A stretch of 64,000 bases of DNA from Anabaena lutea FACHB-196 (GTDB lineage Bacteria; Cyanobacteriota; Cyanobacteriia; Cyanobacteriales; Nostocaceae), in contig NZ_JACJST010000014.1 of assembly GCF_014698305.1 (NCBI RefSeq), forward strand, positions 1 to 64,000. The letters are read 5' to 3'. The notes below the pieces were generated by a model. That model made no database searches. It saw nothing but the letters and a program-made list of their open reading frames with translations, and was not told the DNA's origin. Numbering within the stretch: the first letter of the stretch is position 1; each line of letters starts with the position of its first letter. Position numbers and translations under genes: made by a program. Below are positions 1 to 64,000 of the stretch, one piece after another.

Positions 1-348
1 AGTAATATTATTTATTTGTTATGTGTAAAATCATTTTTTTGTACGGTAAAGATTTTTTAGTGATGCCTGTTTTTAACTTGGCGATCGCACTTTTTTTGCC
101 CTACCTCACAAAATCGCGTTGCTCCCTCCGCGAACTTGGTCTACCTCAGTCCCCTCTGAACGTAGCACTCAAGGACGCTGTTGATTGGTTTGTGTCTAAT
201 GGTTACGCGAAGTAGGTGACAGGTGACAGGTGACAGGTGACAGTAAAAAGGAAATTAGGGCATAGAAAATTACTTCCTACTCTCCTACCTTCTGCCTCCT
301 GCCTTCTGCCTCCTGCCTCCAATTACCAAAGAGAGGAGTGTTAATTAA
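1..348. other. Leader region without a supported gene; tandem repeats
   Basis: A 64-codon reading frame at 21-215 has no good ribosome site and passes through repeat-like sequence, so I do not call it. A GTGACAG heptamer is repeated four times around 216-243, and a pyrimidine-rich TTCTGCCTCC-type repeat lies at 280-320. A purine-rich GAGAGGAG just upstream of 349 is the probable ribosome site of hpnH. A HIP1 octamer is at 81-88. Confidence 0.6.
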
Positions 349-1368
349 ATGGCGATTAATCTACAACAAGCAATAGATATTGGCAAGTATCTAGTAACAC
401 AGCGCTTTTTAGGGCGTAAACGTTTCCCTCTGGTATTAATGTTAGAACCGCTTTTTCGATGTAACCTAGCTTGTACAGGTTGTGGAAAAATCCAACATCC
501 CACAGAAGTTCTCAAACAAAACCTAACTCCAGAACAGTGTTTTGCGGCTGTGGAAGAATGTGGCGCACCTGTTGTTTCTATTCCTGGAGGAGAACCGTTA
601 TTACATCCCCAAATTGATGAAATTGTTAAAGGTTTAGTTGAACGCAAAAAATATGTTTATCTGTGTACCAATGGTTTGTTATTAGAAAAGAGTCTCCATA
701 AATTTCAACCTTCTCCTTATCTAAGTTTCAGCGTTCACCTCGATGGAATGCGGGAATGGCATGATAAATGTGTGGACAGAAAAGGCGTTTTTGATACTGC
801 TGTACAAGCTATTCGCGCTGCTAAAGCCAAAGGGTTTCGTGTCACTACTAACACGACAATTTTTGAAGGTTGCGATATTCAAGAAATGCAGGAGTTTTTC
901 GATTTTCTAGAAACTCTTGGTACTGATGGAATGATGATTTCTCCTGGTTACGGTTACGCATGGGCCCCAGATCAGGATCATTTTCTGCAAAGAGAACAAA
1001 CCCGCGCTTTATTCCGAGAAATTCTCACACCTTACACATCTGGAAAGAAGAACTGGAACTTCAATCACAATCCCCTATTTTTAGATTTTCTCATTGGTGA
1101 GAAAGACTATGAATGTACTCCTTGGGGTAGTCCTAGTTATAGTGTTTTAGGTTGGCAAAAACCTTGTTATTTGTTGAATGAAGGGTACTATACAAGTTTC
1201 AAACAGTTGTTGGATGAAACTGATTGGAGTAAGTACGGACGCGCTAGTGGTAATCCTAAATGTGCTGATTGTATGGTTCATTGTGGTTATGAACCAACCG
1301 CAGCTATGGATGCTATGCAACCGCAAAATATAGTCCGTTCTATGGGGACTGTGTTTGGTAGAGGATAG
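349..1368 (+). CDS. hpnH: Adenosyl-hopene transferase HpnH (radical SAM)
   Basis: HpnH attaches the 5'-deoxyadenosyl group of SAM to diploptene, the first step towards extended C35 hopanoids in the membrane. The 339-residue protein has the usual family length. The radical-SAM cluster motif CNLACTGC (Cys38, Cys42, Cys45) is intact and is followed by GGEP (SAM amino-group contact) near residue 85. A Cys-rich C-terminal segment ([12 protein letters not shown]) is typical of HpnH. The ATG at 349 follows GAGAGGAG. The gene is alone here; a squalene-synthase-like gene of the same broad pathway lies at 45132-45962, and squalene-hopene cyclase is not in the window. An inverted-repeat element follows the stop. 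Confidence 0.93.
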
Positions 1369-1372
1369 GTGT

Positions 1373-1476
1373 CTGAATCAGGATTACCAGGATTAATGGA
1401 TGTACAGGATAAAATAATAGTTGAATCACATTTAATCTTGTTAATATTCAAATCCAGTAAATCCTGATTCTGATTC
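1373..1476. repeat. Inverted-repeat element of the AATCAGGATT family
   Basis: The left arm near 1374-1393 (AATCAGGATTACCAGGATT) is complementary, with a few mismatches, to the right arm at 1451-1476. The element fills the gap between hpnH and the vapC remnant and abuts the vapC stop codon. Related copies are at 31427-31602 and, as a half copy, at about 29951-29964. Confidence 0.7.
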
Positions 1477-1477
1477 C

Positions 1478-1882
1478 TCAAGGAATGATAATACTACGAA
1501 TATCAAGGTTGGCAATATTTTGAAAATCGCTAGGGTTATGGGTAACAAGTGGTAATTTATGGCAAAGAGCCGTTGCTGCAATCCATCCATCTTGTGAAGC
1601 GATTGTAGTTCCTGCTGCCCTTTGCTGGGCGCGTATTGTTCCCCAGATGCGGCAAAGTTCAATATCTATAGGAATCACAAGGTAACTTGTCAGTGTAATT
1701 TCTAACTGAGTTAAGCGTCTTTCTCCCCATTTTTTAATAGCCGCCCACTCATACAATTCTGCTACTGTGACAAATGAAATAGCGAGACGGTTTCCTTGAA
1801 GGATTGGAGCATAAGCCAATGCACGAGTATCTCCTTTGAACAAATAAGATACAACATTTGTATCTTATAATAAAATACTCAT
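1478..1882 (-). pseudogene. VapC-type PIN toxin with an in-frame stop
   Basis: The translation from the ATG at 1882 is MSILL, then TAA (1867-1865), then DTNVVSYLFKGDTRA and onward as a typical VapC PIN domain of about 134 codons (VTVAELYEWA, SQDGWIAATA, LPLVTHNPSDF). PIN RNases cleave RNA with a conserved acidic cluster; the first catalytic Asp is the D of DTNVV, immediately after the stop. The only rescue I see is a TTG at 1843, which would start downstream of that Asp and leave an inactive protein. The ATG overlaps the antitoxin stop (ATGA), the normal toxin-antitoxin arrangement. Probably a recently silenced toxin, unless the base is an assembly error. Confidence 0.8.
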
Positions 1883-2178
1883 TGTATTGTTCTGTCAGTG
1901 CGTCTGCTATCTGCAATAAATTGTTCAAATTGATCAGTTGATTCATCTTCTTTCCAAGAATCAACTGTAAGGGATTGAATATCAGTAATTATAGGAGTTG
2001 ACTGTTGTTGAAGCAATTTATCTATTGATTGATTTTCCCAGAAAGAAGCCTGTAATGCTTCCAGGTTATCGCTCTGTTGCAAATCAAGTGCGATTACTTG
2101 AAGTAACTGAAGTTGGTCATTGATTGGCAAAGAACGTGCTGCATCAATAACTTTCTGTAAGGACTTAGCTGTTAACAT
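1879..2178 (-). CDS. Antitoxin-like protein paired with vapC
   Basis: A 99-residue protein in the position of a VapB-type antitoxin, translationally coupled to the PIN toxin by an ATGA overlap. The N-terminal half (AKSLQKVIDAARSLPINDQLQLLQVIALDL) looks like the short helical domain common in cyanobacterial antitoxins; the C-terminal half is acidic and Ser/Thr-rich (TVDSWKEDESTDQFEQFIAD), suiting a flexible toxin-wrapping tail. Known antitoxins of this kind neutralise the toxin and repress their own promoter, which would lie in 2180-2260. The reading frame is intact although the toxin is not. Confidence 0.7.
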   Translation of the reverse strand: MLTAKSLQKVIDAARSLPINDQLQLLQVIALDLQQSDNLEALQASFWENQSIDKLLQQQSTPIITDIQSLTVDSWKEDESTDQFEQFIADSRRTDRTIQ

Positions 2179-2348
2179 TTGTGAGCCTAAGTTTTCTTAT
2201 TTGATAAAACTATTATACTTGATTTTATGCCAGATGCAGGAGTTATAAGAAGCTATATAAATTATGTCAATAGTACTAACCTGAATGTAAATCACTGATT
2301 AGGACGAATAACAGCTAAAGAATATTTGTACAATGGGAGATGAAGATA

Positions 2349-2792
2349 ATGTCATCAAAACTTTATGAAACAGATTTTTATGCTTGGACATTAGAACAAG
2401 CAAAATTATTAAAACAAGGTCAACTAAATCAACTTGATATTTTAAATTTAATAGAGGAAATTGAATCTTTGGGTAAGCGAGAAAAGCAAGAATTGAGAAA
2501 CAGACTGGGGATTTTGATTGGACATCTTCTGAAATGGCAGTATCAAAGCGATAAACGCAGCAATAGTTGGAAAGCCACAATTAGAGAACAACGTCGTCGC
2601 ATTAAAGAACTTCTTGAAGAAAACCCCAGTCTTAAGTCCTATTTATCGGAAGCAATTGTTTTAGCTTATCAAGATGGTGTAGATTTAGCAATTCAGGAAA
2701 CTAATTTACCGGATACAACTTTTCCTAATGAAAATCCCTATAGTATTTCTCAAATTCTTGATCCTGCTTTTTTAGTGAATCAAGAAGAATAA
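2349..2792 (+). CDS. DUF29 family protein
   Basis: A 147-residue protein with the DUF29 pattern (YETDFYAWTLEQAKLLKQGQ, LIEEIESLGKREKQELRNRL, LKWQYQ, SWKATIREQRRRI). DUF29 proteins are numerous in filamentous cyanobacteria and have no firmly established biochemical role. An ATG at 2340 is also in frame, but GGGAGA around 2335-2340 fits the ATG at 2349 better. It stands alone between the toxin-antitoxin remnant and the convergent P-loop gene. Confidence 0.85.
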   Translation: MSSKLYETDFYAWTLEQAKLLKQGQLNQLDILNLIEEIESLGKREKQELRNRLGILIGHLLKWQYQSDKRSNSWKATIREQRRRIKELLEENPSLKSYLSEAIVLAYQDGVDLAIQETNLPDTTFPNENPYSISQILDPAFLVNQEE

Positions 2793-2887
2793 TAAATCAG
2801 AACTTTATTAATTTCGTATTGAAAGAATTTTCTTTAAATGCTATGTACTATGCGATCTCTCACTCATTACTAAAGACACAAAAACTT

Positions 2888-3439
2888 TTATTCACATACT
2901 GCTTTATCTACTAAATCTTCAATAAAAGTATATATTTTATCCTCACTTTCACTAGTATTGTACATTATATAGGGAATATTTAATTTATCCTTTATGTAAT
3001 CAGCATAATCAATTTCTTGTTCTTGAAAAGAGCGTAACAGAGCTAAATTATATTTAATGCTATCTCTTAAGCTTAAACGAGTATAAATATTTTCAGGTTC
3101 GTCAACCAAAATAAGAATAGCACTGGGGCTAATGTCTTCATATGTTGAGTATGGAATTTTAGTAATTTCATTATCCTTGTTTAATAAACAAAAATGACCA
3201 TCAAGTAAATACCAGTGTTCACTCTTAAAATACTTGTTTATTGCTGTTACTAAAAAATCTTGATTTCCGGCAATATTCTTAACTTGCTTGTTGCGAAGAT
3301 GTTCCTCAGTCTTTTCTTCAGCAATTAGATTACTTGCTGAAAAATGTTTGATATTATATCTTGATTCTATATTTTTACAAAGCGTTGTTTTACCAACACC
3401 ATGAATTCCACCAACAAAAATGATTTTACGTTTGCTCAT
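2888..3439 (-). CDS. Small P-loop ATPase/kinase-like protein
   Basis: The 183-residue protein begins with a Walker A motif (GGIHGVGKTTL, about residues 10-20), followed by LLDGHFCLL near residue 80 as a likely Walker B-type strand, and ILILVDEPENIYTRLSLRD resembling the lid region of adenylate-kinase-like AAA_17/AAA_33 proteins. The fold implies binding of a nucleoside triphosphate and possibly phosphorylation of a small substrate; no substrate can be assigned. It follows the ASCH and GIY-YIG/GNAT genes on the same strand after a gap of about 150 bp and may belong to their cassette. The DNA is more AT-rich than the housekeeping genes, as in accessory regions. Confidence 0.7.
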   Translation of the reverse strand: MSKRKIIFVGGIHGVGKTTLCKNIESRYNIKHFSASNLIAEEKTEEHLRNKQVKNIAGNQDFLVTAINKYFKSEHWYLLDGHFCLLNKDNEITKIPYSTYEDISPSAILILVDEPENIYTRLSLRDSIKYNLALLRSFQEQEIDYADYIKDKLNIPYIMYNTSESEDKIYTFIEDLVDKAVCE

Positions 3440-3590
3440 ATTGTTATTGTTTGTCTACTTAAAAAAAACAACAAAAATTATCAGTTTTTAATCAACCCAA
3501 GGATTTATTGACCATGAAACTTTACAGAATTGGCTATGCAATTATTTTATTTAGCACTGAAATTTAAAGAAAATTAATCGCATCTACCTA

Positions 3591-4088
3591 CTAAAATGCA
3601 AATAATCTCAACTGTTCACTTAGTTTACCCTCCTGCATTAACTGATTTCTTCCCTGATTAAGTGCATCTATCCATTCAGGCTGAATATACCAATTATTCC
3701 GCCAGTTAATTGTGGCTTGTGGTGGAGTAAAATTAGGGCAAATTTCATATATTTGTTTCAGAGAAATTGAAGGGAAAAGAAAGCTCTGATATATAAAAGT
3801 ACCATAAGCAAATTCACAGTTTTCAAAATATAGATCATAGAAATCTTTGTCTACTCCTAAAATGTGGTGATATTTACTCCACATTTGAGACACAGGTAAA
3901 AATATAGTTTTATCAGCAATAAAACCTCCCTTTATAAGAGAATCAGGTGTGGTTTCGTATAAAAGAACTAGATCACCTAATTCAATGCCAATTGAACGTT
4001 TTCGTAACTCAATTTTTTTACTACCGTCAATAATGCGTTCAGCATAAATTCTCTTAATGCTTAATGCTTTAATATATTTAGCCTGCAT
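3591..4088 (-). CDS. ASCH-domain protein
   Basis: The protein opens with the ASCH signature (ALSIKRIYAERIIDGSKKIELRKR, then GDLVLLYETTPDSLIKGGF). ASCH domains share the PUA-like fold and bind RNA or modified nucleosides; some are nucleases or deaminases. ATG 4088 is preferred over an in-frame TTG or ATG further upstream because GGAGG lies at 4098-4094, five bases away. With this start the gene overlaps the end of the upstream triple-domain gene by 11 bp, so the two are probably translationally coupled. The product is about 165 residues, with an unassigned C-terminal half containing FTPPQATINWRNNWY. Confidence 0.8.
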   Translation of the reverse strand: MQAKYIKALSIKRIYAERIIDGSKKIELRKRSIGIELGDLVLLYETTPDSLIKGGFIADKTIFLPVSQMWSKYHHILGVDKDFYDLYFENCEFAYGTFIYQSFLFPSISLKQIYEICPNFTPPQATINWRNNWYIQPEWIDALNQGRNQLMQEGKLSEQLRLFAF

Positions 4089-5595
4089 AAATACCTCCAA
4101 GTTCAACAGCTTTTCTATAACGTTCTAAAGGAAGGCTGTGCATTGTTTGTGGCGGTCCGTTGAGAACACCATTACTGAGTAAGTCATTTAAATGAATGAC
4201 TTGACGGAGTGGCATAAGGAAATCAAACTCAACAGCCTGTTGTACTTTTTCTTCACTACCAATTTCTTCCAAGGTGAGAACCCCCCTATTACTTAAATCA
4301 TTATAGAGTTTATTGGGCGTTCCAATATAGCGATTAACAATTCTTGCGATCGCTACAATACCAGATATCGGACTACTAGCATAGAACAATATTAATCCTC
4401 CTCTCATGTCAAACTTCTTGTGTACACATCTACCATAATAGACTGTCTTCCCCTTTTGAAATATCTGAATCAAAAATTGAGGCTCAATTGGTATAATATA
4501 AGCTGTTTGTGGGGTGTAAACTGACTCGGCTGGATAAGTAAGATTTAGCCAAGAATGCAGAGAGAATTGATAAATGAGACTATTATTAACAGCACTTAAC
4601 TGAATGTTTCCATCTTTCAATTCAATTTGTGAAATTTCTTCTCTGCCTTTAGGCTGATAAAATGTTGATGTTATAGATGGAAATAGAATTTTTGCTTTAT
4701 TTATTGTGTCTAAATTATTCTGATCAGATTCATAAAAAAATAGTTTCGTTAAAAACCATTCTGGTAAATGTTTTTCACGTTCATATATTTCTCTTCCTAT
4801 ACCTTCTACCCAGAAGCCGTAACGTTCAAAAAAGGGAACAAGTTCAATTTTAGCTGTGGTAACAAAAACTCGTCTAATTAGTTCCGCTTTCCATTGCTCA
4901 AAACAAGTTAAAATTAAGTTTCTGCCAATACCACTACGTCTATAATCCTCAGTCACAAAAAGAGTTGAAAGTTTAGCTATTCCATTTACTTTAGGCTTCC
5001 AAATAGCAACTCCAATAGCTTGTTTATCTCTATAAGCTACGTTAAAAACACTGTCTGAGCTTTTCATGGTTTTATCGAACCATTGAGGAAAACCAGGATA
5101 AAGTGGAGATAATTCATCATTGAGAATTTTGATTAAATCACTTTCATTTCTAAACTCTTTTCCACTCAGTTTTTTAACACCAAATGCAGAAATAATAGAA
5201 TCAAAAGAATCACCTTTAATATCTGTTCTTCCTCCACCAAATTCGGAGAAATCATCAATGATGATTGAACGATAAAGTATATCGAGGAAATTCTGCAATT
5301 CCTTTTGATTGGGAAATTTAAACCATTCTATTCCAGGTGCTTCAGAAATGTGATATCCCTTATTTTTTAACTGTGAATGAATTGTTGTTTCTATCCATTC
5401 GCCTGGAACTGTGACTGCACCCAATAATTTAGGTTCTTCTGGATGTGAAGTTTTAACTTGCGAACGTATGCGTTGCCATGCTAATTCTGTAGGATCAGTA
5501 TCAATACTTCCAGAAGTTCTGCCAATTTTAACTCGTGGCTGTTCCCGCAGATACGAAGGAAATGAATAAATGTAAAGGACTATCTGAATCTCCAT
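4078..5595 (-). CDS. Three-domain protein: GIY-YIG-like (T5orf172), GNAT, ASCH/PUA-like
   Basis: This 505-residue protein appears to join three modules. Residues about 5-110 (VLYIYSF, RVKIGRTSG, then GAVTVPGEWIETTIHSQL) resemble the T5orf172/MUG113 branch of the GIY-YIG superfamily. Residues about 150-275 are a GNAT acetyltransferase (LFVTEDYRRSGIGRNLI is the acetyl-CoA loop; FERYGFW follows). Residues about 340-505 (GLILFYASSPISGIVAIARIVN) look ASCH/PUA-like. It overlaps the separate ASCH gene downstream. The nuclease fold suggests action on nucleic acid, and an acetyltransferase fused to a base-reading domain suggests nucleobase or RNA modification; both are inferences. I know no named system with exactly this layout. 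Confidence 0.65.
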   Translation of the reverse strand: MEIQIVLYIYSFPSYLREQPRVKIGRTSGSIDTDPTELAWQRIRSQVKTSHPEEPKLLGAVTVPGEWIETTIHSQLKNKGYHISEAPGIEWFKFPNQKELQNFLDILYRSIIIDDFSEFGGGRTDIKGDSFDSIISAFGVKKLSGKEFRNESDLIKILNDELSPLYPGFPQWFDKTMKSSDSVFNVAYRDKQAIGVAIWKPKVNGIAKLSTLFVTEDYRRSGIGRNLILTCFEQWKAELIRRVFVTTAKIELVPFFERYGFWVEGIGREIYEREKHLPEWFLTKLFFYESDQNNLDTINKAKILFPSITSTFYQPKGREEISQIELKDGNIQLSAVNNSLIYQFSLHSWLNLTYPAESVYTPQTAYIIPIEPQFLIQIFQKGKTVYYGRCVHKKFDMRGGLILFYASSPISGIVAIARIVNRYIGTPNKLYNDLSNRGVLTLEEIGSEEKVQQAVEFDFLMPLRQVIHLNDLLSNGVLNGPPQTMHSLPLERYRKAVELGGIYAG

Positions 5596-5662
5596 AGCTT
5601 AGACCTAGAAAATATTACCTATTATACAGCTAATAAATTCTCTCATAAAACCTCTAACCTTT

Positions 5663-6139
5663 TCACCCTTCACCTAAATTCATCATCATCTCGTAAGTTG
5701 CCACATTAAATCCATTAGCTTCAAATAACTTCTTGGCAAATTCGTTTTGTGCTGCGACTTGAAGTATCAATATTTGTGAACCTAACTTCTTTGCTGCATC
5801 TATTGAAGCATTTAACAGCAATTTTCCTGCTCCCATTCCCCGCACCGATTCATCAATATATATGTCATGAAGCCATGCTGATGCTGGTGCAATATCAACC
5901 AAACTGATTTCTTCTAACCTTGTAAATGAGTACCCAACAATTTCATTTTCTGCTTCCACAACTAACACAACTGCTTTTGGGTTAACAATCTCTTCAGCAA
6001 AAAAATCAAAAAGCTGTTTTTCATGATTGTCAAATTCAACAAACCTTAAAGGATTGAAATTGTGATGTTGATGAACAAGTTTGAGGGCGTACTTCAGCAC
6101 ACCTTGATGATCATTTATGGTTGCTTGTCTAATTATCAT
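5663..6139 (-). CDS. GNAT family N-acetyltransferase
   Basis: About 158 residues with a complete GNAT fold: MIIRQATINDHQGVLK at the N-terminus, LHDIYIDESVRGMGAGKLLLNAS as the acetyl-CoA-binding motif A, and a C-terminal AQNEFAKKLFEANGF segment. The acyl acceptor cannot be deduced. The start is taken as the ATG at 6139, which forms an ATGA overlap with the stop of the photolyase-like gene; an in-frame TTG at 6148 is less likely. The overlap means the two genes are co-translated. Confidence 0.85.
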   Translation of the reverse strand: MIIRQATINDHQGVLKYALKLVHQHHNFNPLRFVEFDNHEKQLFDFFAEEIVNPKAVVLVVEAENEIVGYSFTRLEEISLVDIAPASAWLHDIYIDESVRGMGAGKLLLNASIDAAKKLGSQILILQVAAQNEFAKKLFEANGFNVATYEMMMNLGEG

Positions 6140-6960
6140 TTCTGCCAAGTTCGACTATTTGCTTGTTGACTAAATTGTCCTTTCGGAAAAAGTCGCTGTT
6201 CTAATTCTTCATAACTGCCTTCAAAATCACATTTTCCATACAGTGGACATTGACGACAATAAACGCCTTTGGTATAACGTTCTAAATTCTCGCGGTTGAA
6301 GAAATAGGGTTTGTGACTAAAAGTACTTGCTACCCACTGCCATGACATATTATTACTGGCTGGATCACCATCAAGCAAGTGCTGTAAAAACCATTTTGCG
6401 CCAGCTTGCCATTGAATACGTCGCCAATGGACAATATAAGCGGCTAACCACATTCTGATGTGATTGTGCAGGTAGCCAGTTTCCTGTAACTCTCGGCTAA
6501 AGCTGTCAATGCAAACGCTACCAGTAGTTCCTGTTGTAATATCTTGGGGTAAGGCTGCTGCATAGTCTGCTAATTTATAGCCAGTTTTATATTCTTCTTG
6601 ATTTTGCCAAATACCGTTTCCTAGTTTGATGTATAACCTTTGCCAATAATCACGCCAAGCTAATTCGGTAATTAGTTTAGTTGCTTCATCGGAATTCTGG
6701 ACTTTATCAAGAATATAATCCCGAATTTCTCGCAAACTCAAAACGCCATAACGAATATAAGGTGATAGTCTTGTGACTGCACCCGTTAAAAAATTACGTG
6801 TCTTTGCGTATGATACTGGGTCTATTTTATATAATATTTGTTTGGCAGCTTTCCGTCCCCCCACAGTCATGCTGATGTGATCATCTCGTTCTGCGGCTTG
6901 GGGAAATTGTTCGCGCAGATACGCTACTAATTCTTCGCGACTGGTAAAATCACGTAACAT
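6136..6960 (-). CDS. FAD-binding photolyase/cryptochrome-like protein lacking the antenna domain
   Basis: The 274 residues match the C-terminal FAD-binding helical domain of the photolyase/cryptochrome family (LSPYIRYGVLS, ELAWRDYWQRLY, GYLHNHIRMWLAAYIVHW, WFLQHLLDGDPASNNMSWQWVAS). The canonical photolyase is about 470 residues with an N-terminal Rossmann-like antenna domain; here only about 60 residues precede the FAD domain. The C-terminus carries CRQCPLYGKC, which could hold a metal or Fe-S site. The protein should bind FAD and may repair DNA or sense light, but activity cannot be read from sequence. A stand-alone antenna-like domain is encoded at 41672-42088. Confidence 0.8.
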   Translation of the reverse strand: MLRDFTSREELVAYLREQFPQAAERDDHISMTVGGRKAAKQILYKIDPVSYAKTRNFLTGAVTRLSPYIRYGVLSLREIRDYILDKVQNSDEATKLITELAWRDYWQRLYIKLGNGIWQNQEEYKTGYKLADYAAALPQDITTGTTGSVCIDSFSRELQETGYLHNHIRMWLAAYIVHWRRIQWQAGAKWFLQHLLDGDPASNNMSWQWVASTFSHKPYFFNRENLERYTKGVYCRQCPLYGKCDFEGSYEELEQRLFPKGQFSQQANSRTWQK

Positions 6961-7144
6961 AAATTTATTGGTTTAGACTTAATTGTAGTGCCAATCTCGA
7001 CTAGCAAGCGTTTAGATGGTAATACCCATTTTAAACATGATTGCGTCAAATGGAACGTCCCTAGCGTTTACAATCTAAAATCTAAAATCTAAAATCTAAT
7101 CAAAAATTTCAATCCTGATTTTTGCAATTTATCTAAATCCCATC
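6961..7144. repeat. Intergenic region with AATCTAAA tandem repeat
   Basis: A divergent promoter region between the photolyase-like gene and the peroxiredoxin gene. It contains about four copies of an AATCTAA(A) heptamer around 7071-7100, one of many short tandem repeats in this genome. No operator recognised. Confidence 0.5.
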
Positions 7145-7621
7145 ATGACCAACATTCCCCAAACTGGACAACCAGCACCCGACTTCACCACTCCAGATCA
7201 AAACGACAAACCAGTTAACCTTGCTGACTTCAGTGAATGGATAGTCCTTTATTTCTACCCCAAAGACGACACTCCAGGATGCACCACAGAAGCAAAAGAT
7301 TTCACCGATTTATCTCCACAATTCACTGCACTGGGAGCTAAAATCATCGGTGTCAGTCCAGATTCGGGTAAAGCACATTGCAAATTTATCGACAAACATC
7401 AATTATCAATTACCCTATTAAGTGACCCAGAACATCAATTAATAGAAGCCTATGGTGCGTGGAGATTAAAGAAGTTTATGGGTAAAGAATATATGGGTGT
7501 GGCTCGGTCAACTTTTTTGATTTCACCTGATAAAACCATCGCCTATGCTTGGCCAAATGTCAAAACTAAAGGTCATGCTCAAGCAGTGTTCACAAAATTG
7601 CAGGAATTAGCAGCCGTTTAA
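7145..7621 (+). CDS. bcp: Thioredoxin-dependent peroxiredoxin, BCP/PrxQ type
   Basis: A 158-residue peroxidase reducing H2O2 and organic hydroperoxides. The peroxidatic Cys46 sits in FYPKDDTPGCTTEAKDF. The resolving Cys found five residues later in E. coli Bcp is a Lys here; Cys near position 79 (GKAHCKF) probably takes that role, a known PrxQ subtype. The C-terminal ARSTFLISPDKTIAYAW is typical. ATG 7145 is the only sensible start. A nested inverted repeat follows the stop and may end the transcript. Confidence 0.93.
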   Translation: MTNIPQTGQPAPDFTTPDQNDKPVNLADFSEWIVLYFYPKDDTPGCTTEAKDFTDLSPQFTALGAKIIGVSPDSGKAHCKFIDKHQLSITLLSDPEHQLIEAYGAWRLKKFMGKEYMGVARSTFLISPDKTIAYAWPNVKTKGHAQAVFTKLQELAAV

Positions 7622-7688
7622 GAGGATGTTTGTTAAGTATCAGGTTTGAGGTTTTGATACATCAATGATCACTTTGAAAACATCCTCT
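7621..7688. terminator. Nested inverted repeat downstream of bcp
   Basis: The outer arms AGAGGATGTTT (7621-7631) and AAACATCCTCT (7678-7688) are perfectly complementary over 11 bp. Inside them GTATCA (7638-7643) pairs with TGATAC (7655-7660). This could be a transcript end or a very short mobile element; no T-tract follows immediately. The AGAGGATGTTT arm also occurs near 58551 and 60156. Confidence 0.45.
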
Positions 7689-7723
7689 CAATTAACTCAA
7701 CTGCGATCGCCTAGCCTCAAAGC

Positions 7724-7960
7724 CTAAATCACCACTTCTTCCTGCTGACAATCAAAGACAAGCTCAAAAGAAGCATTCGGTGTCAGCTGGCGTAAGTGCT
7801 GCATATAACCATCAGCGTTGGAACGGCTGCGGAATCGCCCTACAATCACCCGTTCCTGATTTGCAACCACACGAGCGATCGCCCAACCATTCAGGCGATT
7901 TCTGTAAGCAAGTGCTTGATTTTCTGACTTTGTATCTTTGTAATCAGTATTTTGTGGCAT
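7724..7960 (-). CDS. Small conserved protein of unknown function
   Basis: A 78-residue, probably cytoplasmic protein starting at ATG 7960 (MPQNTDYKDTKSENQ). The longer frame to 8080 begins in sequence with no ribosome site. The core (LNGWAIARVVANQERVIVGRFRSRSNADGYMQHLRQLTP) faintly resembles a SPOR-like alpha/beta repeat, but I would not assign it. It contains a HIP1 octamer. No operon partner. Confidence 0.6.
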   Translation of the reverse strand: MPQNTDYKDTKSENQALAYRNRLNGWAIARVVANQERVIVGRFRSRSNADGYMQHLRQLTPNASFELVFDCQQEEVVI

Positions 7961-8505
7961 GATTATATTAACCGTATGAAATTCAGTGAACAGCGTTAGT
8001 GTGTCTCTTAGGGGGGATACACTAGCGCCTTTAATTGATGATGCCACCTTGTTATTACATAATTTTTGAATTGTCAACACTTAGTGTGACAAAATAGCTT
8101 CTACTCAGCAGCAAAACTGAGGTGAATAGAGTTTACGCAGTTTTCAAGATACACAAACCAAGTCCTATGTACTAATCTAAGTTACTAATACCGCCCGGAA
8201 TTAAAAATTAAAAATTAAAAATTAAAAAAAGCTTTTGACGTAAGTGTTAGGTTTATTTTGTAACTTGCTTCCCCGTAAGGGTATGGTAGCTTTATTTATG
8301 CCGGGATGTACTAGTTAACTAGTTGAGGCTGGTAATTTGTAATTGATAAAATTATTACTTGTTGCCTTTTCCCAGTTACGAGTCACCAAAAGAGCAACTT
8401 ACGTTAGTACAATATTACCCCAGAAATGTTGAATGTGATTATTAGTTTTTTACTCAGCACTGTTTTGGTAAAATGATTGCGTACTTAGAATATTGGTAAA
8501 TAAAA
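7961..8505. other. Intergenic region, 545 bp, no gene seen
   Basis: Contains a short AATTAAA tandem repeat (about 8198-8228) and a perfect 14-bp palindrome ACTAGTTAACTAGT at 8310-8323. No coding potential or recognised RNA. The palindrome could be a dimeric protein site, but there is no second copy to support this. Confidence 0.5.
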
Positions 8506-9504
8506 ATGCCATTAATCACATCAATACTGCAAAAAGTAGCATCTCAAATAGGGGCAGTAATCTTAGTAGAACCAGAATATGAATTAGTCGGACATATTAC
8601 CTTTAAAAATGGTAAAAAATCTTGTTTTAGTAGTACTAAATTAAATATTAATGGCTTTGGTTCAGCATATCTAGCTAAAGATAAAGCTTACTCCAACTTT
8701 TTTCTCAATAAATTTGGATATAAAGTTCCAGAGGGAAAAACCTTTTTTAATGCTCAAATATGTAAGAAAATATCTAACCCCAGAAATATTGATGATGGAT
8801 TTAATTATGCAAAAGAACTGGGATTTCCACTAATTGTCAAACCGCTAAATCTCAGTCAGGGAATATTAGTAGCTAAAGTTTACAATCAGACAGAATACTA
8901 TGAAGTTGCCGAAAAAATATTGCAGATCAACTCAGGATTAATTGTTGAGAAGTTCTATAGTGGTAACGATTATAGAATCGTAGTCTTGGATAACGAAGTT
9001 ATAGCAGCTTATCAAAGGATTCCTTTATTTATAACTGGAGACGGCAAATCAAATATTTTAGAACTCATGCAGCAGAAGCAAGAGCAGTTTATAAAAAATG
9101 GCAGAAAAACAATTATTCACTGTGATGATTTCCGAATTGATAAAAAACTACAAAAGCAGAATCTAAGTTTCAGTAGAGTTATTCCTAAAGATACTATTGT
9201 TTATCTTCTAGATAATGCGAATTTATCAAGTGGAGGTGAAGCCATAGATTTAACTGAAAGCATCCATCCTGACTTTCAAAAATTAGCCGTCAATATTACA
9301 AAAGATATAGGACTGAGATTAGCAGGTGTAGATGTAATTACCAGCGACATTACAAAGCCGATGGTAGATTATACCCTGCTGGAAGTGAATGGCTCTCCTA
9401 GCTTATCTCACTATGCTGCCAGTGGTGAAATCCAAACTAAGAGAGTAGAAGATTTATATTTGAGAGTTCTCAAAGCCTTAGAAAGCGAAACTATTATCGA
9501 GTAG
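8506..9504 (+). CDS. Stand-alone ATP-grasp ligase, cyanophycin-synthetase-like
   Basis: ATP-grasp enzymes join a carboxylate to an amine or thiol through an acyl-phosphate. The 332 residues contain LGFPLIVKPLNLSQGILVAKV (ATP-binding lysine and loop), RIVVLDNEVIAAYQRIP, and LAGVDVIT followed by LLEVNGSPSL (metal-binding Glu and Asn). The pattern VKPxNxxxGxxV and VxNxEVIAA...R is closest to the ATP-grasp half of cyanophycin synthetase and GshAB-type ligases, but the Mur-ligase-like domain of CphA is absent. Substrate unknown; an amino-acid ligase role is inferred. It is monocistronic with more than 500 bp upstream and an ATG at 8506. Confidence 0.75.
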   Translation: MPLITSILQKVASQIGAVILVEPEYELVGHITFKNGKKSCFSSTKLNINGFGSAYLAKDKAYSNFFLNKFGYKVPEGKTFFNAQICKKISNPRNIDDGFNYAKELGFPLIVKPLNLSQGILVAKVYNQTEYYEVAEKILQINSGLIVEKFYSGNDYRIVVLDNEVIAAYQRIPLFITGDGKSNILELMQQKQEQFIKNGRKTIIHCDDFRIDKKLQKQNLSFSRVIPKDTIVYLLDNANLSSGGEAIDLTESIHPDFQKLAVNITKDIGLRLAGVDVITSDITKPMVDYTLLEVNGSPSLSHYAASGEIQTKRVEDLYLRVLKALESETIIE

Positions 9505-9653
9505 TACTGATAAGCTGTCCCACCTGCAAATTGCTCATGATTTTGGTCAGCGCAGCCATTAATTTTAGGAATTTTTAGGCAAAACTTGCAAATGCTCTGT
9601 TGTCTCAATGTGCAGACAATAAATAACAACAGCTGATCAGGCAAAATGTGAGA

Positions 9654-10004
9654 TTACCAATTTTTACCTAGTAGTGATTCAAATTCAGCTTGCAAAGCTT
9701 GTATTTCTGCCACTCTTGCTACTACTAAATTATCTCTACCGGCATCTTGTAACCTGGATTTCCAATATTGAATACTCTCCGAGTTGTTCAACCAAAATTG
9801 AATTACCGTATCGACAACTGGATCTAGATTCCAATTTAACTTTGGTAAAACAGATTCCACAGATTCTAGAAACCCATCGAGTGTACAAGTATGGGTTCCC
9901 AGATATTCCACACCAGGCGACTGAGGTTTTTGCCAACTCTGCTGTTGGTGATTAAAAAAGTATAAAACTGGAGATACTCCTACAATATCGAAACTAAATT
10001 TCAT
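9654..10004 (-). CDS. Conserved hypothetical protein behind a CIRCE-like operator
   Basis: A 116-residue soluble protein (MKFSFDIVGVSPVLYFFNHQQ at the start, VVARVAEIQALQAEFESLLGKNW at the end) with no recognised catalytic motif, signal peptide or membrane segment. I believe related proteins occur in other cyanobacteria but know no function. The interesting point is upstream: a CIRCE-like repeat at 10142-10168 lies 138 bp before the ATG on its coding side, suggesting HrcA control and heat-shock induction. Confidence 0.65.
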   Translation of the reverse strand: MKFSFDIVGVSPVLYFFNHQQQSWQKPQSPGVEYLGTHTCTLDGFLESVESVLPKLNWNLDPVVDTVIQFWLNNSESIQYWKSRLQDAGRDNLVVARVAEIQALQAEFESLLGKNW

Positions 10005-10431
10005 TCCAGTCCTCCCAATCTATTTAATCAATTCCAAATAAACCTGATGTTTTGGCAAATTATGGTCGAAAAAATAGTCAACTCCAGCTAGAAAAAGTAG
10101 AATGTTTGCCTAGTCCATAGGTTTAAAAATTTAGTCGAAAATTAGCACTTGTTAGCCGAGAGTGCTAATTTTTATTCAATTGTTTAATGTCTTATTAAAG
10201 AGTTTCCAGCATTAATTAAGGAATACAGATTATTTTTAATAACTTCTTAATTATTGCTGCCACTAAATAGGTGGGTGTAAATAATTATCGTTGTGACAAA
10301 GCAGGGGAGCCAGGAGAAAAGGGTTTTAGCCTTATTTACTTTTATCGAACAGAATTCATTCTGTTAGCGGTAGCTCGGCATTGAGCAGCGTTCTGACTCC
10401 TGACTCCTGAATTCTGTTTGATTAAACAAAA
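10005..10431. other. Intergenic region, 427 bp, holding the CIRCE-like site
   Basis: Apart from the operator at 10142-10168 I see only AT-rich sequence and an ACTCCTG-type repeat near 10395-10408. The region carries the 3' side of glsA and the promoter side of the 10004-9654 gene. Confidence 0.5.
10142..10168 (-). promoter_or_regulatory. CIRCE-like operator (HrcA site)
   Basis: On the plus strand the sequence is TTAGCACTT, nine bases, GAGTGCTAA. The CIRCE consensus is TTAGCACTC-N9-GAGTGCTAA, so only one position differs and the spacing is exact. HrcA binds CIRCE and represses chaperone operons in many bacteria including cyanobacteria. On the minus strand a TTGAAT lies just before it and a GCTAAC 17 bp later, so the site could overlap the -35 to -10 region of the 10004-9654 gene. 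A run of T follows on the plus strand, so a plain terminator hairpin is the main alternative. Confidence 0.6.
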
Positions 10432-11400
10432 TTAAATTCCTTCCTGACGCGAACAATCAAACAGATGTAAACCCAACCTTTGAGACAGTTGCTCACACAC
10501 CTTCACCCCGCGCACACTGTTACCCCGAACATCTAACAAAGGTGAAAACACTCCAATCCCCATTTTGTTAGGAACAACGGCGATAATTCCCCCACAAACG
10601 CCGCTTTTTGCCGGAATTCCCACATTGTAAGCCCATTCACCCGCAAAGTTATACATCCCGCAGGTGTACATCACGCTCAATATATCTTTGATATAACGGT
10701 TATCTACCGCTTTTTCCTTAGTAACTGGGTTAATACCTTTATTGGCGAGGGTGGCTGCCATCACTGCCAAGTCTCGACAATTAACCATGACAGAACATTG
10801 TTGAAAATATAAATCCAAGGCTTCCTCAATATTTTGGTCAATCATGCCAAAATTTAGCATCAGGTGTGCTGTAGCGCGGTTGCGATGTCCCGTACTGCGT
10901 TCTGAGGTAAACACAGAAATATCCACAAATACATCCCGCCCAATATAGCGCCGATACATATCTAGCAATCGATTTAGGCGTTCAGTTGGACCAGAACCCT
11001 TGATTAAGCTGGTGGTAGCTATAGCCCCGGCGTTCACCATGGGATTATAAGGTCGCTTTGATTGCTCATCCAGGATAATTGCATTAAATGCTTCTCCTGT
11101 CGGTTCCACCCCCACCCTAGTCAAAATATAATCCCGTCCATGATCTTCTAGCGCCTGTCCATACACAAACACCTTAGAAATAGACTGAATAGTAAATAGT
11201 TGTTGATAATCACCGACTTCATAAATTTGGCCATCAACAGTAGCAATGCAGATACTAAATAAGTTGGGGTTGACTTTTGCCAGTTCGGGAATGTAGTTAG
11301 CTACCACACCTTCTTGCAGAGATTTGTACTGGGAATGCAAATCTTGGAGAACTTCTGGAAATGGTGATGGAACTATTTCTAAATCTTCTGGGTTTCCCAT
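10432..11400 (-). CDS. glsA: Glutaminase A
   Basis: Hydrolyses L-glutamine to glutamate and ammonia. The 322-residue protein has the serine-dependent beta-lactamase-like fold of bacterial glutaminases: Ser73 and Lys76 in IQSISKVF form the SxxK catalytic pair, and [15 protein letters not shown], the [10 protein letters not shown] segment and [12 protein letters not shown] are family hallmarks. Its length is slightly above the usual 305-310. The ATG at 11400 is followed by an acidic start ([16 protein letters not shown]). It is monocistronic and releases ammonium inside the cell. Confidence 0.95.
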
Positions 11401-12212
11401 GAGGCTAATAGCTGTTTATTAAGCATTAAATCGGATTTACTAGTTTGGGTATGTAAGACTTGGAGTGATTTTTGCTACAGTTTAAACTCATTTCGACAAG
11501 CTCACCCCTCCTTTTTTCATTGTCTCATTATTACTTTTTTTTGGATGAGAAAAATACTTACTGGAGTAGTAACTGATTTTTCTACGTATATTTTTTTGAA
11601 TAACTTTCTCTAATTTATACTGGTTTTTGGGAAGTTATTTAAGTGTATAGAACTAATTTTTTAGTATCATATATATCTTTATTTTGGCTAATTTTTAATC
11701 TGTCTAATAGGTAATTATTAGTTTTTTAGACCTGCTAAATCATACTTTTGCCTAATTTTCAGCAAATAAACTATGTAAGTATTTAGCATGATTTTTTTAA
11801 TTTAAAGACAGGAATATTGACAAAAATAAAATTTCATATTCGGTTAAATATGTTACAAAAATAGCAATAAGGGCTATCAACAAATTCAAGATCCTACTTG
11901 CTTCATTGAGGAACAACCTAATATTAACTTTTCATAAGAAATTATTGACGATCAGAAAAAAAAGGTTACACAGCCAAAATCCGCAGTTGAACAAGGTTCT
12001 GCCCTAGAAACCAGAATTTAAATTTGGCTAAATGACTAAAACCTACGCTAAATCCCTGATCCCCAAGCCAAAAGGTTCATGTTAATGTGTTGCAGTTATA
12101 AACAAAAAGTGAAATCGGAACGAGTTCGAGTTTTAGGGAGTATCACTATCACTGGTGAAAAACCAACGAAATTATAAGACTTAAGTTCTACAGTCGCTTT
12201 AAAATCGGACGC
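11401..12212. other. 812-bp non-coding region between divergent glsA and rlpA
   Basis: Very AT-rich with no supported reading frame. It must carry the glsA promoter on the left and the rlpA promoter on the right. I looked for an NtcA box (GTA-N8-TAC) near glsA and did not find a convincing one. The length leaves room for a small RNA, but no strong hairpin plus T-tract was seen. Confidence 0.4.
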
Positions 12213-13319
12213 ATGAATCAAAGACATTTGTGGACTATTGTCGCCCTGTTTCTGGCTGTTTTGGGTGTACCCTCAGTCGGTCGTACTCAAACCATCAAGG
12301 GAACCTCTCCAGCGAACCAAGCATTACCGACAGGTGATGCAGTGAAAGTAGGAGAGTACCAATCCTCTACCCAGAAATCCGCTTCTAATACTGTGAATGC
12401 AGAAATTCATCCTCACAGCATTGGAGGCCGTCAGGCGGCAACCCTTTACATCAAGAATATTCCCGTTCTCACCTTTTTGAGTTCTGCTCCAGTTGCTAGT
12501 ACGGAAACAAAAATCGGCACAATTGGAAATAGTGAGGGACTAAAATATTCTGAATATTCTGCCCTTGTCTCTACTAACTCAAAAAAGGTCGCTAGTTTTG
12601 GGAATGCGATAGATGTGAGCAACCAAATTAGCTCCATTGACAATGACCCGGTAAAAAGAGCTAGTGTAGTAGCTTCTAGAATCAACCAACTGATTCAGGA
12701 GAACGTGGACGCGAGTCAAATTACCGTAAGTTGGAAAGCAGAAAACCAATCTCCAGTCAATAATAAAGCCCAAAACAAAGGCGGCTCTGTTCAACAGGCA
12801 GATCGTTACTCGATCAAAGTAAATGATCAAGAATTGGTAGAAATTAATCAAGGTATCCAATTAGCAGACAGCACCAAGAATCTAGCTAAAGATGCTTTAC
12901 AAGCGACCAATCGCCTACGCAGACTCATAGGCAATGCATCTCCCATCAATGAGATTGCTAACTTACCAGTAACGCCTGTATCTCTACAAAAGCTACCACA
13001 ACAGATTGCCATTGGTGGATTAAAAATCAACTTTAAGGGCATAGCTTCTTGGTACGGCTATGATTGGTCTGGTAATAAAACTGCCAGTGGGGAAAGATTT
13101 AATCCCGAAGCATTCACAGCTGCCCATCGCAGTTTACCCATGGGTACAAAAGTTCGTGTTACTAACACCCGCAATGGTCGCTCTGTGGTTGTGCGAATTA
13201 ATGACCGGGGTCCATACATCGGTGGTCGAATTATTGACCTTTCTGCCGGTGCTGCTCGAATTTTAGGCATGATGAGCAGTGGCATTGCTCCAGTGCATAT
13301 TGAGGTTCTGGGAAGATAA
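12213..13319 (+). CDS. rlpA: RlpA-family septal ring/lytic transglycosylase-like protein
   Basis: A 368-residue exported protein. Residues 1-25 form a signal peptide ([18 protein letters not shown]). A long low-complexity linker leads to the C-terminal double-psi beta-barrel (about 275-366: [20 protein letters not shown], then [26 protein letters not shown], then [15 protein letters not shown]). In RlpA this barrel cleaves naked glycan strands of peptidoglycan; the Asp of NDRGP is the essential acid and is present. No SPOR domain is seen. The product probably acts in the periplasm on the cell wall. Confidence 0.88.
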
Positions 13320-13448
13320 CCAACTTCCTACACTCTACTCTTTTCTCGCTCTTCACTATTGCTTAATTCCCCTAGTTCATTCATCCCTGACTCCGTTTTC
13401 AGATATAAACTAACGGGGGAGAGGATCGAGAATAACTAGGGGTATTTT

Positions 13449-15140
13449 GTGCGCTTGCTGACAACAGTTGCAGCTTTACGCTGCTATTTAAATCAACGTC
13501 GCTGCCTAGCGGCACGGCTTGGGTCTACAGAAAGCAATCTCATGCTTTCTGAGGAGCGATTATTTGATGATCAGACTACTTGGGATCAGACAGAAGTCGG
13601 GTTGGTGCCAACGATGGGAGGGCTGCATCAAGGTCATCTCAGCCTCATTGAACGAGCGCGACAAGAAAATTCTACGGTGATTGTGAGTATTTTTGTCAAT
13701 CCCCTGCAATTTGGACCCAATGAGGATTTTCAACGCTATCCCCGAACTTTGGAGCTAGACCGACAACTTTGTGAACAAGCTGGAGTAGATGTGATTTTTG
13801 CGCCTACTCCGGAAGAAATTGGAGTACCGCAGAATAGTATACAGGAATCTCAGGTTACACAAGTGATCCCTCCATCTGCTATGATATCAGGCTTGTGTAG
13901 TCTTTCTCGGCCAGGACACTTTCAAGGTGTGGCGACGATTGTCACCAAGCTTTTCAACTTGGTACAACCTGACCGAGCCTACTTCGGTCAAAAAGATGGT
14001 CAGCAACTGGCAATTATTAAACGGCTAGTGGCTGATTTAAATTTGCCGGTGGAGATTGTTGCTTGTCCAACGGTGCGGGAAGCGTCAGGCTTGGCCTTGA
14101 GTTCTCGCAATCAATATTTGACTGCAACGGAAAAAGAGCAAGCTACAGTGTTATTTAAAGGTTTGCGGCAAGCTGAAGCGGCATTTGGTGCTGGCGTTCG
14201 TAACAGCAGCGAACTGATAGCATTGGTGCGGCAAGAAATAGCAAAAGTCAGCACTATCTTTGTGGAATATATTGAATTGGTTGAACCGAGTACGTTGATG
14301 TTTTTAGAAAAAGTTGAGGAAGAAGGAATGCTGGCGATCGCAGCACGTCTAGGTTCTACACGGTTGATCGACAATACTATTTTGTGCGATGTCTACGATG
14401 GGCTACGCCAACGCCAAGCGATCATCGCCATTGATGGCCCTGCTGGTGCTGGTAAATCTACAGTGGCTCGCCAAGTAGCAAACCAGCTAGGTCTAGTGTA
14501 TTTAGATACGGGAGCTATGTACCGAGCTATCACTTGGCTAGTGCTGAAAAATGGCATTGTTTTAGATGATGAATGTGCGATCGCAGAAGATGCTCGTTGC
14601 GCTATCGCTGAATTAGCTCATCAGTGTAAAATTGAACTGACTCCTAGCCCTAACCTCCAATCTCCCGTAGGTGTATGGATTAATGATACTGATGTTACTC
14701 AAGAAATTCGCACAATTGAGGTAACATCAAAAGTATCTGCGATCGCAGCCCAAAGTGAAGTGCGAAAAGCACTGGTAAAACAACAGCAAAGCTGGGGTAA
14801 ACGCGGTGGCTTAGTGGCTGAAGGCCGGGACATTGGTACTCATGTGTTCCCCGATGCTGAAGTGAAAATCTTCTTAACCGCTTCTGTTGGTGAACGCGCC
14901 CGTCGCCGTCTGCAAGACTTTAGAAAACAAGGTCAACCCGAAGTTACTTTAGAGCAGCTGGAACAGGATATTGCTGAACGAGACTTGAAAGATAGCACTC
15001 GCAAGGTTTCCCCCTTGAAAAAAGCAGCTGATGCAGTGGAAGTTCAAACTGATGGTTTAAACGCCTCTGAAGTGGCTGCACAAATTGTTGACTACTATCA
15101 AAAGCGTTTACTCCCTTCCCACCAGAAGAATAACGATTAA
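13449..15140 (+). CDS. panC/cmk: Bifunctional pantothenate synthetase / cytidylate kinase
   Basis: A cyanobacterial fusion of 563 residues starting at GTG. The N-terminal part joins pantoate and beta-alanine (PTMGGLHQGHLSLI, NPLQFGPNEDFQRYPR, YFGQKDGQQLAIIKRL); the C-terminal part from about residue 325 phosphorylates CMP/dCMP (IAIDGPAGAGKSTVA, LDTGAMYRAITW, EGRDIGTHVFPDA). All key motifs are intact. Residues about 18-38 (RCLAARLGSTESNLMLSEERL) are extra compared with the usual short link between MRLLTTVAALRCYL and GLVPTMG, and coincide with a repeat-like 60-bp stretch at about 13503-13562. Confidence 0.95.
   Translation: MRLLTTVAALRCYLNQRRCLAARLGSTESNLMLSEERLFDDQTTWDQTEVGLVPTMGGLHQGHLSLIERARQENSTVIVSIFVNPLQFGPNEDFQRYPRTLELDRQLCEQAGVDVIFAPTPEEIGVPQNSIQESQVTQVIPPSAMISGLCSLSRPGHFQGVATIVTKLFNLVQPDRAYFGQKDGQQLAIIKRLVADLNLPVEIVACPTVREASGLALSSRNQYLTATEKEQATVLFKGLRQAEAAFGAGVRNSSELIALVRQEIAKVSTIFVEYIELVEPSTLMFLEKVEEEGMLAIAARLGSTRLIDNTILCDVYDGLRQRQAIIAIDGPAGAGKSTVARQVANQLGLVYLDTGAMYRAITWLVLKNGIVLDDECAIAEDARCAIAELAHQCKIELTPSPNLQSPVGVWINDTDVTQEIRTIEVTSKVSAIAAQSEVRKALVKQQQSWGKRGGLVAEGRDIGTHVFPDAEVKIFLTASVGERARRRLQDFRKQGQPEVTLEQLEQDIAERDLKDSTRKVSPLKKAADAVEVQTDGLNASEVAAQIVDYYQKRLLPSHQKNND
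13503..13562 (+). repeat. In-frame repeat-like insertion in panC
   Basis: About 60 bp encoding the extra residues near position 19-38 of PanC. It holds an 8-bp inverted repeat AGAAAGCA (13529-13536) / TGCTTTCT (13543-13550) with a 6-base loop. The insert has a multiple-of-three length and no stop, so the fused enzyme is still read through. Confidence 0.55.
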
Positions 15141-15334
15141 ATGTAGACGCACAGAAAAGGGGAAACGGGGACACGGGGACAGAAATTCGACTCCGATTGT
15201 AACCCCGCCCAATTTCAAGTGTCTGAATCTTCGATTTAGGTTTTGCTGATAGCGTAGCTTGGCGTAAGCCATAAAAGTTGTTCATTTTGTGGAGTTCTCT
15301 TAAAGTCAATTATTGTACGGCAGAATTCAGGAGT

Positions 15335-15388
15335 CAGGAGACGCTTCGCAGACCTCCGGTTCAGGAGACGCTTCGCAGACCTCCGGTT
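15335..15388. repeat. Two perfect 27-bp tandem repeats
   Basis: Units 15335-15361 and 15362-15388 are identical, each containing GACGCTTCGCAGACCTCCGG; a further CAGGAG follows at 15389. Confidence 0.85.
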
Positions 15389-15475
15389 CAGGAGTAAAAC
15401 TGGCTTGGTGTTTAGGTTTCAATTTTTATTCTGTACCTCATTGATCTGCAATCTGCTGTAAAAACAACATATTAA

Positions 15476-15650
15476 ATAATTCGTAATTCGTAATAATGCC
15501 GACCGCAGGCTACCGCCAACGTAATTCGTAATAGAGCCTACGGTCCCGCTAGGGATACGTAATTAAGTTTGGTGACGCGGATTTAGACCCCGACCCAAAA
15601 CTTGCCGGTTATTGAACCGGGGAATTTAAACCCAAGGTACTCGGTTAAAA
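15476..15650 (+). repeat. Interspersed structured repeat, copy 1
   Basis: Order of blocks: ATTCGTA tandem repeats, a GC-rich palindromic part, GGTCCCGCTAGGGATACGTA, GATTTAGACCCCGACCCAAA, then the hairpin CCGGTT-ATTG-AACCGG (15605-15620), GGAATTTAAACCC and CTCGGTTAAAA. Copies 2 and 3 are at 40784-40890 and 48145-48300. Confidence 0.75.
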
Positions 15651-16151
15651 ATATTAGAAGTAGGGTTTATTCATCTATCCATAGGTAGATTTATAAATGT
15701 TTCATTAGCAATAAAAACTCAAGTCCATTTGAATAGACGACTCTTTTAATTAACCATTATCTAGAGAGATTGACAGGGTAGATAATTGCTTTATCCAGGG
15801 ATAATATTTCTATGAAAAAAGAATGGGAACCCAAGGCAGAAAGACGCACAAAGGCGGTGATTGATGTGTAGGATGAATGTATGAAATCGGTATGAGACAT
15901 ATTTTCTATAAATTGCTCATTGAACTTTGGCGATGAAGTATTAGCCATTTTTATTCATAGTTCAAAATCCATAGAGATTTGACTTATTGGAAAACTACCT
16001 GGTCTGAATGTTCACTTTGGTAGTAAAATAAAATTGTTAAGTTTTATGTCCCCGAATTAAGGATATAAAACAGCTAAACACAAAACCTATAATTTTCTAA
16101 GCTTTTGCAATAGCTTTCCCCGGAAAACCGATCAAGAGAGGATTTCACAAA

Positions 16152-16751
16152 ATGGCATTTACACAAGCTCCCCTACCCTTCGACTTTAATGCACTAGAGC
16201 CATATGGCATGAAAGGTGAAACTTTCGAGTATCACTATGGCAAGCATCACAAAGCTTATGCAGACAACCTGAATAAGCTCACTGACGGGACAGAACTTGC
16301 TGATAAGTCCCTGGAAGAGGTAATTCAAATCTCCTTCAAAGACTCCTCTAAAGTTGGCATTTTTAACAACGCCGCACAAGTTTGGAACCACACCTTTTTC
16401 TGGAATTCTTTGAAACCCGCAGGTGGCGGCGCACCGACAGGCGCATTAGCTGCTAAGATTGACCAAGATTTTGGTAGCTTTGACAAATTCAAAGAAGAAT
16501 TTTCTAACGCGGCTGCAACTCAGTTTGGTAGTGGCTGGGCTTGGTTGATTGATGATGGTGGTACACTTAAGGTAATCAAAACCCCAAACGCAGAAAACCC
16601 TTTAGCACATGGCAAAAAGGCACTTCTCACTTTAGATGTTTGGGAACACGCTTACTACATTGATTACAGAAATGCTCGTCCTGCATTCATCAAGAATTTC
16701 TTAGATCAATTGGTTAATTGGGAATTTGCTGCTGCAAATTTTGCTGCTTAA
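16152..16751 (+). CDS. sodB: Iron superoxide dismutase
   Basis: Converts superoxide to oxygen and H2O2 in the cytoplasm. The 199-residue protein has the four metal ligands of the Fe/Mn family: His28 in EYHYGKHH, His in VWNHTFFWNSL, and Asp and His in DVWEHAYYIDY. The sequence around AATQFGSGWAWL fits the iron form. There is no signal peptide, unlike the membrane MnSOD of filamentous cyanobacteria. GAGAGGA lies nine bases before the ATG. A clear intrinsic terminator follows at 16791-16821. Confidence 0.95.
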   Translation: MAFTQAPLPFDFNALEPYGMKGETFEYHYGKHHKAYADNLNKLTDGTELADKSLEEVIQISFKDSSKVGIFNNAAQVWNHTFFWNSLKPAGGGAPTGALAAKIDQDFGSFDKFKEEFSNAAATQFGSGWAWLIDDGGTLKVIKTPNAENPLAHGKKALLTLDVWEHAYYIDYRNARPAFIKNFLDQLVNWEFAAANFAA

Positions 16752-16790
16752 TCAACTGCAAACGATAATTAGTTAATTTGCAAGAATTCA

Positions 16791-16821
16791 GCAGTCATGA
16801 GTATGATCGTGACTGCTTTTT
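16791..16821 (+). terminator. Intrinsic terminator of sodB
   Basis: GCAGTCA (16791-16797) pairs with TGACTGC (16810-16816), followed by TTTTT at 16817-16821. It ends 22 bp before the ATG of the next gene. Confidence 0.85.
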
Positions 16822-16843
16822 CAGTTATCAATATATAGTCTTC

Positions 16844-18574
16844 ATGCTATTTAATTTTTTTAAAAGTCCTAAATCTCCTATAGCTAAAATGCAACTAACT
16901 CCTAGTTGGTGTGTAGCTTATGGAAAATTAGATAATTTAACCAAAGATGTAATTTGGCAAGATCAGCAATTTGCGGTTATTTCTGCACCAGCACAATTTG
17001 CACTGAGTCATACAAAAAGATTTGTAGTAGTTGGGGATATTTGGCTAAGTAACCGAGGGGAACTCCTGCAAAAATTGGGAATTGATATTAATGATAATTG
17101 CAGTAATCAAGAACTGGTTGCACAACTGTGGGAAAAATACAATTTTGAATGCTTAACTCTATTAGTGGGAATGTTTGGGTTAGTAATTTGGGATTGTGAG
17201 CAACAGGTATTATGGTTAGTGCGCGATCGCATTGGTAGCCGCACTTTATATTATACTACCACTGGTGAAACTCGTTGGATAGCCCCCAAATTAAGAACTC
17301 TTACACCTTATCGTACCAATAATTTAGATTTAGTCGCATTGCGAGATTATCTTTGTTGTGCTTTTGTGCCTGGAGAAAGAACACTTTGGCAAGATGTGCG
17401 GGAAATTCGTCCCGGTACATTCATGAAAATGCCAACAGCACAAGTTGATCATTATTGGCAACTACAAGAACAGATTATAGACACAAATCAACCGTTAGAA
17501 TGGTATGGTGAAAAACTGCGTTCTTTACTTGAGCAAGTTGTCAAAGAATATTTACCTGAAAATCAACCCGTTGGTGTTTTCTTATCTGGTGGTTTAGATT
17601 CTAGCAGCATCACCGCATTAGCAGCAAAATTTCATCATCCACCAGTTCACACTTATTCAATTCATTTTGGCACAGAAACCGCGAACGAATTAGAATTTTC
17701 TAATTTAGTTGCTCAACATTGCCAAACTCAACATCGCATATTAGAAATCACATTTCGAGATATGTGGGAACGTCTCCCCGAAACAATGGCTTATTTAGAT
17801 GATCCTATTGGTGATCCTTTAACAGTACCAAATTTGCTAATAGGAAAAATGGCAAGGGAGAACGTACAGTTTACACTAAATGGAGAAGGTGGAGATCCTT
17901 GCTTTGGTGGCCCCAAAAATCAACCGATGTTAATAAATAGTTTATATGGTTCTGTTAATAATCAAGATTCATTACAAGCATTTTTAATTTCTTTCCAAAA
18001 ATGCGCTTTAGACTTACCGCAACTTTTAAAACCAGAAATTTGGCAAACTTTAAAAAACGAACCATCTGTATTTGCTGCTGATTTAAATTCCCACGCTAAT
18101 TATTTAAATAGATTAATGGCATTGAATATTAAATTTAAAGGTGCAGATCAGATATTAACAAAAGTGAACAACTTAACACAAGCAGCAAATTTGCAGGGTT
18201 TATCACCGCTTTTTGATCAGCGTGTAGTTGAATTAAGTATGCAAATTCCCCCCGAATATAAACTTTCAGGAGTAGAAGAAAAAGCAGTTTTAAAAAATGC
18301 AGTTAGTGATATTTTACCCTGGGCAATTATTCATCGTCCTAAAAGTGGAATGATGGTTCCCGTACAATTGGGATTTAGGAAATATTGGCAACGGGAAGCG
18401 AGGAGATTGTTGTTAAATAGAAAAAATGAAATTTCACCTTATATTAATCAGGATATTTTGCATGATTGGTTAAATTTTAAAGGTGATATTTGGGGAAGAT
18501 ATGGTGTTAAACTATGGTTATTAGTAAGTTTAGAAATTTGGTTACAGGTAAATAAAACCGTATTAAAGAAGTAG
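16844..18574 (+). CDS. Asparagine-synthase-like PP-loop enzyme without the glutaminase cysteine (copy A)
   Basis: The 576-residue protein has an N-terminal Ntn-glutaminase-like domain (VLWLVRDRIGSRTLYY) and a C-terminal AMP-forming PP-loop domain (VGVFLSGGLDSSS, residues 248-255; NGEGGDPCFGG; RPKSGMMVP). Asparagine synthetase B needs Cys2 as nucleophile; here the start is MLFNFFK, so glutamine hydrolysis should be lost, as in beta-lactam synthetases, lasso cyclases and some exopolysaccharide-linked amidotransferases. The substrate is unknown. ATG 16844 is chosen because longer frames cross the sodB terminator; ATG 16889 is also possible. The stop is four bases before the ATPase gene, so they form an operon. 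Confidence 0.8.
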   Translation: MLFNFFKSPKSPIAKMQLTPSWCVAYGKLDNLTKDVIWQDQQFAVISAPAQFALSHTKRFVVVGDIWLSNRGELLQKLGIDINDNCSNQELVAQLWEKYNFECLTLLVGMFGLVIWDCEQQVLWLVRDRIGSRTLYYTTTGETRWIAPKLRTLTPYRTNNLDLVALRDYLCCAFVPGERTLWQDVREIRPGTFMKMPTAQVDHYWQLQEQIIDTNQPLEWYGEKLRSLLEQVVKEYLPENQPVGVFLSGGLDSSSITALAAKFHHPPVHTYSIHFGTETANELEFSNLVAQHCQTQHRILEITFRDMWERLPETMAYLDDPIGDPLTVPNLLIGKMARENVQFTLNGEGGDPCFGGPKNQPMLINSLYGSVNNQDSLQAFLISFQKCALDLPQLLKPEIWQTLKNEPSVFAADLNSHANYLNRLMALNIKFKGADQILTKVNNLTQAANLQGLSPLFDQRVVELSMQIPPEYKLSGVEEKAVLKNAVSDILPWAIIHRPKSGMMVPVQLGFRKYWQREARRLLLNRKNEISPYINQDILHDWLNFKGDIWGRYGVKLWLLVSLEIWLQVNKTVLKK

Positions 18575-18578
18575 TCAA

Positions 18579-19814
18579 ATGCTAAAAGAACTTCATTTAA
18601 AATCAGTGGGACCATCTTCTCAATTTGATGTTGAATTTGCTGATAGAGTCAACATTTTTACTGGAGATAATGGATTAGGTAAAAGCTTTTTACTGGATGT
18701 TGCTTGGTGGGTACTTACCGGAAATTGGGTAGAACAACCCGCTTATCCGCAAAGAAATACAGAACAACCTCCAGAAATTATCTCCCAAATTAATACTCAA
18801 GATGGTGCAAAAGACTATCAAAGTAGCTTTAATTTTTCTGAACAAAAATGGTTAAATGAGCATTTACCTCCTGAACTAAACGAGGTAGTTATTTTTGTTC
18901 GCGTTGATGGAAGTTTTTCTGTTTTTGACCCTCTTCGTAACCGTGATAATGCCTATATTTTTACCACAGATACACTTTGGAACGGATTGAAACTAAAAAG
19001 AAAATCTCTTTGTAACGGTCTAATTCAAGATTGGGTAACATGGCAAAATCAACCCCAAAAAACGCCATTTAAACTTTTATCTAATGTCATTAAACAACTT
19101 GCACCCCATCCTGATGAATGGATAGAAATAGGAGAACCAACGCGAGTATCTGTAGATGATGTCCGTGACATTCCCACAATTAATCTTCCTTACGGTAATA
19201 TTCCTATTACTCAAGCATCAGCGGGAATGAAGCGTATTTTGGGACTTGCTTATTTATTGGTATGGACTTGGTACGAACACGAAAAAGCTTCAGAACTCCG
19301 AAAGCAAGAACCGATGAATCAAATAGTTTTATTAGTTGATGAAATTGAGTCTCACTTGCATCCTCGCTGGCAAAGAGTCATCTTACCATCTATTTTATCA
19401 GTGGTAAATCAGTTAAAACCAAATATCACGATACAAGCTTTAGTTACTACTCATTCTCCCCTTGTTTTGGCTTCATTAGAACCACTTTTTGATGAAGAGA
19501 AAGACAAATTATTTTTATTTGAAATGCAAGGAAAAGACGTTGAACTAAATGAAGTTTTCTGGACTAAACAAGGAGATACTGTAGGATGGTTAACTTCAGA
19601 AATATTTGGACTAAAACAAGCGCGTTCTCAAGAATCAGAAACCGCAATTGAAGCAGCAGAAGCGTGGATGCGTAATGATGAGATGAATGCTTTTCCCGAA
19701 CATTTGAGAACACAGTCACAAATTCATCAGGAATTGCAAAGACTTTTACCAGGACATGATCCATTTTGGCCACGTTGGATAGTCACAGCAGAAAGAATCA
19801 ATTCAGGTTTATAA
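18579..19814 (+). CDS. ABC/OLD-like P-loop ATPase, Septu PtuA-like
   Basis: A soluble 411-residue ATPase. Walker A is GDNGLGKS (residues 29-36), an ABC-type signature SAGMKR lies near 214-219, Walker B LLVDEIESHLHP near 251-262, and the switch His in TTHSP at 292. This order matches SMC/OLD-like ATPases such as PtuA of Septu defence and retron-associated ATPases. The ATPase is followed after 14 bp by an HNH-like gene and preceded by the PP-loop gene at four bp. Inference: an ATP-driven sensor that controls the nuclease partner. Confidence 0.8.
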   Translation: MLKELHLKSVGPSSQFDVEFADRVNIFTGDNGLGKSFLLDVAWWVLTGNWVEQPAYPQRNTEQPPEIISQINTQDGAKDYQSSFNFSEQKWLNEHLPPELNEVVIFVRVDGSFSVFDPLRNRDNAYIFTTDTLWNGLKLKRKSLCNGLIQDWVTWQNQPQKTPFKLLSNVIKQLAPHPDEWIEIGEPTRVSVDDVRDIPTINLPYGNIPITQASAGMKRILGLAYLLVWTWYEHEKASELRKQEPMNQIVLLVDEIESHLHPRWQRVILPSILSVVNQLKPNITIQALVTTHSPLVLASLEPLFDEEKDKLFLFEMQGKDVELNEVFWTKQGDTVGWLTSEIFGLKQARSQESETAIEAAEAWMRNDEMNAFPEHLRTQSQIHQELQRLLPGHDPFWPRWIVTAERINSGL

Positions 19815-19828
19815 GAATCATATTCAAG

Positions 19829-20413
19829 ATGTTAAAGTTTAATCCACCACCAGAACCGCAAGATTTTGATGTAAAAGCACGACAACCAGGTAATAATTGG
19901 TTAGCAAAAAGTATAGATCCCAAAAAAAGACCAAGAGATTATTGGTCAAATTTCAAAAGTGATTTAGCTGATGGTTTTAGTAATCTTTGTGCTTATAGTG
20001 CCATGTATGAACCTGTAGGCACTGTAGACCATTTCCTGTGTTGTGAAAATCATCGTCATTTAGCTTATGAATGGAGTAATTATCGTTTTGCTTCTGGTTG
20101 GATTAATAGTAGTAAAGGTACTCTTGATGACCAATTACTTGATCCATTTGAAGTTGAAGATGATTGGTTTGAAATTTTGTTACCTTCCTTGCAATTAGTA
20201 ATAACTAATACAGTCCCACCAGAAGAACGTCAAAAGGCTGAATTTACTTTACAAAGATTGCATCTACGGGATGATGAACGAGTCCTTCGTCAGCGTCAAG
20301 AATGGTATAAGTTGTATATTGATGATGATCTTACCCTAACAGGATTAGAAAAGAAAGCTCCTCTCATTGCTCGTGCAATTAAAAAACAACAAGCACATTC
20401 TCAGTTAGAATAA
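19829..20413 (+). CDS. HNH-endonuclease-like protein, Septu PtuB-like partner
   Basis: The 194 residues carry the degenerate HNH pattern of nucleases found beside PtuA-like ATPases: CAYSAMY, then GTVDHF with His68, LAYEWSNYRFAS with Asn84, and WINSSKG. The zinc-binding CxxC pairs usual in such proteins are incomplete (the second position reads SGWINSSK), so activity needs testing. The conserved block DPFEVEDDWFEILLPSLQLVIT is distinctive. ATG 19829 is preferred over an upstream TTG inside the ATPase gene. A 23-bp gap separates it from the convergent operon. Confidence 0.65.
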   Translation: MLKFNPPPEPQDFDVKARQPGNNWLAKSIDPKKRPRDYWSNFKSDLADGFSNLCAYSAMYEPVGTVDHFLCCENHRHLAYEWSNYRFASGWINSSKGTLDDQLLDPFEVEDDWFEILLPSLQLVITNTVPPEERQKAEFTLQRLHLRDDERVLRQRQEWYKLYIDDDLTLTGLEKKAPLIARAIKKQQAHSQLE

Positions 20414-20436
20414 TTATCAGTAAAACTTACTTTAAA

Positions 20437-21741
20437 TTATCCAAAACTTTCCACCATATAAATATCATTCCCAGAATCACCAATTAAAATCATACTACTA
20501 TCATTACCTTCCAAATTAGAACTGCCAGAAATACCACTTTGTAGAACTTTAATTAATCTTTGAGGTGTGAAAGATTCCAATTCCACAAAATTACCAGCAT
20601 CTAACCAAACTAATTCTTCAGCAGATAAACTCTGCCGAATTTCTTGACTTAATTTTTTAGCTTCTGTTGTTATGGAGGGTGTATTTTGAATAAACATTCC
20701 TCGCTTAGTTGCGATAATTTGACGCGGTAATAATCCCACATCAATAATGGTCACATTACTGTCAAGAAACCAACTATCACTACTGCGAAGACGATGGACT
20801 AAACTAATACCTCTGGGAGTACAATCATGTAGTGCATACACCTTTAAATCAGGGTTACGACGCAGCATTTCCATTGTTGTATTGAAAATACTTTGGGGAT
20901 AACCAGTAATACTGAGAATTGCACAGTTATTTTCAAAGTGGAAATTATTAGCAATTAATAATTGAGCAATAGTAGAATTATCACAAACCACTAATCTATC
21001 AAAACTGTAAGCAGTGACATCAGGATTGATTGTAGCTGGTGCAATTTCTTGTCGTGGTGAAGGGAGGATTTTGGGAAGTGAACCATTAATTTGTTGCCAT
21101 CTTTCTAACCAACCTTCTAAATATGATTGAGAAATTAAAAATTCCTGTGCTAATGAATCAACTTTTCCTAATTGTCGAGTTCCTAAGAATATTGAAGACA
21201 TTCCCAGAATTACGACAATAATAAATAGAATGTAGGAATTAAATACAAACAGACTTGCCAATATTCCGACAACTAAAATTAAGACTCCTAGTCTTTGTAA
21301 AGATTTAGCACTTGCCTTACGACTAGCATTATTTAGTTTAGCAGAATTCGTGTTATTAAACAAATAAATAACTACGCAAATTTGATAAATTATATTTGCA
21401 GTTAAAAAAGAATTAGAACTCATTATTCCGCTTAAAATACCACCAACAAAGCCTGTTACCCAAACATTAAAGAAAATATAAAACCCAGCAAATCCTAATG
21501 ATTTAAATGATTTATTTCTGAGACGACTATCTAAAAAGTAAAGCAGTTGTTTGGGTGTAAAAAATAAAGTGTTATTAGCAGAAATATCAGCTAATATTTT
21601 CGCAAACATAGGATCTGTAATTTTCACATTTCCCATATTTGTAGGTTCAAAAACAAAAGGATGATTACATTTTTGACATCTTCCTTGATTTGCTGTTCTG
21701 TCTTTTAAATTATTATCAGTTCCGCAGTTAATACATTTCAT
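20437..21741 (-). CDS. Zinc-ribbon membrane protein with a Toprim-like C-terminal domain
   Basis: A 434-residue protein of unknown function. Residues 1-30 form a zinc ribbon (CINC...CQKC). About four hydrophobic segments follow between residues 80 and 190 (FAGFYIFFNVWVTGFVGGILSG, FLTANIIYQICVVIYLF, LGVLILVVGILASLFVF, YILFIIVVILGMSSIFLG). The C-terminal part (DRLVVCDNSTIAQLLIANN, CAILSITGYPQ, VYALHDCTPRGISLVHRL) follows the strand order of Spo11/topoisomerase VI Toprim domains, where the last motif is usually DADPYG; here the acids are reduced. Probably a membrane-tethered regulator or degenerate nucleic-acid enzyme. It is last in a four-gene operon, 14 bp after the decarboxylase-like gene. 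Confidence 0.55.
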   Translation of the reverse strand: MKCINCGTDNNLKDRTANQGRCQKCNHPFVFEPTNMGNVKITDPMFAKILADISANNTLFFTPKQLLYFLDSRLRNKSFKSLGFAGFYIFFNVWVTGFVGGILSGIMSSNSFLTANIIYQICVVIYLFNNTNSAKLNNASRKASAKSLQRLGVLILVVGILASLFVFNSYILFIIVVILGMSSIFLGTRQLGKVDSLAQEFLISQSYLEGWLERWQQINGSLPKILPSPRQEIAPATINPDVTAYSFDRLVVCDNSTIAQLLIANNFHFENNCAILSITGYPQSIFNTTMEMLRRNPDLKVYALHDCTPRGISLVHRLRSSDSWFLDSNVTIIDVGLLPRQIIATKRGMFIQNTPSITTEAKKLSQEIRQSLSAEELVWLDAGNFVELESFTPQRLIKVLQSGISGSSNLEGNDSSMILIGDSGNDIYMVESFG

Positions 21742-21755
21742 AGTTTTTAGTTAAA

Positions 21756-22967
21756 TTAGAGAATTTGATTGTTAAGTAAAACGCTGTAATCTTCCCGTTT
21801 TCTAATTAAACGATGAGTATTATTTTCTAGTAACACTTCCGCAGGTTTGGGACGATGTAAAAAATGTGAAGACATCGCATAACCATAAGCACCTACATCT
21901 AAAATTGCGATAATATCGCCAATTTCTAAAGCTGGAAGTTGACAATTTTTACCTAAATAATCTCGTGAGTAAGTTGTATTTCCACAAATATCTGTTATGT
22001 ACTTTTCAGAAATTGGATTTTTCCAAGTTACGATTTCTCGATAACCACCATGTACAGAAAGAACAGAAATATTAGCTACAGTAGAATCAACACCAACAAC
22101 TTGTTTTTTACCTTGCCATTTTACAGAAACAACCTTAGCTAACATGATTGCACAACCTGCTATAGCCGAACGTCCTGGCTCAATTACCAAATTAATTTTG
22201 CTGTCTAAATGGCTAATTCTGATGCTTAACTCATTACCAAATATTTTCCAGTCAAAAGCTATATTATTATGATTGTATGGATAACCAAAACCACCACCAA
22301 AATCTAAATATTGCCAATCTGGTAAATTTCTTGCAGTTGCTAAAACCGAATCAATAACATCAGTAAAAGCAGAAGTTGCATTAGTTCCCGTACCTCGATA
22401 AAAATGTAACCCTGTAAGTTTTAATCCCGCAGCATTAGTAATAAAAATAGCCTCATCAAAATCTGCCAAAGTCACACCAATTCGACTATCTTCCGAAACA
22501 TTCAACCTTAAACCAAGACGTAACTCCTCTTCCTCTCTGTGTCTCTGCGACTCTGCGTGAGATAAAAAAACCTCACAACACAAACGCAACTGAGAAATAC
22601 TATCCAAATTGAGAGTAGTCACACCCCAATCTAAAACCTGAGACATTTCTTCCCGACTTAAATTACTGCCACTATAAACAATATCACCAGGAAGAAAACC
22701 TGCATTTAAACCCAAATAAATATCCCCTGGAGTATTAGCATGAAGTCCCCAACCAGCAGCTTGAAAAATTTTTAATAAGGCAATATTGCCATTTGTCACA
22801 CTAGCGAAATGAAACTTAGTGCGGGGATAACTGAAAGATTTAGTAATATGTGCAATAGTTTGGCGTAAAATATCCCCATCATAAACATACAAAGGAGAAC
22901 CGTAAATTTGCAATAACTCCTGTGCAAGTTTGAGTTCTAAATTTAGTATTGCTTGTACTTTTTCCAT
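21756..22967 (-). CDS. Fold-III decarboxylase/racemase-like protein, PLP lysine apparently missing
   Basis: A 403-residue relative of diaminopimelate and ornithine decarboxylases. The phosphate-binding GGGFGYPY (224-231), EPGRS (263-267) and C-terminal GAYGYAMSSHF (359-369) are intact. The first barrel strand, normally YAVKAN with the PLP-binding Lys, reads FHFASVTNGN (52-61), leaving Val at the Lys position; the usual GLHxHxGS is GLHFYRGTG. So it may be a pseudoenzyme or use another chemistry. Residues about 135-148 (LSHAESQRHREEEE) come from an inserted dispersed repeat. ATG 22967 overlaps the end of the PP-loop gene by 25 bp. Homologues with PLP next to AsnB-like genes occur in exosortase loci. 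Confidence 0.75.
   Translation of the reverse strand: MEKVQAILNLELKLAQELLQIYGSPLYVYDGDILRQTIAHITKSFSYPRTKFHFASVTNGNIALLKIFQAAGWGLHANTPGDIYLGLNAGFLPGDIVYSGSNLSREEMSQVLDWGVTTLNLDSISQLRLCCEVFLSHAESQRHREEEELRLGLRLNVSEDSRIGVTLADFDEAIFITNAAGLKLTGLHFYRGTGTNATSAFTDVIDSVLATARNLPDWQYLDFGGGFGYPYNHNNIAFDWKIFGNELSIRISHLDSKINLVIEPGRSAIAGCAIMLAKVVSVKWQGKKQVVGVDSTVANISVLSVHGGYREIVTWKNPISEKYITDICGNTTYSRDYLGKNCQLPALEIGDIIAILDVGAYGYAMSSHFLHRPKPAEVLLENNTHRLIRKREDYSVLLNNQIL
22528..22566. repeat. CTCTGCG-type dispersed repeat inside the decarboxylase-like gene
   Basis: Contains CTCTGTGTCTCTGCGACTCT and then CTGCGTGAGA, the same family as copies at 24557-24591, 43686-43762, 44596-44618, 51064-51094 and 53031-53065. 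It is read in frame without a stop. Confidence 0.8.
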
Positions 22968-24640
22968 AACCAACTAGGTAAGATAAATGGATGATTCCAA
23001 GACTTTGTCACTAATTTTGCACCGAAAACGTGATAACGCCAAAGTTGCCACATTATCAGTAACCACAGACTTTCACCCACGCGTCTTCCTTGAATTGCTC
23101 CTCCCAATTCGCCTGTAACAATTTGTAAGGCAATATCAGGAAAAAAGCATTTCTCAGAACTCAGTATACCTGGATTTAACCAATTACCGATATCATGCCA
23201 ATAATCATTTAAACACCAAGAGGTTAAGGGAACACCCATACCGCGCTTTTGTCGCCAAACAATTTCCGCTGGTAGCCAATTTTCTACTGCACGTTTGAGG
23301 ATATATTTCTCACAAGCACCGTGTAGACAGAGTTCTCCAGATAGCTGAAAAGTCCATGCTGCTAAAAGTAAATCACAAAAAGGCGATCGCACACCCAACC
23401 CATGAGCAAAACCCAACGCAGTCGCACGGGGATGGATATTCTGCGCTCCTTTTAACATCAAACTAGCACGACGGAGACGATGTAACAACGAAGGACAAAA
23501 ACTAGCATCAAGAGCATCTAACAGCCATTCCTGAGCATTTAAACCCCGTATCTGTGCATATATTTCCGGTTGATAAACCCTTGCTTCATAACCCCAAAGA
23601 CGGTGAAAAGTGCGGAGATATTGCTGAATAAAAGTTTCTTCTCCGTTGGGATTTTCAGCTTGATAAATACCAGCAGCAATTAAAGGTTTATTAGTCCAAC
23701 CTGCAAATAATTGATCACCACCTTCACCATTAAAAATCACCTGAGTTTCTTGAGAAGCAACTTGATTAAGGAGATATAAAGGAACAGTTACCCCGTCACC
23801 AAAAGGTAAATCTAAAGCTTTGACAGTAGGAATCAGCGCATTTTTAACTTTATTTGGACTTGCATCAACTTTCACCAGAGGAATATTGAGAAATTCCGCC
23901 ACTTTTTCCGCATAGGGATATTCAGGAATTCCCACATTACCAAAATCCAAAGTGTAAGCGCGAACCTTCACACCAGCTTCTACCAACAAAGCCGCAACAA
24001 TTGAAGAATCTAAACCACCAGAAAGAAAGACTCCTACAGGTTCATCTTTCAAATCAGCAATTTGTTTTTGAATAGACTTTTTTAGTAAAACTTGTAATTG
24101 AGAAACTGCAATATTTTCATCTTTAATTTGTTCTGGAGATTCACCCCATTGATAAATTCCGCGAAATTGAGAAGAACCAATATCTTCCCAAACAATCTCA
24201 GTTCCCGCAGGTACAGAAAATACTTTATGAACAGAAGTCAGAGGATTAGGAACATAAGAAAAACAACTATAACCATATAAACCAGGAATACTAACTTCCG
24301 GTTTTTCAAGAACTTCTAAAAGTAATTGTAATTGAGAAGCAAACCAAATTACCCCTCCTTGCTGACTCCAAAATAAAGAAACCCTTCCAAAAACTTCCCT
24401 ACCCAAAATCAACTTATTTGATTCTAATCTCACCCAAACATCAGAACAAGCAGAAAATCCACCCGCAGAAATAGCCGCAATCCTATCTTCAGGTAAAGAT
24501 GGTACAGACTCACAACCAACAAAAACAACATCCCAAACAAACTTTTCCCCCTCACCTCCTCTCTTTGCGCCTCTGCGCCTCTGCGTGAGAAACTCTTGTT
24601 TATCCTTACCCCAATAACCAACAAAATGACAAGGAAACAT
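22943..24640 (-). CDS. Asparagine-synthase-like PP-loop enzyme without the glutaminase cysteine (copy B)
   Basis: The 565 residues show the same plan as the gene at 16844: a degenerate Ntn domain starting MFPCHFVGYWG instead of MCG, then PVGVFLSGGLDSS (PP-loop 207-213), NGEGGDQLFAG near 304-314 and KRGMGVPL near the C-terminus. The shared NGEGGD motif indicates the two are paralogues. Loss of Cys2 suggests an ammonia- or amine-dependent amide synthetase; the acceptor is unknown. Residues about 17-28 (EFLTQRRRGAKR) come from a dispersed repeat read in frame. The start lies two bases after the upstream stop and its end overlaps the decarboxylase-like gene. Confidence 0.82.
   Translation of the reverse strand: MFPCHFVGYWGKDKQEFLTQRRRGAKRGGEGEKFVWDVVFVGCESVPSLPEDRIAAISAGGFSACSDVWVRLESNKLILGREVFGRVSLFWSQQGGVIWFASQLQLLLEVLEKPEVSIPGLYGYSCFSYVPNPLTSVHKVFSVPAGTEIVWEDIGSSQFRGIYQWGESPEQIKDENIAVSQLQVLLKKSIQKQIADLKDEPVGVFLSGGLDSSIVAALLVEAGVKVRAYTLDFGNVGIPEYPYAEKVAEFLNIPLVKVDASPNKVKNALIPTVKALDLPFGDGVTVPLYLLNQVASQETQVIFNGEGGDQLFAGWTNKPLIAAGIYQAENPNGEETFIQQYLRTFHRLWGYEARVYQPEIYAQIRGLNAQEWLLDALDASFCPSLLHRLRRASLMLKGAQNIHPRATALGFAHGLGVRSPFCDLLLAAWTFQLSGELCLHGACEKYILKRAVENWLPAEIVWRQKRGMGVPLTSWCLNDYWHDIGNWLNPGILSSEKCFFPDIALQIVTGELGGAIQGRRVGESLWLLIMWQLWRYHVFGAKLVTKSWNHPFILPSWLWKKYKQY
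24557..24591. repeat. CTCTGCG-type dispersed repeat inside PP-loop gene B
   Basis: Contains CTCTTTGCGCCTCTGCGCCT and then CTGCGTGAGA. It encodes the charged segment LTQRRRGAKR near the protein's N-terminus. Confidence 0.85.
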
Positions 24641-24642
24641 AA

Positions 24643-25263
24643 CTATTGAACCACAAAAGTTTCATCGCTAATTTTCCGACCATCGAGAAACATTTCGACT
24701 TTCCAATTTCCCGCCGTTGCAGTAGAATTAATGGTATAACGACAAAAAGTATCCCAAACAGAAGTTTTAACTTCGCGGGTTTGATAATTATTTTGCTTAA
24801 CAACTTGACCACTGGGGTCAATCCAATTACAAGAAAGATTAAGTTTTTTACCTATGGGTGCATCTTTCAAAGTGACACGATAAAAAAGTTCTGAATTAGA
24901 TTGACGGGAGACATTTTTCAAATTTCCATTATTTGATTCTAAAGTAATGCGGTCTTGCTGTGCCGAAACATTAGCCAGTAACGAAGCTTGTTGTTGATTA
25001 AAAAATATTGTTAATGCTATCCCTAAAATAACAGCCCCAGCCACACCAAAACCAATCAATTTATTTCGGCGTTGTTGCACTTCCAAAGCTTGACGACGAC
25101 CTAACTGAATTAAGGCTTCATCTAATAACTCAGGTGCTAAATTCAATTCTTTTAAAATGTCCTTAACCTGCTGTTGATCAAGTTCTGCTTCTTGACGTAA
25201 TTGCAGTCCTTGGACTTCAGCGATTATTTGGTTCAATTGCTCTTGAGTCAGTCGCTGGTTCAT
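24643..25263 (-). CDS. Membrane-anchored protein with C-terminal Ig-like region, unknown function
   Basis: A 206-residue protein starting at ATG 25263 (MNQRLTQEQLNQIIAEVQ). The first 70 residues are helical and charged, then one transmembrane helix (LIGFGVAGAVILGIALTIFF, about 75-95) and a beta-rich region ending in STATAGNWKVEMFLDGRKISDETFVVQ, as in small beta-sandwich domains. It is first in the four-gene operon and is followed after two bases by PP-loop gene B. No enzymatic motif. A role in presenting or sensing at the membrane is inference. Confidence 0.65.
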   Translation of the reverse strand: MNQRLTQEQLNQIIAEVQGLQLRQEAELDQQQVKDILKELNLAPELLDEALIQLGRRQALEVQQRRNKLIGFGVAGAVILGIALTIFFNQQQASLLANVSAQQDRITLESNNGNLKNVSRQSNSELFYRVTLKDAPIGKKLNLSCNWIDPSGQVVKQNNYQTREVKTSVWDTFCRYTINSTATAGNWKVEMFLDGRKISDETFVVQ

Positions 25264-25350
25264 AGGTTTGGGTAACTTTTGGTAAAAACCTTTCTTTGCT
25301 TTCTTTCTATATCTTAGAATTAATCGACTACTATAAGAATCTCCAATCCT

Positions 25351-25557
25351 ATGGATAGCAAAACACTCGCTCAATACCTAGAAGCTACAGATGGCATCTC
25401 CAAACCTTGGCTATTGGTACAACTACGCCTGAAAAAACTAGAAGAAAGGCGCGATACCATCTCCTCAACAGCCTACGCCGAAGAACTCGCAGATATTCAC
25501 CAAGATTTGATGAATTTGGGCGAATGGTGGCGTGGAATTGAAGATCAAGTTTTTTAA
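25351..25557 (+). CDS. Small conserved cyanobacterial protein
   Basis: A 68-residue helical protein (MDSKTLAQYLEATDGISKPWLLVQLRLKKLEERRD). The composition and coding quality suggest a real gene, and I believe similar short proteins occur elsewhere in cyanobacteria, but no function is known to me. It is divergent from the 24643-25263 gene and precedes purM by 72 bp. Confidence 0.65.
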   Translation: MDSKTLAQYLEATDGISKPWLLVQLRLKKLEERRDTISSTAYAEELADIHQDLMNLGEWWRGIEDQVF

Positions 25558-25629
25558 TGCAGATAGCGCCTAAATTGTGTGATGATAATAGCCTATGTTT
25601 GTAGCGGATTGATAACGGTGTAACTAGGC

Positions 25630-26652
25630 ATGGATTATAGGGATGCAGGCGTTGATGTTGAAGCGGGTAGAGCCTTTGTAGACCAAATTCGCAATTTGGT
25701 TCACAGCACCTTTAGGCCGGAAGTTCTAGGTGGACTAGGTGGCTTTGGTGGCTGCTTTCAACTACCCACAGGTTACAAAGAACCGGTTTTGGTTTCTGGG
25801 ACAGATGGTGTAGGTACAAAGCTGAAAATAGCCCAAATTCTCAACCGCCATGACACCGTTGGTATTGATTTGGTGGGGATGTGTGTTAACGATGTGTTGA
25901 CATCTGGCGCAGAACCGTTGTTTTTTCTAGATTATGTGGCTACAGGTAAGCTAGATAAAGACCAGTTAACTCAAGTTGTGGCAGGAATAGCTACTGGTTG
26001 TAAGTTAGCTGGTTCTGCTTTATTGGGGGGAGAAACGGCGGAAATGCCAGGTTTTTACCAAGTTGGTGAATATGACTTGGCTGGTTTTTGTGTGGGAATT
26101 GTGGAAAAAAGCCTCATGTTGAATGGTTCCCAGGTACAAGTTGGGGATGTGGCTGTAGGTTTAGCTAGTGCTGGTGTTCACAGTAATGGTTTAAGTTTGG
26201 TGAGAAAGATTGTCGGTGACGGTGGTTTTTCCTGGAATGACACTCCACCATTATTAAATGGAGTATCTATCGGCGAAACTTTCCTTACACCTACCCGCAT
26301 TTATGTTAAACCTGTTTTGGCGGCGTTGAAAGCAGGGTTAGAAATTCATGGAATGGCGCATATCACTGGTGGAGGTTTACCAGAGAATTTACCTAGAAGT
26401 TTAGGAAAAGATCAGTCAATTAAAATTAACCCCAATAGTTGGAGTATTCCCCCCGTGTTTGAGTGGTTAGCTGAGGCTGGGTCTGTCGGTGCTGAAGCTA
26501 TGTATAATACTTTCAATATGGGCATTGGATTTGTAGTGCTAGTTCCACCCCATCAAGCAGAAGAAGTTATTACCCATTTTCAGTCCCAAGATATTCCCGC
26601 TTATGCGATTGGTGAAGTCGTGACAGGTGCAGGTAAATTAGAGGGTTTATGA
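25630..26652 (+). CDS. purM: Phosphoribosylformylglycinamidine cyclo-ligase
   Basis: AIR synthetase, step five of purine biosynthesis. The 340 residues show [13 protein letters not shown], the GGFGGCF segment, [33 protein letters not shown] and [14 protein letters not shown], all PurM signatures. The length is normal. The start follows GCGGATTGATAACGGTG with no clear ribosome site. Tandem GATGGGGT repeats begin at its stop. Confidence 0.97.
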
Positions 26653-27333
26653 AGATGGGGTGATGGGGTGATGGGGTGATGGGGTGATGGGGTGATGAGG
26701 AGATGGGGAGATGGGGAGATCTCACAAGGGTAGGTATTTTACATTGTCGTGAGGGCTAGACTTGGTGGACAAGGAAGGACAGTGGACAAGGGAGGAAAAC
26801 CGTATAAAATCATATTCTCTTGGTAACAAGAACAGTCCGTCAAAAGACCATTGTGCGTATAAAATCTTCCTTGTCTACCTTCCCTCCTTGTCTTCCAAGT
26901 CCTGCCTTCACAGATAATATTAAAAACCTACCCTTGTGAGGATGGGGAGATGGGGAGATGGGGAGACGCGGGGACAGACACGGGGAAAATTAAGAATTAC
27001 CTGTTCCCTGCACCCTGCACCCTGCACCCTGCACCCTGCACCCTGCCCCCTGCAAGAAAGCCTATTTATTCCCTATGGTCTTCAGCAAACCATAAATACC
27101 AGTATTTATGGAAACTTAGGCAAAAATTTAGACTCTCTTTATAGAAGTAATCAAAAATACTCATGACCATCAGCGTTTAGATTTGCTAACGTAGTCGTAA
27201 CAAAACTAAAAAAATCATTGAAGTAGCGTAGAGACTAACAGACAAAACTAGTGGGCTGTATTAGCGATTTCTAGTTTCTAAGTCTAGTGTGTGAGCGTAT
27301 TAAAAATTACGTATTTTCTGTTCAGAGAGGGTT
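26653..27333. repeat. Repeat-filled intergenic region with a MITE-like insertion
   Basis: GATGGGGT/GATGGGGA octamers (26657-26720 and 26941-26972) are split by a 220-bp inverted-repeat element (26721-26940). Then come GGGGAAAATTAAGAATTACC and TGCACCC tandem repeats (27005-27054). The same composite occurs at 34253-34355. The rest up to 27333 holds the leader of the PHP gene, with GAGAGGG before its ATG. Confidence 0.75.
26721..26940. mobile_element. MITE-like element, 220 bp, non-autonomous
   Basis: The terminal 15 bp CTCACAAGGGTAGGT (26721-26735) is perfectly complementary to ACCTACCCTTGTGAG (26926-26940). Sub-terminal parts (GACTTGG, GACAAGG, GGAGG motifs) are also roughly mirrored. It has no reading frame and interrupts a GATGGGGA tandem repeat; GAT flanks both ends. 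Confidence 0.75.
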
Positions 27334-28020
27334 ATGGTTATAGATTTTGCCCGGACTACGGCTTCTACAGAACTTTTAAAACAAGTATTCCAGAGCATTG
27401 ATGCCCAAAGTTGTCCAAGTTTATACAACTTTCATATGCACACAGTCCACTCAGATGGAAGGTTGCAGCCGATTGGATTAATGGAACAAGCGATCGCAAT
27501 TGGTTTGAAAGGAATGGCGATCACAGATCATCATACAATTGGTGGCTATCAAGCCGCACAGGCTTGGTTAGAAGATTGGAAGTGGAATCATCCAGATATA
27601 CAAACTCCTTATCTATGGAGTGGTGTAGAAATTAATGCCAATCTCTTGGATATAGAAGTTCACATTTTGGCTTATGGTTTTGAGCCAGAACACTCTAGTC
27701 TAAAACCGTATTTGCAAAGCAAAGGGACTACAGGCCAAGACTATGAAATAGCCAATGTCATTACCGCTATTCATGACGCTGGAGGAATAGCGGTACTAGC
27801 TCACCCAGCACGTTACAAGCGATCGCACTTTGACTTGATTCCCGCAGCAGCAGAACACGGTATTGATGGTGTTGAAGCTTTCTATGCTTACAAAAATCCC
27901 AATCCCTGGAAACCCTGCGCGGTGGAATCAGAACAAGTCCAAAACTTAGCTCATGAATTCGGTTTATTTAACACCTGTGGGACAGATACCCACGGTTTAA
28001 ATCTACTCCAACGGTTGTAA
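27334..28020 (+). CDS. PHP-domain phosphoesterase
   Basis: A 228-residue metal-dependent hydrolase of the PHP family (TrpH/YciV-like nucleotide or nucleoside 3',5'-bisphosphate phosphatase). Metal ligands are visible in NFHMHTVHSDGRL, AITDHHTIGGYQ, WSGVEINANL, VLAHPARYKR and CGTDTHG. The domain fills the protein, and a long middle loop is missing compared with E. coli RnaAM. The ATG follows GAGAGGG. Exact substrate not known. Confidence 0.88.
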   Translation: MVIDFARTTASTELLKQVFQSIDAQSCPSLYNFHMHTVHSDGRLQPIGLMEQAIAIGLKGMAITDHHTIGGYQAAQAWLEDWKWNHPDIQTPYLWSGVEINANLLDIEVHILAYGFEPEHSSLKPYLQSKGTTGQDYEIANVITAIHDAGGIAVLAHPARYKRSHFDLIPAAAEHGIDGVEAFYAYKNPNPWKPCAVESEQVQNLAHEFGLFNTCGTDTHGLNLLQRL

Positions 28021-28280
28021 GGCGCAAGTCGCTTACGCTCCAATTATTAATTAAAAATTATTAATTAAAAATTATTATTCTTTTTAATTTTTAACTTTTA
28101 ATTTTTAATTAAATTTTGGGGTTTTAAGTCCTCCGCTTCTACAAGCGACAAGTATGTTAGGCGAAGTCTAAATTTCCATCACAAAACTTACAGCGGATTT
28201 TCTCTGAGTGAGGTACACCCATAGCGGGCAAGATGCCCGCACCACAAGAGTTTTATTATTTATATTTGTACCTCAGTTAC

Positions 28281-28347
28281 CTGTAATTACGAATTACGAA
28301 TTACGTTGGCGGTAGCCTGCCGGAGGCATTATTACGAATTACGAATT
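28281..28347 (-). repeat. TTACGAA tandem repeat with GC-rich palindrome
   Basis: Reverse-orientation partial copy of the interspersed element at 15476-15535: ATTACGA heptamers flank GTTGGCGGTAGCCTGCCGGA. Confidence 0.7.
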
Positions 28348-28350
28348 ATT

Positions 28351-28890
28351 TTAACGCTGTTGAAATTCAACTTGTTTTTCTAAAATTTTGACATCATAGT
28401 TGCCAAAAAAATCGTGTCCAAGTAGCCCAATTCTCGCTTTGGGAGCTATGGCTACCGTAGCATTATTAACTACAGCACCACTAACGGCAATTGTGGGGAT
28501 ATTACCAGTTTGGAATTCTACCACGCTACCATCTGCGATCGTGGCGTTTATCTTTCCCGAAGGTTGGACTTTCAGGGCTGTGGCCATTCCTTGAGTAATG
28601 AGAATACCACTGGCACCAGTATCAACAATCATCTCAAAAACTTGATTACCATTAAAACTAACATCTATAATGGGAGTCTTGCCGCTACGACGCTTAATGG
28701 GGACTCGGAACACTCTTGGACTGGGTTGATTTAGTTGATTTACACCGCATAGTTGCCCCAAACTAACGGTTTTACCTGATGATGTCACCATAAAACAAGC
28801 ACCAGGATCATTAGCTTTTGCTACGTAGGGTACTGTTAAAAACATCATCCCAAATATAGATGCAATTCCTATCCTCTCAACTGCTTTCAT
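28351..28890 (-). CDS. Secreted retropepsin-like aspartic protease
   Basis: The 179 residues begin with a signal peptide (IASIFGMMFLTVPYVAKA). The protease domain has the catalytic DTGAS motif in FEMIVDTGASGILITQ, the flap-like TIADGSVVEFQTGNIP, and a C-terminal GLLGHDFFGNYD that matches the second conserved hydrophobic-GLDF pattern of single-domain retropepsins. It would act as a homodimer outside the cytoplasm. A small Cys pair lies in the linker. Substrates unknown. Confidence 0.85.
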   Translation of the reverse strand: MKAVERIGIASIFGMMFLTVPYVAKANDPGACFMVTSSGKTVSLGQLCGVNQLNQPSPRVFRVPIKRRSGKTPIIDVSFNGNQVFEMIVDTGASGILITQGMATALKVQPSGKINATIADGSVVEFQTGNIPTIAVSGAVVNNATVAIAPKARIGLLGHDFFGNYDVKILEKQVEFQQR

Positions 28891-29294
28891 TGTTTATGGT
28901 TACTGTAAATTGCTCGAAAATCCTCTAAATCTAGAATAATCGAAAATCTTGACTATACCTACAACAAAGATTTTTCGAGTCACTGAAATTACTAGAGGAT
29001 ATCTGAAAGCTCCAAAAAGCCACCGTCTTGACAAGAAGTTGTGCAAATAATCACTACTCTCAGCGGCTTTCTTTCTAGCAGTTAAATGTTGAGTTGATCA
29101 GAAATTAAAGGATTTATAGCTGTAGCCTACAGAAATATCAAAAGGTTAGGTGTATACGTAGCTTGTGTTACCCTTGTCTAAGCAAGCTACAGATTCTTAT
29201 TTAGACCCCGGCTGTATCCTTACGTAAGCCTTTGGCTCTATTTTGAATTTTGAATTGTTTCATCATCTTGTAAACACTTGATCATAAATCGAGA
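28891..29294. other. 404-bp gap, no gene seen
   Basis: Holds the promoter side of the retropepsin gene and the 3' side of the 29295 gene. A partial ATTTAGACCCCG block near 29200 resembles part of the interspersed structured repeat. Nothing else recognised. Confidence 0.4.
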
Positions 29295-29687
29295 TTAAGC
29301 TAGTGTTTCTGGACAATAGCCCAAACCCCGGACAAACTGTTGCCGGAAAGCTTCAATTTCTTCTCTCTCCGGATTACCATGAGAGACAATTGCTACTTGA
29401 TAGCGGCGCATTACATCTACAGGAAACTGTCCCGCTTCCAAACTCCAAAGTGCCATTTGCACTCTCATGGGTGGTTCGTAGCTGATTCCTAATTCATTGA
29501 GAAAAGCTCGAAAATCACCATCGTCTTGGGGTGAAAGTGGCTCTCTAAATTTGATCCTCACTACCCAACCATCTATTTGATGAATTACGGTGATGAAGGA
29601 AATTGGGTTTTGGGGTCTGCCATGCAGATGTTGAACAACCCTCAGAGTTAAACTGGCATTGGCTAGGTAATATAAATATTCCATCAT
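29295..29687 (-). CDS. Conserved hypothetical protein
   Basis: A 130-residue soluble protein (MMEYLYYLANASLTLRVVQH, WVVRIKFREPLSPQDDGDF, QFVRGLGYCPETLA) that I do not recognise. Its good codon quality and the position of the ATG at 29687 support a real gene. It has no signal peptide or membrane segment. The GC-rich hairpin at 29751-29788 lies just upstream. Confidence 0.6.
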   Translation of the reverse strand: MMEYLYYLANASLTLRVVQHLHGRPQNPISFITVIHQIDGWVVRIKFREPLSPQDDGDFRAFLNELGISYEPPMRVQMALWSLEAGQFPVDVMRRYQVAIVSHGNPEREEIEAFRQQFVRGLGYCPETLA

Positions 29688-29750
29688 GGTGTTTGGGATT
29701 GAAGCTAATCCTACTTCTCTATCTTCGTAAATAAAGCATAGTTCCCGGTA

Positions 29751-29788
29751 GGGTAAAACCCCCCGTTTTTATATGGGGAGGTTTACCC
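29751..29788. repeat. Strong GC-rich hairpin
   Basis: GGGTAAAACCCCCC (29751-29764) and GGGGAGGTTTACCC (29775-29788) pair with about two mismatches around a 10-base AT-rich loop. It lies 64 bp upstream of the 29687 start on the minus strand; it could be a palindromic repeat or a regulatory hairpin. Confidence 0.5.
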
Positions 29789-29986
29789 AATTTTGGGAAA
29801 TTGTCATTAGTCATTGCCGGCAAGTTCAAAGGGCGGCTAGAAAACGTATCAAAACAAAAATCGTATCTCAGTGCGATACGCTCGCCGCAGGCATCGCAAA
29901 GCACGACCTAGAAATCGTCATCACCCAAAAAATGTTAAATTAATCTTTCTTGTCAGAATCAGGATGAAAGCAGGAATTAGGATCTG

Positions 29987-30644
29987 ATGACTCGCTTTAT
30001 ACATGATCAATTTGCAAAACAATATCTCACAGAACTATTAACACCCTATGGTCAAGTAGAAACCAGCAAAGATATCACAGCAGAAGTCAGACAAATTGAC
30101 GTATTATTTATTCCTTTATTTTTTGCCAAAATTATTTAAAACCGTAGTTGTGGCTATTCACCAACTACCCAGTACACCCGAAACGCTGTTTTTGAGGATT
30201 TTAGGGAGAGGAAAAGTACAAAGACAAGCAGTAGAAGAATTAGAAGCACTAGCAAATAATAGTCCGTTCCTTGCGGATATCATACAATTAGTACATAACC
30301 TAATTGCTGTGTTATCGGCTCGTCAGCGTCAAGAACACGATATTGATAAAGATGACCAGGAGTTAATTATGAAATTATCAGAAATGTATCAACAACAATT
30401 AGAAGAACTTAAAAAACAAGGACGACAAGAAGGAATACAAGAAGGAGAAAAACTAGGACTCCAAACAGGTATAGAAAGAGAAAGACGCGCTATGATTGAG
30501 AGTATTCTGCAAGTGCGGTTTGGGGAAGTAGATTCACAGTTAGCAACAATTATCAACCCTCTCATTGCCATGAGTAGAGAAGAATTTACTCCTTTACTCC
30601 TACAATTATCCCGTGAGGATTTATTAAGTAGATTTACACAATAA
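29987..30644 (+). pseudogene. PD-(D/E)XK/Rpn-transposase-like protein, internally deleted and frameshifted
   Basis: From ATG 29987 the frame reads MTRFIHDQFAKQYLTELLTP and on to QIDVLFIPLFFAKII, then a stop. A second frame from about 30110 continues with LYFLPKLFKTVVVAIHQLP, LRILGRGKVQRQAVEEL and a coiled-coil tail (EGIQEGEKLGLQTGIERERR). In intact members, well known in cyanobacteria, these parts are joined by roughly 80-100 residues. So the middle has been deleted and the reading frame lost. A terminator follows at 30696. The half AATCAGGAT repeat upstream marks a plastic site. Confidence 0.8.
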
Positions 30645-30695
30645 TAGAGCTACCCCAAATTATATTACAACTCATCCTAAGTTTAACCCATCATC

Positions 30696-30730
30696 AACCG
30701 CTTACCATACCGTAGGCGGTTATGTTTTTT
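30696..30730 (+). terminator. Intrinsic terminator
   Basis: AACCGCTTAC (30696-30705) pairs with GTAGGCGGTT (30712-30721), with one G-U pair, and TTTTTT lies at 30725-30730. It ends transcription from the pseudogene side. Confidence 0.8.
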
Positions 30731-30840
30731 GTATAAATAAATCAGATATGCAAACTTTCGTAAAAAAAGCAACAATTATTAGTATTGGGAATACACTGAT
30801 ACATAGATGAAATTAGAACACAAAAATTAGAACTTACACA

Positions 30841-31416
30841 ATGAAACTATCTCAGATTCTGCCCTTAGTTGTTTGTAGTGCTGCTGCTGGTATCCTGGCT
30901 AGTATGTCTCCAGCCAAAGCGTTGGATTTCAATTTTACGCTTAGTAGCACCGTTAATACTAATATTGCAACAGGTACAATATATGGATTAACAGACAATG
31001 CAACTAGCTCTGCATCACAAATCACAATAAACAGTCTTACCTGGAGTTCTTCTGTCTTTACCCCCCTTCCTTTTTCCATAAACATTGGTGGAGCCTCACA
31101 GAATAGTTTTACTGTTAGTGGGGGAACATTGACTGGCGCTGCATTTCAATTGAGTAACGGGAACTACGACGTATATTTAAATGGTCAAGGGCAGACGGTT
31201 AACGTCGTAAATGATTTTAATAATGGAGCTCTAAACTTCGATGGATTTTCAGGCGTTACATACACCCCAGTCAGTGCTGCTGTCCCCTTTGATATCCCCG
31301 GAGGTGCAACCATCCCCACAGTCGGCTCTTTACTCGCTTTGGGTGCGATGAGGAAAGCTAAAAAACGTCTAGCAGCAAAAACCCTCGTTGTTAAACCTGT
31401 GGAAACAGTAGTTTAA
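30841..31416 (+). CDS. Exported protein with PFE-type C-terminal sorting signal
   Basis: A 191-residue protein with signal peptide MKLSQILPLVVCSAAAGILAS and a Thr/Ser/Asn-rich beta-type body. The C-terminus has VPFDIPGGATIPTVGSLLAL followed by a basic tail (RKAKKRLAAK), which is the cyanobacterial PFE-CTERM arrangement: motif, short hydrophobic helix, positive cluster. Such proteins are processed by a cyanoexosortase and displayed at the surface. No exosortase gene is in the window. The body resembles no enzyme. Confidence 0.75.
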   Translation: MKLSQILPLVVCSAAAGILASMSPAKALDFNFTLSSTVNTNIATGTIYGLTDNATSSASQITINSLTWSSSVFTPLPFSINIGGASQNSFTVSGGTLTGAAFQLSNGNYDVYLNGQGQTVNVVNDFNNGALNFDGFSGVTYTPVSAAVPFDIPGGATIPTVGSLLALGAMRKAKKRLAAKTLVVKPVETVV

Positions 31417-31426
31417 TAGATTAAAT

Positions 31427-31602
31427 GTCAGAATCAGGATGTCCAGGATTAGAGGATTAACAGGATGATTTAGTAGGATACGTTAAATAGTAAACATCTG
31501 TTGATACGTTTATATAGTCTGACGCAGCTTACAACTAAAATCCTGACACCCACAAAAAAACGATCCTGTTAATCCTTAAATCCTCAAAATCCTGATTCTG
31601 AC
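31427..31602. repeat. Inverted-repeat element, AATCAGGATT family
   Basis: Left arm 31427-31466 starts GTCAGAATCAGGAT; right arm 31563-31602 ends ATCCTGATTCTGAC. The arms are about 40 bp and nearly complementary; the 96-bp centre has no reading frame. It is non-coding and probably a MITE or palindromic repeat. Confidence 0.75.
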
Positions 31603-31715
31603 AAAAGCGCGAAAAGAGGGTATTGGGGGGTTGACAACTGATTTTAGATTTGTTGTCATAATGTTGATAAGGAAGAACTATTTTAAAATAAAATATGATT
31701 AACAATAATCAGGTA

Positions 31716-31739
31716 GGGGTTTAGCATTGCTAAACCCTT
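31716..31739. repeat. Short palindrome upstream of queA
   Basis: AGGGGTTTAGCA and TGCTAAACCCTT form a nearly perfect stem with almost no loop, 101 bp before the chosen queA start. It resembles common GGTTTAGCA palindromes of cyanobacterial spacers. Confidence 0.6.
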
Positions 31740-31839
31740 ATTTATGGTATTTAAGAAACATGGAAAATTAACGATTTCCAAGCCACACAGGTGGTTTTTT
31801 GCTGTGTATGTGGGTTTTTTTTACCGCTCTTTTGAAGAA

Positions 31840-33003
31840 ATGTCTGACTTAGAGATACAAGATATTAATTTAGACCGTTCATTATCTGGATATGATTATG
31901 AACTGCCCATGGAATTAATCGCCCAAAATCCGGCTGTTCCTAGAGATAGTTCTCGGTTACTGGTGGTCAATTCTCCCCATACAGGTCAGGAAATACCAGC
32001 CCTAAATCACATTTTCCGGGATTTGTCTGAACTCTTACAACCTGGGGATTTATTGGTAATGAATAATACAAAAGTCATTCCCGCTCGGTTGTATGGTCGC
32101 AAGTCTACAGGGGCAGAAGTGGAAGTTTTGCTGTTGGAAGAACGACAGCATAATTGTTGGTTGGCTTTGGTGAAGCCAGGAAAGCACTTTAAGATAGGAA
32201 CTCAAATTATTTTTGATAGACAAAATTCACCCTTGGGTAATGAACTGACGGCTACAGTTTTGGAAAGAGATGAAGCAACTGGGGGACGGTTGTTAAAGTT
32301 TGATATACCTGAGAATGTGTCTTTGGTGCAGGTGTTGGAGAAATTTGGGGAAATACCGCTGCCACCTTATATCACGGCTTCTACGGCTGCGGATGAACAG
32401 TATCAAACTGTATATGCTCAGGAACAAGGAGCGATCGCAGCACCAACGGCAGGATTACACTTTACACCAGAACTTTTACAAAAATTGCGCGATCGCGGTA
32501 TTAATCAAGCTTTTGTGACGCTGCACGTTGGTGTTGGGACTTTTCGTCCTGTGGAAGTCGAAGATGTAACTACTCACCAAATGCATGAAGAATGGATTGA
32601 AGTGACTGCTACGACAATTGAGCAAATTCGGGCTACTAAAGCCGCTGGAGGGCGCATTATTGCCGTTGGCACCACAGTAGTCCGCACTTTAGAGGGTTTG
32701 GCTCAATTTGGAGATTTGCAACCCTATGTAGGCAAAATAAACCTGTTTATTTATCCTGGCTATCAATGGCGGGTAGTAGAGGGTCTAATTACTAATTTTC
32801 ATCTACCACGTTCGAGTTTATTGATGCTGGTAAGTGCTTTGATTGGGAGACAGAGGTTATTGAAGATTTATCAACAAGCGATCGCTGCTCAATACCGTTT
32901 TTATTCCTTTGGTGATGCCATGCTCATTTTACCCGAAGCAACCATCAGTAACGAGTACCGAGTACCGAGTACCGAGTACCGAGTACCGAGTACCGAGTAT
33001 TGA
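31840..33003 (+). CDS. queA: S-adenosylmethionine:tRNA ribosyltransferase-isomerase
   Basis: QueA makes epoxyqueuosine in the anticodon of tRNAs by transferring the ribosyl part of SAM. Family motifs are [51 protein letters not shown] and [16 protein letters not shown]. The ATG at 31840 ([11 protein letters not shown]) starts at the usual place; 32 further codons upstream in frame do not fit the family. The last 16 residues ([17 protein letters not shown]) are encoded by a tandem GAGTACC repeat and are not part of the normal protein. Confidence 0.93.
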
Positions 33004-33062
33004 GTATTGAGTAACGAGTGTTCATTAATAATTACGAATTACGAATTACGAATTACGAATTG
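32949..33062. repeat. Tandem repeats at and after the queA 3' end
   Basis: CGAGTAC heptamers (32949-32999) run through the queA stop, followed by TTGAGTA, ATTACGA and TTGTGAA heptamers to about 33080. Confidence 0.85.
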
Positions 33063-33146
33063 TGAATTGTGAATTGTGAATTTTTGATGTAGTTATGGGT
33101 ACTCTGATGTTGTGAGGATCTCAACTAAAAGTACAGGGCTGCTAGT

Positions 33147-34250
33147 ATGTCTAAAAAACTGCAATTTAATCAGTGCTTACACAGTCAAATTAAAGCATTA
33201 TTTTACAAAAGTTCTGTACAGAGATTAGGACTTCTGTTTGCTTCCTCAGTATTTTTAGTGTTGGCTGTACCAACAATTACTAGTTTACCTGGTAGTAAGT
33301 TGTTGGCACAAAATGTCGTTTCTCAGGATTTAGACGCAGCTATCTTGTATCAACTGGGAGTGACACGTTATCAGCGCCAAGATTTACAAGGTGCAGAATC
33401 TGCATTTCGTCAAGCTTTGCAGCGAGACCCTAAAATTGGTATGGCGCGGAATTATTTAGGCAATATCTTTTTGAAGCAAAATCGCCTAGATTTAGCTGTC
33501 CAAGAATATGGAGAAGCGATTAGACTGAATCCCAACTCTGGTGATACGTATTACAATTTGGGGTTAGCTTTACAAAAACAAGGACAAAAAGAAGCAGCGA
33601 TTACTGCTTACCGTCAAGCGTTGGTAGCAAGTCCGACAATGGCGGCGGCACAGTATAATTTAGGTTTGGTATTATACGAACAAGAACAGCGACAGGAAGC
33701 GATCGCAGCTTTTCAACAAGCAATTAATTTAGATAGTAGCAATGCCAATGCTTACTTTAATTTAGCGATCGTATTTCAACAAGAAGGTCAAGTAGAAAAT
33801 GCGATCGCAGCCTATCGTCAAGCCTTAAAGCTAAATCCCAACAATACCGTAGCTTACAACAATTTGGGTAGTCTCATGGTAATTCAGGGTCAACCCTCCC
33901 AAGCTATTACCATTTACCAACAAGCTATTCGCCAAAATCCCAAAAATGCTTTAGCTTACTATAACTTAGGGGTAACTTTATACAATCAAGGCAATCTCAA
34001 ACAAGCTAATCAAGCGTTAAAACGCGCTCGTCAAGAATATGCTGAACAAGGGAATACTGAGCAATTCGCAAAAATTGACCAGATGACACAACAAATTGCC
34101 CAGTATTTAACACCACAAAAACCTCAAGTTAGTCAAACAGCAACCCCAACTCCCACTTCTAACAGTGATGTAGTACTACCAGCACCTGAGCAAGCAGTTC
34201 CAGTTAACTCCACTGACGTGCCTAAAACAGTTGAAGAACAGCCGAGGTAA
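33147..34250 (+). CDS. Exported TPR-repeat protein
   Basis: A 367-residue protein with an N-terminal signal anchor (LGLLFASSVFLVLAVPTI, about 27-45) and about seven tetratricopeptide repeats between residues 65 and 300 (YQLGVTRYQRQDLQGAESAF, YLGNIFLKQNRLDLAVQEY, YYNLGVTLYNQGNLKQANQ). The C-terminal tail is Pro/Thr/Val-rich and disordered. TPR repeats form protein-binding solenoids; the partner cannot be assigned. It is followed by a repeat composite and the convergent ktrA-like gene. Confidence 0.88.
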   Translation: MSKKLQFNQCLHSQIKALFYKSSVQRLGLLFASSVFLVLAVPTITSLPGSKLLAQNVVSQDLDAAILYQLGVTRYQRQDLQGAESAFRQALQRDPKIGMARNYLGNIFLKQNRLDLAVQEYGEAIRLNPNSGDTYYNLGLALQKQGQKEAAITAYRQALVASPTMAAAQYNLGLVLYEQEQRQEAIAAFQQAINLDSSNANAYFNLAIVFQQEGQVENAIAAYRQALKLNPNNTVAYNNLGSLMVIQGQPSQAITIYQQAIRQNPKNALAYYNLGVTLYNQGNLKQANQALKRARQEYAEQGNTEQFAKIDQMTQQIAQYLTPQKPQVSQTATPTPTSNSDVVLPAPEQAVPVNSTDVPKTVEEQPR

Positions 34251-34252
34251 TG

Positions 34253-34355
34253 GGGACGCGGGGATGGGGTGATGGGGTGATGGGGAAAATTAAGAATTAC
34301 CTGTCACCTGTCACCTGCACCCTGTTCCCTGTTCCCTGTTCCCTGCACCCTGCCT
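34253..34355. repeat. Composite of GATGGGGT and CCCTGTT-type tandem repeats
   Basis: GATGGGG units, then GGGGAAAATTAAGAATTACC, then CCTGTCA and CCCTGTT units. The order and linker equal those at 26941-27054. Confidence 0.8.
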
Positions 34356-34361
34356 ACACCC

Positions 34362-35057
34362 TCAAATTGGTAAGCGGTTAATATCTTTATTGCAGCCAAT
34401 AACTACCATTGCTGAACCACGTTCTAAACGCTTGGTGGTGTCAGGATTAATTTTAAATTTACCATCCTGACTCACTGCCAACAAATTTAAACCATAACGA
34501 TTACGAAGTTGGATTTCTGAAACAGTTTTGCCGTGAAATTCATCAGGGACAATTACCTCAACAATACTATGGTCTGGGTCGAGATCAAATCGGTCTAGAA
34601 TAGATGGTTTAGTCAGCGTCCTTGCTAAAGCGCAACCTGCTTCATACTCTGGGAAAACTACATGATCTGCTCCCACTCGCTTTAACAGCTTGCGGTGAAC
34701 CTCACTAGAAGCTTTAGCAACTACATGAGGTACACCAGCTTCTTTCACATTAAGAGTGGTGATAATACTTTCCTGGATATAGTTACCAATTGCCACAATT
34801 ACTGTATCAAATTCAAAAATACCAGCTTCTTTGAGTGCGGCAGGTTCCGTTGAGTCTAGTTGCACAGCATGACTAACAATTTCTTCAGTTAACGCTTCAG
34901 AAACAAGCTTTTCATCAACATCTGTAGCCAGAACTTGATAACCCAAATTATGTAATGTTGAACAAACAGAACGACCAAACCGACCCAAACCTATTACAGC
35001 AAATTGGTGGTTATCGTGACGTAAACTGCGAAAAAACTTTAATGATGAAAGATTCAT
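34362..35057 (-). CDS. ktrA: Potassium uptake regulatory subunit, KtrA/TrkA type
   Basis: A 231-residue cytosolic ring-forming regulator. The RCK_N domain starts with the nucleotide-binding VIGLGRFGRSVCSTLHNLGY and D46-like acid (ATDVDE); RCK_C (about 150-231, SIVEVIVPDEFHGKTVSEIQL) is complete. KtrA binds ATP/ADP and gates KtrB. The gene lies downstream of the ktrB-like gene on the same strand but is separated from it by a 225-bp repeat tract. Confidence 0.9.
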   Translation of the reverse strand: MNLSSLKFFRSLRHDNHQFAVIGLGRFGRSVCSTLHNLGYQVLATDVDEKLVSEALTEEIVSHAVQLDSTEPAALKEAGIFEFDTVIVAIGNYIQESIITTLNVKEAGVPHVVAKASSEVHRKLLKRVGADHVVFPEYEAGCALARTLTKPSILDRFDLDPDHSIVEVIVPDEFHGKTVSEIQLRNRYGLNLLAVSQDGKFKINPDTTKRLERGSAMVVIGCNKDINRLPI

Positions 35058-35282
35058 AATTGGTAATTGGTAATTGGTAATTGGTGATTGGTAATTGGTG
35101 ATTGGTAATTGGTAATTTGTGATTGGTAATTGGTAATTTGTGATTGGTGATTGGTGATTGGTGATTGGTGATTGGTCATTGGAAATAGATAATTAACTTA
35201 TTCTTCATTTTCTCCGCGTCCCCGTGTCTCCCCATCTCCCCATCTCCCCATCTCCCCATCTCCCCATCCCCATTTCCCCAAA
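35058..35282. repeat. Tandem-repeat spacer between ktrB and ktrA
   Basis: About 16 variants of TTGGTAA/TTGGTGA (35058-35180) and then TCCCCAT units (35232-35270). No gene. It separates two genes that form an operon in relatives. Confidence 0.85.
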
Positions 35283-36647
35283 CTATCCTACGAGTAAATT
35301 TTCTTCGGGATAGTGAACTCTGGTAGGACGGGGATCACCTAACATAGCTGACATAAATAATAAAACACCGACTCTGCCAATATACATTGTGACAATTAAA
35401 ATCAGCTTGGCTCCTGTGGAAACAGTACCAGTAATACCTGTAGATAGACCAACTGTAGCAAAAGCTGAAACCACTTCAAATAGAATTTGAATAAACTCTA
35501 ATTTAGGGTCTGTGAGACTAATTAAAATAGTTGCCATAATGACGGTTGTTATGGAACCCACTAATACACCAACCGCTTTCAAAATTAATGAAACTGCTAT
35601 TTTACGCTCATATAGTAAAACTTCCTCTTTTCCTTGGAGAATTGCTTGTGTACAACTAGTAAGAACTCTGAGAGTTGTTGTTTTCATACCGCCTCCTGTA
35701 CCACCTGGACTTGCACCAATAAACATCAAAGCAATGGTAATAAATAAACCAGCATCGGTCATCTTGCCAATATCAATGGTGTTAAATCCAGCAGTTCTGG
35801 GAGTTACTGATTGAAACCAAGCTGATAATAATTGGTTAGTAAAACTCAAGTCACCAAATGTTTGTGGATTCCTGATTTCTATACATAAAAAGGCTACTGT
35901 TCCCAATACTAAAAGTATCAAAGTTGTACTGGTTGCCACTTTGAAATCTAGAGAAAATACTATGGCACTTGTTTTTCTGACAATTCTATCGCGCAGCCAA
36001 AGATATAGATCCAAAATTACCTGATAACCAATTCCTCCAAAGATAATTAATCCAGTAATAGTAAAAACTACTAAACCCGAATTTTGATAACCTATTAAAT
36101 TATCTTTGAAAAGACTAAAGCCAGCATTATTCCAGGCATTAACACTATGAAATATTGCCAACCATAGTCCTTGATTCCATCCATATTCGGGAACAAAAAC
36201 TGGCAGTAATAATAATACTCCAGTGATTTCAAAAATCATTGTTGTTGCAATAATTGAACGAATAATTTGCGTGCTACCACTCATTCCTGGTCGATCTAAA
36301 GCTTGTTGAATGGCTACTTTTTGCCGCAAGTCAAATCTCCGCCCAATTAATAAAATGAGAAAGGTGGTAGTTGTCATATAACCTAAACCACCAATTTGAG
36401 CTAAAAGTGCAATAAAGAACTGACCCCAAAAGGAAAAATAAGTACCAGGATCAACTACAGATAAACCTGTAACGCAAACTGCGGACGTTGAAGTAAAAAG
36501 CGCTACAATCGGGTTGTTCCAACTACCATCGCTAGTTGAGAAAGGCATCATCAACATCATGGTTCCTAGCAAGATGACAGCCAGAAATCCCAAACAAATT
36601 GTCCGAGCAACAGTCATAAGTAATTCAAAATTTGCTTCTGGAAGCAA
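35283..36647 (-). CDS. ktrB: Potassium uptake membrane subunit, KtrB/TrkH type
   Basis: A 454-residue integral membrane transporter with four M1-P-M2 repeats. The P-loop filter glycines appear in TSAVCVTGLSVVD, NAWNNAGFSLF, TPRTAGFNTID and SAFATVGLSTGIT. The GGTGGGMKTTTLRV segment is a KtrB-type hallmark. With KtrA it forms a Na+-dependent K+ uptake system important in osmotic adaptation. The C-terminus ends near GDPRPTRVHYPEENLLVG. It is divergent from the tocopherol methyltransferase. Confidence 0.92.
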   Translation of the reverse strand: MLPEANFELLMTVARTICLGFLAVILLGTMMLMMPFSTSDGSWNNPIVALFTSTSAVCVTGLSVVDPGTYFSFWGQFFIALLAQIGGLGYMTTTTFLILLIGRRFDLRQKVAIQQALDRPGMSGSTQIIRSIIATTMIFEITGVLLLLPVFVPEYGWNQGLWLAIFHSVNAWNNAGFSLFKDNLIGYQNSGLVVFTITGLIIFGGIGYQVILDLYLWLRDRIVRKTSAIVFSLDFKVATSTTLILLVLGTVAFLCIEIRNPQTFGDLSFTNQLLSAWFQSVTPRTAGFNTIDIGKMTDAGLFITIALMFIGASPGGTGGGMKTTTLRVLTSCTQAILQGKEEVLLYERKIAVSLILKAVGVLVGSITTVIMATILISLTDPKLEFIQILFEVVSAFATVGLSTGITGTVSTGAKLILIVTMYIGRVGVLLFMSAMLGDPRPTRVHYPEENLLVG

Positions 36648-36733
36648 AATACTCTTATCTAATTAAAAACACACATGGTAGCCTACCAATATGTTTTTTT
36701 TTCAATTCGGTTTTTTCTTCATCTGGTGTATCC

Positions 36734-37576
36734 ATGAGTTCAACGCTTTATCAGCAAATTCAACAATTTTACGATGCTTCCTCCGGTTTGTGGGAACAGA
36801 TTTGGGGAGAACATATGCATCATGGCTACTATGGTCCTACGGGGAACCAGCGGAAAGACCGTCGTTTAGCGCAAATTGATTTAATCGAAGAACTGCTGAA
36901 ATGGTCAGAGGTCAAGGGTGCAGAGGATATATTAGATGTAGGCTGTGGTATTGGTGGCAGTTCTTTATACCTAGCAGAAAAGTTTGGTGCTAAAGCAACG
37001 GGAATTACACTCAGTCCTGTACAAGCCGCTAGAGCCACGGAAAGAGCAAGAGAAGCTAATTTGAATACCAGAACTCAGTTCCTTGTCGCCAATGCTCAAG
37101 AAATGCCTTTTGCTGACAATTCTTTTGACCTGGTGTGGTCTTTAGAAAGTGGTGAACATATGCCAGATAAAACCAAGTTTTTGCAAGAGTGTTACCGCGT
37201 GTTGAAGCCCGGAGGTACGTTGATTATGGTGACTTGGTGTCATCGACCTACGGATAAGAAACCTTTGACTGCGGATGAACAAAAGCATTTAGAGGATATT
37301 TATCGAGTTTATTGTTTACCTTATGTGATGTCGTTGCCAGAGTATGAAGCGATCGCTCGTCAACTACCATTAAATAATATCCGCACGGCTGATTGGTCAA
37401 CCGCTGTGGCTCCATTTTGGAATCGGGTAATTGATTCAGCATTTACTCCCCAAGCTGTTTTGGGATTACTGCTTTCCGGTTGGAGTACAATTCAAGGGGC
37501 GCTTTCTTTAGGGCTAATGCGTCGAGGTTATGAACGGGGTTTAATTAAATTTGGGTTATTGTGCGGAAACAAGTAA
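36734..37576 (+). CDS. Tocopherol O-methyltransferase (gamma-TMT type)
   Basis: A 280-residue SAM-dependent methyltransferase. LYQQIQQFYDASSGLWEQIW and GEHMHHGYYG are the family hallmarks of cyanobacterial gamma-tocopherol methyltransferase (slr0089 type); the SAM site is ILDVGCGIGGSSLYLAEKFG. It methylates gamma- to alpha-tocopherol; a closely related MPBQ methyltransferase is the alternative. ATG 36734 (MSSTLYQQ) is used; an extension to 36632 would overlap the ktrB promoter. Phytyltransferase follows after 92 bp, consistent with a vitamin E unit. Confidence 0.85.
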   Translation: MSSTLYQQIQQFYDASSGLWEQIWGEHMHHGYYGPTGNQRKDRRLAQIDLIEELLKWSEVKGAEDILDVGCGIGGSSLYLAEKFGAKATGITLSPVQAARATERAREANLNTRTQFLVANAQEMPFADNSFDLVWSLESGEHMPDKTKFLQECYRVLKPGGTLIMVTWCHRPTDKKPLTADEQKHLEDIYRVYCLPYVMSLPEYEAIARQLPLNNIRTADWSTAVAPFWNRVIDSAFTPQAVLGLLLSGWSTIQGALSLGLMRRGYERGLIKFGLLCGNK

Positions 37577-37668
37577 GCAATAAGTAAGCAAATTTAAACG
37601 CTTTGTTTGGGCGGGTTTCCCCCGTCCTTTGTAGTTTCCCACATAACAGACAACACAGAGAGTAAAAA

Positions 37669-38610
37669 ATGAATCAGTTTTATCAACAAAATTCTCCGAT
37701 TTTTCCGGGAAAGTGGCTTTATGCCTTTTGGAAGTTTTCTCGTCCACACACAATTATTGGCACGAGTTTAAGTGTGTTGAGTTTATATTTGATTACCCTG
37801 GGTGTCACTTCTACCAGCTTGTCTAATATTAATCTTGGTCAAGTTTTGGGAGCTTGGATTGCTTGTATATGTGGCAATATCTATATCGTTGGTTTAAACC
37901 AATTAGAAGATGTTGATATCGACAAAATCAACAAGCCTCATTTACCCATAGCTTCAGGGGAATTCACCCCAGAACAAGGACAATTAATTGTCATTATTAC
38001 AGGAATTTCGGCACTGATTGTCGCTTGGTTGAACGGACCATTTTTGTTGGGAATGGTAGCGCTAAGTTTGGCAATTGGGACAGCTTATTCTTTACCACCA
38101 ATTCGCTTAAAACAGTATCCCTTTTGGGCAGCATTATGTATTTTTTCTGTGCGGGGAACAATTGTTAATTTAGGCTTGTTTTTTCATTTTAATTGGCTAT
38201 TGCAAAAAAGCCAAGGCATTCCCGCAGCAGTATGGGTTTTGACGGTGTTTATTTTGGTGTTTACCTTTGCAATCGCTATTTTTAAAGATATCCCTGATAT
38301 GGAAGGTGATCGCCTTTACAATATCACAACTTTTACCCTCCAATTGGGACAAAAAGCAGTATTTAAACTCGCACTTTGGGTATTAACTGTTTGCTATTTA
38401 GGGATGATTATTGTGGCTTTGTTCAAAATGGCAGAAGTTAACTCAATATTCCTAGTAATTACGCAGTTAGTAACCTTGATTGTCATGTGGTGGCAAAGTG
38501 CAGGAGTTGATTTGCAAGATAAAAATGCAATTGCGGGATTTTATCAATTTATTTGGAAACTGTTTTTCATCGAATATCTAATTTTTCCTATTGCCTGTAT
38601 TTTGGCTTAA
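37669..38610 (+). CDS. hpt: Homogentisate phytyltransferase
   Basis: A UbiA-type membrane prenyltransferase of 313 residues with about eight hydrophobic helices. FSRPHTIIGTSLSVLSLYLI, the first Asp-rich motif NQLEDVDIDKINKPHLP and the second DIPDMEGDRLYNI identify the tocopherol branch. It couples phytyl-PP to homogentisate at the thylakoid or plasma membrane, the committing step of vitamin E synthesis. The next gene starts four bases after its stop. Confidence 0.93.
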   Translation: MNQFYQQNSPIFPGKWLYAFWKFSRPHTIIGTSLSVLSLYLITLGVTSTSLSNINLGQVLGAWIACICGNIYIVGLNQLEDVDIDKINKPHLPIASGEFTPEQGQLIVIITGISALIVAWLNGPFLLGMVALSLAIGTAYSLPPIRLKQYPFWAALCIFSVRGTIVNLGLFFHFNWLLQKSQGIPAAVWVLTVFILVFTFAIAIFKDIPDMEGDRLYNITTFTLQLGQKAVFKLALWVLTVCYLGMIIVALFKMAEVNSIFLVITQLVTLIVMWWQSAGVDLQDKNAIAGFYQFIWKLFFIEYLIFPIACILA

Positions 38611-38614
38611 AATC

Positions 38615-39082
38615 ATGTTAGAAAATTCACCAATTAGTAATATTGTTGCTATATCTTTAGTAATTTCCAGCCTGGGAATTCTCCTTTATTTCTCCTGGAA
38701 AACATTGATTACCTCAAACTCATTTCAAAAAGGAATTGAACTTTTTCAAGCCAAAGATTATGAAGGGGCAGAATCAGAATTTCGTAAAGTAATTGCCAAC
38801 AACTCTACTAATGATATAGTCAGGTTGTTGTTGGGCGATCTTTTAAATCACAAAGGACAAATTGCAGAAGCAAAAGAATTATTCAACGAAGTAATTCACC
38901 GCAGCCCCAAAAATGCTGATGCTTACCTACGTTTGGCAAATATATTGTTACTGGAAAACAATCAGGAAGCAGCAATCAATAATCTTCAAACAGCAAAAGA
39001 CCTATTCCAAAAACAGCGTCAACCTGGAAAAGCAGAAACAATAAATAAAATCCTCCAAGGTATTCACAATAATAACAAATGA
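38615..39082 (+). CDS. Membrane-anchored TPR protein
   Basis: A 155-residue protein with one N-terminal membrane helix (ISNIVAISLVISSLGILLYF) and two to three TPR repeats (GIELFQAKDYEGAESEFRKV, LLGDLLNHKGQIAEAKELF, YLRLANILLLENNQEAAINN). ATG 38615 is used; it is four bp after hpt, so the two are probably co-transcribed. A scaffolding role near the tocopherol enzymes is only inferred from position. Confidence 0.85.
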   Translation: MLENSPISNIVAISLVISSLGILLYFSWKTLITSNSFQKGIELFQAKDYEGAESEFRKVIANNSTNDIVRLLLGDLLNHKGQIAEAKELFNEVIHRSPKNADAYLRLANILLLENNQEAAINNLQTAKDLFQKQRQPGKAETINKILQGIHNNNK

Positions 39083-39163
39083 CCAATAATTCCTTGATGG
39101 GACAAGCCCCCTCAAACTTTCGTGGGATGAATCCAAAATCCAAAATCCAAAATCCAAAATCGG

Positions 39164-39877
39164 ATGACTAATAATAAAGTTTACCTCGTTGGTGCAGGCC
39201 CAGGAGATGTGGCATACTTGACTGTTAAAGCCTATCGTCTCTTGGCTACTGCTCAGGTCTTGGTTTATGATGCTTTAGTAGATACCCAATTGTTAGAATG
39301 TGTATCACAGGATTGTCTAAAACTAGATGTGGGTAAACGCGGTGGTAAACCCAGCACTCCCCAAGCTGAAATTAACAATTTACTGATCAAGCATTATCAA
39401 GAAGGGAAACAAGTTGTTAGGCTAAAATCAGGTGATCCATTTATTTTTGGACGTTGTACTTCCGAAATTGAAGCTTTAAAATCTGCTGGTTGTGAATTTG
39501 AAGTTATACCGGGAATTTCTTCAGCTTTAGCCGCACCTTTATTAGCAGGAATTCCCCTCACAGATCCGGTTCTGAGTCGCTGTTTTGCTGTTTTGACAGC
39601 ACATGAACCAGATGCTTTAGACTGGGAAGCACTGTCAAGGTTAGAAACTTTGGTAATTTTGATGGGGGGACAAAATTTAGGTGAGATTGTGCATCAGCTG
39701 CTACGATATGGGCGCTTGTACTCCACACCCATTGCTATTATTCGTTGGGCAGGAACTCCCAGTCAAGCTATCTGGGTAGGTGAATTAGGCAATATTGTGG
39801 CACAAACAGCGGGTTTATCACTCTCTCCAGCGGTAATTGTCATTGGTGAAGTTGTGGGATTACGCAAATACTTGTAA
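39164..39877 (+). CDS. cobA: Uroporphyrinogen-III C-methyltransferase
   Basis: SUMT of 237 residues: methylates C-2 and C-7 of uroporphyrinogen III to precorrin-2 for sirohaem and cobalamin. VYLVGAGPGDVAYLTVKA, YDALV, GKRGG, RLKSGDPFIFGR and IPGISSALAAPLLAGIPLT are the standard motifs. It is followed by hemD, which makes its substrate. An AATCCAA(A) tandem repeat precedes the ATG. Confidence 0.95.
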   Translation: MTNNKVYLVGAGPGDVAYLTVKAYRLLATAQVLVYDALVDTQLLECVSQDCLKLDVGKRGGKPSTPQAEINNLLIKHYQEGKQVVRLKSGDPFIFGRCTSEIEALKSAGCEFEVIPGISSALAAPLLAGIPLTDPVLSRCFAVLTAHEPDALDWEALSRLETLVILMGGQNLGEIVHQLLRYGRLYSTPIAIIRWAGTPSQAIWVGELGNIVAQTAGLSLSPAVIVIGEVVGLRKYL

Positions 39878-39970
39878 AAATTAAAAAGTGAAAATTTCTC
39901 AATTCCGGCGTTTTCAGCCTATTTTCTTATAAACTATTCTTAATTACCCACAATTCTGAACGAGAAAATC

Positions 39971-40786
39971 GTGGATAGCAATTTACCCTTATCTCCCCTC
40001 GCAGGAAAAACCATTTTAGTTACACGTTCAGTTGGACAGTCCAGCCAATTTAGCGATCGCTTGATTGCCGCAGGTGCTACAGTAATCGAAATGCCAGCTT
40101 TAGAAATTGGACCCCCTTCAAGTTGGTTTGCTTTAGATGAAGCGATCGCTAATTTATCCAGTTTCCACTGGTTAATTCTCACTTCCAGCAACGGAGTAGA
40201 ACACTTTTTTACTAGACTCCACACCAAAGGTAAAGATAACAGTTCCCTAGCTGGGGTAAAAATTGCGGTTGTCGGTGAAAAAACAGCCCAAAGTTTGAAA
40301 AAACAAAATATCCATCCCGATTTTATTCCTCCCCACTTTATTGCTGACTCTTTAGTGGAAAACTTTCCTGAAGACTTAGCAGGTAAAAAGATTTTATTTC
40401 CCAGAGTAGAAAGTGGTGGAAGAGAAGTTTTAGTCAAAGAATTAACCATCAAAGGTGCAAACGTCATAGAAGTTCCCACCTATGAATCTTGCTGTCCTCA
40501 AACTATTCCCCCGGAAGCAGAGTTGGCTTTGCGAAACCGCACTTTAGATGTCATCACTTTTGCTAGTTCTAAAACTGTACAATTTTTCTGTCTATTAACC
40601 GCAAGTAAATTTACAGATGGAATAACACGTTACATAGACAAAGTTGGCATTGCTTCTATCGGTCCCCAAACATCCCAAACCTGTCATCATTTATTTGGTC
40701 GTGTCGATATAGAAGCTGAGGAATATACCTTAGATGGCTTAACCAACGCTATTATAAAATGGGCAAATCAAGGAAAATTAAATTAA
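39971..40786 (+). CDS. hemD: Uroporphyrinogen-III synthase
   Basis: The 271-residue protein starts at GTG. Weakly conserved HemD features are present: ILVTRSVGQSSQFSDRLIAAGA, the hinge-like ILTSSNGVEHFF, VGEKTAQSLKKQ, and TFASSKTVQFFCLL with ASIGPQTSQTC in the second domain. It closes and inverts ring D of hydroxymethylbilane. Adjacent cobA supports the call. Tandem ATTCGTA repeats begin at its stop. Confidence 0.9.
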   Translation: MDSNLPLSPLAGKTILVTRSVGQSSQFSDRLIAAGATVIEMPALEIGPPSSWFALDEAIANLSSFHWLILTSSNGVEHFFTRLHTKGKDNSSLAGVKIAVVGEKTAQSLKKQNIHPDFIPPHFIADSLVENFPEDLAGKKILFPRVESGGREVLVKELTIKGANVIEVPTYESCCPQTIPPEAELALRNRTLDVITFASSKTVQFFCLLTASKFTDGITRYIDKVGIASIGPQTSQTCHHLFGRVDIEAEEYTLDGLTNAIIKWANQGKLN

Positions 40787-40890
40787 TTCGTAATTCGTAA
40801 TAGTGCCTACGGCAGGCTACCGCCAACGTAATTAAGTTTTGTGACGGGGATTTAGACCCACTGTACTCGGTTAAAATTCTCAACTTCGGT
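40784..40890 (+). repeat. Interspersed structured repeat, copy 2 (shortened)
   Basis: Same block order as copy 1 (ATTCGTA repeats, GCCTACGGCAGGCTACCGCC, GGGGATTTAGACCC, CTCGGTTAAAA), but the region with the hairpin is deleted between GACCC and ACTGTACTCGG. Confidence 0.75.
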
Positions 40891-40924
40891 CATTTATTAA
40901 TTAAGAATTATTTTAATCTCTTTA

Positions 40925-40968
40925 CAATGACCAATGACCAATGACCAATGACCAATGACCAATGACCA
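40925..40968. repeat. CAATGAC tandem repeat reaching the coaE start codon
   Basis: Six copies of the heptamer. The ATG of coaE at 40969 lies in what would be the next unit (CAATGATC), so the translation start lies in the repeat. Confidence 0.85.
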
Positions 40969-41580
40969 ATGATCAAACGTTTAATCGGTTTAACAGGTGG
41001 TATAGCTACAGGTAAAAGTACAGTAGCTAATTATTTGCATAGTGCTTATAATTTGCCAATTTTAGATGCAGATGTTTATGCGAGAGATGCAGTATCTATT
41101 GGTTCATCTACTCTCGCACAAATTGCCGCAAGATATGGTAAAGAAATTTTACTATCCGATGGAAATTTAAATCGTCAAAAGTTAGGAGAAATAGTTTTTA
41201 ACCAATCAGAAGAACGAAATTGGCTAGAAAGTGTCATACATCCCTATGTGCGAAATTGTTTTGATCAATCTATTAATGAATCATCTGCAAATACTTTAGT
41301 TTTAGTCATACCTTTGTTATTTGAAGTTGGTTTAGAAAATCTAGTTAGTGAAATTTGGGTTGTATATTGTTCACCAGCACAGCAACAGCAAAGATTAATC
41401 CAGCGCAATCATTTAAACAGCGAACAAGCCACAGCTAGAATTAATAGCCAATTACCAATTGCAGAAAAAGTAGCCAAGGCTGATATAGTATTAGATAACT
41501 CCTCTACCTTAGAATCACTTTTACAACAAGTAGATGTAGCAATCACTAAAAATATACATAAATATAGGAATAATATTTGA
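40969..41580 (+). CDS. coaE: Dephospho-CoA kinase
   Basis: Last step of CoA synthesis, cytoplasmic. The 203-residue protein has the Walker A GLTGGIATGKST (7-18), LDADVYARDAV, SVIHPYVR, the VIPLLFEVGL segment and IQRNHLNSEQATARI in the lid. The protein starts at the ATG in the repeat (MIKRLIGLTGG), matching the family N-terminus, so no further upstream start is needed. Confidence 0.95.
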   Translation: MIKRLIGLTGGIATGKSTVANYLHSAYNLPILDADVYARDAVSIGSSTLAQIAARYGKEILLSDGNLNRQKLGEIVFNQSEERNWLESVIHPYVRNCFDQSINESSANTLVLVIPLLFEVGLENLVSEIWVVYCSPAQQQQRLIQRNHLNSEQATARINSQLPIAEKVAKADIVLDNSSTLESLLQQVDVAITKNIHKYRNNI

Positions 41581-41671
41581 TTTTTGAAATACACCTAGGG
41601 TAGGCATTGCCCACCAAATCCTTAAAATTTTCAGATATAATTTATAATTGCTATATAACCAAATTACCAAT

Positions 41672-42088
41672 ATGAATAAACCAATTATTTGGATACATGG
41701 AGACTGTTTGAGTCCCCAGAACCCCGCATTTCAAGAATATCCTCATACCCCAGCCATTTGGGTTTGGGATGATGCTTTAATTGAGGAATGGCAACTTAGT
41801 CTAAAACGCCTTACCTTTATCTATGAATGTTTGTTAGAATTACCTGTGGAAATCCGTCGGGGAAATGTGGCAGAAGAAATTATCAAGTTTGCTAAAGAAC
41901 ATGATGCTAAATTAGTTGTCACCACAGATAGTCCTAGTCCCAGATTTGAGGAAATCTGTACCAAAATTGAGCGGTCTTTAGAGTTGGAAGTTTTAGAAGT
42001 AGAACCATTTTTTGATTACGATGGTTTTATTGACTTAAAGCGGTTTTCTCGTTATTGGAAAGTAGCTGAAAAATACGTTTTTGAATAA
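41672..42088 (+). CDS. Stand-alone photolyase antenna-domain-like protein
   Basis: 138 residues that resemble the N-terminal Rossmann-like domain of photolyases: IIWIHGDCLSPQNPAFQEYP aligns with the usual WFRxDLRxxDNPAL region, LTFIYECLLELPVEIRRGNV with the helix-strand after it, and HDAKLVVTTDSPSPRFEEI with the end of that domain. No FAD-binding part follows; tldD begins after the stop. A FAD-binding part without this domain is encoded at 6136-6960, so a split two-chain photolyase-like protein is possible. ATG 41672 chosen. Confidence 0.7.
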   Translation: MNKPIIWIHGDCLSPQNPAFQEYPHTPAIWVWDDALIEEWQLSLKRLTFIYECLLELPVEIRRGNVAEEIIKFAKEHDAKLVVTTDSPSPRFEEICTKIERSLELEVLEVEPFFDYDGFIDLKRFSRYWKVAEKYVFE

Positions 42089-42224
42089 TAAATAAAAAGC
42101 TCAAAAAACTCCGACTATCTACATGATACCCAAAATAACAAAATTGACTTTTTTTAATTGGAGCGAAGCGACTTGACCTAAATAGTTGGAAAATAAATGT
42201 AGTTCGTGATGATCACTCACAACA

Positions 42225-43625
42225 ATGCCAAATACACTTGCTGACGTACAAAATTTACTCTCTGAGTTAATCGCCCGTTATTCCCACCGTGTAGATTATC
42301 TGATGATTCGCCTAGAAGAAGCAGAAGGAACAGATATCTTGTTGCGTGGTGACAAGGTAGAAACCCTCAGCGAAGGTATTTCTATTGGTGGCCATGTTCG
42401 AGCTTGTTATAAAGGTGGCTGGGGGTTAAGTAGTTTTAACCAGTTAGCGACGATAAAAGAACGAATTGAAGAAGCGATCGCAGCGGCGCGGATAGTGGGA
42501 GATGAAGAAACCATACTCGCACCCATTGATCCCATACAAGCTATATGTAATTTACCTCTGACGGGTATCGATCCACGCACAGTTTCCCTAAAACAGAAAA
42601 AAGAATTGTGCGATCGCTATACCGACTTACTCAAAAACGTTGATTCCCGCATCACCACCACCTCAGTCCGTTATAGTGACAGCGCCCAAAGAGTCATTCT
42701 CGCCTCCTCCGAAGGAACTCTCATTGAGCAATCTTGGGTAGATATGGAAATGCGCTTTGCAGCCACAGCCAGAAACGGCGACACCGTACAAACTGGTAGA
42801 GAAACCACCGGCTCTCGTAAAGCATATCAAGACCTAACTGATTTAGATACCCAAGTCAAAAGCGCCGCCGAAAGAGCCGTTACCGCTTTATCCTTACCAC
42901 CAGTTAAAGGTAACACTTATACCGTAGTTATTGACCCAATTCTCAGTGGTTTATTTGTTCATGAAGCTTTTGGGCATCTTTCCGAAGCTGATATGGCCTA
43001 TGAAAACCCAGACTTACTGGAAGTTATGACCCTTGGTCGTCGCTTTGGTTCCGAAGAACTGCAAATTTTTGATGGTGCAGCCCCAGAAGGTCATCGTGGT
43101 AGTTATTTTTACGACGATGAAGGCACACCCGCGACAACTACGCAATTAATTGAAGATGGAGTTTTAGTCGGGCGTTTACATTCCCGTGAAACTGCTGGCA
43201 AATTAGAAGAAGCACCCACTGGTAATGCTCGCTGTCTGAATTATCACTTTATGCCCATTGTGCGAATGACAAACACTTGGATTAAGAGGGGTAATACACC
43301 AGTAGCAGACTTATTTACTGATATCAAAGAAGGAGTCTATGCCCGGAATTGGTTAGGTGGAATGACAAATGGAGAAATGTTCACCTTTAGCGCCGGTGAA
43401 GCATGGATGATTAGAAACGGCAAAATGGCAGAACCAGTCAAGGATGTAACACTTTCCGGTAACGTTTTCCAAACCCTGGCTGATATTGAAGCCATTGGTG
43501 ATGATTTTTACTGGGATGAATCAGGTGGATGCGGTAAAGGTGGACAAAACGGTTTACCCGTAGGTTGTGGTGGCCCAAGTCTGCGAATCAAAGATGTCGT
43601 CGTCGGAGGAGAAGCTGATAATTAA
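42225..43625 (+). CDS. tldD: TldD-family metalloprotease
   Basis: A 466-residue TldD homologue. The metal-binding helix HEAFGHLSEAD (HExxxH) is intact, the third ligand region CGKGGQNGLPVGCGGPSL is near the C-terminus, and GSYFYDDEGTPATTTQLIEDG is a family block. TldD/TldE (PmbA) pairs degrade unfolded peptides and mature some ribosomally made peptides. The partner TldE is not in the window. It starts at ATG 42225. Confidence 0.93.
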   Translation: MPNTLADVQNLLSELIARYSHRVDYLMIRLEEAEGTDILLRGDKVETLSEGISIGGHVRACYKGGWGLSSFNQLATIKERIEEAIAAARIVGDEETILAPIDPIQAICNLPLTGIDPRTVSLKQKKELCDRYTDLLKNVDSRITTTSVRYSDSAQRVILASSEGTLIEQSWVDMEMRFAATARNGDTVQTGRETTGSRKAYQDLTDLDTQVKSAAERAVTALSLPPVKGNTYTVVIDPILSGLFVHEAFGHLSEADMAYENPDLLEVMTLGRRFGSEELQIFDGAAPEGHRGSYFYDDEGTPATTTQLIEDGVLVGRLHSRETAGKLEEAPTGNARCLNYHFMPIVRMTNTWIKRGNTPVADLFTDIKEGVYARNWLGGMTNGEMFTFSAGEAWMIRNGKMAEPVKDVTLSGNVFQTLADIEAIGDDFYWDESGGCGKGGQNGLPVGCGGPSLRIKDVVVGGEADN

Positions 43626-43685
43626 GAATTCAGGAGACACGGAGATGGGGAGATGGGGAGACGCGGGGACGCGGAACTCTTGATT

Positions 43686-43762
43686 CCTCTTTGCGCCTCT
43701 GCGCTACGCCAGTTGCTACAACGCGGGAAACCCGCGCAACGCAATGGCTCCTCTGCGTGAGA
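43686..43762. repeat. CTCTGCG-type repeat split by a GC-rich palindromic insert
   Basis: TTTGCGCCTCTGCG (43690-43703) and CTCCTCTGCGTGAG flank a 46-bp insert holding GCGGGAAACCCGC. The insert interrupts the same repeat that is intact at 24557-24591. Confidence 0.75.
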
Positions 43763-43783
43763 CAAAGTTCCCTATTCCCAGCT

Positions 43784-44584
43784 TTATCCATTCTCCGCCT
43801 GTAACAACCAAAAACCACTGTAAGTCATCCCTGAATCATCCGGTTGTATCAATAAAAAATGCAATCCCTTACTTAATTGTTTTCGCTGTTCATATACCTG
43901 TGCAGCAGCAGCAACTTCAGTATCTTCAAAAGTCGCCAAAATCCATCTATCTACCAAACCAGCTTCTAAAATCAAGCCATCAGGCGCACCAGCAATGTAA
44001 TTTAACGATACAGCCTCAGTTTCCTGCAACCACCGCGCTAAACGCATAGACTGCCGTCCACCATAAATTACTACACCGGGAACGGACACAGTTGATGCTA
44101 AACCTAGATTAATCGGTTTCAGAAACTCTGGTATATGAATAATAGGAATTGGGCGTTCTGTAAACTCATCCAAGAGATTACCTGCAAGAATTGTAGCAAA
44201 ACGCCACTCTTCCCCCCAGAGATTTTCCGGTAATGGTGCTGGAGGTGGTTTATCTACAACCACAGGATATTGCTTTGCTGCCAACCACTGTTTTAGTGCC
44301 AAAGTCTTGCGGGTAGGTTCAACATGAATACCCAAATTGCGACCAGCCGCTGCAATTAAACTCAAAGACTGGGGGCGAAACACCTGAATGACATCTGGTA
44401 ACTTTTCACCACCTGCTAACTGAAGTTGTTCAGCAACCCAACGCGAATTAGCTTGTGACTGGAGACAGGTAGCCACAAACTCAAAGTGGCGAGTCTCGTC
44501 ACAAATCAACAACTCCCACAATATCTGCCCTTCTGCATCTCGCAGTGGGCTACGATAAAAATCAGCCTGCCAAACCAGACCCAT
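43784..44584 (-). CDS. Tab2/Atab2-family RNA-binding protein (DUF1092)
   Basis: The plant and algal relatives Tab2/Atab2 bind the psaB 5'-UTR and promote photosystem translation. The 266-residue protein starts at ATG 44584 (MGLVWQADFYRSPLRD); an extension encodes RRKERRGRVLR, which derives from a CTCTGCG-type repeat and is rejected. Conserved blocks include VWQADFYRSP, ILWELLICD, VFRPQSLSLI, WRFATILAGNL and the C-terminal LLIQPDDSGMTYSGFWLLQ. Its role in cyanobacteria is inferred from the family. Confidence 0.85.
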   Translation of the reverse strand: MGLVWQADFYRSPLRDAEGQILWELLICDETRHFEFVATCLQSQANSRWVAEQLQLAGGEKLPDVIQVFRPQSLSLIAAAGRNLGIHVEPTRKTLALKQWLAAKQYPVVVDKPPPAPLPENLWGEEWRFATILAGNLLDEFTERPIPIIHIPEFLKPINLGLASTVSVPGVVIYGGRQSMRLARWLQETEAVSLNYIAGAPDGLILEAGLVDRWILATFEDTEVAAAAQVYEQRKQLSKGLHFLLIQPDDSGMTYSGFWLLQAENG

Positions 44585-44865
44585 TCTCAATACTCTTCCT
44601 CTGCGTTCTTTGCGCCTGTATGCTTTCAATTCCTAACACAAAAAAGCTAAGTTAATTCATCCACTATCATTTAGTTTTCGGAATCAAATTCGGAATCAAA
44701 ATTGAATCTGCGGATTTTGTACAAGGATAGAAAATCCAGTTGACGCAGTGAAAAACAAGACTAAAGACAGATAAATAATCCGCCATAACCAGATTGTAGA
44801 TAGATATATTTGCACTGCTTCACTGATTAAATTGATTTGATGCCCAGATGAATTGGAGTGTAATC
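44585..44865. other. 281-bp gap between divergent genes
   Basis: Contains a CTCTGCG-type repeat at 44596-44618 and otherwise AT-rich promoter sequence. GGAG at 44855-44858 serves the next gene. Confidence 0.5.
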
Positions 44866-45069
44866 ATGAGTGCAAAAACTAAAAAACAACAATCTGATTC
44901 CCAAGAGAATACAGCCACAGCTTCAGGCGGCTATCAAACCCCCCTCCAAGAAGATATTCGTAAAACTGGCGACGCTGAAAAAAGTGATGCTAGACCCACA
45001 GCTACACCAGAAGCACCCGGAGAAGATTCTGTAGCTGGTAGTCCTAATCAGGGTACGGAGTCGCGTTAA
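44866..45069 (+). CDS. Small disordered hydrophilic protein
   Basis: 67 residues (MSAKTKKQQSDSQENTATAS and on to GSPNQGTESR), rich in Ser, Thr, Gln, Glu and Pro, with no expected folded domain. ATG 44866 has GGAG eight bases upstream; an ATG at 44848 has none. Its nature suggests a stress-related or interaction-prone disordered protein; function unknown. A stem-loop follows. Confidence 0.6.
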   Translation: MSAKTKKQQSDSQENTATASGGYQTPLQEDIRKTGDAEKSDARPTATPEAPGEDSVAGSPNQGTESR

Positions 45070-45078
45070 GTACTATTG

Positions 45079-45106
45079 GCACAAACGCAGGTTTTTGCGT
45101 CTGTGC
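45079..45106. terminator. Stem-loop between convergent genes
   Basis: GCACAAACGCA (45079-45089) pairs with TGCGTCTGTGC (45096-45106) with one mismatch. The T-run lies inside the loop, not after the stem, so it is a possible two-way transcript end, not a classical terminator. Confidence 0.5.
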
Positions 45107-45131
45107 TAATTTGAACAAATTTCCCAGGCTC

Positions 45132-45962
45132 TTAACTAGCTTTTACATTAATACCCATCAGGTTTTCAATCAGTGCATAAACATCACTGCGGCTGAGTTT
45201 TTCCTTGCCATTAACCAAAGCGTCAAGAGTACCATGAGCTAAGGCCAGAGGGATTTGGCAAAATTGCAAAGCCGGTCCACTAGGAAGAGAGTTAGTATAA
45301 GCATCTGCCAAGAGGAGATTACGACGGGCATATTCTTGGAGATTGTCGTTATTCCAACCATCGGGGAAAAAGTCTACACCACGGGTTAAATCTTCAGTAT
45401 TATTACGGAGAATGTTTACTGCTTGTAAACCGCGCCCAAACCCAATCGCTTGAGTCCGGTTAGTTTGTGTGCCATCATACCAAGACCATAAATCTGAGAG
45501 TAACAAGCCGACTGCACCTGCTACCCCAAATGTATATCGGTCTAAGTCAGATTCGGTTTCAATTGTCCAGTTTTTTTCTGCCCAGTAAGCCATTCTATCT
45601 GCCATTGCGGCTGTTGCATCCCAAATCCGAGGAGCAATGCTCTCCGGTGCTAGTATTGACCATTCTCTAACCCGTAAACTGACTTCTGCTAAAGAATTCT
45701 CGTAGCCGCTAAATGCTACTGAAAAAGCATCTACCGCAAAACCATCAACTCCGGCTTGTAATGTCAAGCTCATATTTCGCAACAGCTGGGCTTTTGTGGC
45801 ATTATCCAGTTGTGGATGATCTTCAATTTCGTCAATTGCACGCATACACAGGTATGCTGAGGCAACGGCTTCTTGTAATCCTGGCGGTAAAATACTAATT
45901 GGGATATAAAAAGTTCGACTAGTTTCTTTGAGGATTTGCAATGCATCTCCACGTAAATCCAT
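45132..45962 (-). CDS. Squalene-synthase-like head-to-head prenyl synthase
   Basis: A 276-residue soluble enzyme of the phytoene/squalene synthase family. Asp-rich motif 1 is DEIED (44-48) and motif 2 is TEDLTRGVD near 200; SRTFYIPI at residues 15-22 is typical. The sequence is shorter and unlike cyanobacterial CrtB, so squalene synthase feeding hopanoids is likelier; a phytoene-type enzyme is the alternative. The ATG at 45962 follows GAGAGGAGTG. HpnH at 349-1368 gives the pathway context. Confidence 0.82.
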   Translation of the reverse strand: MDLRGDALQILKETSRTFYIPISILPPGLQEAVASAYLCMRAIDEIEDHPQLDNATKAQLLRNMSLTLQAGVDGFAVDAFSVAFSGYENSLAEVSLRVREWSILAPESIAPRIWDATAAMADRMAYWAEKNWTIETESDLDRYTFGVAGAVGLLLSDLWSWYDGTQTNRTQAIGFGRGLQAVNILRNNTEDLTRGVDFFPDGWNNDNLQEYARRNLLLADAYTNSLPSGPALQFCQIPLALAHGTLDALVNGKEKLSRSDVYALIENLMGINVKAS

Positions 45963-46501
45963 TTTTTCACTCCTCTCTTTATTTTCACACCACATAAAGT
46001 TCGCGTCTTTTGATGATACTGGATTTAGTTTTTACTCAAAAATCTGAAAAACTATCGAGTATTTCATCTAAAAATTAATAGTTTATGGTATCGCAATTAA
46101 CAAAAATCTCAAATGTAGCAAATTCTAGTCTAGTATATAGGTTTTTGGTGACAACAAAGTTTTGTTGCCAAGTTTGATCTAGGCTGATGTAGCAGTCCTA
46201 TTAGTTATCTGGTAAAAAAGAATGGAGAGACTAAGCATGACAACTCTCGATAAGTGTTATGGATAACCCATATTGAATTTTCACTCCTATGTCTATTGGA
46301 TTCATGAGCAGGACTTACGCAAGTGGCTTGCTTTGTAGGGTGGGTCAGATGTCAAAAATAATAGTGATTTTTACCGAATTATCGAGTCTGACACATCCGT
46401 AAGGGATACACAAAAGTCAAACCAGAATCCTCTATAGCTTGTTTCTCGGTTCGCAGTACAAAATATCTAAGTTTTCTTCAGTAATATCACTGCAATACTA
46501 C
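45963..46501. other. 539-bp gap with a degenerate repeat remnant
   Basis: A block near 46310-46410 starts AGGACTTACGCAAGTGG, contains imperfect inverted TGGGTCAGA/TCTGACACA, and ends CCGTAAGGGATAC. It looks like a worn insertion-derived element. No gene seen. Confidence 0.4.
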
Positions 46502-46978
46502 TTACTTTTTTTCAGAGGCATTTTGCAGACGCAATAATGTGTTGTATACCTGCTGATATAAATCACTGTTCTTTTGGATTTCTAAAGTAATTGCATTGAA
46601 CCGCTCAATGCTAAGTCCATGATTTTCGACAATTTTCTGAGAGCGGTTACAATAATTAACCGCAATGTCCCTAGTTTTACTGGATAGGGAATTCATACTG
46701 CTTACGTCGTTACAAACTATCTTGGGTATTTCTCCACCTCCAATCAGTTTTTTAATTTCATCAAAGGCTTGCTGACGGTCTGGTTCCATTTTTAATACAG
46801 ATTGGGCATAGTTAGTGACTTCTGTATTGTTAACTGGAGGGATTTGAGCAGCGGCTTTGGAACTCAAACCTAAAGTGCTAAAAATTACACTCGCAGTGGT
46901 GAGGGTTGCAAATACCAAGGAGTGAGACAGGATTCGTTGAATCGGAATTGGGAAAAAGACAAAGTAATTTTCCTGCAT
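46502..46978 (-). CDS. Secreted DUF4168 family protein
   Basis: 158 residues with a signal peptide (LVFATLTTASVIFSTLGLS, cleavage near AAAQI) and a helical DUF4168 core (TNYAQSVLKMEPDRQQAFDE, LSIERFNAITLEIQKNSDLY). Two Cys (IVCNDV and VNYCNRS) may form a disulfide. DUF4168 proteins are exported and of unknown function. Confidence 0.8.
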   Translation of the reverse strand: MQENYFVFFPIPIQRILSHSLVFATLTTASVIFSTLGLSSKAAAQIPPVNNTEVTNYAQSVLKMEPDRQQAFDEIKKLIGGGEIPKIVCNDVSSMNSLSSKTRDIAVNYCNRSQKIVENHGLSIERFNAITLEIQKNSDLYQQVYNTLLRLQNASEKK

Positions 46979-47145
46979 AGGATAGGTGACACAGAACTAT
47001 AGTAAGGATATGATAATAAGTTTGATTTATTTTAGGTGTTAGAAGTTCCAGTCCAAGTCAAATTCCTTCAACTTTTAGTGAATTAAAACTTAATAATTAC
47101 GAATTACGTATCCCTAGCGGGACTGTCAGCACTATTACGAATTAT

Positions 47146-48135
47146 TTAATTTCCTTGACATACTTGACAAAGTTCTATGACTTTAGTTTGCAGTGCAGAT
47201 GTTTCCGAGGCTCCTTGTTTAAGGCTAACTTCTAATTCCAGAAGCAGGGGTAAAGATGAGATTAATTGCTGTACTGAGAGGGATTTGACTTCTTGTTGTA
47301 AAAAATAGATGCGTTTGGGGTTATTGATTTCCGCCGCTTGAGCGATCGCTTGAGGATTGCGCTCTCCTGCTTCCATCATCATCTTTACCAATAACCAGGT
47401 GCGAAATTGACCGATTAAAGTGGCAACTATCCGCAATCCCGGTTCGGAAGCATTGATCAAATCAGCAACTATTCCCAAGGCTTTGGCTGTATCTCCAGTT
47501 CTAATGGCTGCTGATAATTGTAGAGTATTTTGTGTAGTATTTCTAACTAAGGCGGTTACTGTCTTTACGTCTAAAGGTTTGTTGCTACCTGCGTTGTAAA
47601 GCCGCAATTTCTCCATTTCATTGTACAGAAGCCTGGTATCATTACCCACAGATTCCGCTAACAGTTCCGCTGTCTGAGGAGTTAATTTCACCCCCACAGT
47701 TTGAGCAGCTTGATTGACAGCTTGCACCAACAATTCCGTTTTCCAAGGGGGAATGAGGGGAAACTCGCGGAATTCCTGCGCGGATTGTTTCAAAAATTTT
47801 GTAGCTTTCAGGCGTTCATCCGGCTTGTTACGGCTGGTAAGTAATAAAAACGAGTTTTCGGGAATAACGGATAAAGTGCGTTGTAATTCGGCTAAAACAT
47901 TTTCTGGACAGTGTTGACAAAGGGTAGTATTGATTAACCACACCAAACGCCCTCCTGCGCCAAAAGTCGGTGTCATAACTTGATTTAACGCCTGAATCAC
48001 AGCATCGGCTTGTTCTGGGGGGAAAACAGTATAATTAAAACTGAGCCAGAGAGGATCGAGAATGCGATCGCGCAAAACTGTCACTGCTTTTTCAATGGCA
48101 AAATCATCTTCACCCCAGTAAACATAGATTGGCAT
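47146..48135 (-). CDS. holA: DNA polymerase III subunit delta
   Basis: A 329-residue clamp-loader subunit. It begins MPIYVYWGEDDFAIEKAVTVL (degenerate P-loop region of HolA), with LLLTSRNKPDERLKATKFL and PLIPPWKTELLVQAVNQAA, and LAESVGNDTRLLYNEMEKL typical of the delta domain II. The C-terminal helical collar (LISSLPLLLELEVSLKQG) is complete. Delta opens the beta clamp. Confidence 0.93.
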   Translation of the reverse strand: MPIYVYWGEDDFAIEKAVTVLRDRILDPLWLSFNYTVFPPEQADAVIQALNQVMTPTFGAGGRLVWLINTTLCQHCPENVLAELQRTLSVIPENSFLLLTSRNKPDERLKATKFLKQSAQEFREFPLIPPWKTELLVQAVNQAAQTVGVKLTPQTAELLAESVGNDTRLLYNEMEKLRLYNAGSNKPLDVKTVTALVRNTTQNTLQLSAAIRTGDTAKALGIVADLINASEPGLRIVATLIGQFRTWLLVKMMMEAGERNPQAIAQAAEINNPKRIYFLQQEVKSLSVQQLISSLPLLLELEVSLKQGASETSALQTKVIELCQVCQGN

Positions 48136-48144
48136 AGCAATTAA

Positions 48145-48300
48145 AATAATTCGTAATTCGTAATTCGTAATTCGTAATTCGTAATAGAGCCTACGGTCCC
48201 GCTAGGGATACATAATTAAGGTTGGCAACGGGGATTTAGACCCCGACCCAAAACTTGCTGCCTGTAGAGGCAGGGAAATTAAACCCCCAAAATTGGTTAA
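48145..48300 (+). repeat. Interspersed structured repeat, copy 3
   Basis: ATTCGTA repeats, GGTCCCGCTAGGGATACATA, GGGGATTTAGACCCCGACCC, then hairpin CTGCCT-GTAG-AGGCAG (48258-48273) at the position where copy 1 has CCGGTT-ATTG-AACCGG, and GGAAATTAAACCC. Confidence 0.8.
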
Positions 48301-48401
48301 AATTTAAAAATTTAAAAATTTAAAAATTTAAAACCAAATTAATTTGGTCAAATTGAGTAAATTTCCCTACAATCTATCAAGAGAGCGCGAGGCGATGAAG
48401 A

Positions 48402-49190
48402 TTGGACGACAACTACCAAACCTACTTAAATCGGGTAGCAAGAATGATGCTACCAGAATTTTACAGAACCCAAGTTCAGCATATCCAGGAATCTCCTAAA
48501 TTTCAGCTTAATTCTGGAATCAGAGAACCAGCACCTTTTCCTGGCTATACGCTGATTACCCCACCGGCGGGAGAAGATACGGAAAATGCTGCTTTTTACA
48601 GCCAAATCGAGACTTATCAGCGATCGCTTTTAGAGTTACCAGTCAACTGTGATTTGATTGTACCTGTACCTCCTGCCAGCTTTCATTTAACCGTAGCAGA
48701 CTTGATTTGGGATCATGCTTTCCATCATGCCATTCAAAAAAATCCCCAATTTGCTGAGGAATTGAACTCTTGCTTAGGTGATTTGTTTAATCAACATCAA
48801 CAATCCAGGACAAAGGCAACTAATCCCATTTCCTGGCAAATGCTGGGACTACTAGTTATGCCCAGGGCTATAGGTGTGTGTTTAGTACCCAAAGATGAAA
48901 GCTCCTATGAGGAGATTATTCAACTCCGCAGGCTAATTTATCAAAATCGTAAATTAATGGGCTTGGGGATTGAGCAACACTATGACTTTACAGCCCACAT
49001 TACATTAGGCTATTTTGGGGAAATTCCCGCAGAACCAGACCGCATCAAACTCAGTACTATGTTATCTGAGTTAAATCAACAATGGCTGTTAAATTTCCCA
49101 GAGATTTTAATCAACAGAGTTGAATTGCGGAAGTTCGACAACATGACACATTATTATCGTCAACCAGACTGGATAAGTTTAGATTTTTGA
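48402..49190 (+). CDS. DUF1868 / 2H phosphoesterase-like protein
   Basis: 262 residues starting at TTG 48402. The two HxT motifs of the 2H phosphoesterase superfamily are present: SFHLTVADL and TAHITLGYF. Family members hydrolyse 2',3'-cyclic phosphates or ligate RNA 2'-5'. The N-terminal 90 residues (MDDNYQTYLNRVARMM, GYTLITPPAGEDTENAAFY) match the DUF1868 pattern. Its physiological substrate is unknown. Confidence 0.8.
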   Translation: MDDNYQTYLNRVARMMLPEFYRTQVQHIQESPKFQLNSGIREPAPFPGYTLITPPAGEDTENAAFYSQIETYQRSLLELPVNCDLIVPVPPASFHLTVADLIWDHAFHHAIQKNPQFAEELNSCLGDLFNQHQQSRTKATNPISWQMLGLLVMPRAIGVCLVPKDESSYEEIIQLRRLIYQNRKLMGLGIEQHYDFTAHITLGYFGEIPAEPDRIKLSTMLSELNQQWLLNFPEILINRVELRKFDNMTHYYRQPDWISLDF

Positions 49191-49564
49191 GTAATTTCTA
49201 ATTCGTAATTCGTAATCCGTAATTAATCATGAATTACGAATTAGAAGTAATATATCAGTTTTCAGATCACTACAAAAACAAAGTCCGCCTATTCCTTCTC
49301 TTCTCCTGTCGGAGACGCTGCGCGAACGCGGACTCCTAGAAACTCACCCAGCTACGCATCTGGTGGCATGGGAGAGCATTTGACGACTAGATTTTGATCC
49401 AAGGCTAAGAAAATTGATACACCCAAAAGAGCCAGATAAACCCCACTAATTTCATATAACCAGCCAGCCATCGTGTTGATAGCAGCGCCTAAATAACAAG
49501 TCTGCATTTATAAATTTGTAAGTGTGTATGATTAAATTATGAAATGTAGGTGGAAAATTCTTTG

Positions 49565-49876
49565 ATGCAGTTAATCAGCCAGGAGTATATCGAAATTGCT
49601 GCTGATGTGCGGAGTGGGAAACCCAGGATTGCTGGTACTCGCATTGCGGTAGAGGATGTAGCAGTGATGCATTTAAAGCTAGGGTATTCTTTGGTAGAGA
49701 TTGCTGGGAAATATGACCTGTCACTAGCATCCGTTTATGCAGCAATGGCTTATTATTTTGATCATCGAGACGAGATTGATGGACGTGCAGCAGAAGAGGA
49801 TGAGTTAGTTGAGGTGCTGAAACAAAATCATCCTTCGCGTCTTCAAGAGAAACTCAGGCAGTTGAGAAATGAGTGA
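49565..49876 (+). CDS. DUF433 antitoxin-like protein
   Basis: 103 residues with the DUF433 winged-helix core: RSGKPRIAGTRIAVEDVAVM, YSLVEIAGKYDLSLASVYAAMAYY. Such proteins are the antitoxin partner of DUF5615 PIN-like proteins, which follow here with an 8-bp overlap. ATG 49565 is used; a GTG at 49550 is in frame. DNA-binding and autoregulation are family-based inference. Confidence 0.88.
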   Translation: MQLISQEYIEIAADVRSGKPRIAGTRIAVEDVAVMHLKLGYSLVEIAGKYDLSLASVYAAMAYYFDHRDEIDGRAAEEDELVEVLKQNHPSRLQEKLRQLRNE

Positions 49877-50204
49877 ACGAATTCGCTTTCATCTAGATGA
49901 AAATGTTGATCCTGCGATCGCACTTGGGTTACGTCGTTATGGAATTGATGTCACAACAACTAACAATGTGGGATTACGCACTCAATCTGATGAAATCCAG
50001 TTGGAGTTTATTCAGGAATCGCAGCGAGTGCTGTTTACCCAAGATACAGATTTTTTGATTATTGCGAGTCGCAGGCTTGATCATCCTGGGATTACATACT
50101 GTAAGAAAGGAACTCGTTCAATTGGAGAAATCATTGAAACCTTAGTTTTGATTTATGAGGTGATGACACCTGAACAGATGGTAGGACGTGTCGAGTTTTT
50201 GTGA
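49869..50204 (+). CDS. DUF5615 PIN-like toxin
   Basis: 111 residues with the Mut7-C/DUF5615 PIN-like pattern: FHLDENVDPAIALGLRRYGIDV (first acids), VLFTQDTDFLIIASR and GITYCKKGTRSIGEIIETL. A likely RNase toxin of a type II pair, intact, unlike the other two toxins in this window. It overlaps the antitoxin and is 18 bp before the next gene. Confidence 0.88.
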   Translation: MSERIRFHLDENVDPAIALGLRRYGIDVTTTNNVGLRTQSDEIQLEFIQESQRVLFTQDTDFLIIASRRLDHPGITYCKKGTRSIGEIIETLVLIYEVMTPEQMVGRVEFL

Positions 50205-50222
50205 AAAAATGACCAGAAAATT

Positions 50223-51023
50223 ATGAAAATCATCACAATTAATATTCTTTTTAAACTGAATTATTGGACACAACGTCGAGAATTATTAATAGATGGACTC
50301 AAAAACGAAAATCCTGATATCATTGCTTTACAAGAAGTCAGTTTATCAGAAGATACAGCTGCTTGGATAGCAGAACAATTAAATATTCCCCATATTTATA
50401 AAGCTGTTCCCCAGGAAGTATGTAATAGTGATTTACCCTTTGGTTTAGCTATTCTCAGTCGTTATCCGATTGAAAAAACAGCAGCACTAAATTTAGAACA
50501 TCAGGGAAGAATAGCCCAATATGCACAAATAAAATTAGAAAATAATAAATCAATAGTAATTTGTAACGGTCATTATTTTTGGCATCCAGGTTCACACCCA
50601 AAACGAGATAAGCAACTACAATTAATGTTAAATTGGTTATCAGAATTACCTCCAGAAATGCCCATCATTTCTGTAGGAGACTTTAACGGTACTCCTGAAA
50701 CATCAGGAATTGCATTAGTTAAAGAAAAATATCAATCAGCATATCAAGTTTATCATGGTCAAGAACCAGAATATACTTGTCCCACACCTTTAGGTCAAGA
50801 TAAAATTAGTTGGAGAAACCGATTAAAATATTTTTGGAGAACTTTGATTTTTAATAAGACTTGGAAACAGTGGAGAGGTACTTTAGATTATATTTTTATT
50901 AATCAATATTTAGAAGTAAAAGATTGTCGAGTAATTCTCAATCAACCAGCAGCGAATAACCGTTATCTTTATCCTTCAGATCATTTTGGCATTGTTGCTG
51001 ATTTAGAGATTGTTGATAATTAG
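50223..51023 (+). CDS. Endonuclease/exonuclease/phosphatase family protein
   Basis: A 266-residue EEP-fold hydrolase. Catalytic motifs: PDIIALQEVS, ICNGHYFWHPGSH, ISVGDFNGTPET and SDHFGIVADL. The family includes DNases, sphingomyelinases and inositol phosphatases; the absence of a signal peptide favours an intracellular nuclease or phosphatase. It starts 18 bp after the toxin gene, so co-transcription is possible. Confidence 0.85.
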   Translation: MKIITINILFKLNYWTQRRELLIDGLKNENPDIIALQEVSLSEDTAAWIAEQLNIPHIYKAVPQEVCNSDLPFGLAILSRYPIEKTAALNLEHQGRIAQYAQIKLENNKSIVICNGHYFWHPGSHPKRDKQLQLMLNWLSELPPEMPIISVGDFNGTPETSGIALVKEKYQSAYQVYHGQEPEYTCPTPLGQDKISWRNRLKYFWRTLIFNKTWKQWRGTLDYIFINQYLEVKDCRVILNQPAANNRYLYPSDHFGIVADLEIVDN

Positions 51024-51063
51024 ATTATAGCAATTTTCGGGTAAATGAAACATTTTTTTTATT

Positions 51064-51094
51064 TCACGCAGAGACGCAGAGGCACAGAGAGAGA
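51064..51094. repeat. CTCTGCG-type dispersed repeat (reverse orientation)
   Basis: Starts TCACGCAGAGACGCAGAGGC; reverse complement of the family unit. Confidence 0.8.
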
Positions 51095-51221
51095 TTAATT
51101 GGATTTTACAAGTGAGCTTGATTTGCTTGCTTAATTACATCACTAAATTAATTAAAATAGCAAATTTCATAGAAAAAATCAAAATTTTATAAAGTTTTAG
51201 GTGAATATCATAAAACTAACC

Positions 51222-51590
51222 ATGTCAGCTATTAGTAAATATACTTTTGAAGAATTATATGAAATAATGGTAAAAAATAAATTAGAAACAATTTGACAGA
51301 TTAAAGTTGGTGATTATTATACATCTAATTTAGATTGGGCTGATGCTTACTTATGGGCTGTATTTGTTGGAGAGAGTATAGTTGAGTATTGTGAATTTAT
51401 TACTGCTGATAGCGAAGGAGACTATATAAATTTTACATTTAAACCACAAGATTTAGTTAAGTTAATAAATAAACTCAAATGGTTCACATTAAGTTATGAA
51501 GAAAATTCAACGCAATATTTAGAATTTGAAAATATCTATGATAATTTTAAGGATAGCTTAGAAAAAAGAAAACTATACTTTCCAGATTAA
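51222..51590 (+). pseudogene. Hypothetical gene interrupted by one TGA
   Basis: From ATG 51222 the frame is MSAISKYTFEELYEIMVKN then KLETI, TGA at 51294-51296, and then 97 clean codons (QIKVGDYYTSNLDWADAYLW, ESIVEYCEFITADSEGDYIN, KLKWFTLSYEENSTQYLEFE) to TAA at 51590. The even composition on both sides suggests a single substitution, for example CGA or TGG to TGA. I do not recognise the family; it looks like a small soluble cyanobacterial protein. Confidence 0.65.
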
Positions 51591-51683
51591 GTTAAAAATA
51601 GAAAGATTTCTGGCAAATCATCCAGTAATTCGCAATAGATACTTTCAAATATAAATTTGATATTCCCATGATTTTTTCGTACT

Positions 51684-52331
51684 TTACTTTGATAAATGCT
51701 GTCTTACCCAATTTCTAAAACTCTTAACAGTCGCATTTCTACCTGCGGTTTTACTTTGCTCAAGATATTGAGGAATTACTTCAATTAAAGATAAATTGGG
51801 AAAATTTAAACTTGACTGAGACTCCACATAATTACCATCTACTAAAACATTAATTTGCAACTTCCCCTTCTCAAACCTCCACAACTCAGGAACTTGCAAA
51901 GCTTGATAAATATTCGGATGAGTGCGGGAAGTAATATCAATTTCTAAAGCTAAATCTGGTGGAGGATCTATTGTTAAATCAAGTCGCTTTTTTCCACGAA
52001 TTAAAGCCTCATTTTTAATATAAAAACATTGATCAGGTTCAATACCTTTTTCCATAACTTGGTTTTTAAAAGTAGTAGAATCAAGACTGAGAAATTCAAT
52101 ATCTAATTCTTCCAACAATGCCTTAATTAAATCACCGATAATTTCTTTATCAAATTCATGTTCTGGTAAAGGAGCGATAATTTCTAACATTCCCCTGTCA
52201 TAAGCAATTCGCGCAGCACGATGTTCTCCTAACTCTTCCAGAATTGCTTCTAACTCCGTCCAAGTGACATCTTCAAATAAAACTCTTTGTCCAGGGGGTA
52301 CATGAATGCGCTTTAATTCCAACAACATCAT
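51684..52331 (-). CDS. Uma2 family PD-(D/E)XK-type protein
   Basis: About 215 residues. Uma2 proteins, many per cyanobacterial genome, have a restriction-endonuclease-like core: ILEELGEHRAARIAYDRGML, LDSTTFKN, EPDQCFYI, DPPPDLALEIDITS. The EPD...D-LALEI order fits the active site. ATG 52331 is preceded by AAGGAG five bases upstream. Function unproven. A second Uma2 gene lies 67 bp upstream. Confidence 0.88.
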   Translation of the reverse strand: MMLLELKRIHVPPGQRVLFEDVTWTELEAILEELGEHRAARIAYDRGMLEIIAPLPEHEFDKEIIGDLIKALLEELDIEFLSLDSTTFKNQVMEKGIEPDQCFYIKNEALIRGKKRLDLTIDPPPDLALEIDITSRTHPNIYQALQVPELWRFEKGKLQINVLVDGNYVESQSSLNFPNLSLIEVIPQYLEQSKTAGRNATVKSFRNWVRQHLSK

Positions 52332-52398
52332 TTCCACTCCTTGCTTTTTTGTTTTAAAATTTATGTGATACTATTTCTGATATTGACTTAGAAATGTA

Positions 52399-52989
52399 TT
52401 AATTTTTCCGCTGTAACCAAGCAAAAACTTCCTCAACAGTGATAGTTAAATTCAAATCTTCCAACACTGGTAAAACATCTTTTCCTGTTAACAAATCTGG
52501 TAAACAATTAGGTTGATAAACTAAAATAGATCGTTCACTGGGATCTATTAACCACCCTAATTTACTGCCATTTCTCAAACAATGTAGAATATTCCCTGTT
52601 ACCTTAGTTTGACTTTGTGCCGGAGAAAGAATTTCTATTATCCAAGGAGGTGCAAAATCAATACCACTGCTGATAATATCACCGCTGTCATCCAATGGTA
52701 TTTGATTAGTATAAATTACCGCCACATCAGGAACAACTGAACGATTACCGCAGGTACAGCGCAATTCAGGAAAGGCTTCATAGTTACTTCCCAATCCATC
52801 AATCACTGCAACTAAACGCTTTTGTAAAAGACTGTGTTTACCACCACCCATCGGTTTTTGAATTGCTTCTCCATTAATATATTCCCAAGCAGGTGATTCT
52901 TCTATATAGGGAAGTTTAAAAAACTCCTCTAGAGTCATGGTTTCTGGAAAAGCAATTTTTCCCTGTGTCAACCCAAGATTTTTTATCAT
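52399..52989 (-). CDS. Uma2 family protein
   Basis: 196 residues with the same fold but a different subgroup: MTLEEFFKLPYIEESPAWEY, SVVPDVAVIY, APPWIIEILSPAQSQTKV, GWLIDPSERSILVY. Sequence is well diverged from the neighbour at 51684, so this is not a recent tandem duplication. ATG at 52989. Confidence 0.88.
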   Translation of the reverse strand: MIKNLGLTQGKIAFPETMTLEEFFKLPYIEESPAWEYINGEAIQKPMGGGKHSLLQKRLVAVIDGLGSNYEAFPELRCTCGNRSVVPDVAVIYTNQIPLDDSGDIISSGIDFAPPWIIEILSPAQSQTKVTGNILHCLRNGSKLGWLIDPSERSILVYQPNCLPDLLTGKDVLPVLEDLNLTITVEEVFAWLQRKN

Positions 52990-53323
52990 CAGGTTTTTAT
53001 CTTGGCTATAGTTTGTAAATATTCAATCTTTCTTCTCTTTGCGTCTCTGCGTCTCTGCGTGAGAAAAAATCTTCCAAAACCCTATATCAATCCTTTGGGA
53101 TTTTAACTAAATTTACCAAAAAGTCAGAACAATGTCAATAATCAATCGCCCAAAAAACCAAACTTCGTTAAATAATTGAGAATAGTATCAATAATATTGA
53201 GAATAGGGGGTAGTTTATTGCGAAAATCTTTTTTTCAGGAATTTCGGACAACCAGAGATAAGTTAATTTAATAGAACGCAGATAAAAAATTAGGGTGGGT
53301 TTGTTTTTCCCACCCTTGATAGA
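52990..53323. other. 334-bp gap; CTCTGCG repeat and typA 3' side
   Basis: Dispersed repeat at 53031-53065 (CTCTTTGCGTCTCTGCGTCT). Near 53290-53315 GGGTGGGTTTG and CCCACCC form a short stem just after the typA stop and may end its transcript on the minus strand. Confidence 0.5.
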
Positions 53324-55114
53324 TTAGCGTTTCGCTAATTTCTTCGCCATTTTGCGGAGACGAATAGATTCAGGTGTAACTTCCACCAATTCATCTTGAG
53401 CGATATACTCTAAGGCTCGTTCCAAACTCATGTCTATTGGTGTTTGTAACTGGACAAGTTCATCACCACCAGCCGCACGGTGGTTGGTTAACTGCTTGGT
53501 TTTACAAACATTCAATTCCAAGTCTTGGGGACGATTATGTTCACCGATAATCATGCCTCTGTAAACCTTGGTTCCAGGACTGATAAAGAATGCGCCTCTA
53601 TCTTCAGCATTTTTCATGGCGTAGAAGGTAGAAACACCTTCTTCAAAGGAGATTAAAACGCCTTTGTTACGGGCTTCAATATCACCAGATAAGGGACGAT
53701 AATCAAGGAAACTGTGATTCATGATGCCTTCACCACGAGTCATCCGCATGAATTCACCCCGGAAACCAATCAAGCCACGAGCAGGAACGATAAACTCTAG
53801 TTGAGTGCGATCACCACCTCCGGGCTGCATATCTTGCATTTCCGCTTTCCGTTGTCCCAACCGTTCAATACAGCTACCAACTGCATCGGCGGGAACGTCT
53901 AAAGCTAGAAGTTCATAAGGTTCACAAGGTTGACCGTTAACTGTGCGGTAAATTACTTGAGGTTGAGATACTTGGAACTCGAAACCTTCACGACGCATGG
54001 TTTCGATTAAGATACCCAGGTGTAATTCACCCCGACCGGAAACCAGGAATTTATCTGGTGAATCAGTTTCTTCAACACGCAACGCCACGTTGGTTTCTAA
54101 CTCGCGGAATAAGCGATCGCGAATTTGTCGAGAAGTCACCAACTTACCTTCTTGACCGGCAAAAGGTGAATCATTCACCCAGAAGGTCATTTGTAAAGTT
54201 GGTTCATCTACCTTAATTAACGGTAAAGCGAGTGGTTCGTTGGGGTCTGTAATTGTTTCCCCAATGTAAGCATCAGCAAAACCAGCCACAGCGACAATAT
54301 AACCTGCGGTGGCTTCTTCCATTTCCACCCGCTTCAAGCCTTCAAATCCTAGCAACTTGCTAATTTTACCTTTGACAATGCTGCCATTTTCTGTTACCAA
54401 AGCGGCTTGCTGTCCGGTACGGATAGTACCATTGTGGATTTTACCAATCACAATCCGTCCTAAATATTCAGAATAATCTAGGGTGGTAACTTGCAATTGC
54501 AGAGGCTTGTTGGGATCTCCCACTGGTGCAGGAACATGGCGGAGAATTGCATCAAATAGGGGCTGCATATCTACCCCTTCTGCTTCCAAAGTTTCTTTAG
54601 CGAAACCAGCCATACCGGAAGCAAACAGATACTTAAAGTCGCACTGGTCTTCATCTGCTCCTAATTCCAAGAACAGATCCAAGACTTTATCAACAGCAAC
54701 GTGGGGGTCAGCTTGGCCACGGTCGATTTTGTTAATCACTACGATAGGACGCAGACCTTTTTCCAACGCTTTTTTCAACACAAAGCGGGTTTGGGGCATA
54801 GGGCCTTCGTTCGCATCGACAATCAGCAGACAACCATCGACCATGCCGAGTACCCGTTCTACTTCACCGCCGAAGTCAGCGTGTCCAGGGGTATCAACAA
54901 TATTGATTAGGGTATCTTTGTAGCGAACCGCTGTATTTTTAGAAAGAATCGTAATCCCTCGTTCCCTCTCCAAAGCGTTGGAGTCCATGACACAATCCGG
55001 AACGTCTTCGCCTTCGCGGAAAATGCCGGACTGTTTGAGGAGAGCATCAACCAAGGTGGTTTTACCGTGGTCAACGTGAGCGATGATGGCGACGTTACGA
55101 ATTGGGAGCGTCAT
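53324..55114 (-). CDS. typA: Ribosome-binding GTPase TypA/BipA
   Basis: A 596-residue translational GTPase related to EF-G. G1 is [11 protein letters not shown]3 [11 protein letters not shown]4 NKIDRG; the switch I reads RERGITI. Domain V-like and the TypA-specific C-terminal domain ([21 protein letters not shown]) are complete. It helps ribosome assembly and stress adaptation. Monocistronic, ATG at 55114. Confidence 0.97.
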
Positions 55115-55423
55115 AGAGGCTGGGGGTGAACTTTAGTGTTTTAAGATTAAGAAGCTAAATGTTTGGCTGTTGTAACAGAATCGGGGATGATTTGCCAATT
55201 CTGTAACGAACCTTTAATAATTCTAGCGCAATTGTCACAATTATTGTTGTTTTGACAATAACTGGCAAGAGCATTTCTTGGGTTTAGGGCTGTTTGTTCG
55301 GGTTGTCAACTATATTGATAGGGAATTTGTAGTAAATATGTACTAAAATCCAAGCTTAAACTATAATAAGATATGTGGTGTTGTTAAAAATTCTTCAGAT
55401 AGTCAGTTTATGCGAGTTTGATT
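55115..55423. other. 309-bp gap between divergent typA and the Panacea gene
   Basis: Promoters for both genes must lie here. AT-rich; TTGTCACAATTATTG near 55235 is an imperfect palindrome. Nothing firmly recognised. Confidence 0.35.
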
Positions 55424-56011
55424 ATGATTGATTGTCTAACTGTAGCTCGCTACTTCATTATGAAAGCTTACGCGGATGGTATAGAAGCAGAAATGACAAA
55501 CATGAAAGCTCAAAAACTTCTATACTATGCTCAAAGTTTGCATTTAGCAATGTATGATCAGCCATTATTTGTAGAAGAAATACAGGCATGGCGTTATGGT
55601 CCAGTCTGTCCACCTGCTTATAGATTTTATAGCGAATTTGAAGCTAAACAATTACCCATTCCTAGTCAAGAATCATTATTAGAAATATCTGAAGATCAGA
55701 AACAACTTCTAGGAGAAGTATGGGAATATTTTTGTGGCTATCATGCTTATCGTTTAAGTGATATGACTCACTTAGAATTTCCTTGGAAGAAAGCACGCAA
55801 AGGGTTACTTCCTGAAGCCGCATCAACTACAGTAATTCTACGAGAAGATTTAAAAGCATTAGGATATGAGAAATTAGAACAGATAGAACGTGATCATCCA
55901 GGCTATCAAATTGTTATGCGACAAGTTTTAAAAGACGCTTGTAATTCAGAATCATCAACTCGTATTCATAAAGGAGAAGTGCGTGACTGGCTTAACTCCC
56001 TTCTCGATTGA
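55424..56011 (+). CDS. Panacea-domain (DUF4065/SocA-like) antitoxin
   Basis: 195 residues. Panacea-domain proteins neutralise many unrelated toxins. Motif features: TVARYFIMKAYADGIEAEMT, NMKAQKLLYYAQSLHLAMYD, PLFVEEIQAWRYGPVCPPAY, then LSDMTHLEFPWKKARKG. ATG 55424 is chosen over a TTG six bases earlier. The end overlaps the toxin remnant by 29 bp, as expected for a pair. Confidence 0.9.
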   Translation: MIDCLTVARYFIMKAYADGIEAEMTNMKAQKLLYYAQSLHLAMYDQPLFVEEIQAWRYGPVCPPAYRFYSEFEAKQLPIPSQESLLEISEDQKQLLGEVWEYFCGYHAYRLSDMTHLEFPWKKARKGLLPEAASTTVILREDLKALGYEKLEQIERDHPGYQIVMRQVLKDACNSESSTRIHKGEVRDWLNSLLD

Positions 56012-56378
56012 AAAATCTGATAATTTTCAGCGTTCTTTCAAAAAACTTGCGAAAGCTTATAGGTCTGACTTTGTAGAATGTGTTGCACAAGTTTTAGAAG
56101 ATTTAATTGAAAATCAATATCCCATAAATTCCCGCAATGAACCTTTACCTGGAAAGATTGAATTACCCGAAGGATGGTCATTTCACAAAATCGAGTTTAA
56201 GGTATCCAAAGGTGCATCTGGACAAATTAGATAAATGTATTTAGTCAATACAACTGATTCTGTAATTAAGCTGGTATGGATTTATAGCCACGAACAATTT
56301 GCAAAACGCCCTGCTGACGCAGATTTAAAGAGCATTCTTAAAGAAATTCTAGACTGTTAGTAACAGTGTTTGTATAAT
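55983..56378 (+). pseudogene. RelE/ParE-like toxin with an in-frame stop
   Basis: The frame starts at GTG 55983, inside the Panacea gene. It reads FSIEKSDNFQRSFKKLAKAY and LPEGWSFHKIEFKVSKGASG, then QIR, TAA (56232-56234), and continues in frame with MYLVNTTDSVIKLVWIYSHE and QFAKRPADADLKSIL. Together these give a full RelE/ParE-like mRNA interferase; the stop hits between two core strands (QIR-x-MYLV). An A-run at 56340-56343 may also have shifted the last codons. So the toxin is probably inactive and the antitoxin is left alone. Confidence 0.75.
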
Positions 56379-56459
56379 TTTTATCCAAGCATTATATTTT
56401 CAATTACGGCAAATCTTGTGTCAAAATTAACTTGTAGGTTGTTTATAAGCTGATTTAAC

Positions 56460-57752
56460 ATGGCTTGGTTATCAGGACAGCAATTACAAAATGGTAAATA
56501 TACCATTGAAAAAGAATTAGGTGAAGGTGGTTTTGGGATCACATATCTTGCTAAAGATAATAATGGAAATTTCGTTGTTATCAAAACTTTGAATAATACA
56601 GTTCAAAAGCGTTATGATTTTGCTAAATTTCAACAAGACTTTCTCAATGAAGCAATTAAATTAGCTAAATGTAGTCATCCCCATATTGTCCAAATATACG
56701 AAGTTATTTATGAAAATGATCTTTGGTGTATGGTGATGGAATATATTGATGGGGAAGATTTAGGAAGTTTAGTTGAAAATCAAGGTGTTTTAACTGAAGA
56801 TGTAGCATTAAAATACATTCAGCAAATAGGAGAAGCGTTAACTGTTGTTCATAATAATGGCTTATTGCATCGAGATATTAAACCACAAAATATCATGTTG
56901 CGTTCTGGTAAATCAGAAGCTGTGTTAATTGATTTTGGCATTGCGAGAGAATTTACACCGAATTTAACTAAAACCCATACGAAAATATTATCTGATGGTT
57001 TTGCACCAATTGAACAATATGATGCAAGAGCAAAACGGGGAGCATTTACAGATGTTTATGCTTTAGCTGCAACTTTGTATTCTTTGTTAACTGGAGAATT
57101 ACCAACTATAGCACCAATGAGAGCAATTGGTACAGAATTAGAAGAAGCGAAAAAGATAAATTCTCATATTAGTGATAAAGTGAATCAGGCGATAATTAAA
57201 GGAATGGAAATAAAGCCTGAAAATCGTCCTCAGTCAATAAATGAGTGGTTATCTCTTTTAAATATCGAAAAAATTAGCAATATTGCTATTATACCAGCCA
57301 AACCAATTATAGAAGATCAGATTATACGTGAATTTAAAACTCATGTTGATTATAAAAGTTCTAAAGCAGGATTGCTAATTCATCATAAAGAAAGTAGCTC
57401 AGACCTAGCATTGCATTATCATATAACTATCTCTGATACCCATGCTTTTAACTTTGGTGGAAATGGATTTGCTGTATTCCGAATTCCGACAGTATCATAT
57501 AGCGTAGAATCAGTGACATTATTGCCTAAAAAAGAAGTCCTTGATAGATGTTTAATAGCTTATGAATTATTCAAAACTTGGGATTATGGATTATTAGGTT
57601 GGAACTGTGAACACTTTGCTAGATTAGTAACAACAGGAGAAGCGATTAGTTATCAAGTGAAAGAGTCTATTTTAGCATTTTTCAATAACAATGGTTATCA
57701 TCCATTAGCAAAAGAAATGATGGACAAAGCTTGTCAGAGTGCAAAATACTAG
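56460..57752 (+). CDS. Ser/Thr protein kinase fused to an LRAT-like (NlpC/P60-type) domain
   Basis: 430 residues. The kinase (15-270) is complete: GEGGFG (21-26), Lys42, HRDIKPQN (137-144), DFG (158-160), and FAPIEQYDARAKRG, a cyanobacterial-type activation segment. After a short linker, residues 295-400 resemble the LRAT/HRASLS branch of permuted NlpC/P60 enzymes: a His in ALHYHITI (about 319-321) and the hallmark NCEHFA (382-387, Cys383). LRAT-like enzymes transfer acyl groups. No membrane helix. The kinase may control an acyltransferase, or the second domain may be the effector; both inferred. Confidence 0.75.
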   Translation: MAWLSGQQLQNGKYTIEKELGEGGFGITYLAKDNNGNFVVIKTLNNTVQKRYDFAKFQQDFLNEAIKLAKCSHPHIVQIYEVIYENDLWCMVMEYIDGEDLGSLVENQGVLTEDVALKYIQQIGEALTVVHNNGLLHRDIKPQNIMLRSGKSEAVLIDFGIAREFTPNLTKTHTKILSDGFAPIEQYDARAKRGAFTDVYALAATLYSLLTGELPTIAPMRAIGTELEEAKKINSHISDKVNQAIIKGMEIKPENRPQSINEWLSLLNIEKISNIAIIPAKPIIEDQIIREFKTHVDYKSSKAGLLIHHKESSSDLALHYHITISDTHAFNFGGNGFAVFRIPTVSYSVESVTLLPKKEVLDRCLIAYELFKTWDYGLLGWNCEHFARLVTTGEAISYQVKESILAFFNNNGYHPLAKEMMDKACQSAKY

Positions 57753-57933
57753 TTTTAGTTCAAAGCACTAACATCTTTCTTTCTCTTCCTTCGCGTCCTA
57801 TCCCTACGGGACACTATGGCTAACGCCACGCTCCGCGAACGTGAACGCGCGTATCCCTACGGTCCCGTAAGGGATACGCGGTTCATTTATTATTAACCTC
57901 AACACCAAACCAAAAGATTAAAATTAACCATCA
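57753..57933. repeat. Intergenic palindromic repeat
   Basis: CGCGTATCCCT (57848-57858) pairs with AGGGATACGCG (57870-57880) around ACGGTCCCGTA. It belongs to the GTATCCCTACGG family also seen near 15536, 47110 and 48190. An upstream CTCTTCCTTCGCGTCC block resembles the CTCTGCG repeats. Confidence 0.75.
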
Positions 57934-58506
57934 ATGCTATCAGAACGCTTTACCCAAGCCCTAACCTACGCACACGAACTCCACGCTAAACAAGTGAGAA
58001 AAGGTTCAGGAGTTCCCTATATTGCCCATTTATTAGGAGTAGCCAGCATAGCCTTAGAATATGGTGCAAACGAAGATGAAGCGATCGCAGCCTTATTACA
58101 TGATGCCATAGAAGACCAAGGCGGAACAGCCACCAGAGCAGAAATTCGTCGTCGTTTTGGGGATAATGTCACAGCCATTGTTGATGGTTGTACAGACGCA
58201 GACACCATACCCAAACCCCCTTGGAAGCAACGTAAAGAAACATACATTGCCCATATTGCCACCGCTTCCCCCTCAGTGTTACTGGTTTCTACATCCGATA
58301 AACTTTATAATGCTCAATCAATTCTTAAAGACTATCGAGTTTTAGGTGAATCGCTTTGGGAACGGTTTCAAGGTGGAAGACAAGGCACACTTTGGTATTA
58401 TCGCGCGTTAGTGGATGCCTTTAAGCAGACCAAAACGACTTCCTTGGTGGAAGAATTAGAACGAGTAGTGACAGAGTTAGAAATTTTAGCAGCATATAAA
58501 AAATGA
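57934..58506 (+). CDS. HD-domain phosphohydrolase (RelA/SpoT hydrolase-like)
   Basis: 190 residues of one HD domain: HAKQVRKGSGVPYIAHLLGV, AALLHDAIED (metal ligands H and D) and VSTSDKLYNAQSILKDYRVL. This matches the hydrolase half of RelA/SpoT and the small Mesh1-like hydrolases, without synthetase, TGS or ACT parts. It may degrade ppGpp or another nucleotide; not proven. An inverted repeat spans the stop. Confidence 0.85.
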   Translation: MLSERFTQALTYAHELHAKQVRKGSGVPYIAHLLGVASIALEYGANEDEAIAALLHDAIEDQGGTATRAEIRRRFGDNVTAIVDGCTDADTIPKPPWKQRKETYIAHIATASPSVLLVSTSDKLYNAQSILKDYRVLGESLWERFQGGRQGTLWYYRALVDAFKQTKTTSLVEELERVVTELEILAAYKK

Positions 58507-58537
58507 AGGATAAAAATTAGAACATTTCATCCTTCAT
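58503..58537. terminator. Stem-loop between convergent HD gene and prs
   Basis: ATGAAGGAT (58503-58511) and ATCCTTCAT (58529-58537) pair over 9 bp; CATCCTCTTTAAGG on the minus side can form an alternative pairing. AT-rich flanks on both sides. Likely a shared transcript end. Confidence 0.55.
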
Positions 58538-58569
58538 ATTTACTCCTTAAAGAGGATGTTTTTTGTAGA

Positions 58570-59586
58570 TTAGCGAAATAAACTACTTAATGAGCTATCT
58601 TCGTGAATTCGCCAGATGGCTTCTCCAAGCAGATTCGCAACTGAAAGCACTACAAGTTGCGGAAAACGATTGTTTTCTGGGATGGGAATGGTATTGGTGA
58701 CTATCACTTCTTCAAACAACCCACTTGACAACCGCTCAATTGCAGGTGGAGAGAATACTGCATGGGTAGCACAGGCATATACCTGACTTGCACCTTCAGC
58801 CCGCAGCAACCTAGCTCCTTCGGCAATTGTGCCACCTGTATCAATCATGTCATCTACCAACACGGCTGTTTTGCCTTTGACATCACCGATGACGTTCAAA
58901 ACTTCAGCCACATTGTGAGCCTGACGACGTTTGTCAATAATTGCCAATGGTGCATCATTCAGCTTTTTAGCAAATGCCCTGGCCCGTGCTACACCACCTA
59001 CATCAGGGGAAACAACGACAATGTCCTGTAGTCCTTTCCTCGCTAAATAATCTAGTAAAACGGGGGAACCGTAAACATGATCAAAAGGAATATCAAAATA
59101 GCCCTGAATTTGCGCTGCGTGCAAATCCATGGCCAGAATACGGTTAGCACCTGCTTCAGTGATTAAGTTAGCAACTAGCTTGGCAGTGATTGATTCTCGT
59201 CCGGCGGTTTTGCGGTCGGCACGAGCATAACCATAGTATGGAAGTACTGCTGTGATCTGTCGTGCGGAAGCCCGACGACAAGCATCAATCATAATCAGTA
59301 ATTCCATCAAGTGGTCGTTAACCGGTTGACAGCTTGGCTGGACTAAATAGACATCACAACCGCGAATCGATTCTTGGATTTGAACATAAAGTTCACCGTC
59401 CGCAAATCTTTTGCGAATCATTGGTCCCAATTCCATTCCCAGGTAACGAGAAACTTCTTGAGATAGTTGTAAATTGGCAGACCCAGAAAACAGACGCAGA
59501 CGATGATTTTCAGTCATTCCTGTTGCGGCTGGTTCCATTTTTAAAGTTGCGGAAGTAAGCACAGCAGATCCTCGATGTGCATTCAT
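58570..59586 (-). CDS. prs: Ribose-phosphate pyrophosphokinase
   Basis: Makes PRPP from ribose 5-phosphate and ATP. 338 residues with RLFSGSANLQLSQEVSRYLG, IRGCDVYLVQ, YYGYARADRKTAGRESITAK, MDLHAAQIQGYFDIPFDHVY, VSPDVGGVARARAFA and the PRPP loop VLVDDMIDTGGTI. The N-terminal 20 residues (MNAHRGSAVLTSATLKMEPA) are longer than in most bacteria; an inner ATG (MEPAATG) is also plausible. Confidence 0.95.
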   Translation of the reverse strand: MNAHRGSAVLTSATLKMEPAATGMTENHRLRLFSGSANLQLSQEVSRYLGMELGPMIRKRFADGELYVQIQESIRGCDVYLVQPSCQPVNDHLMELLIMIDACRRASARQITAVLPYYGYARADRKTAGRESITAKLVANLITEAGANRILAMDLHAAQIQGYFDIPFDHVYGSPVLLDYLARKGLQDIVVVSPDVGGVARARAFAKKLNDAPLAIIDKRRQAHNVAEVLNVIGDVKGKTAVLVDDMIDTGGTIAEGARLLRAEGASQVYACATHAVFSPPAIERLSSGLFEEVIVTNTIPIPENNRFPQLVVLSVANLLGEAIWRIHEDSSLSSLFR

Positions 59587-60283
59587 GGCGATATTATCAT
59601 CAGAAATTTAGCAGATTTAACCGACATAAGACTAAACAAAACATTTGTAAGTTTTGTTGAAGCTTTCATACAAAGAAAGCAATATTTCTCCATAGAATTA
59701 CATTCACTAATTTTCTAGTTCTTCTGGGAAAAGCACCACTGAGGATTTTACTGATCTCTATTCTTGCCAATAGCTTCAGAGTTCCAAGTTTTTTCGGGAG
59801 GAGAGAGACCGCCCAATATTTGAAAATTTGGTATGGTAGATTACTTATTCTACCTGCTTCTTTTATAACTGAGAAAAAAAATTATTTACAGAATATAAAA
59901 TCATATTTAAATTTGCTCTCCGGCAGTAGAACTCCTTTGAGTAAGAATCGAGGTTGCAATTGACTATCTTATGATACTAGCGCCAAATTTATAAATTTTG
60001 AGAATTTGTATTGAGAGATGATATGACAGCGCTGATTCTCAAGCTATCACAGATGTGGCCTGTGGCGCGGGTAAGAGTCTGGCTGAGGTTGCTGATATTT
60101 CTTAAGGCACAGTACCCTAAATAAGAGCGTCCCCTATTTTCGACGCATCCTGACAGAGGATGTTTCTGAATGTTGATTGTAGTTCAGATAATTGCAGACT
60201 CCTGAAGAAAAAATTTCTCACAAATCAAATTAGGATTGCTATAGCTCAGTTGCTTTTAAATTCAATATATTCATATATCGATC
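59587..60283. other. 697-bp gap, possible small RNA
   Basis: No gene supported. A less AT-rich stretch at about 60025-60168 ends with CATCCT (60146-60151) paired with AGGATG (60157-60162) and TTTCT, like a weak terminator. This could be the 3' end of a non-coding RNA or of a kinase leader; no known family was recognised. Confidence 0.35.
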
Positions 60284-61963
60284 ATGCAAGCACCCATTAC
60301 AGTTGGTACTATCCTGCAAAATCGTTACCGGATAATTCACGTCCTTGGACAGGGGGGATTTGGTAGAACCTATCTTGCAGAAGACCACAGGCGTTTTAAC
60401 GAACTGTGCGCGATTAAGGAATTAATGCTCACGGCTACAGGCGTTTACGCAGGAAAGAAAGCGCAGGAACTGTTTCAGCGAGAAGCAGCGACCCTATATC
60501 AAATCGAGCATCCTCAAATCCCCAAGTTTAGGGAAAAATTTGAACAAGACCAACGCTTTTTTTTGGTACAGGATTACGTTTCAGGTAAAACTTACCAAAT
60601 GCTGTTAGCTGAACGCCAAGCTGTAGGTCAAACTTTCACAGAGGCAGAAGTGTTAGAGTTACTACAGGCTTTGTTGCCAGTGTTAGAGCATCTGCACGGT
60701 TTGGGAATTATTCACCGAGATATATCGCCTGATAATTTGATTTTACGGGATAGTGACACCAAACCTGTATTAATTGATTTTGGGGTAGTGAAAGAACTAG
60801 CAACGCTACACTCCCCAACTAAGACTCCAGCGACTACTGTGGGTAAATTAGGCTATTCTCCTAGTGAGCAAATGCAATCAGGACGAGCTTATCCGAGTAG
60901 TGACCTGTATGCACTGGCGGTGACGGCGATAGTTTTACTGACTGGGAAAGAACCAGCAGATTTATTTGACGAAACACAATTAACTTGGAATTGGCAGCAG
61001 TGGGTACAAGTTCAGCCGGGATTTGCTGAGGTTTTGCAACGAATGTTGAGTTATATTCCAGGCGATCGCTATCAAAGTGCGGCGGAAGTACGATCAGCAT
61101 TGCAATCCCTAAATCAGCCCCATATCCCTCAGCCCAATTTATCCTATGTGCAGACTGTCGCTGTTGGTCGTCGTCCTGACCCCATCCTACCACCATCCAA
61201 GAAACCTGAGCCTGTAATTTCACCTAAGCAAACTAGTTCTATCTTAGATAGTCCATTGGCAATTGGGGCTATCGGTAGTGCTGTAGTTATTTTAGCGGGA
61301 TTCGGTTCCTGGGCAGTGGTAAATTCCTTCCGCAATCAGTCTAAGACACCACCAGAAGCAATCAAAACGCCACAAGATTTTCCTTCCCCGGTGATTACTG
61401 GTGGTACAATTTTTGCACCTACACCTACACCTACCATTACTAAACCTGTTGTATTGAATAAGCGTCTCCAATTAGACCCATCTAATCCAGCTAAAGTAGA
61501 AGATTCTATCCAAGAAAATCAAATTCTTAAGTATAGTTTTGTGGGTAAGGCTGGGCAAATATTAAGTGTTACTGTTGATCAAGCAAATAGCATTGTGCTA
61601 TCTGTATTAGCTCCCAATGGTCAACCCCTTAATAATCTATCTCAAGAAGTATTGCAGAATAATGGTAGATATACTATCCAGTTAAGTCTGGCTGAGGGAG
61701 TTACTTTCAGTGACTATACTTTGATTGTTGCTTTAGAAAACGCCATTAATCCTACACCAACGCCTACAGAAACTCCCACACCCACAGAAACTCCCACACC
61801 CACAGAAACTCCCACACCCACAGAAACTCCCACACCCACAGAAACTCCCACACCCACGGAAACTCCCACACCCACGGAAACTCCCACACCCACGGAAACT
61901 CCCACTACTGATACAGGCGAAAATAATCCACTACCTGAAACAACACCAACACCTGGATTTTAG
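60284..61963 (+). CDS. Membrane Ser/Thr protein kinase with PPC-like domain and PTPTET repeats
   Basis: 559 residues. Kinase 15-275: GQGGFG (22-27), Lys45, HRDISPDN (144-151, Ser in place of the usual Lys after HRDI), DFG (165-167), LGYSPSEQM activation loop of cyanobacterial type. A membrane helix (about 325-348, IGAIGSAVVILAGFGSWAVV) follows, then an outside part resembling a bacterial pre-peptidase C-terminal (PPC) domain (VEDSIQENQILKYSFVGKAG, YTIQLSLAEGVTFSDYTLIV), then eight TETPTP repeats. The product probably senses extracytoplasmic ligands. ATG at 60284. Confidence 0.88.
   Translation: MQAPITVGTILQNRYRIIHVLGQGGFGRTYLAEDHRRFNELCAIKELMLTATGVYAGKKAQELFQREAATLYQIEHPQIPKFREKFEQDQRFFLVQDYVSGKTYQMLLAERQAVGQTFTEAEVLELLQALLPVLEHLHGLGIIHRDISPDNLILRDSDTKPVLIDFGVVKELATLHSPTKTPATTVGKLGYSPSEQMQSGRAYPSSDLYALAVTAIVLLTGKEPADLFDETQLTWNWQQWVQVQPGFAEVLQRMLSYIPGDRYQSAAEVRSALQSLNQPHIPQPNLSYVQTVAVGRRPDPILPPSKKPEPVISPKQTSSILDSPLAIGAIGSAVVILAGFGSWAVVNSFRNQSKTPPEAIKTPQDFPSPVITGGTIFAPTPTPTITKPVVLNKRLQLDPSNPAKVEDSIQENQILKYSFVGKAGQILSVTVDQANSIVLSVLAPNGQPLNNLSQEVLQNNGRYTIQLSLAEGVTFSDYTLIVALENAINPTPTPTETPTPTETPTPTETPTPTETPTPTETPTPTETPTPTETPTPTETPTTDTGENNPLPETTPTPGF
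61753..61905 (+). repeat. In-gene 18-bp tandem repeat encoding PTPTET
   Basis: About eight units of CCCACAGAAACTCCCACA with a few A-to-G changes in the later ones (CACGGAAACT). It forms an extended, disordered Pro/Thr stalk at the kinase C-terminus. Confidence 0.9.
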
Positions 61964-62369
61964 GCTAAATTATGGATAGTCCCGGCATTAAATGAAGAAA
62001 AGACACTCTTACGCAGAAAGCGTTTCTGGTTGGAAATTCCACCTGAAACCTGTGCAACTAAAAGAGAGATGCAGTCAGGGTTTTATAGCCCTCTCCCCGT
62101 ATCCGTCTTTAAGTTGCATAATCCCTAGCCTTAGAAAGACGCTCTTATGCTCCAGAAGGGGAGACACGGGGATGCTATTTGAATGATTATTAGCTTACCG
62201 TTTCACTTGAAAATTGATACAAATAATGGACAGACGTGTAGACGCTCTTGCGCGGAAGGAGATTCATTTGTAGCTTTAATTAAATTAAGTGAATTGATGT
62301 CAAAGGTTCTTTTTGGAAAAATTGCCACGGATAAATGTCAATTATAAACAGTAATTATTCGCAAAAAAA
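61964..62369. other. 406-bp gap, no gene supported
   Basis: A 64-codon frame at 61992-62186 has a charged, repeat-like composition and no ribosome site, so it is left out. GTAGACGCTCTTGCGCGGAA near 62238 is a repeat fragment. No terminator seen after the kinase. Confidence 0.45.
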
Positions 62370-63050
62370 TTGTTAAACACACTACTTATTACAGGAACTG
62401 ATACTGAGGCTGGTAAAACTGTTTTGACAACAGCCCTAGCAGCTTATTTTCAGAAATATTACCCCCACCGCAGCTTGGGGATCATGAAACCGATTCAATC
62501 GGGGGAGGGAGACAGAGAACTATATCAAAGTCTGTTTACACTAGAACAGTCTCCAGAAGAAATTACTCCTTTGTATTTTAAAGCACCTTTAGCCCCACCC
62601 ATCGCGGCGGCTAAGGAAAATCGCTTTGTTGATTTAGGAACGGTTTGGAAGGCTTTGCTAGATTTACAAAAGCGGCGGGATTTTGTGTTGGTTGAAGCTT
62701 TAGGTGGTTTAGGTTCACCGGTTACTGATGAATTGACAGTAGCTGATTTAGCGGGTGAATGGCGATTACCAACGCTGTTGGTTGTACCTGTGAGATTGGG
62801 AGCGATCGCACAAGCTGTGGCTAATGTAGCATTAGCTAGAGAAAAAAAGATTAATTTACAAGGCATTGTCCTTAATTGTACACAATCCCGAACTGAAGCA
62901 GAAATTGCTGACTTAACACCACCCGATTTAATTCGCTCATTTACATATATACCTGTTTTGGGTTGTTTACCCTATTTAGAGAATCCCACTGATTTGGATC
63001 AACTCGCTCAAATTGCATCTAATTTAGATTGGGAAACTTTGGGGTTGTAG
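62370..63050 (+). CDS. bioD: Dethiobiotin synthetase
   Basis: Forms the ureido ring of dethiobiotin from DAPA, CO2 and ATP. 226 residues from TTG 62370 ([20 protein letters not shown]): Walker-like [16 protein letters not shown], and [11 protein letters not shown] as the magnesium and DAPA-binding motif. The usual length is about 225. No other biotin genes are in the window. A TTG start is likely because no ATG is closer. Confidence 0.92.
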
Positions 63051-63095
63051 AAAGATATTTCCCAATCACTAATCACCCATTACCAATTAGCAATT

Positions 63096-64000
63096 ATGGT
63101 TTCTACCTTTCCTAATTCATCCACTGTAAATTTAACGAATGTGCGGTTAGAAATTCGCTCATTACAACCGCAATTGGTAGAATGGCGAAGACGCATACAT
63201 CAAAAGCCAGAGTTAGGTTTTCAAGAAAAACTCACGGCTGAATTTATTTCCCAAAAGCTGCAAAGTTGGGGAATTGAACATCAAACCGAGATTGCGGAAA
63301 CAGGCATTGTTGCGATTATCAAAGGTGAAAAATCTGGGACTGGTAAAGTTTTAGCGATTCGTGCTGATATGGATGCTTTACCAATTCTAGAAGCGAATGA
63401 AGTTCCCTATTGTTCCCAGCATGATGGGGTGATGCACGCTTGTGGACATGACGGACATACAGCGATCGCTCTAGGAACAGCATACTACCTCCACCACCAT
63501 CGTCAAGACTTCTCAGGAACCGTAAAAATTATCTTCCAACCCGCAGAAGAAGGGCCAGGTGGTGCAAAACCGATGATAGAAGCAGGGGTACTCAAAAATC
63601 CTGATGTTGATGCCATTATCGGTTTACATCTATGGAATAATTTACCCTTGGGGACAGTGGGAGTCCGTGCAGGTGCATTAATGGCAGCTGTCGAATTATT
63701 TCGTTGCACCATTTTCGGCAAAGGTGGACATGGTGCAATACCTCAACAAACCATTGATTCTATTGTAGTAGCTGCCCAAATAGTCAACGCCTTGCAAGCG
63801 ATTGTCTCACGCAATGTTAACCCCATTGATTCAGCGGTAGTGACAATTGGGGAACTTCATGCCGGTACGGCTGTAAATGTGATTGCAGATACTGCCAGAA
63901 TGGGTGGTACTGTCAGATATTTTAATCCTGATTTAGCAGACTTTTTTAAACACAGAATTGAGCAGATTATTTTAGGAATTTGCCAAAGTCATAGCGCAAG
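63096..64000 (+). CDS. M20 family amidohydrolase, 5' part
   Basis: Runs off the window end with an open frame of about 301 codons. It matches the IAA-amino acid/hippurate hydrolase group: WRRRIHQKPELGFQE, IRADMDALPILEAN, HDGVMHACGHDGHTAIALG, IFQPAEEGPGGAKPMI, GLHLWNNLPLG and TIFGKGGHGAIPQ. Metal ligands (Cys of HACGHD, His and Glu residues) are present. It hydrolyses N-acyl amino acids; the true substrate is unknown. The ATG at 63096 follows a short CAATTA repeat. Confidence 0.9.
   Translation, partial: MVSTFPNSSTVNLTNVRLEIRSLQPQLVEWRRRIHQKPELGFQEKLTAEFISQKLQSWGIEHQTEIAETGIVAIIKGEKSGTGKVLAIRADMDALPILEANEVPYCSQHDGVMHACGHDGHTAIALGTAYYLHHHRQDFSGTVKIIFQPAEEGPGGAKPMIEAGVLKNPDVDAIIGLHLWNNLPLGTVGVRAGALMAAVELFRCTIFGKGGHGAIPQQTIDSIVVAAQIVNALQAIVSRNVNPIDSAVVTIGELHAGTAVNVIADTARMGGTVRYFNPDLADFFKHRIEQIILGICQSHSA

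Follow-up and report, generated by a model that had tools for sequence, protein, structure and literature searches.

A linked five-gene cyanobacterial cluster with two AsnB-like proteins, a pseudo-decarboxylase, and a membrane Toprim protein that carries a conserved C-terminal tail

In the window (the whole 64,000-nucleotide stretch of Anabaena lutea FACHB-196 DNA that was analyzed, contig NZ_JACJST010000014.1), five genes almost certainly form one linked core unit, G7-G6-G5-G4 converging on G1, and, as a tentative reading, the C-terminal tail of G4 replaces a small molecule as the favored candidate substrate of its AsnB-like proteins. G1 (16844–18574, plus strand, ATG at 16844) and G6 (22943–24640, minus strand) are both AsnB-like PP-loop proteins, G6 having a degenerate N-terminal domain. 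G5 (21756–22967, minus strand) is a pseudo-diaminopimelate-decarboxylase that starts at an ATG, with a TTG at 22973. In the membrane protein G4 (20437–21741, minus strand), an N-terminal zinc ribbon and hydrophobic helices precede a C-terminal Toprim-type domain; its last four codons (20440–20451, minus strand) encode ESFG, the site of the C-terminal conservation described below. G7 (24643–25263, minus strand) combines a single membrane-spanning segment with a C-terminal Ig-like domain. As had been predicted, G7, G6, G5, and G4 are spaced by 2, −25, and 14 bp, 23 bp separate the end of G4 from the final gene of the plus-strand operon, and this minus-strand operon encodes two membrane proteins, G7 with one hydrophobic segment and G4 with two hydrophobic stretches.

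The arrangement is seen repeatedly among non-duplicate fetched loci: G6 and G5 share a strand in 54 of the 54 that hold both, G5 and G4 share a strand and lie less than 600 bp apart in 64 of 65, and G1 faces G4 in convergent orientation at 44 of 45. Because these same-strand and convergent orientations recur across the fetched loci, the arrangement is not a matter of chance. G6 and G7 lie within 10 kb of each other in 52 of 61 loci. Promoter-like matches number 21, fewer than in shuffled sequences (mean 31.3). The original prediction had counted seven genes in the unit, including the two plus-strand genes between G1 and G4, PtuA (18579–19814) and PtuB (19829–20413). This pair occurs in just 7 of 45 other clusters and is therefore placed outside the core, which holds five genes; it would be a separate defence pair that became inserted, in a single lineage, in the interval from G1 to G4.

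With presence thresholds placed at the gap in E-values, G1 is found in 43, G4 in 47, G5 in 42, and G6 in 41 of 195 genomes, all four together in 37, and any of them in 49; the Fisher value attached to this co-occurrence takes no account of relatedness among the genomes. The core in its convergent arrangement is found in many cyanobacterial genera, and in Gloeothece verrucosa PCC 7822 the whole of it resides on a plasmid. In three distant relatives (L135–L137), G4 and G1 are the only core genes found, and the G4 tails end in FG; the minimal form in these distant relatives is the G4+G1 pair. Since only this pair is found there, G1 appears to be tied to the tail-bearing protein and not to a pathway, and a comparison of five outgroup loci found no other biosynthetic gene common to them.

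Both AsnB-like proteins match PF00733 (230 bits for G1, 185 bits for G6). Each contains, as claimed, a PP-loop (SGGLDSS) and an NGEGGD motif, and neither starts with MC, so that Cys2 is absent. The SGGxDSS, NGE.GD, and R.K motifs are present in 37 of 37 alignment rows of G1 and G6, and G1 has the signature GGDPxF[GA]GPKNxPML. The MC start, which we take to mark the position of the glutaminase cysteine in the alignments, is missing from the G1 and G6 copies, as read from start codons chosen by script, and present in 10 of 11 comparison AsnB-family proteins. Neither protein reaches the cut-off of the glutamine-hydrolysing asparagine synthase model TIGR01536 (229.6 and 165.3 bits for G1 and G6; cut-off 267.1) or of the lasso peptide cyclase model NF033535 (172.2 and 41.8 bits; cut-off 525). 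In the tree, G1 and G6 form sister clades (99/92), and all 11 of the further AsnB-family proteins tested fall outside this pair. Both occur in 38 of the 195 genomes, G1 alone in 5, G6 alone in 3, and neither in 149. The proposed link between the two PP-loop proteins is thus borne out by phylogeny and by co-occurrence; neither independently distributed operons nor non-sister positions were found.

G5 scores 237.6 bits against the diaminopimelate decarboxylase (LysA) model TIGR01048, below the cut-off of 297.9, and keeps the fold and the GGG, EPGR, and GAYG motifs of LysA. In the columns that are presumably those of the PLP lysine and the catalytic cysteine, however, Val and Thr, respectively, stand in all 69 distinct copies, whereas the source genome's own LysA (contig C62, 495.6 bits) keeps K and C. 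Because the PLP lysine is missing, normal decarboxylase activity of G5 is unlikely, judging from the sequence, which counts against the original reading of this gene. The largely retained basic-amino-acid decarboxylase fold carries new invariant residues. Ordinary asparagine or lysine metabolism was rejected as a role for the cluster, since the genome holds this separate LysA and a third full AsnB (C6:123249-124364) that begins MCG.

The Toprim domain of G4 is matched by PF21180 (26.1 bits, cut-off 24.1). The predicted structure (pLDDT 82) has four long helices versus the two hydrophobic stretches seen by sequence, and it superimposes on topoisomerase VI A (1d3y) with a Z score of 10.9 and an rmsd of 4.3 over 174 residues. 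Only residues 227–419 align; the N-terminal half is modelled as a zinc ribbon and long helices. A Z score of 7.4 was obtained with the Toprim domain of the defence nuclease JetD. G4 shares the Toprim fold of its C-terminal domain with topoisomerase VI A, Spo11, and JetD, but here the domain sits in a zinc-ribbon membrane protein, and the predicted structure does not reveal the winged helix that, with its catalytic tyrosine, cleaves DNA in topoisomerase VI A and Spo11. A search of PDB sequences with the G4 profile returned a single membrane match at chance level (E 2.1), and no relatives of G4 were found in the viral contigs and phages searched.

Among 71 distinct intact copies of G4, 67 have FG at the C terminus (SFG in 61) and 4 lack it; all five divergent copies from outside the class end in SFG or DFG. 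The linker before this tail varies in sequence while the tail stays nearly invariant, and a 106-aa G4 derivative (L023) retains the N-terminal part and the tail. A related locus on a Streptomyces plasmid (L142, which carries no annotation) encodes three G4-like proteins, none ending in FG, and, directly upstream of the G1-type gene, a 179-aa protein that is unmatched by G4 and ends in DDDFG. Nothing else in the plasmid collection matched this protein, and the spread beyond Cyanobacteria rests on this one plasmid, the scan of genome contigs having reached close relatives only. Inspection of all 13 [DE][ST]FG-stop sites in the source genome showed that only the one in G4 closes a frame of more than 47 residues.

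These observations bear on what the tail is for. The notion that it serves as a substrate is favored by its near invariance after a variable linker, by the persistence of the FG end both in loci with only G4 and G1 and on the unrelated Streptomyces protein, and by its absence from the one intact orphan G4 (L087), whose genome (G043) lacks G1, G5, and G6. It is weakened by the genome with an intact orphan G1 (G028), in which no recognisable tail protein was found among 19 of 19 sites of the [DE][ST]FG-stop pattern, the only pattern searched; one of these sites ends a 117-residue open frame, and the other frames reach at most 53 residues. The 4 G4 copies of 71 without FG, and the single unannotated plasmid behind the Streptomyces case, likewise count against it. 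A docking role of the tail fits nearly as well.

Our tentative proposal, held with well under even confidence, is that the glutaminase-less AsnB-like proteins activate the G4 tail by adenylation of its C-terminal carboxylate and join an amine to it, a chemistry that we infer. G1, aided or succeeded by G6, would adenylate the carboxylate of the C-terminal Gly in the cytoplasm, and the activated tail would be passed to an amine that the protein itself does not release from glutamine. The product would be an amidated or conjugated G4 C terminus at the membrane. The G5 barrel may bind or present either the amine, which could be lysine-, diaminopimelate-, or polyamine-like, or the tail itself, and G7 may connect the complex to the envelope. 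A more specific version, which we consider unlikely, is a protein-tagging or C-terminal conjugation system unrelated to ubiquitin and Pup, in which an AsnB-type ligase would join the Gly of [S/D]FG to an amine of a protein, lipid, or polyamine presented by the pseudo-decarboxylase. The two-gene form in the same phylum together with the Streptomyces plasmid suggests that such a system would be old or mobile. It would resemble ubiquitin-like proteins and Pup, in principle, in having a C terminus after a flexible linker beside an ATP-dependent ligase; unlike those systems, the cluster has no beta-grasp fold and no PafA-type ligase.

AsnB-family enzymes act mostly on small molecules, and short fixed C termini often serve in docking. 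Both generalizations lend weight to another possible explanation, which we rate only slightly less probable than the tail-as-substrate proposal and in which the AsnB-like pair makes a small amide with a signalling or protective role, G5 binds its substrate or product, G4 is a membrane sensor or effector, and the FG tail docks G4 on G1. The retained fold of G5, with its new invariant residues, is compatible with such a role, but the loci reduced to G4 and G1, and the outgroup loci that share no other biosynthetic gene, argue against it.

The proposal that the tail is the substrate has precedents in AS-like enzymes that modify the C termini of ribosomal peptides, namely PesC and, as cited in the same source, TsrC and ScdTA (PMC13060819). 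In these systems an AsnB-type PP-loop protein is likewise encoded next to a ribosomal product with a defined C terminus, and adenylation of a carboxylate would in principle be common chemistry. The cyanobacterial cluster differs in that the N-terminal glutaminase cysteine is missing from both G1 and G6, the synthetase occurs as two paralogues accompanied by the PLP-less G5, and the tail belongs to a large membrane protein instead of a short precursor. PesC, a known C-terminus-modifying relative, is described as using glutamine or ammonia (PMC13060819), which, set against the missing glutaminase cysteine of G1 and G6, weakens the case for the tail as substrate.

The occurrence of AS-like enzymes in RiPP pathways, as reported in PMC13060819, also raises the idea that the G4 tail is modified, cleaved, and released as a small peptide. 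The division of the tail into a variable linker and a fixed end, and the small separate protein that bears it in Streptomyces, would suit such a pathway; the remainder of G4 is strongly conserved too, however, which does not resemble a leader peptide, and among the flanking genes, whose families are only partly annotated, no additional family common to most loci was seen. We regard this idea as improbable.

There is equally little to recommend the view of all seven genes as one anti-phage system, with PtuA/PtuB as the effector and the AsnB-like part as a sensor or signal maker. The two adjacent genes are strongly matched by PADLOC Septu models, PtuA as the Septu ATPase (PDLC00307, 614.8 bits) and PtuB (PDLC00348, 260.9 bits) as its HNH partner by model name; PtuA starts 4 bp after G1; and the Toprim domain of G4 is of the kind seen in JetD. 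The NCBIfam models of retron Ec78 PtuA and PtuB are not passed (61.9 of 500 and 17.4 of 150). Against a single system stand the rarity of this Septu pair, which is an insert here beside a separate five-gene core and is truncated or broken in several loci (L011, L013, L024, L030, and L141), and the failure of the AsnB-like and G5 proteins to match any defence model except for a weak QueC match.

The least probable reading, a role of the cluster in decorating a surface polysaccharide or in a pathway of the exosortase type, was rejected on model scores, tree position, and exosortase distribution: although the proteins belong to the same AsnB-like and Orn/DAP decarboxylase-like superfamilies as the exosortase-linked set and give partial matches, and although the genome contains exosortase genes, scores fall far below the cut-offs on the XrtA/PEP-CTERM amidotransferase model TIGR03108 (230.2 bits for G1 and 148.5 for G6 versus 816.9), on TIGR03104 (206 versus 570), and on TIGR03099 for G5 (103 versus 478), the XrtA protein of L144 branches outside the G1+G6 group, and exosortases, present in 165 of 195 genomes, are far commoner than the cluster and have no match in at least four genomes with G6 (G054, G058, G128, and G154). 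The comparison drawn with exosortase loci in the original prediction is accordingly unsupported, and its statement that no exosortase is present holds for the contig of the window but not for the genome, which has two exosortase matches (contigs C11 and C39).

No description of the cluster was found in the open-licence PMC literature, which suggests that, within the literature searched, it is undescribed; its genes are annotated only as "asparagine synthase", "decarboxylase", or "hypothetical". Were the tail a substrate, asparagine synthetase chemistry would provide bacteria with one more route for activating and joining a protein C terminus, and a function could be assigned to a recurrent cyanobacterial cluster. 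With a tail that only docks, the cluster is still a conserved system, made up of two glutaminase-less AsnB paralogues, a decarboxylase-like protein without the PLP lysine, and a Toprim protein of the membrane.

At two sets of loci, Ser/Thr-kinase-like proteins are encoded next to the cluster, near G7 in L037–L039 and near G1 in L066, L070, L071, and L077. They score below the cut-off on a defence kinase model, a further point toward an anti-phage role, and were dropped from the core, as close relatives were not found at other loci. G7 itself is matched by PF12975 just above the cut-off (24.5 versus 24 bits), and a Foldseek search with its structure gave 3n6y as the best match (E 3e-6).

In the window, which lies on contig C6 of the 6.06-Mb genome, the minus strand carries four closely spaced genes encoding the membrane protein G7 (24643–25263), the AsnB-like PP-loop protein G6 (22943–24640), the decarboxylase homologue G5 (21756–22967), and a second membrane protein, G4 (20437–21741). 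The intervening gaps of 2, −25, and 14 bp agree with the original prediction, and G4 lies 23 bp from a plus-strand operon composed of a second AsnB-like PP-loop gene, G1 (16844–18574), followed by the Septu defence pair PtuA (18579–19814; 614.8 bits in PADLOC) and PtuB (19829–20413; 260.9 bits). Among the matches listed, the closest named relative is Anabaena catenula FACHB-362 (L007), with 86–100% identity over nine genes compared.

The prediction that both operons form one seven-gene unit making or conjugating a small amide is supported in part: the relationship of the two PP-loop proteins and the co-occurrence of the genes stand, but the seven-gene unit does not, as PtuA or a remnant is present in only 7 of the 45 nonduplicate stretches holding G1 and G4. 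In locus L008, which lacks the pair, the ends of the G1 and G4 matches are about 15 bp apart, and several loci (L011, L013, L024, L030, and L141) carry only a truncated or broken version of it. From these three observations we infer that PtuA and PtuB are a later arrival and that the core comprises five genes, G7-G6-G5-G4 convergent with G1.

One set of 195 genomes from the order was searched in turn with G6, G4, and G5; G1 was recovered by the G6 search as the nearest G6 paralogue and confirmed by tblastn in fetched stretches. G1 is found in 43 genomes (including G042, added by hand), G4 in 47, G5 in 42, and G6 in 41; 37 genomes have the full set of four, 43 have three or more, and 49 have at least one. 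The exceptions are one genome with only G1 (G028), three with only G4 (G040, G043, and G132; fragmentary or broken in two), one 66% complete genome with only G6 (G150), and seven with two or three of the four. In 44 of the 45 nonduplicate stretches with both genes, G1 and G4 converge, and 52 of 61 loci have G7 no more than 10 kb from G6. G090 and G033 retain the core in split form on a single long contig, and Gloeothece verrucosa PCC 7822 carries all of it on plasmid NC_014534.1, annotated as "hypothetical," "asparagine synthetase B family," "decarboxylase," "hypothetical," and "asparagine synthase-related." As a system the cluster is conserved, and the open-licence literature searched yielded no description of it. 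In genome G512 (L141), most cluster genes, including the PtuA remnant, are fragmented, and the cluster is therefore also undergoing loss. G4 is tandemly duplicated in L019, L029, L032, L037, L040, L074, L089, and L100, with one copy broken in some.

In a maximum-likelihood tree of 48 proteins (22 G1 rows, 15 G6 rows, and 11 comparison proteins comprising canonical AsnB, NAGGN and XrtA amidotransferases, and a lasso cyclase), G1 and G6 each form one clade (support 100/99 and 100/100) and group together apart from the other 11 (99/92), the sister relationship that had been predicted; long branches leave the positions of the lasso cyclase and of two further comparison rows uncertain. The SGGxDSS, NGE.GD, and R.K motifs are kept in all 37 G1 and G6 rows. 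The MC start of 10 of the 11 comparison proteins is absent from every G1 and G6 copy, and the common DE...GY motif is replaced by DP.F[GA]GPKNxPML in G1 and DQLF[AG]GW in G6. These motifs suggest that adenylation chemistry is kept, glutaminase activity is lost, and the substrate pocket is altered.

G5 scores 237.6 bits against LysA (cut-off 297.9). The PLP-lysine column is Val and the catalytic-Cys column is Thr in all 69 distinct copies, two of them from outside the class. At these positions, the LysA encoded in the window's genome has Lys and Cys. Judged by sequence, G5 is a pseudoenzyme. Most copies carry new, strongly conserved motifs, SVTNGN, RGTGTN, and CGNTTYSRDYLG, and are therefore under constraint for some other role. 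The repeat TCTGCGNNTCTGCGTGAG occurs four times in the window (22544–22561, 24572–24589, 51063–51080, and 53046–53063; 0 expected from shuffles), with two copies in frame within G5 and G6, each protein gaining a variable stretch.

The model of G4 (pLDDT 82.2) shows a zinc ribbon and long helices, and its C-terminal domain is of the topoisomerase-VI-A Toprim type; within the linker, residues 411–425 have pLDDT <50. The Toprim-type domain matches 1d3y with Z 10.9 (rmsd 4.3 over 174 residues) and JetD 7til with Z 7.4, which alone could reflect a common arrangement. The final residues nonetheless hardly vary: the C terminus is FG in 67 of 71 distinct intact copies, 61 of which end in SFG, and the five divergent copies end in SFG or DFG. 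The exceptions are L010, L072 (a premature stop, with ...ESFG beyond), L087 (the orphan G4 of G043), and, in L100, one member of a tandem pair. A 106-residue derivative in L023 retains the N-terminal part and the tail, and only G4 ends an open frame longer than 47 residues among all 13 [DE][ST]FG-stop sites of the window's genome.

Across a phylum-wide set of 386 genomes (thresholds E 1e-90 for G5 and 1e-8 for G4), G5 is matched in 34 and G4 in 39, five of the latter outside the window's class. These five loci are G5-G6-G4-G1 on a single strand (L085), G5-G4-G1 (L084), and three in which only G4 and an overlapping G1 were found (L135, L136, and L137); G4 and an AsnB-like gene are the only families common to all. 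Streptomyces plasmid NZ_CP108509.1 (L142), on which genes were called here because the record is unannotated, carries three G4-like genes, a gene for a 179-residue protein, a G1-type AsnB gene, and a dehydrogenase-like gene. An FG end is absent from all three G4-like proteins; the 179-residue protein, whose gene immediately precedes the G1-type gene, terminates in SDDDFG and was matched neither by the G4 queries nor elsewhere across the plasmid collection. For the dehydrogenase-like gene (12626–14053 of L142, after the G1-type gene), aminobutyraldehyde dehydrogenase models are closest, with scores below cut-offs, a possible hint at polyamines.

The tail, with its free C terminus, accompanies G1 in most loci with both, and adjoins a member of a carboxylate-adenylating enzyme family. 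According to PMC13060819, the AS-like enzyme PesC, of this family, acts on a ribosomal-peptide C terminus to give a nitrile; the paper cites TsrC and ScdTA as enzymes that amidate such termini. The simplest reading is that G1, in cyanobacteria with G6, would activate the C-terminal Gly of G4, which would then be transferred to an amine; a candidate holder of the amine is G5, which has a basic-amino-acid-binding fold. We infer every step beyond the linkage of tail and ligase. A tail serving as a docking motif fits nearly as well, and one test runs against the tail as substrate: in G028, with its orphan G1, no recognisable tail protein was found among all 19 [DE][ST]FG-stop sites, one of which ends a 117-residue open frame. 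A link to exosortase was rejected, as exosortase, present in 165 of the 195 genomes, does not track with the cluster; the window's genome has two exosortase genes, both elsewhere.

Ser/Thr-kinase-like proteins with a four-Cys prefix adjoin the cluster in two locus groups, near G1 in L066, L070, L071, and L077 and near G7 in L037–L039. At 30841–31416, the window encodes a secreted-looking protein whose end, judged by eye, resembles a sorting signal (a short motif, a hydrophobic stretch, and a basic end).
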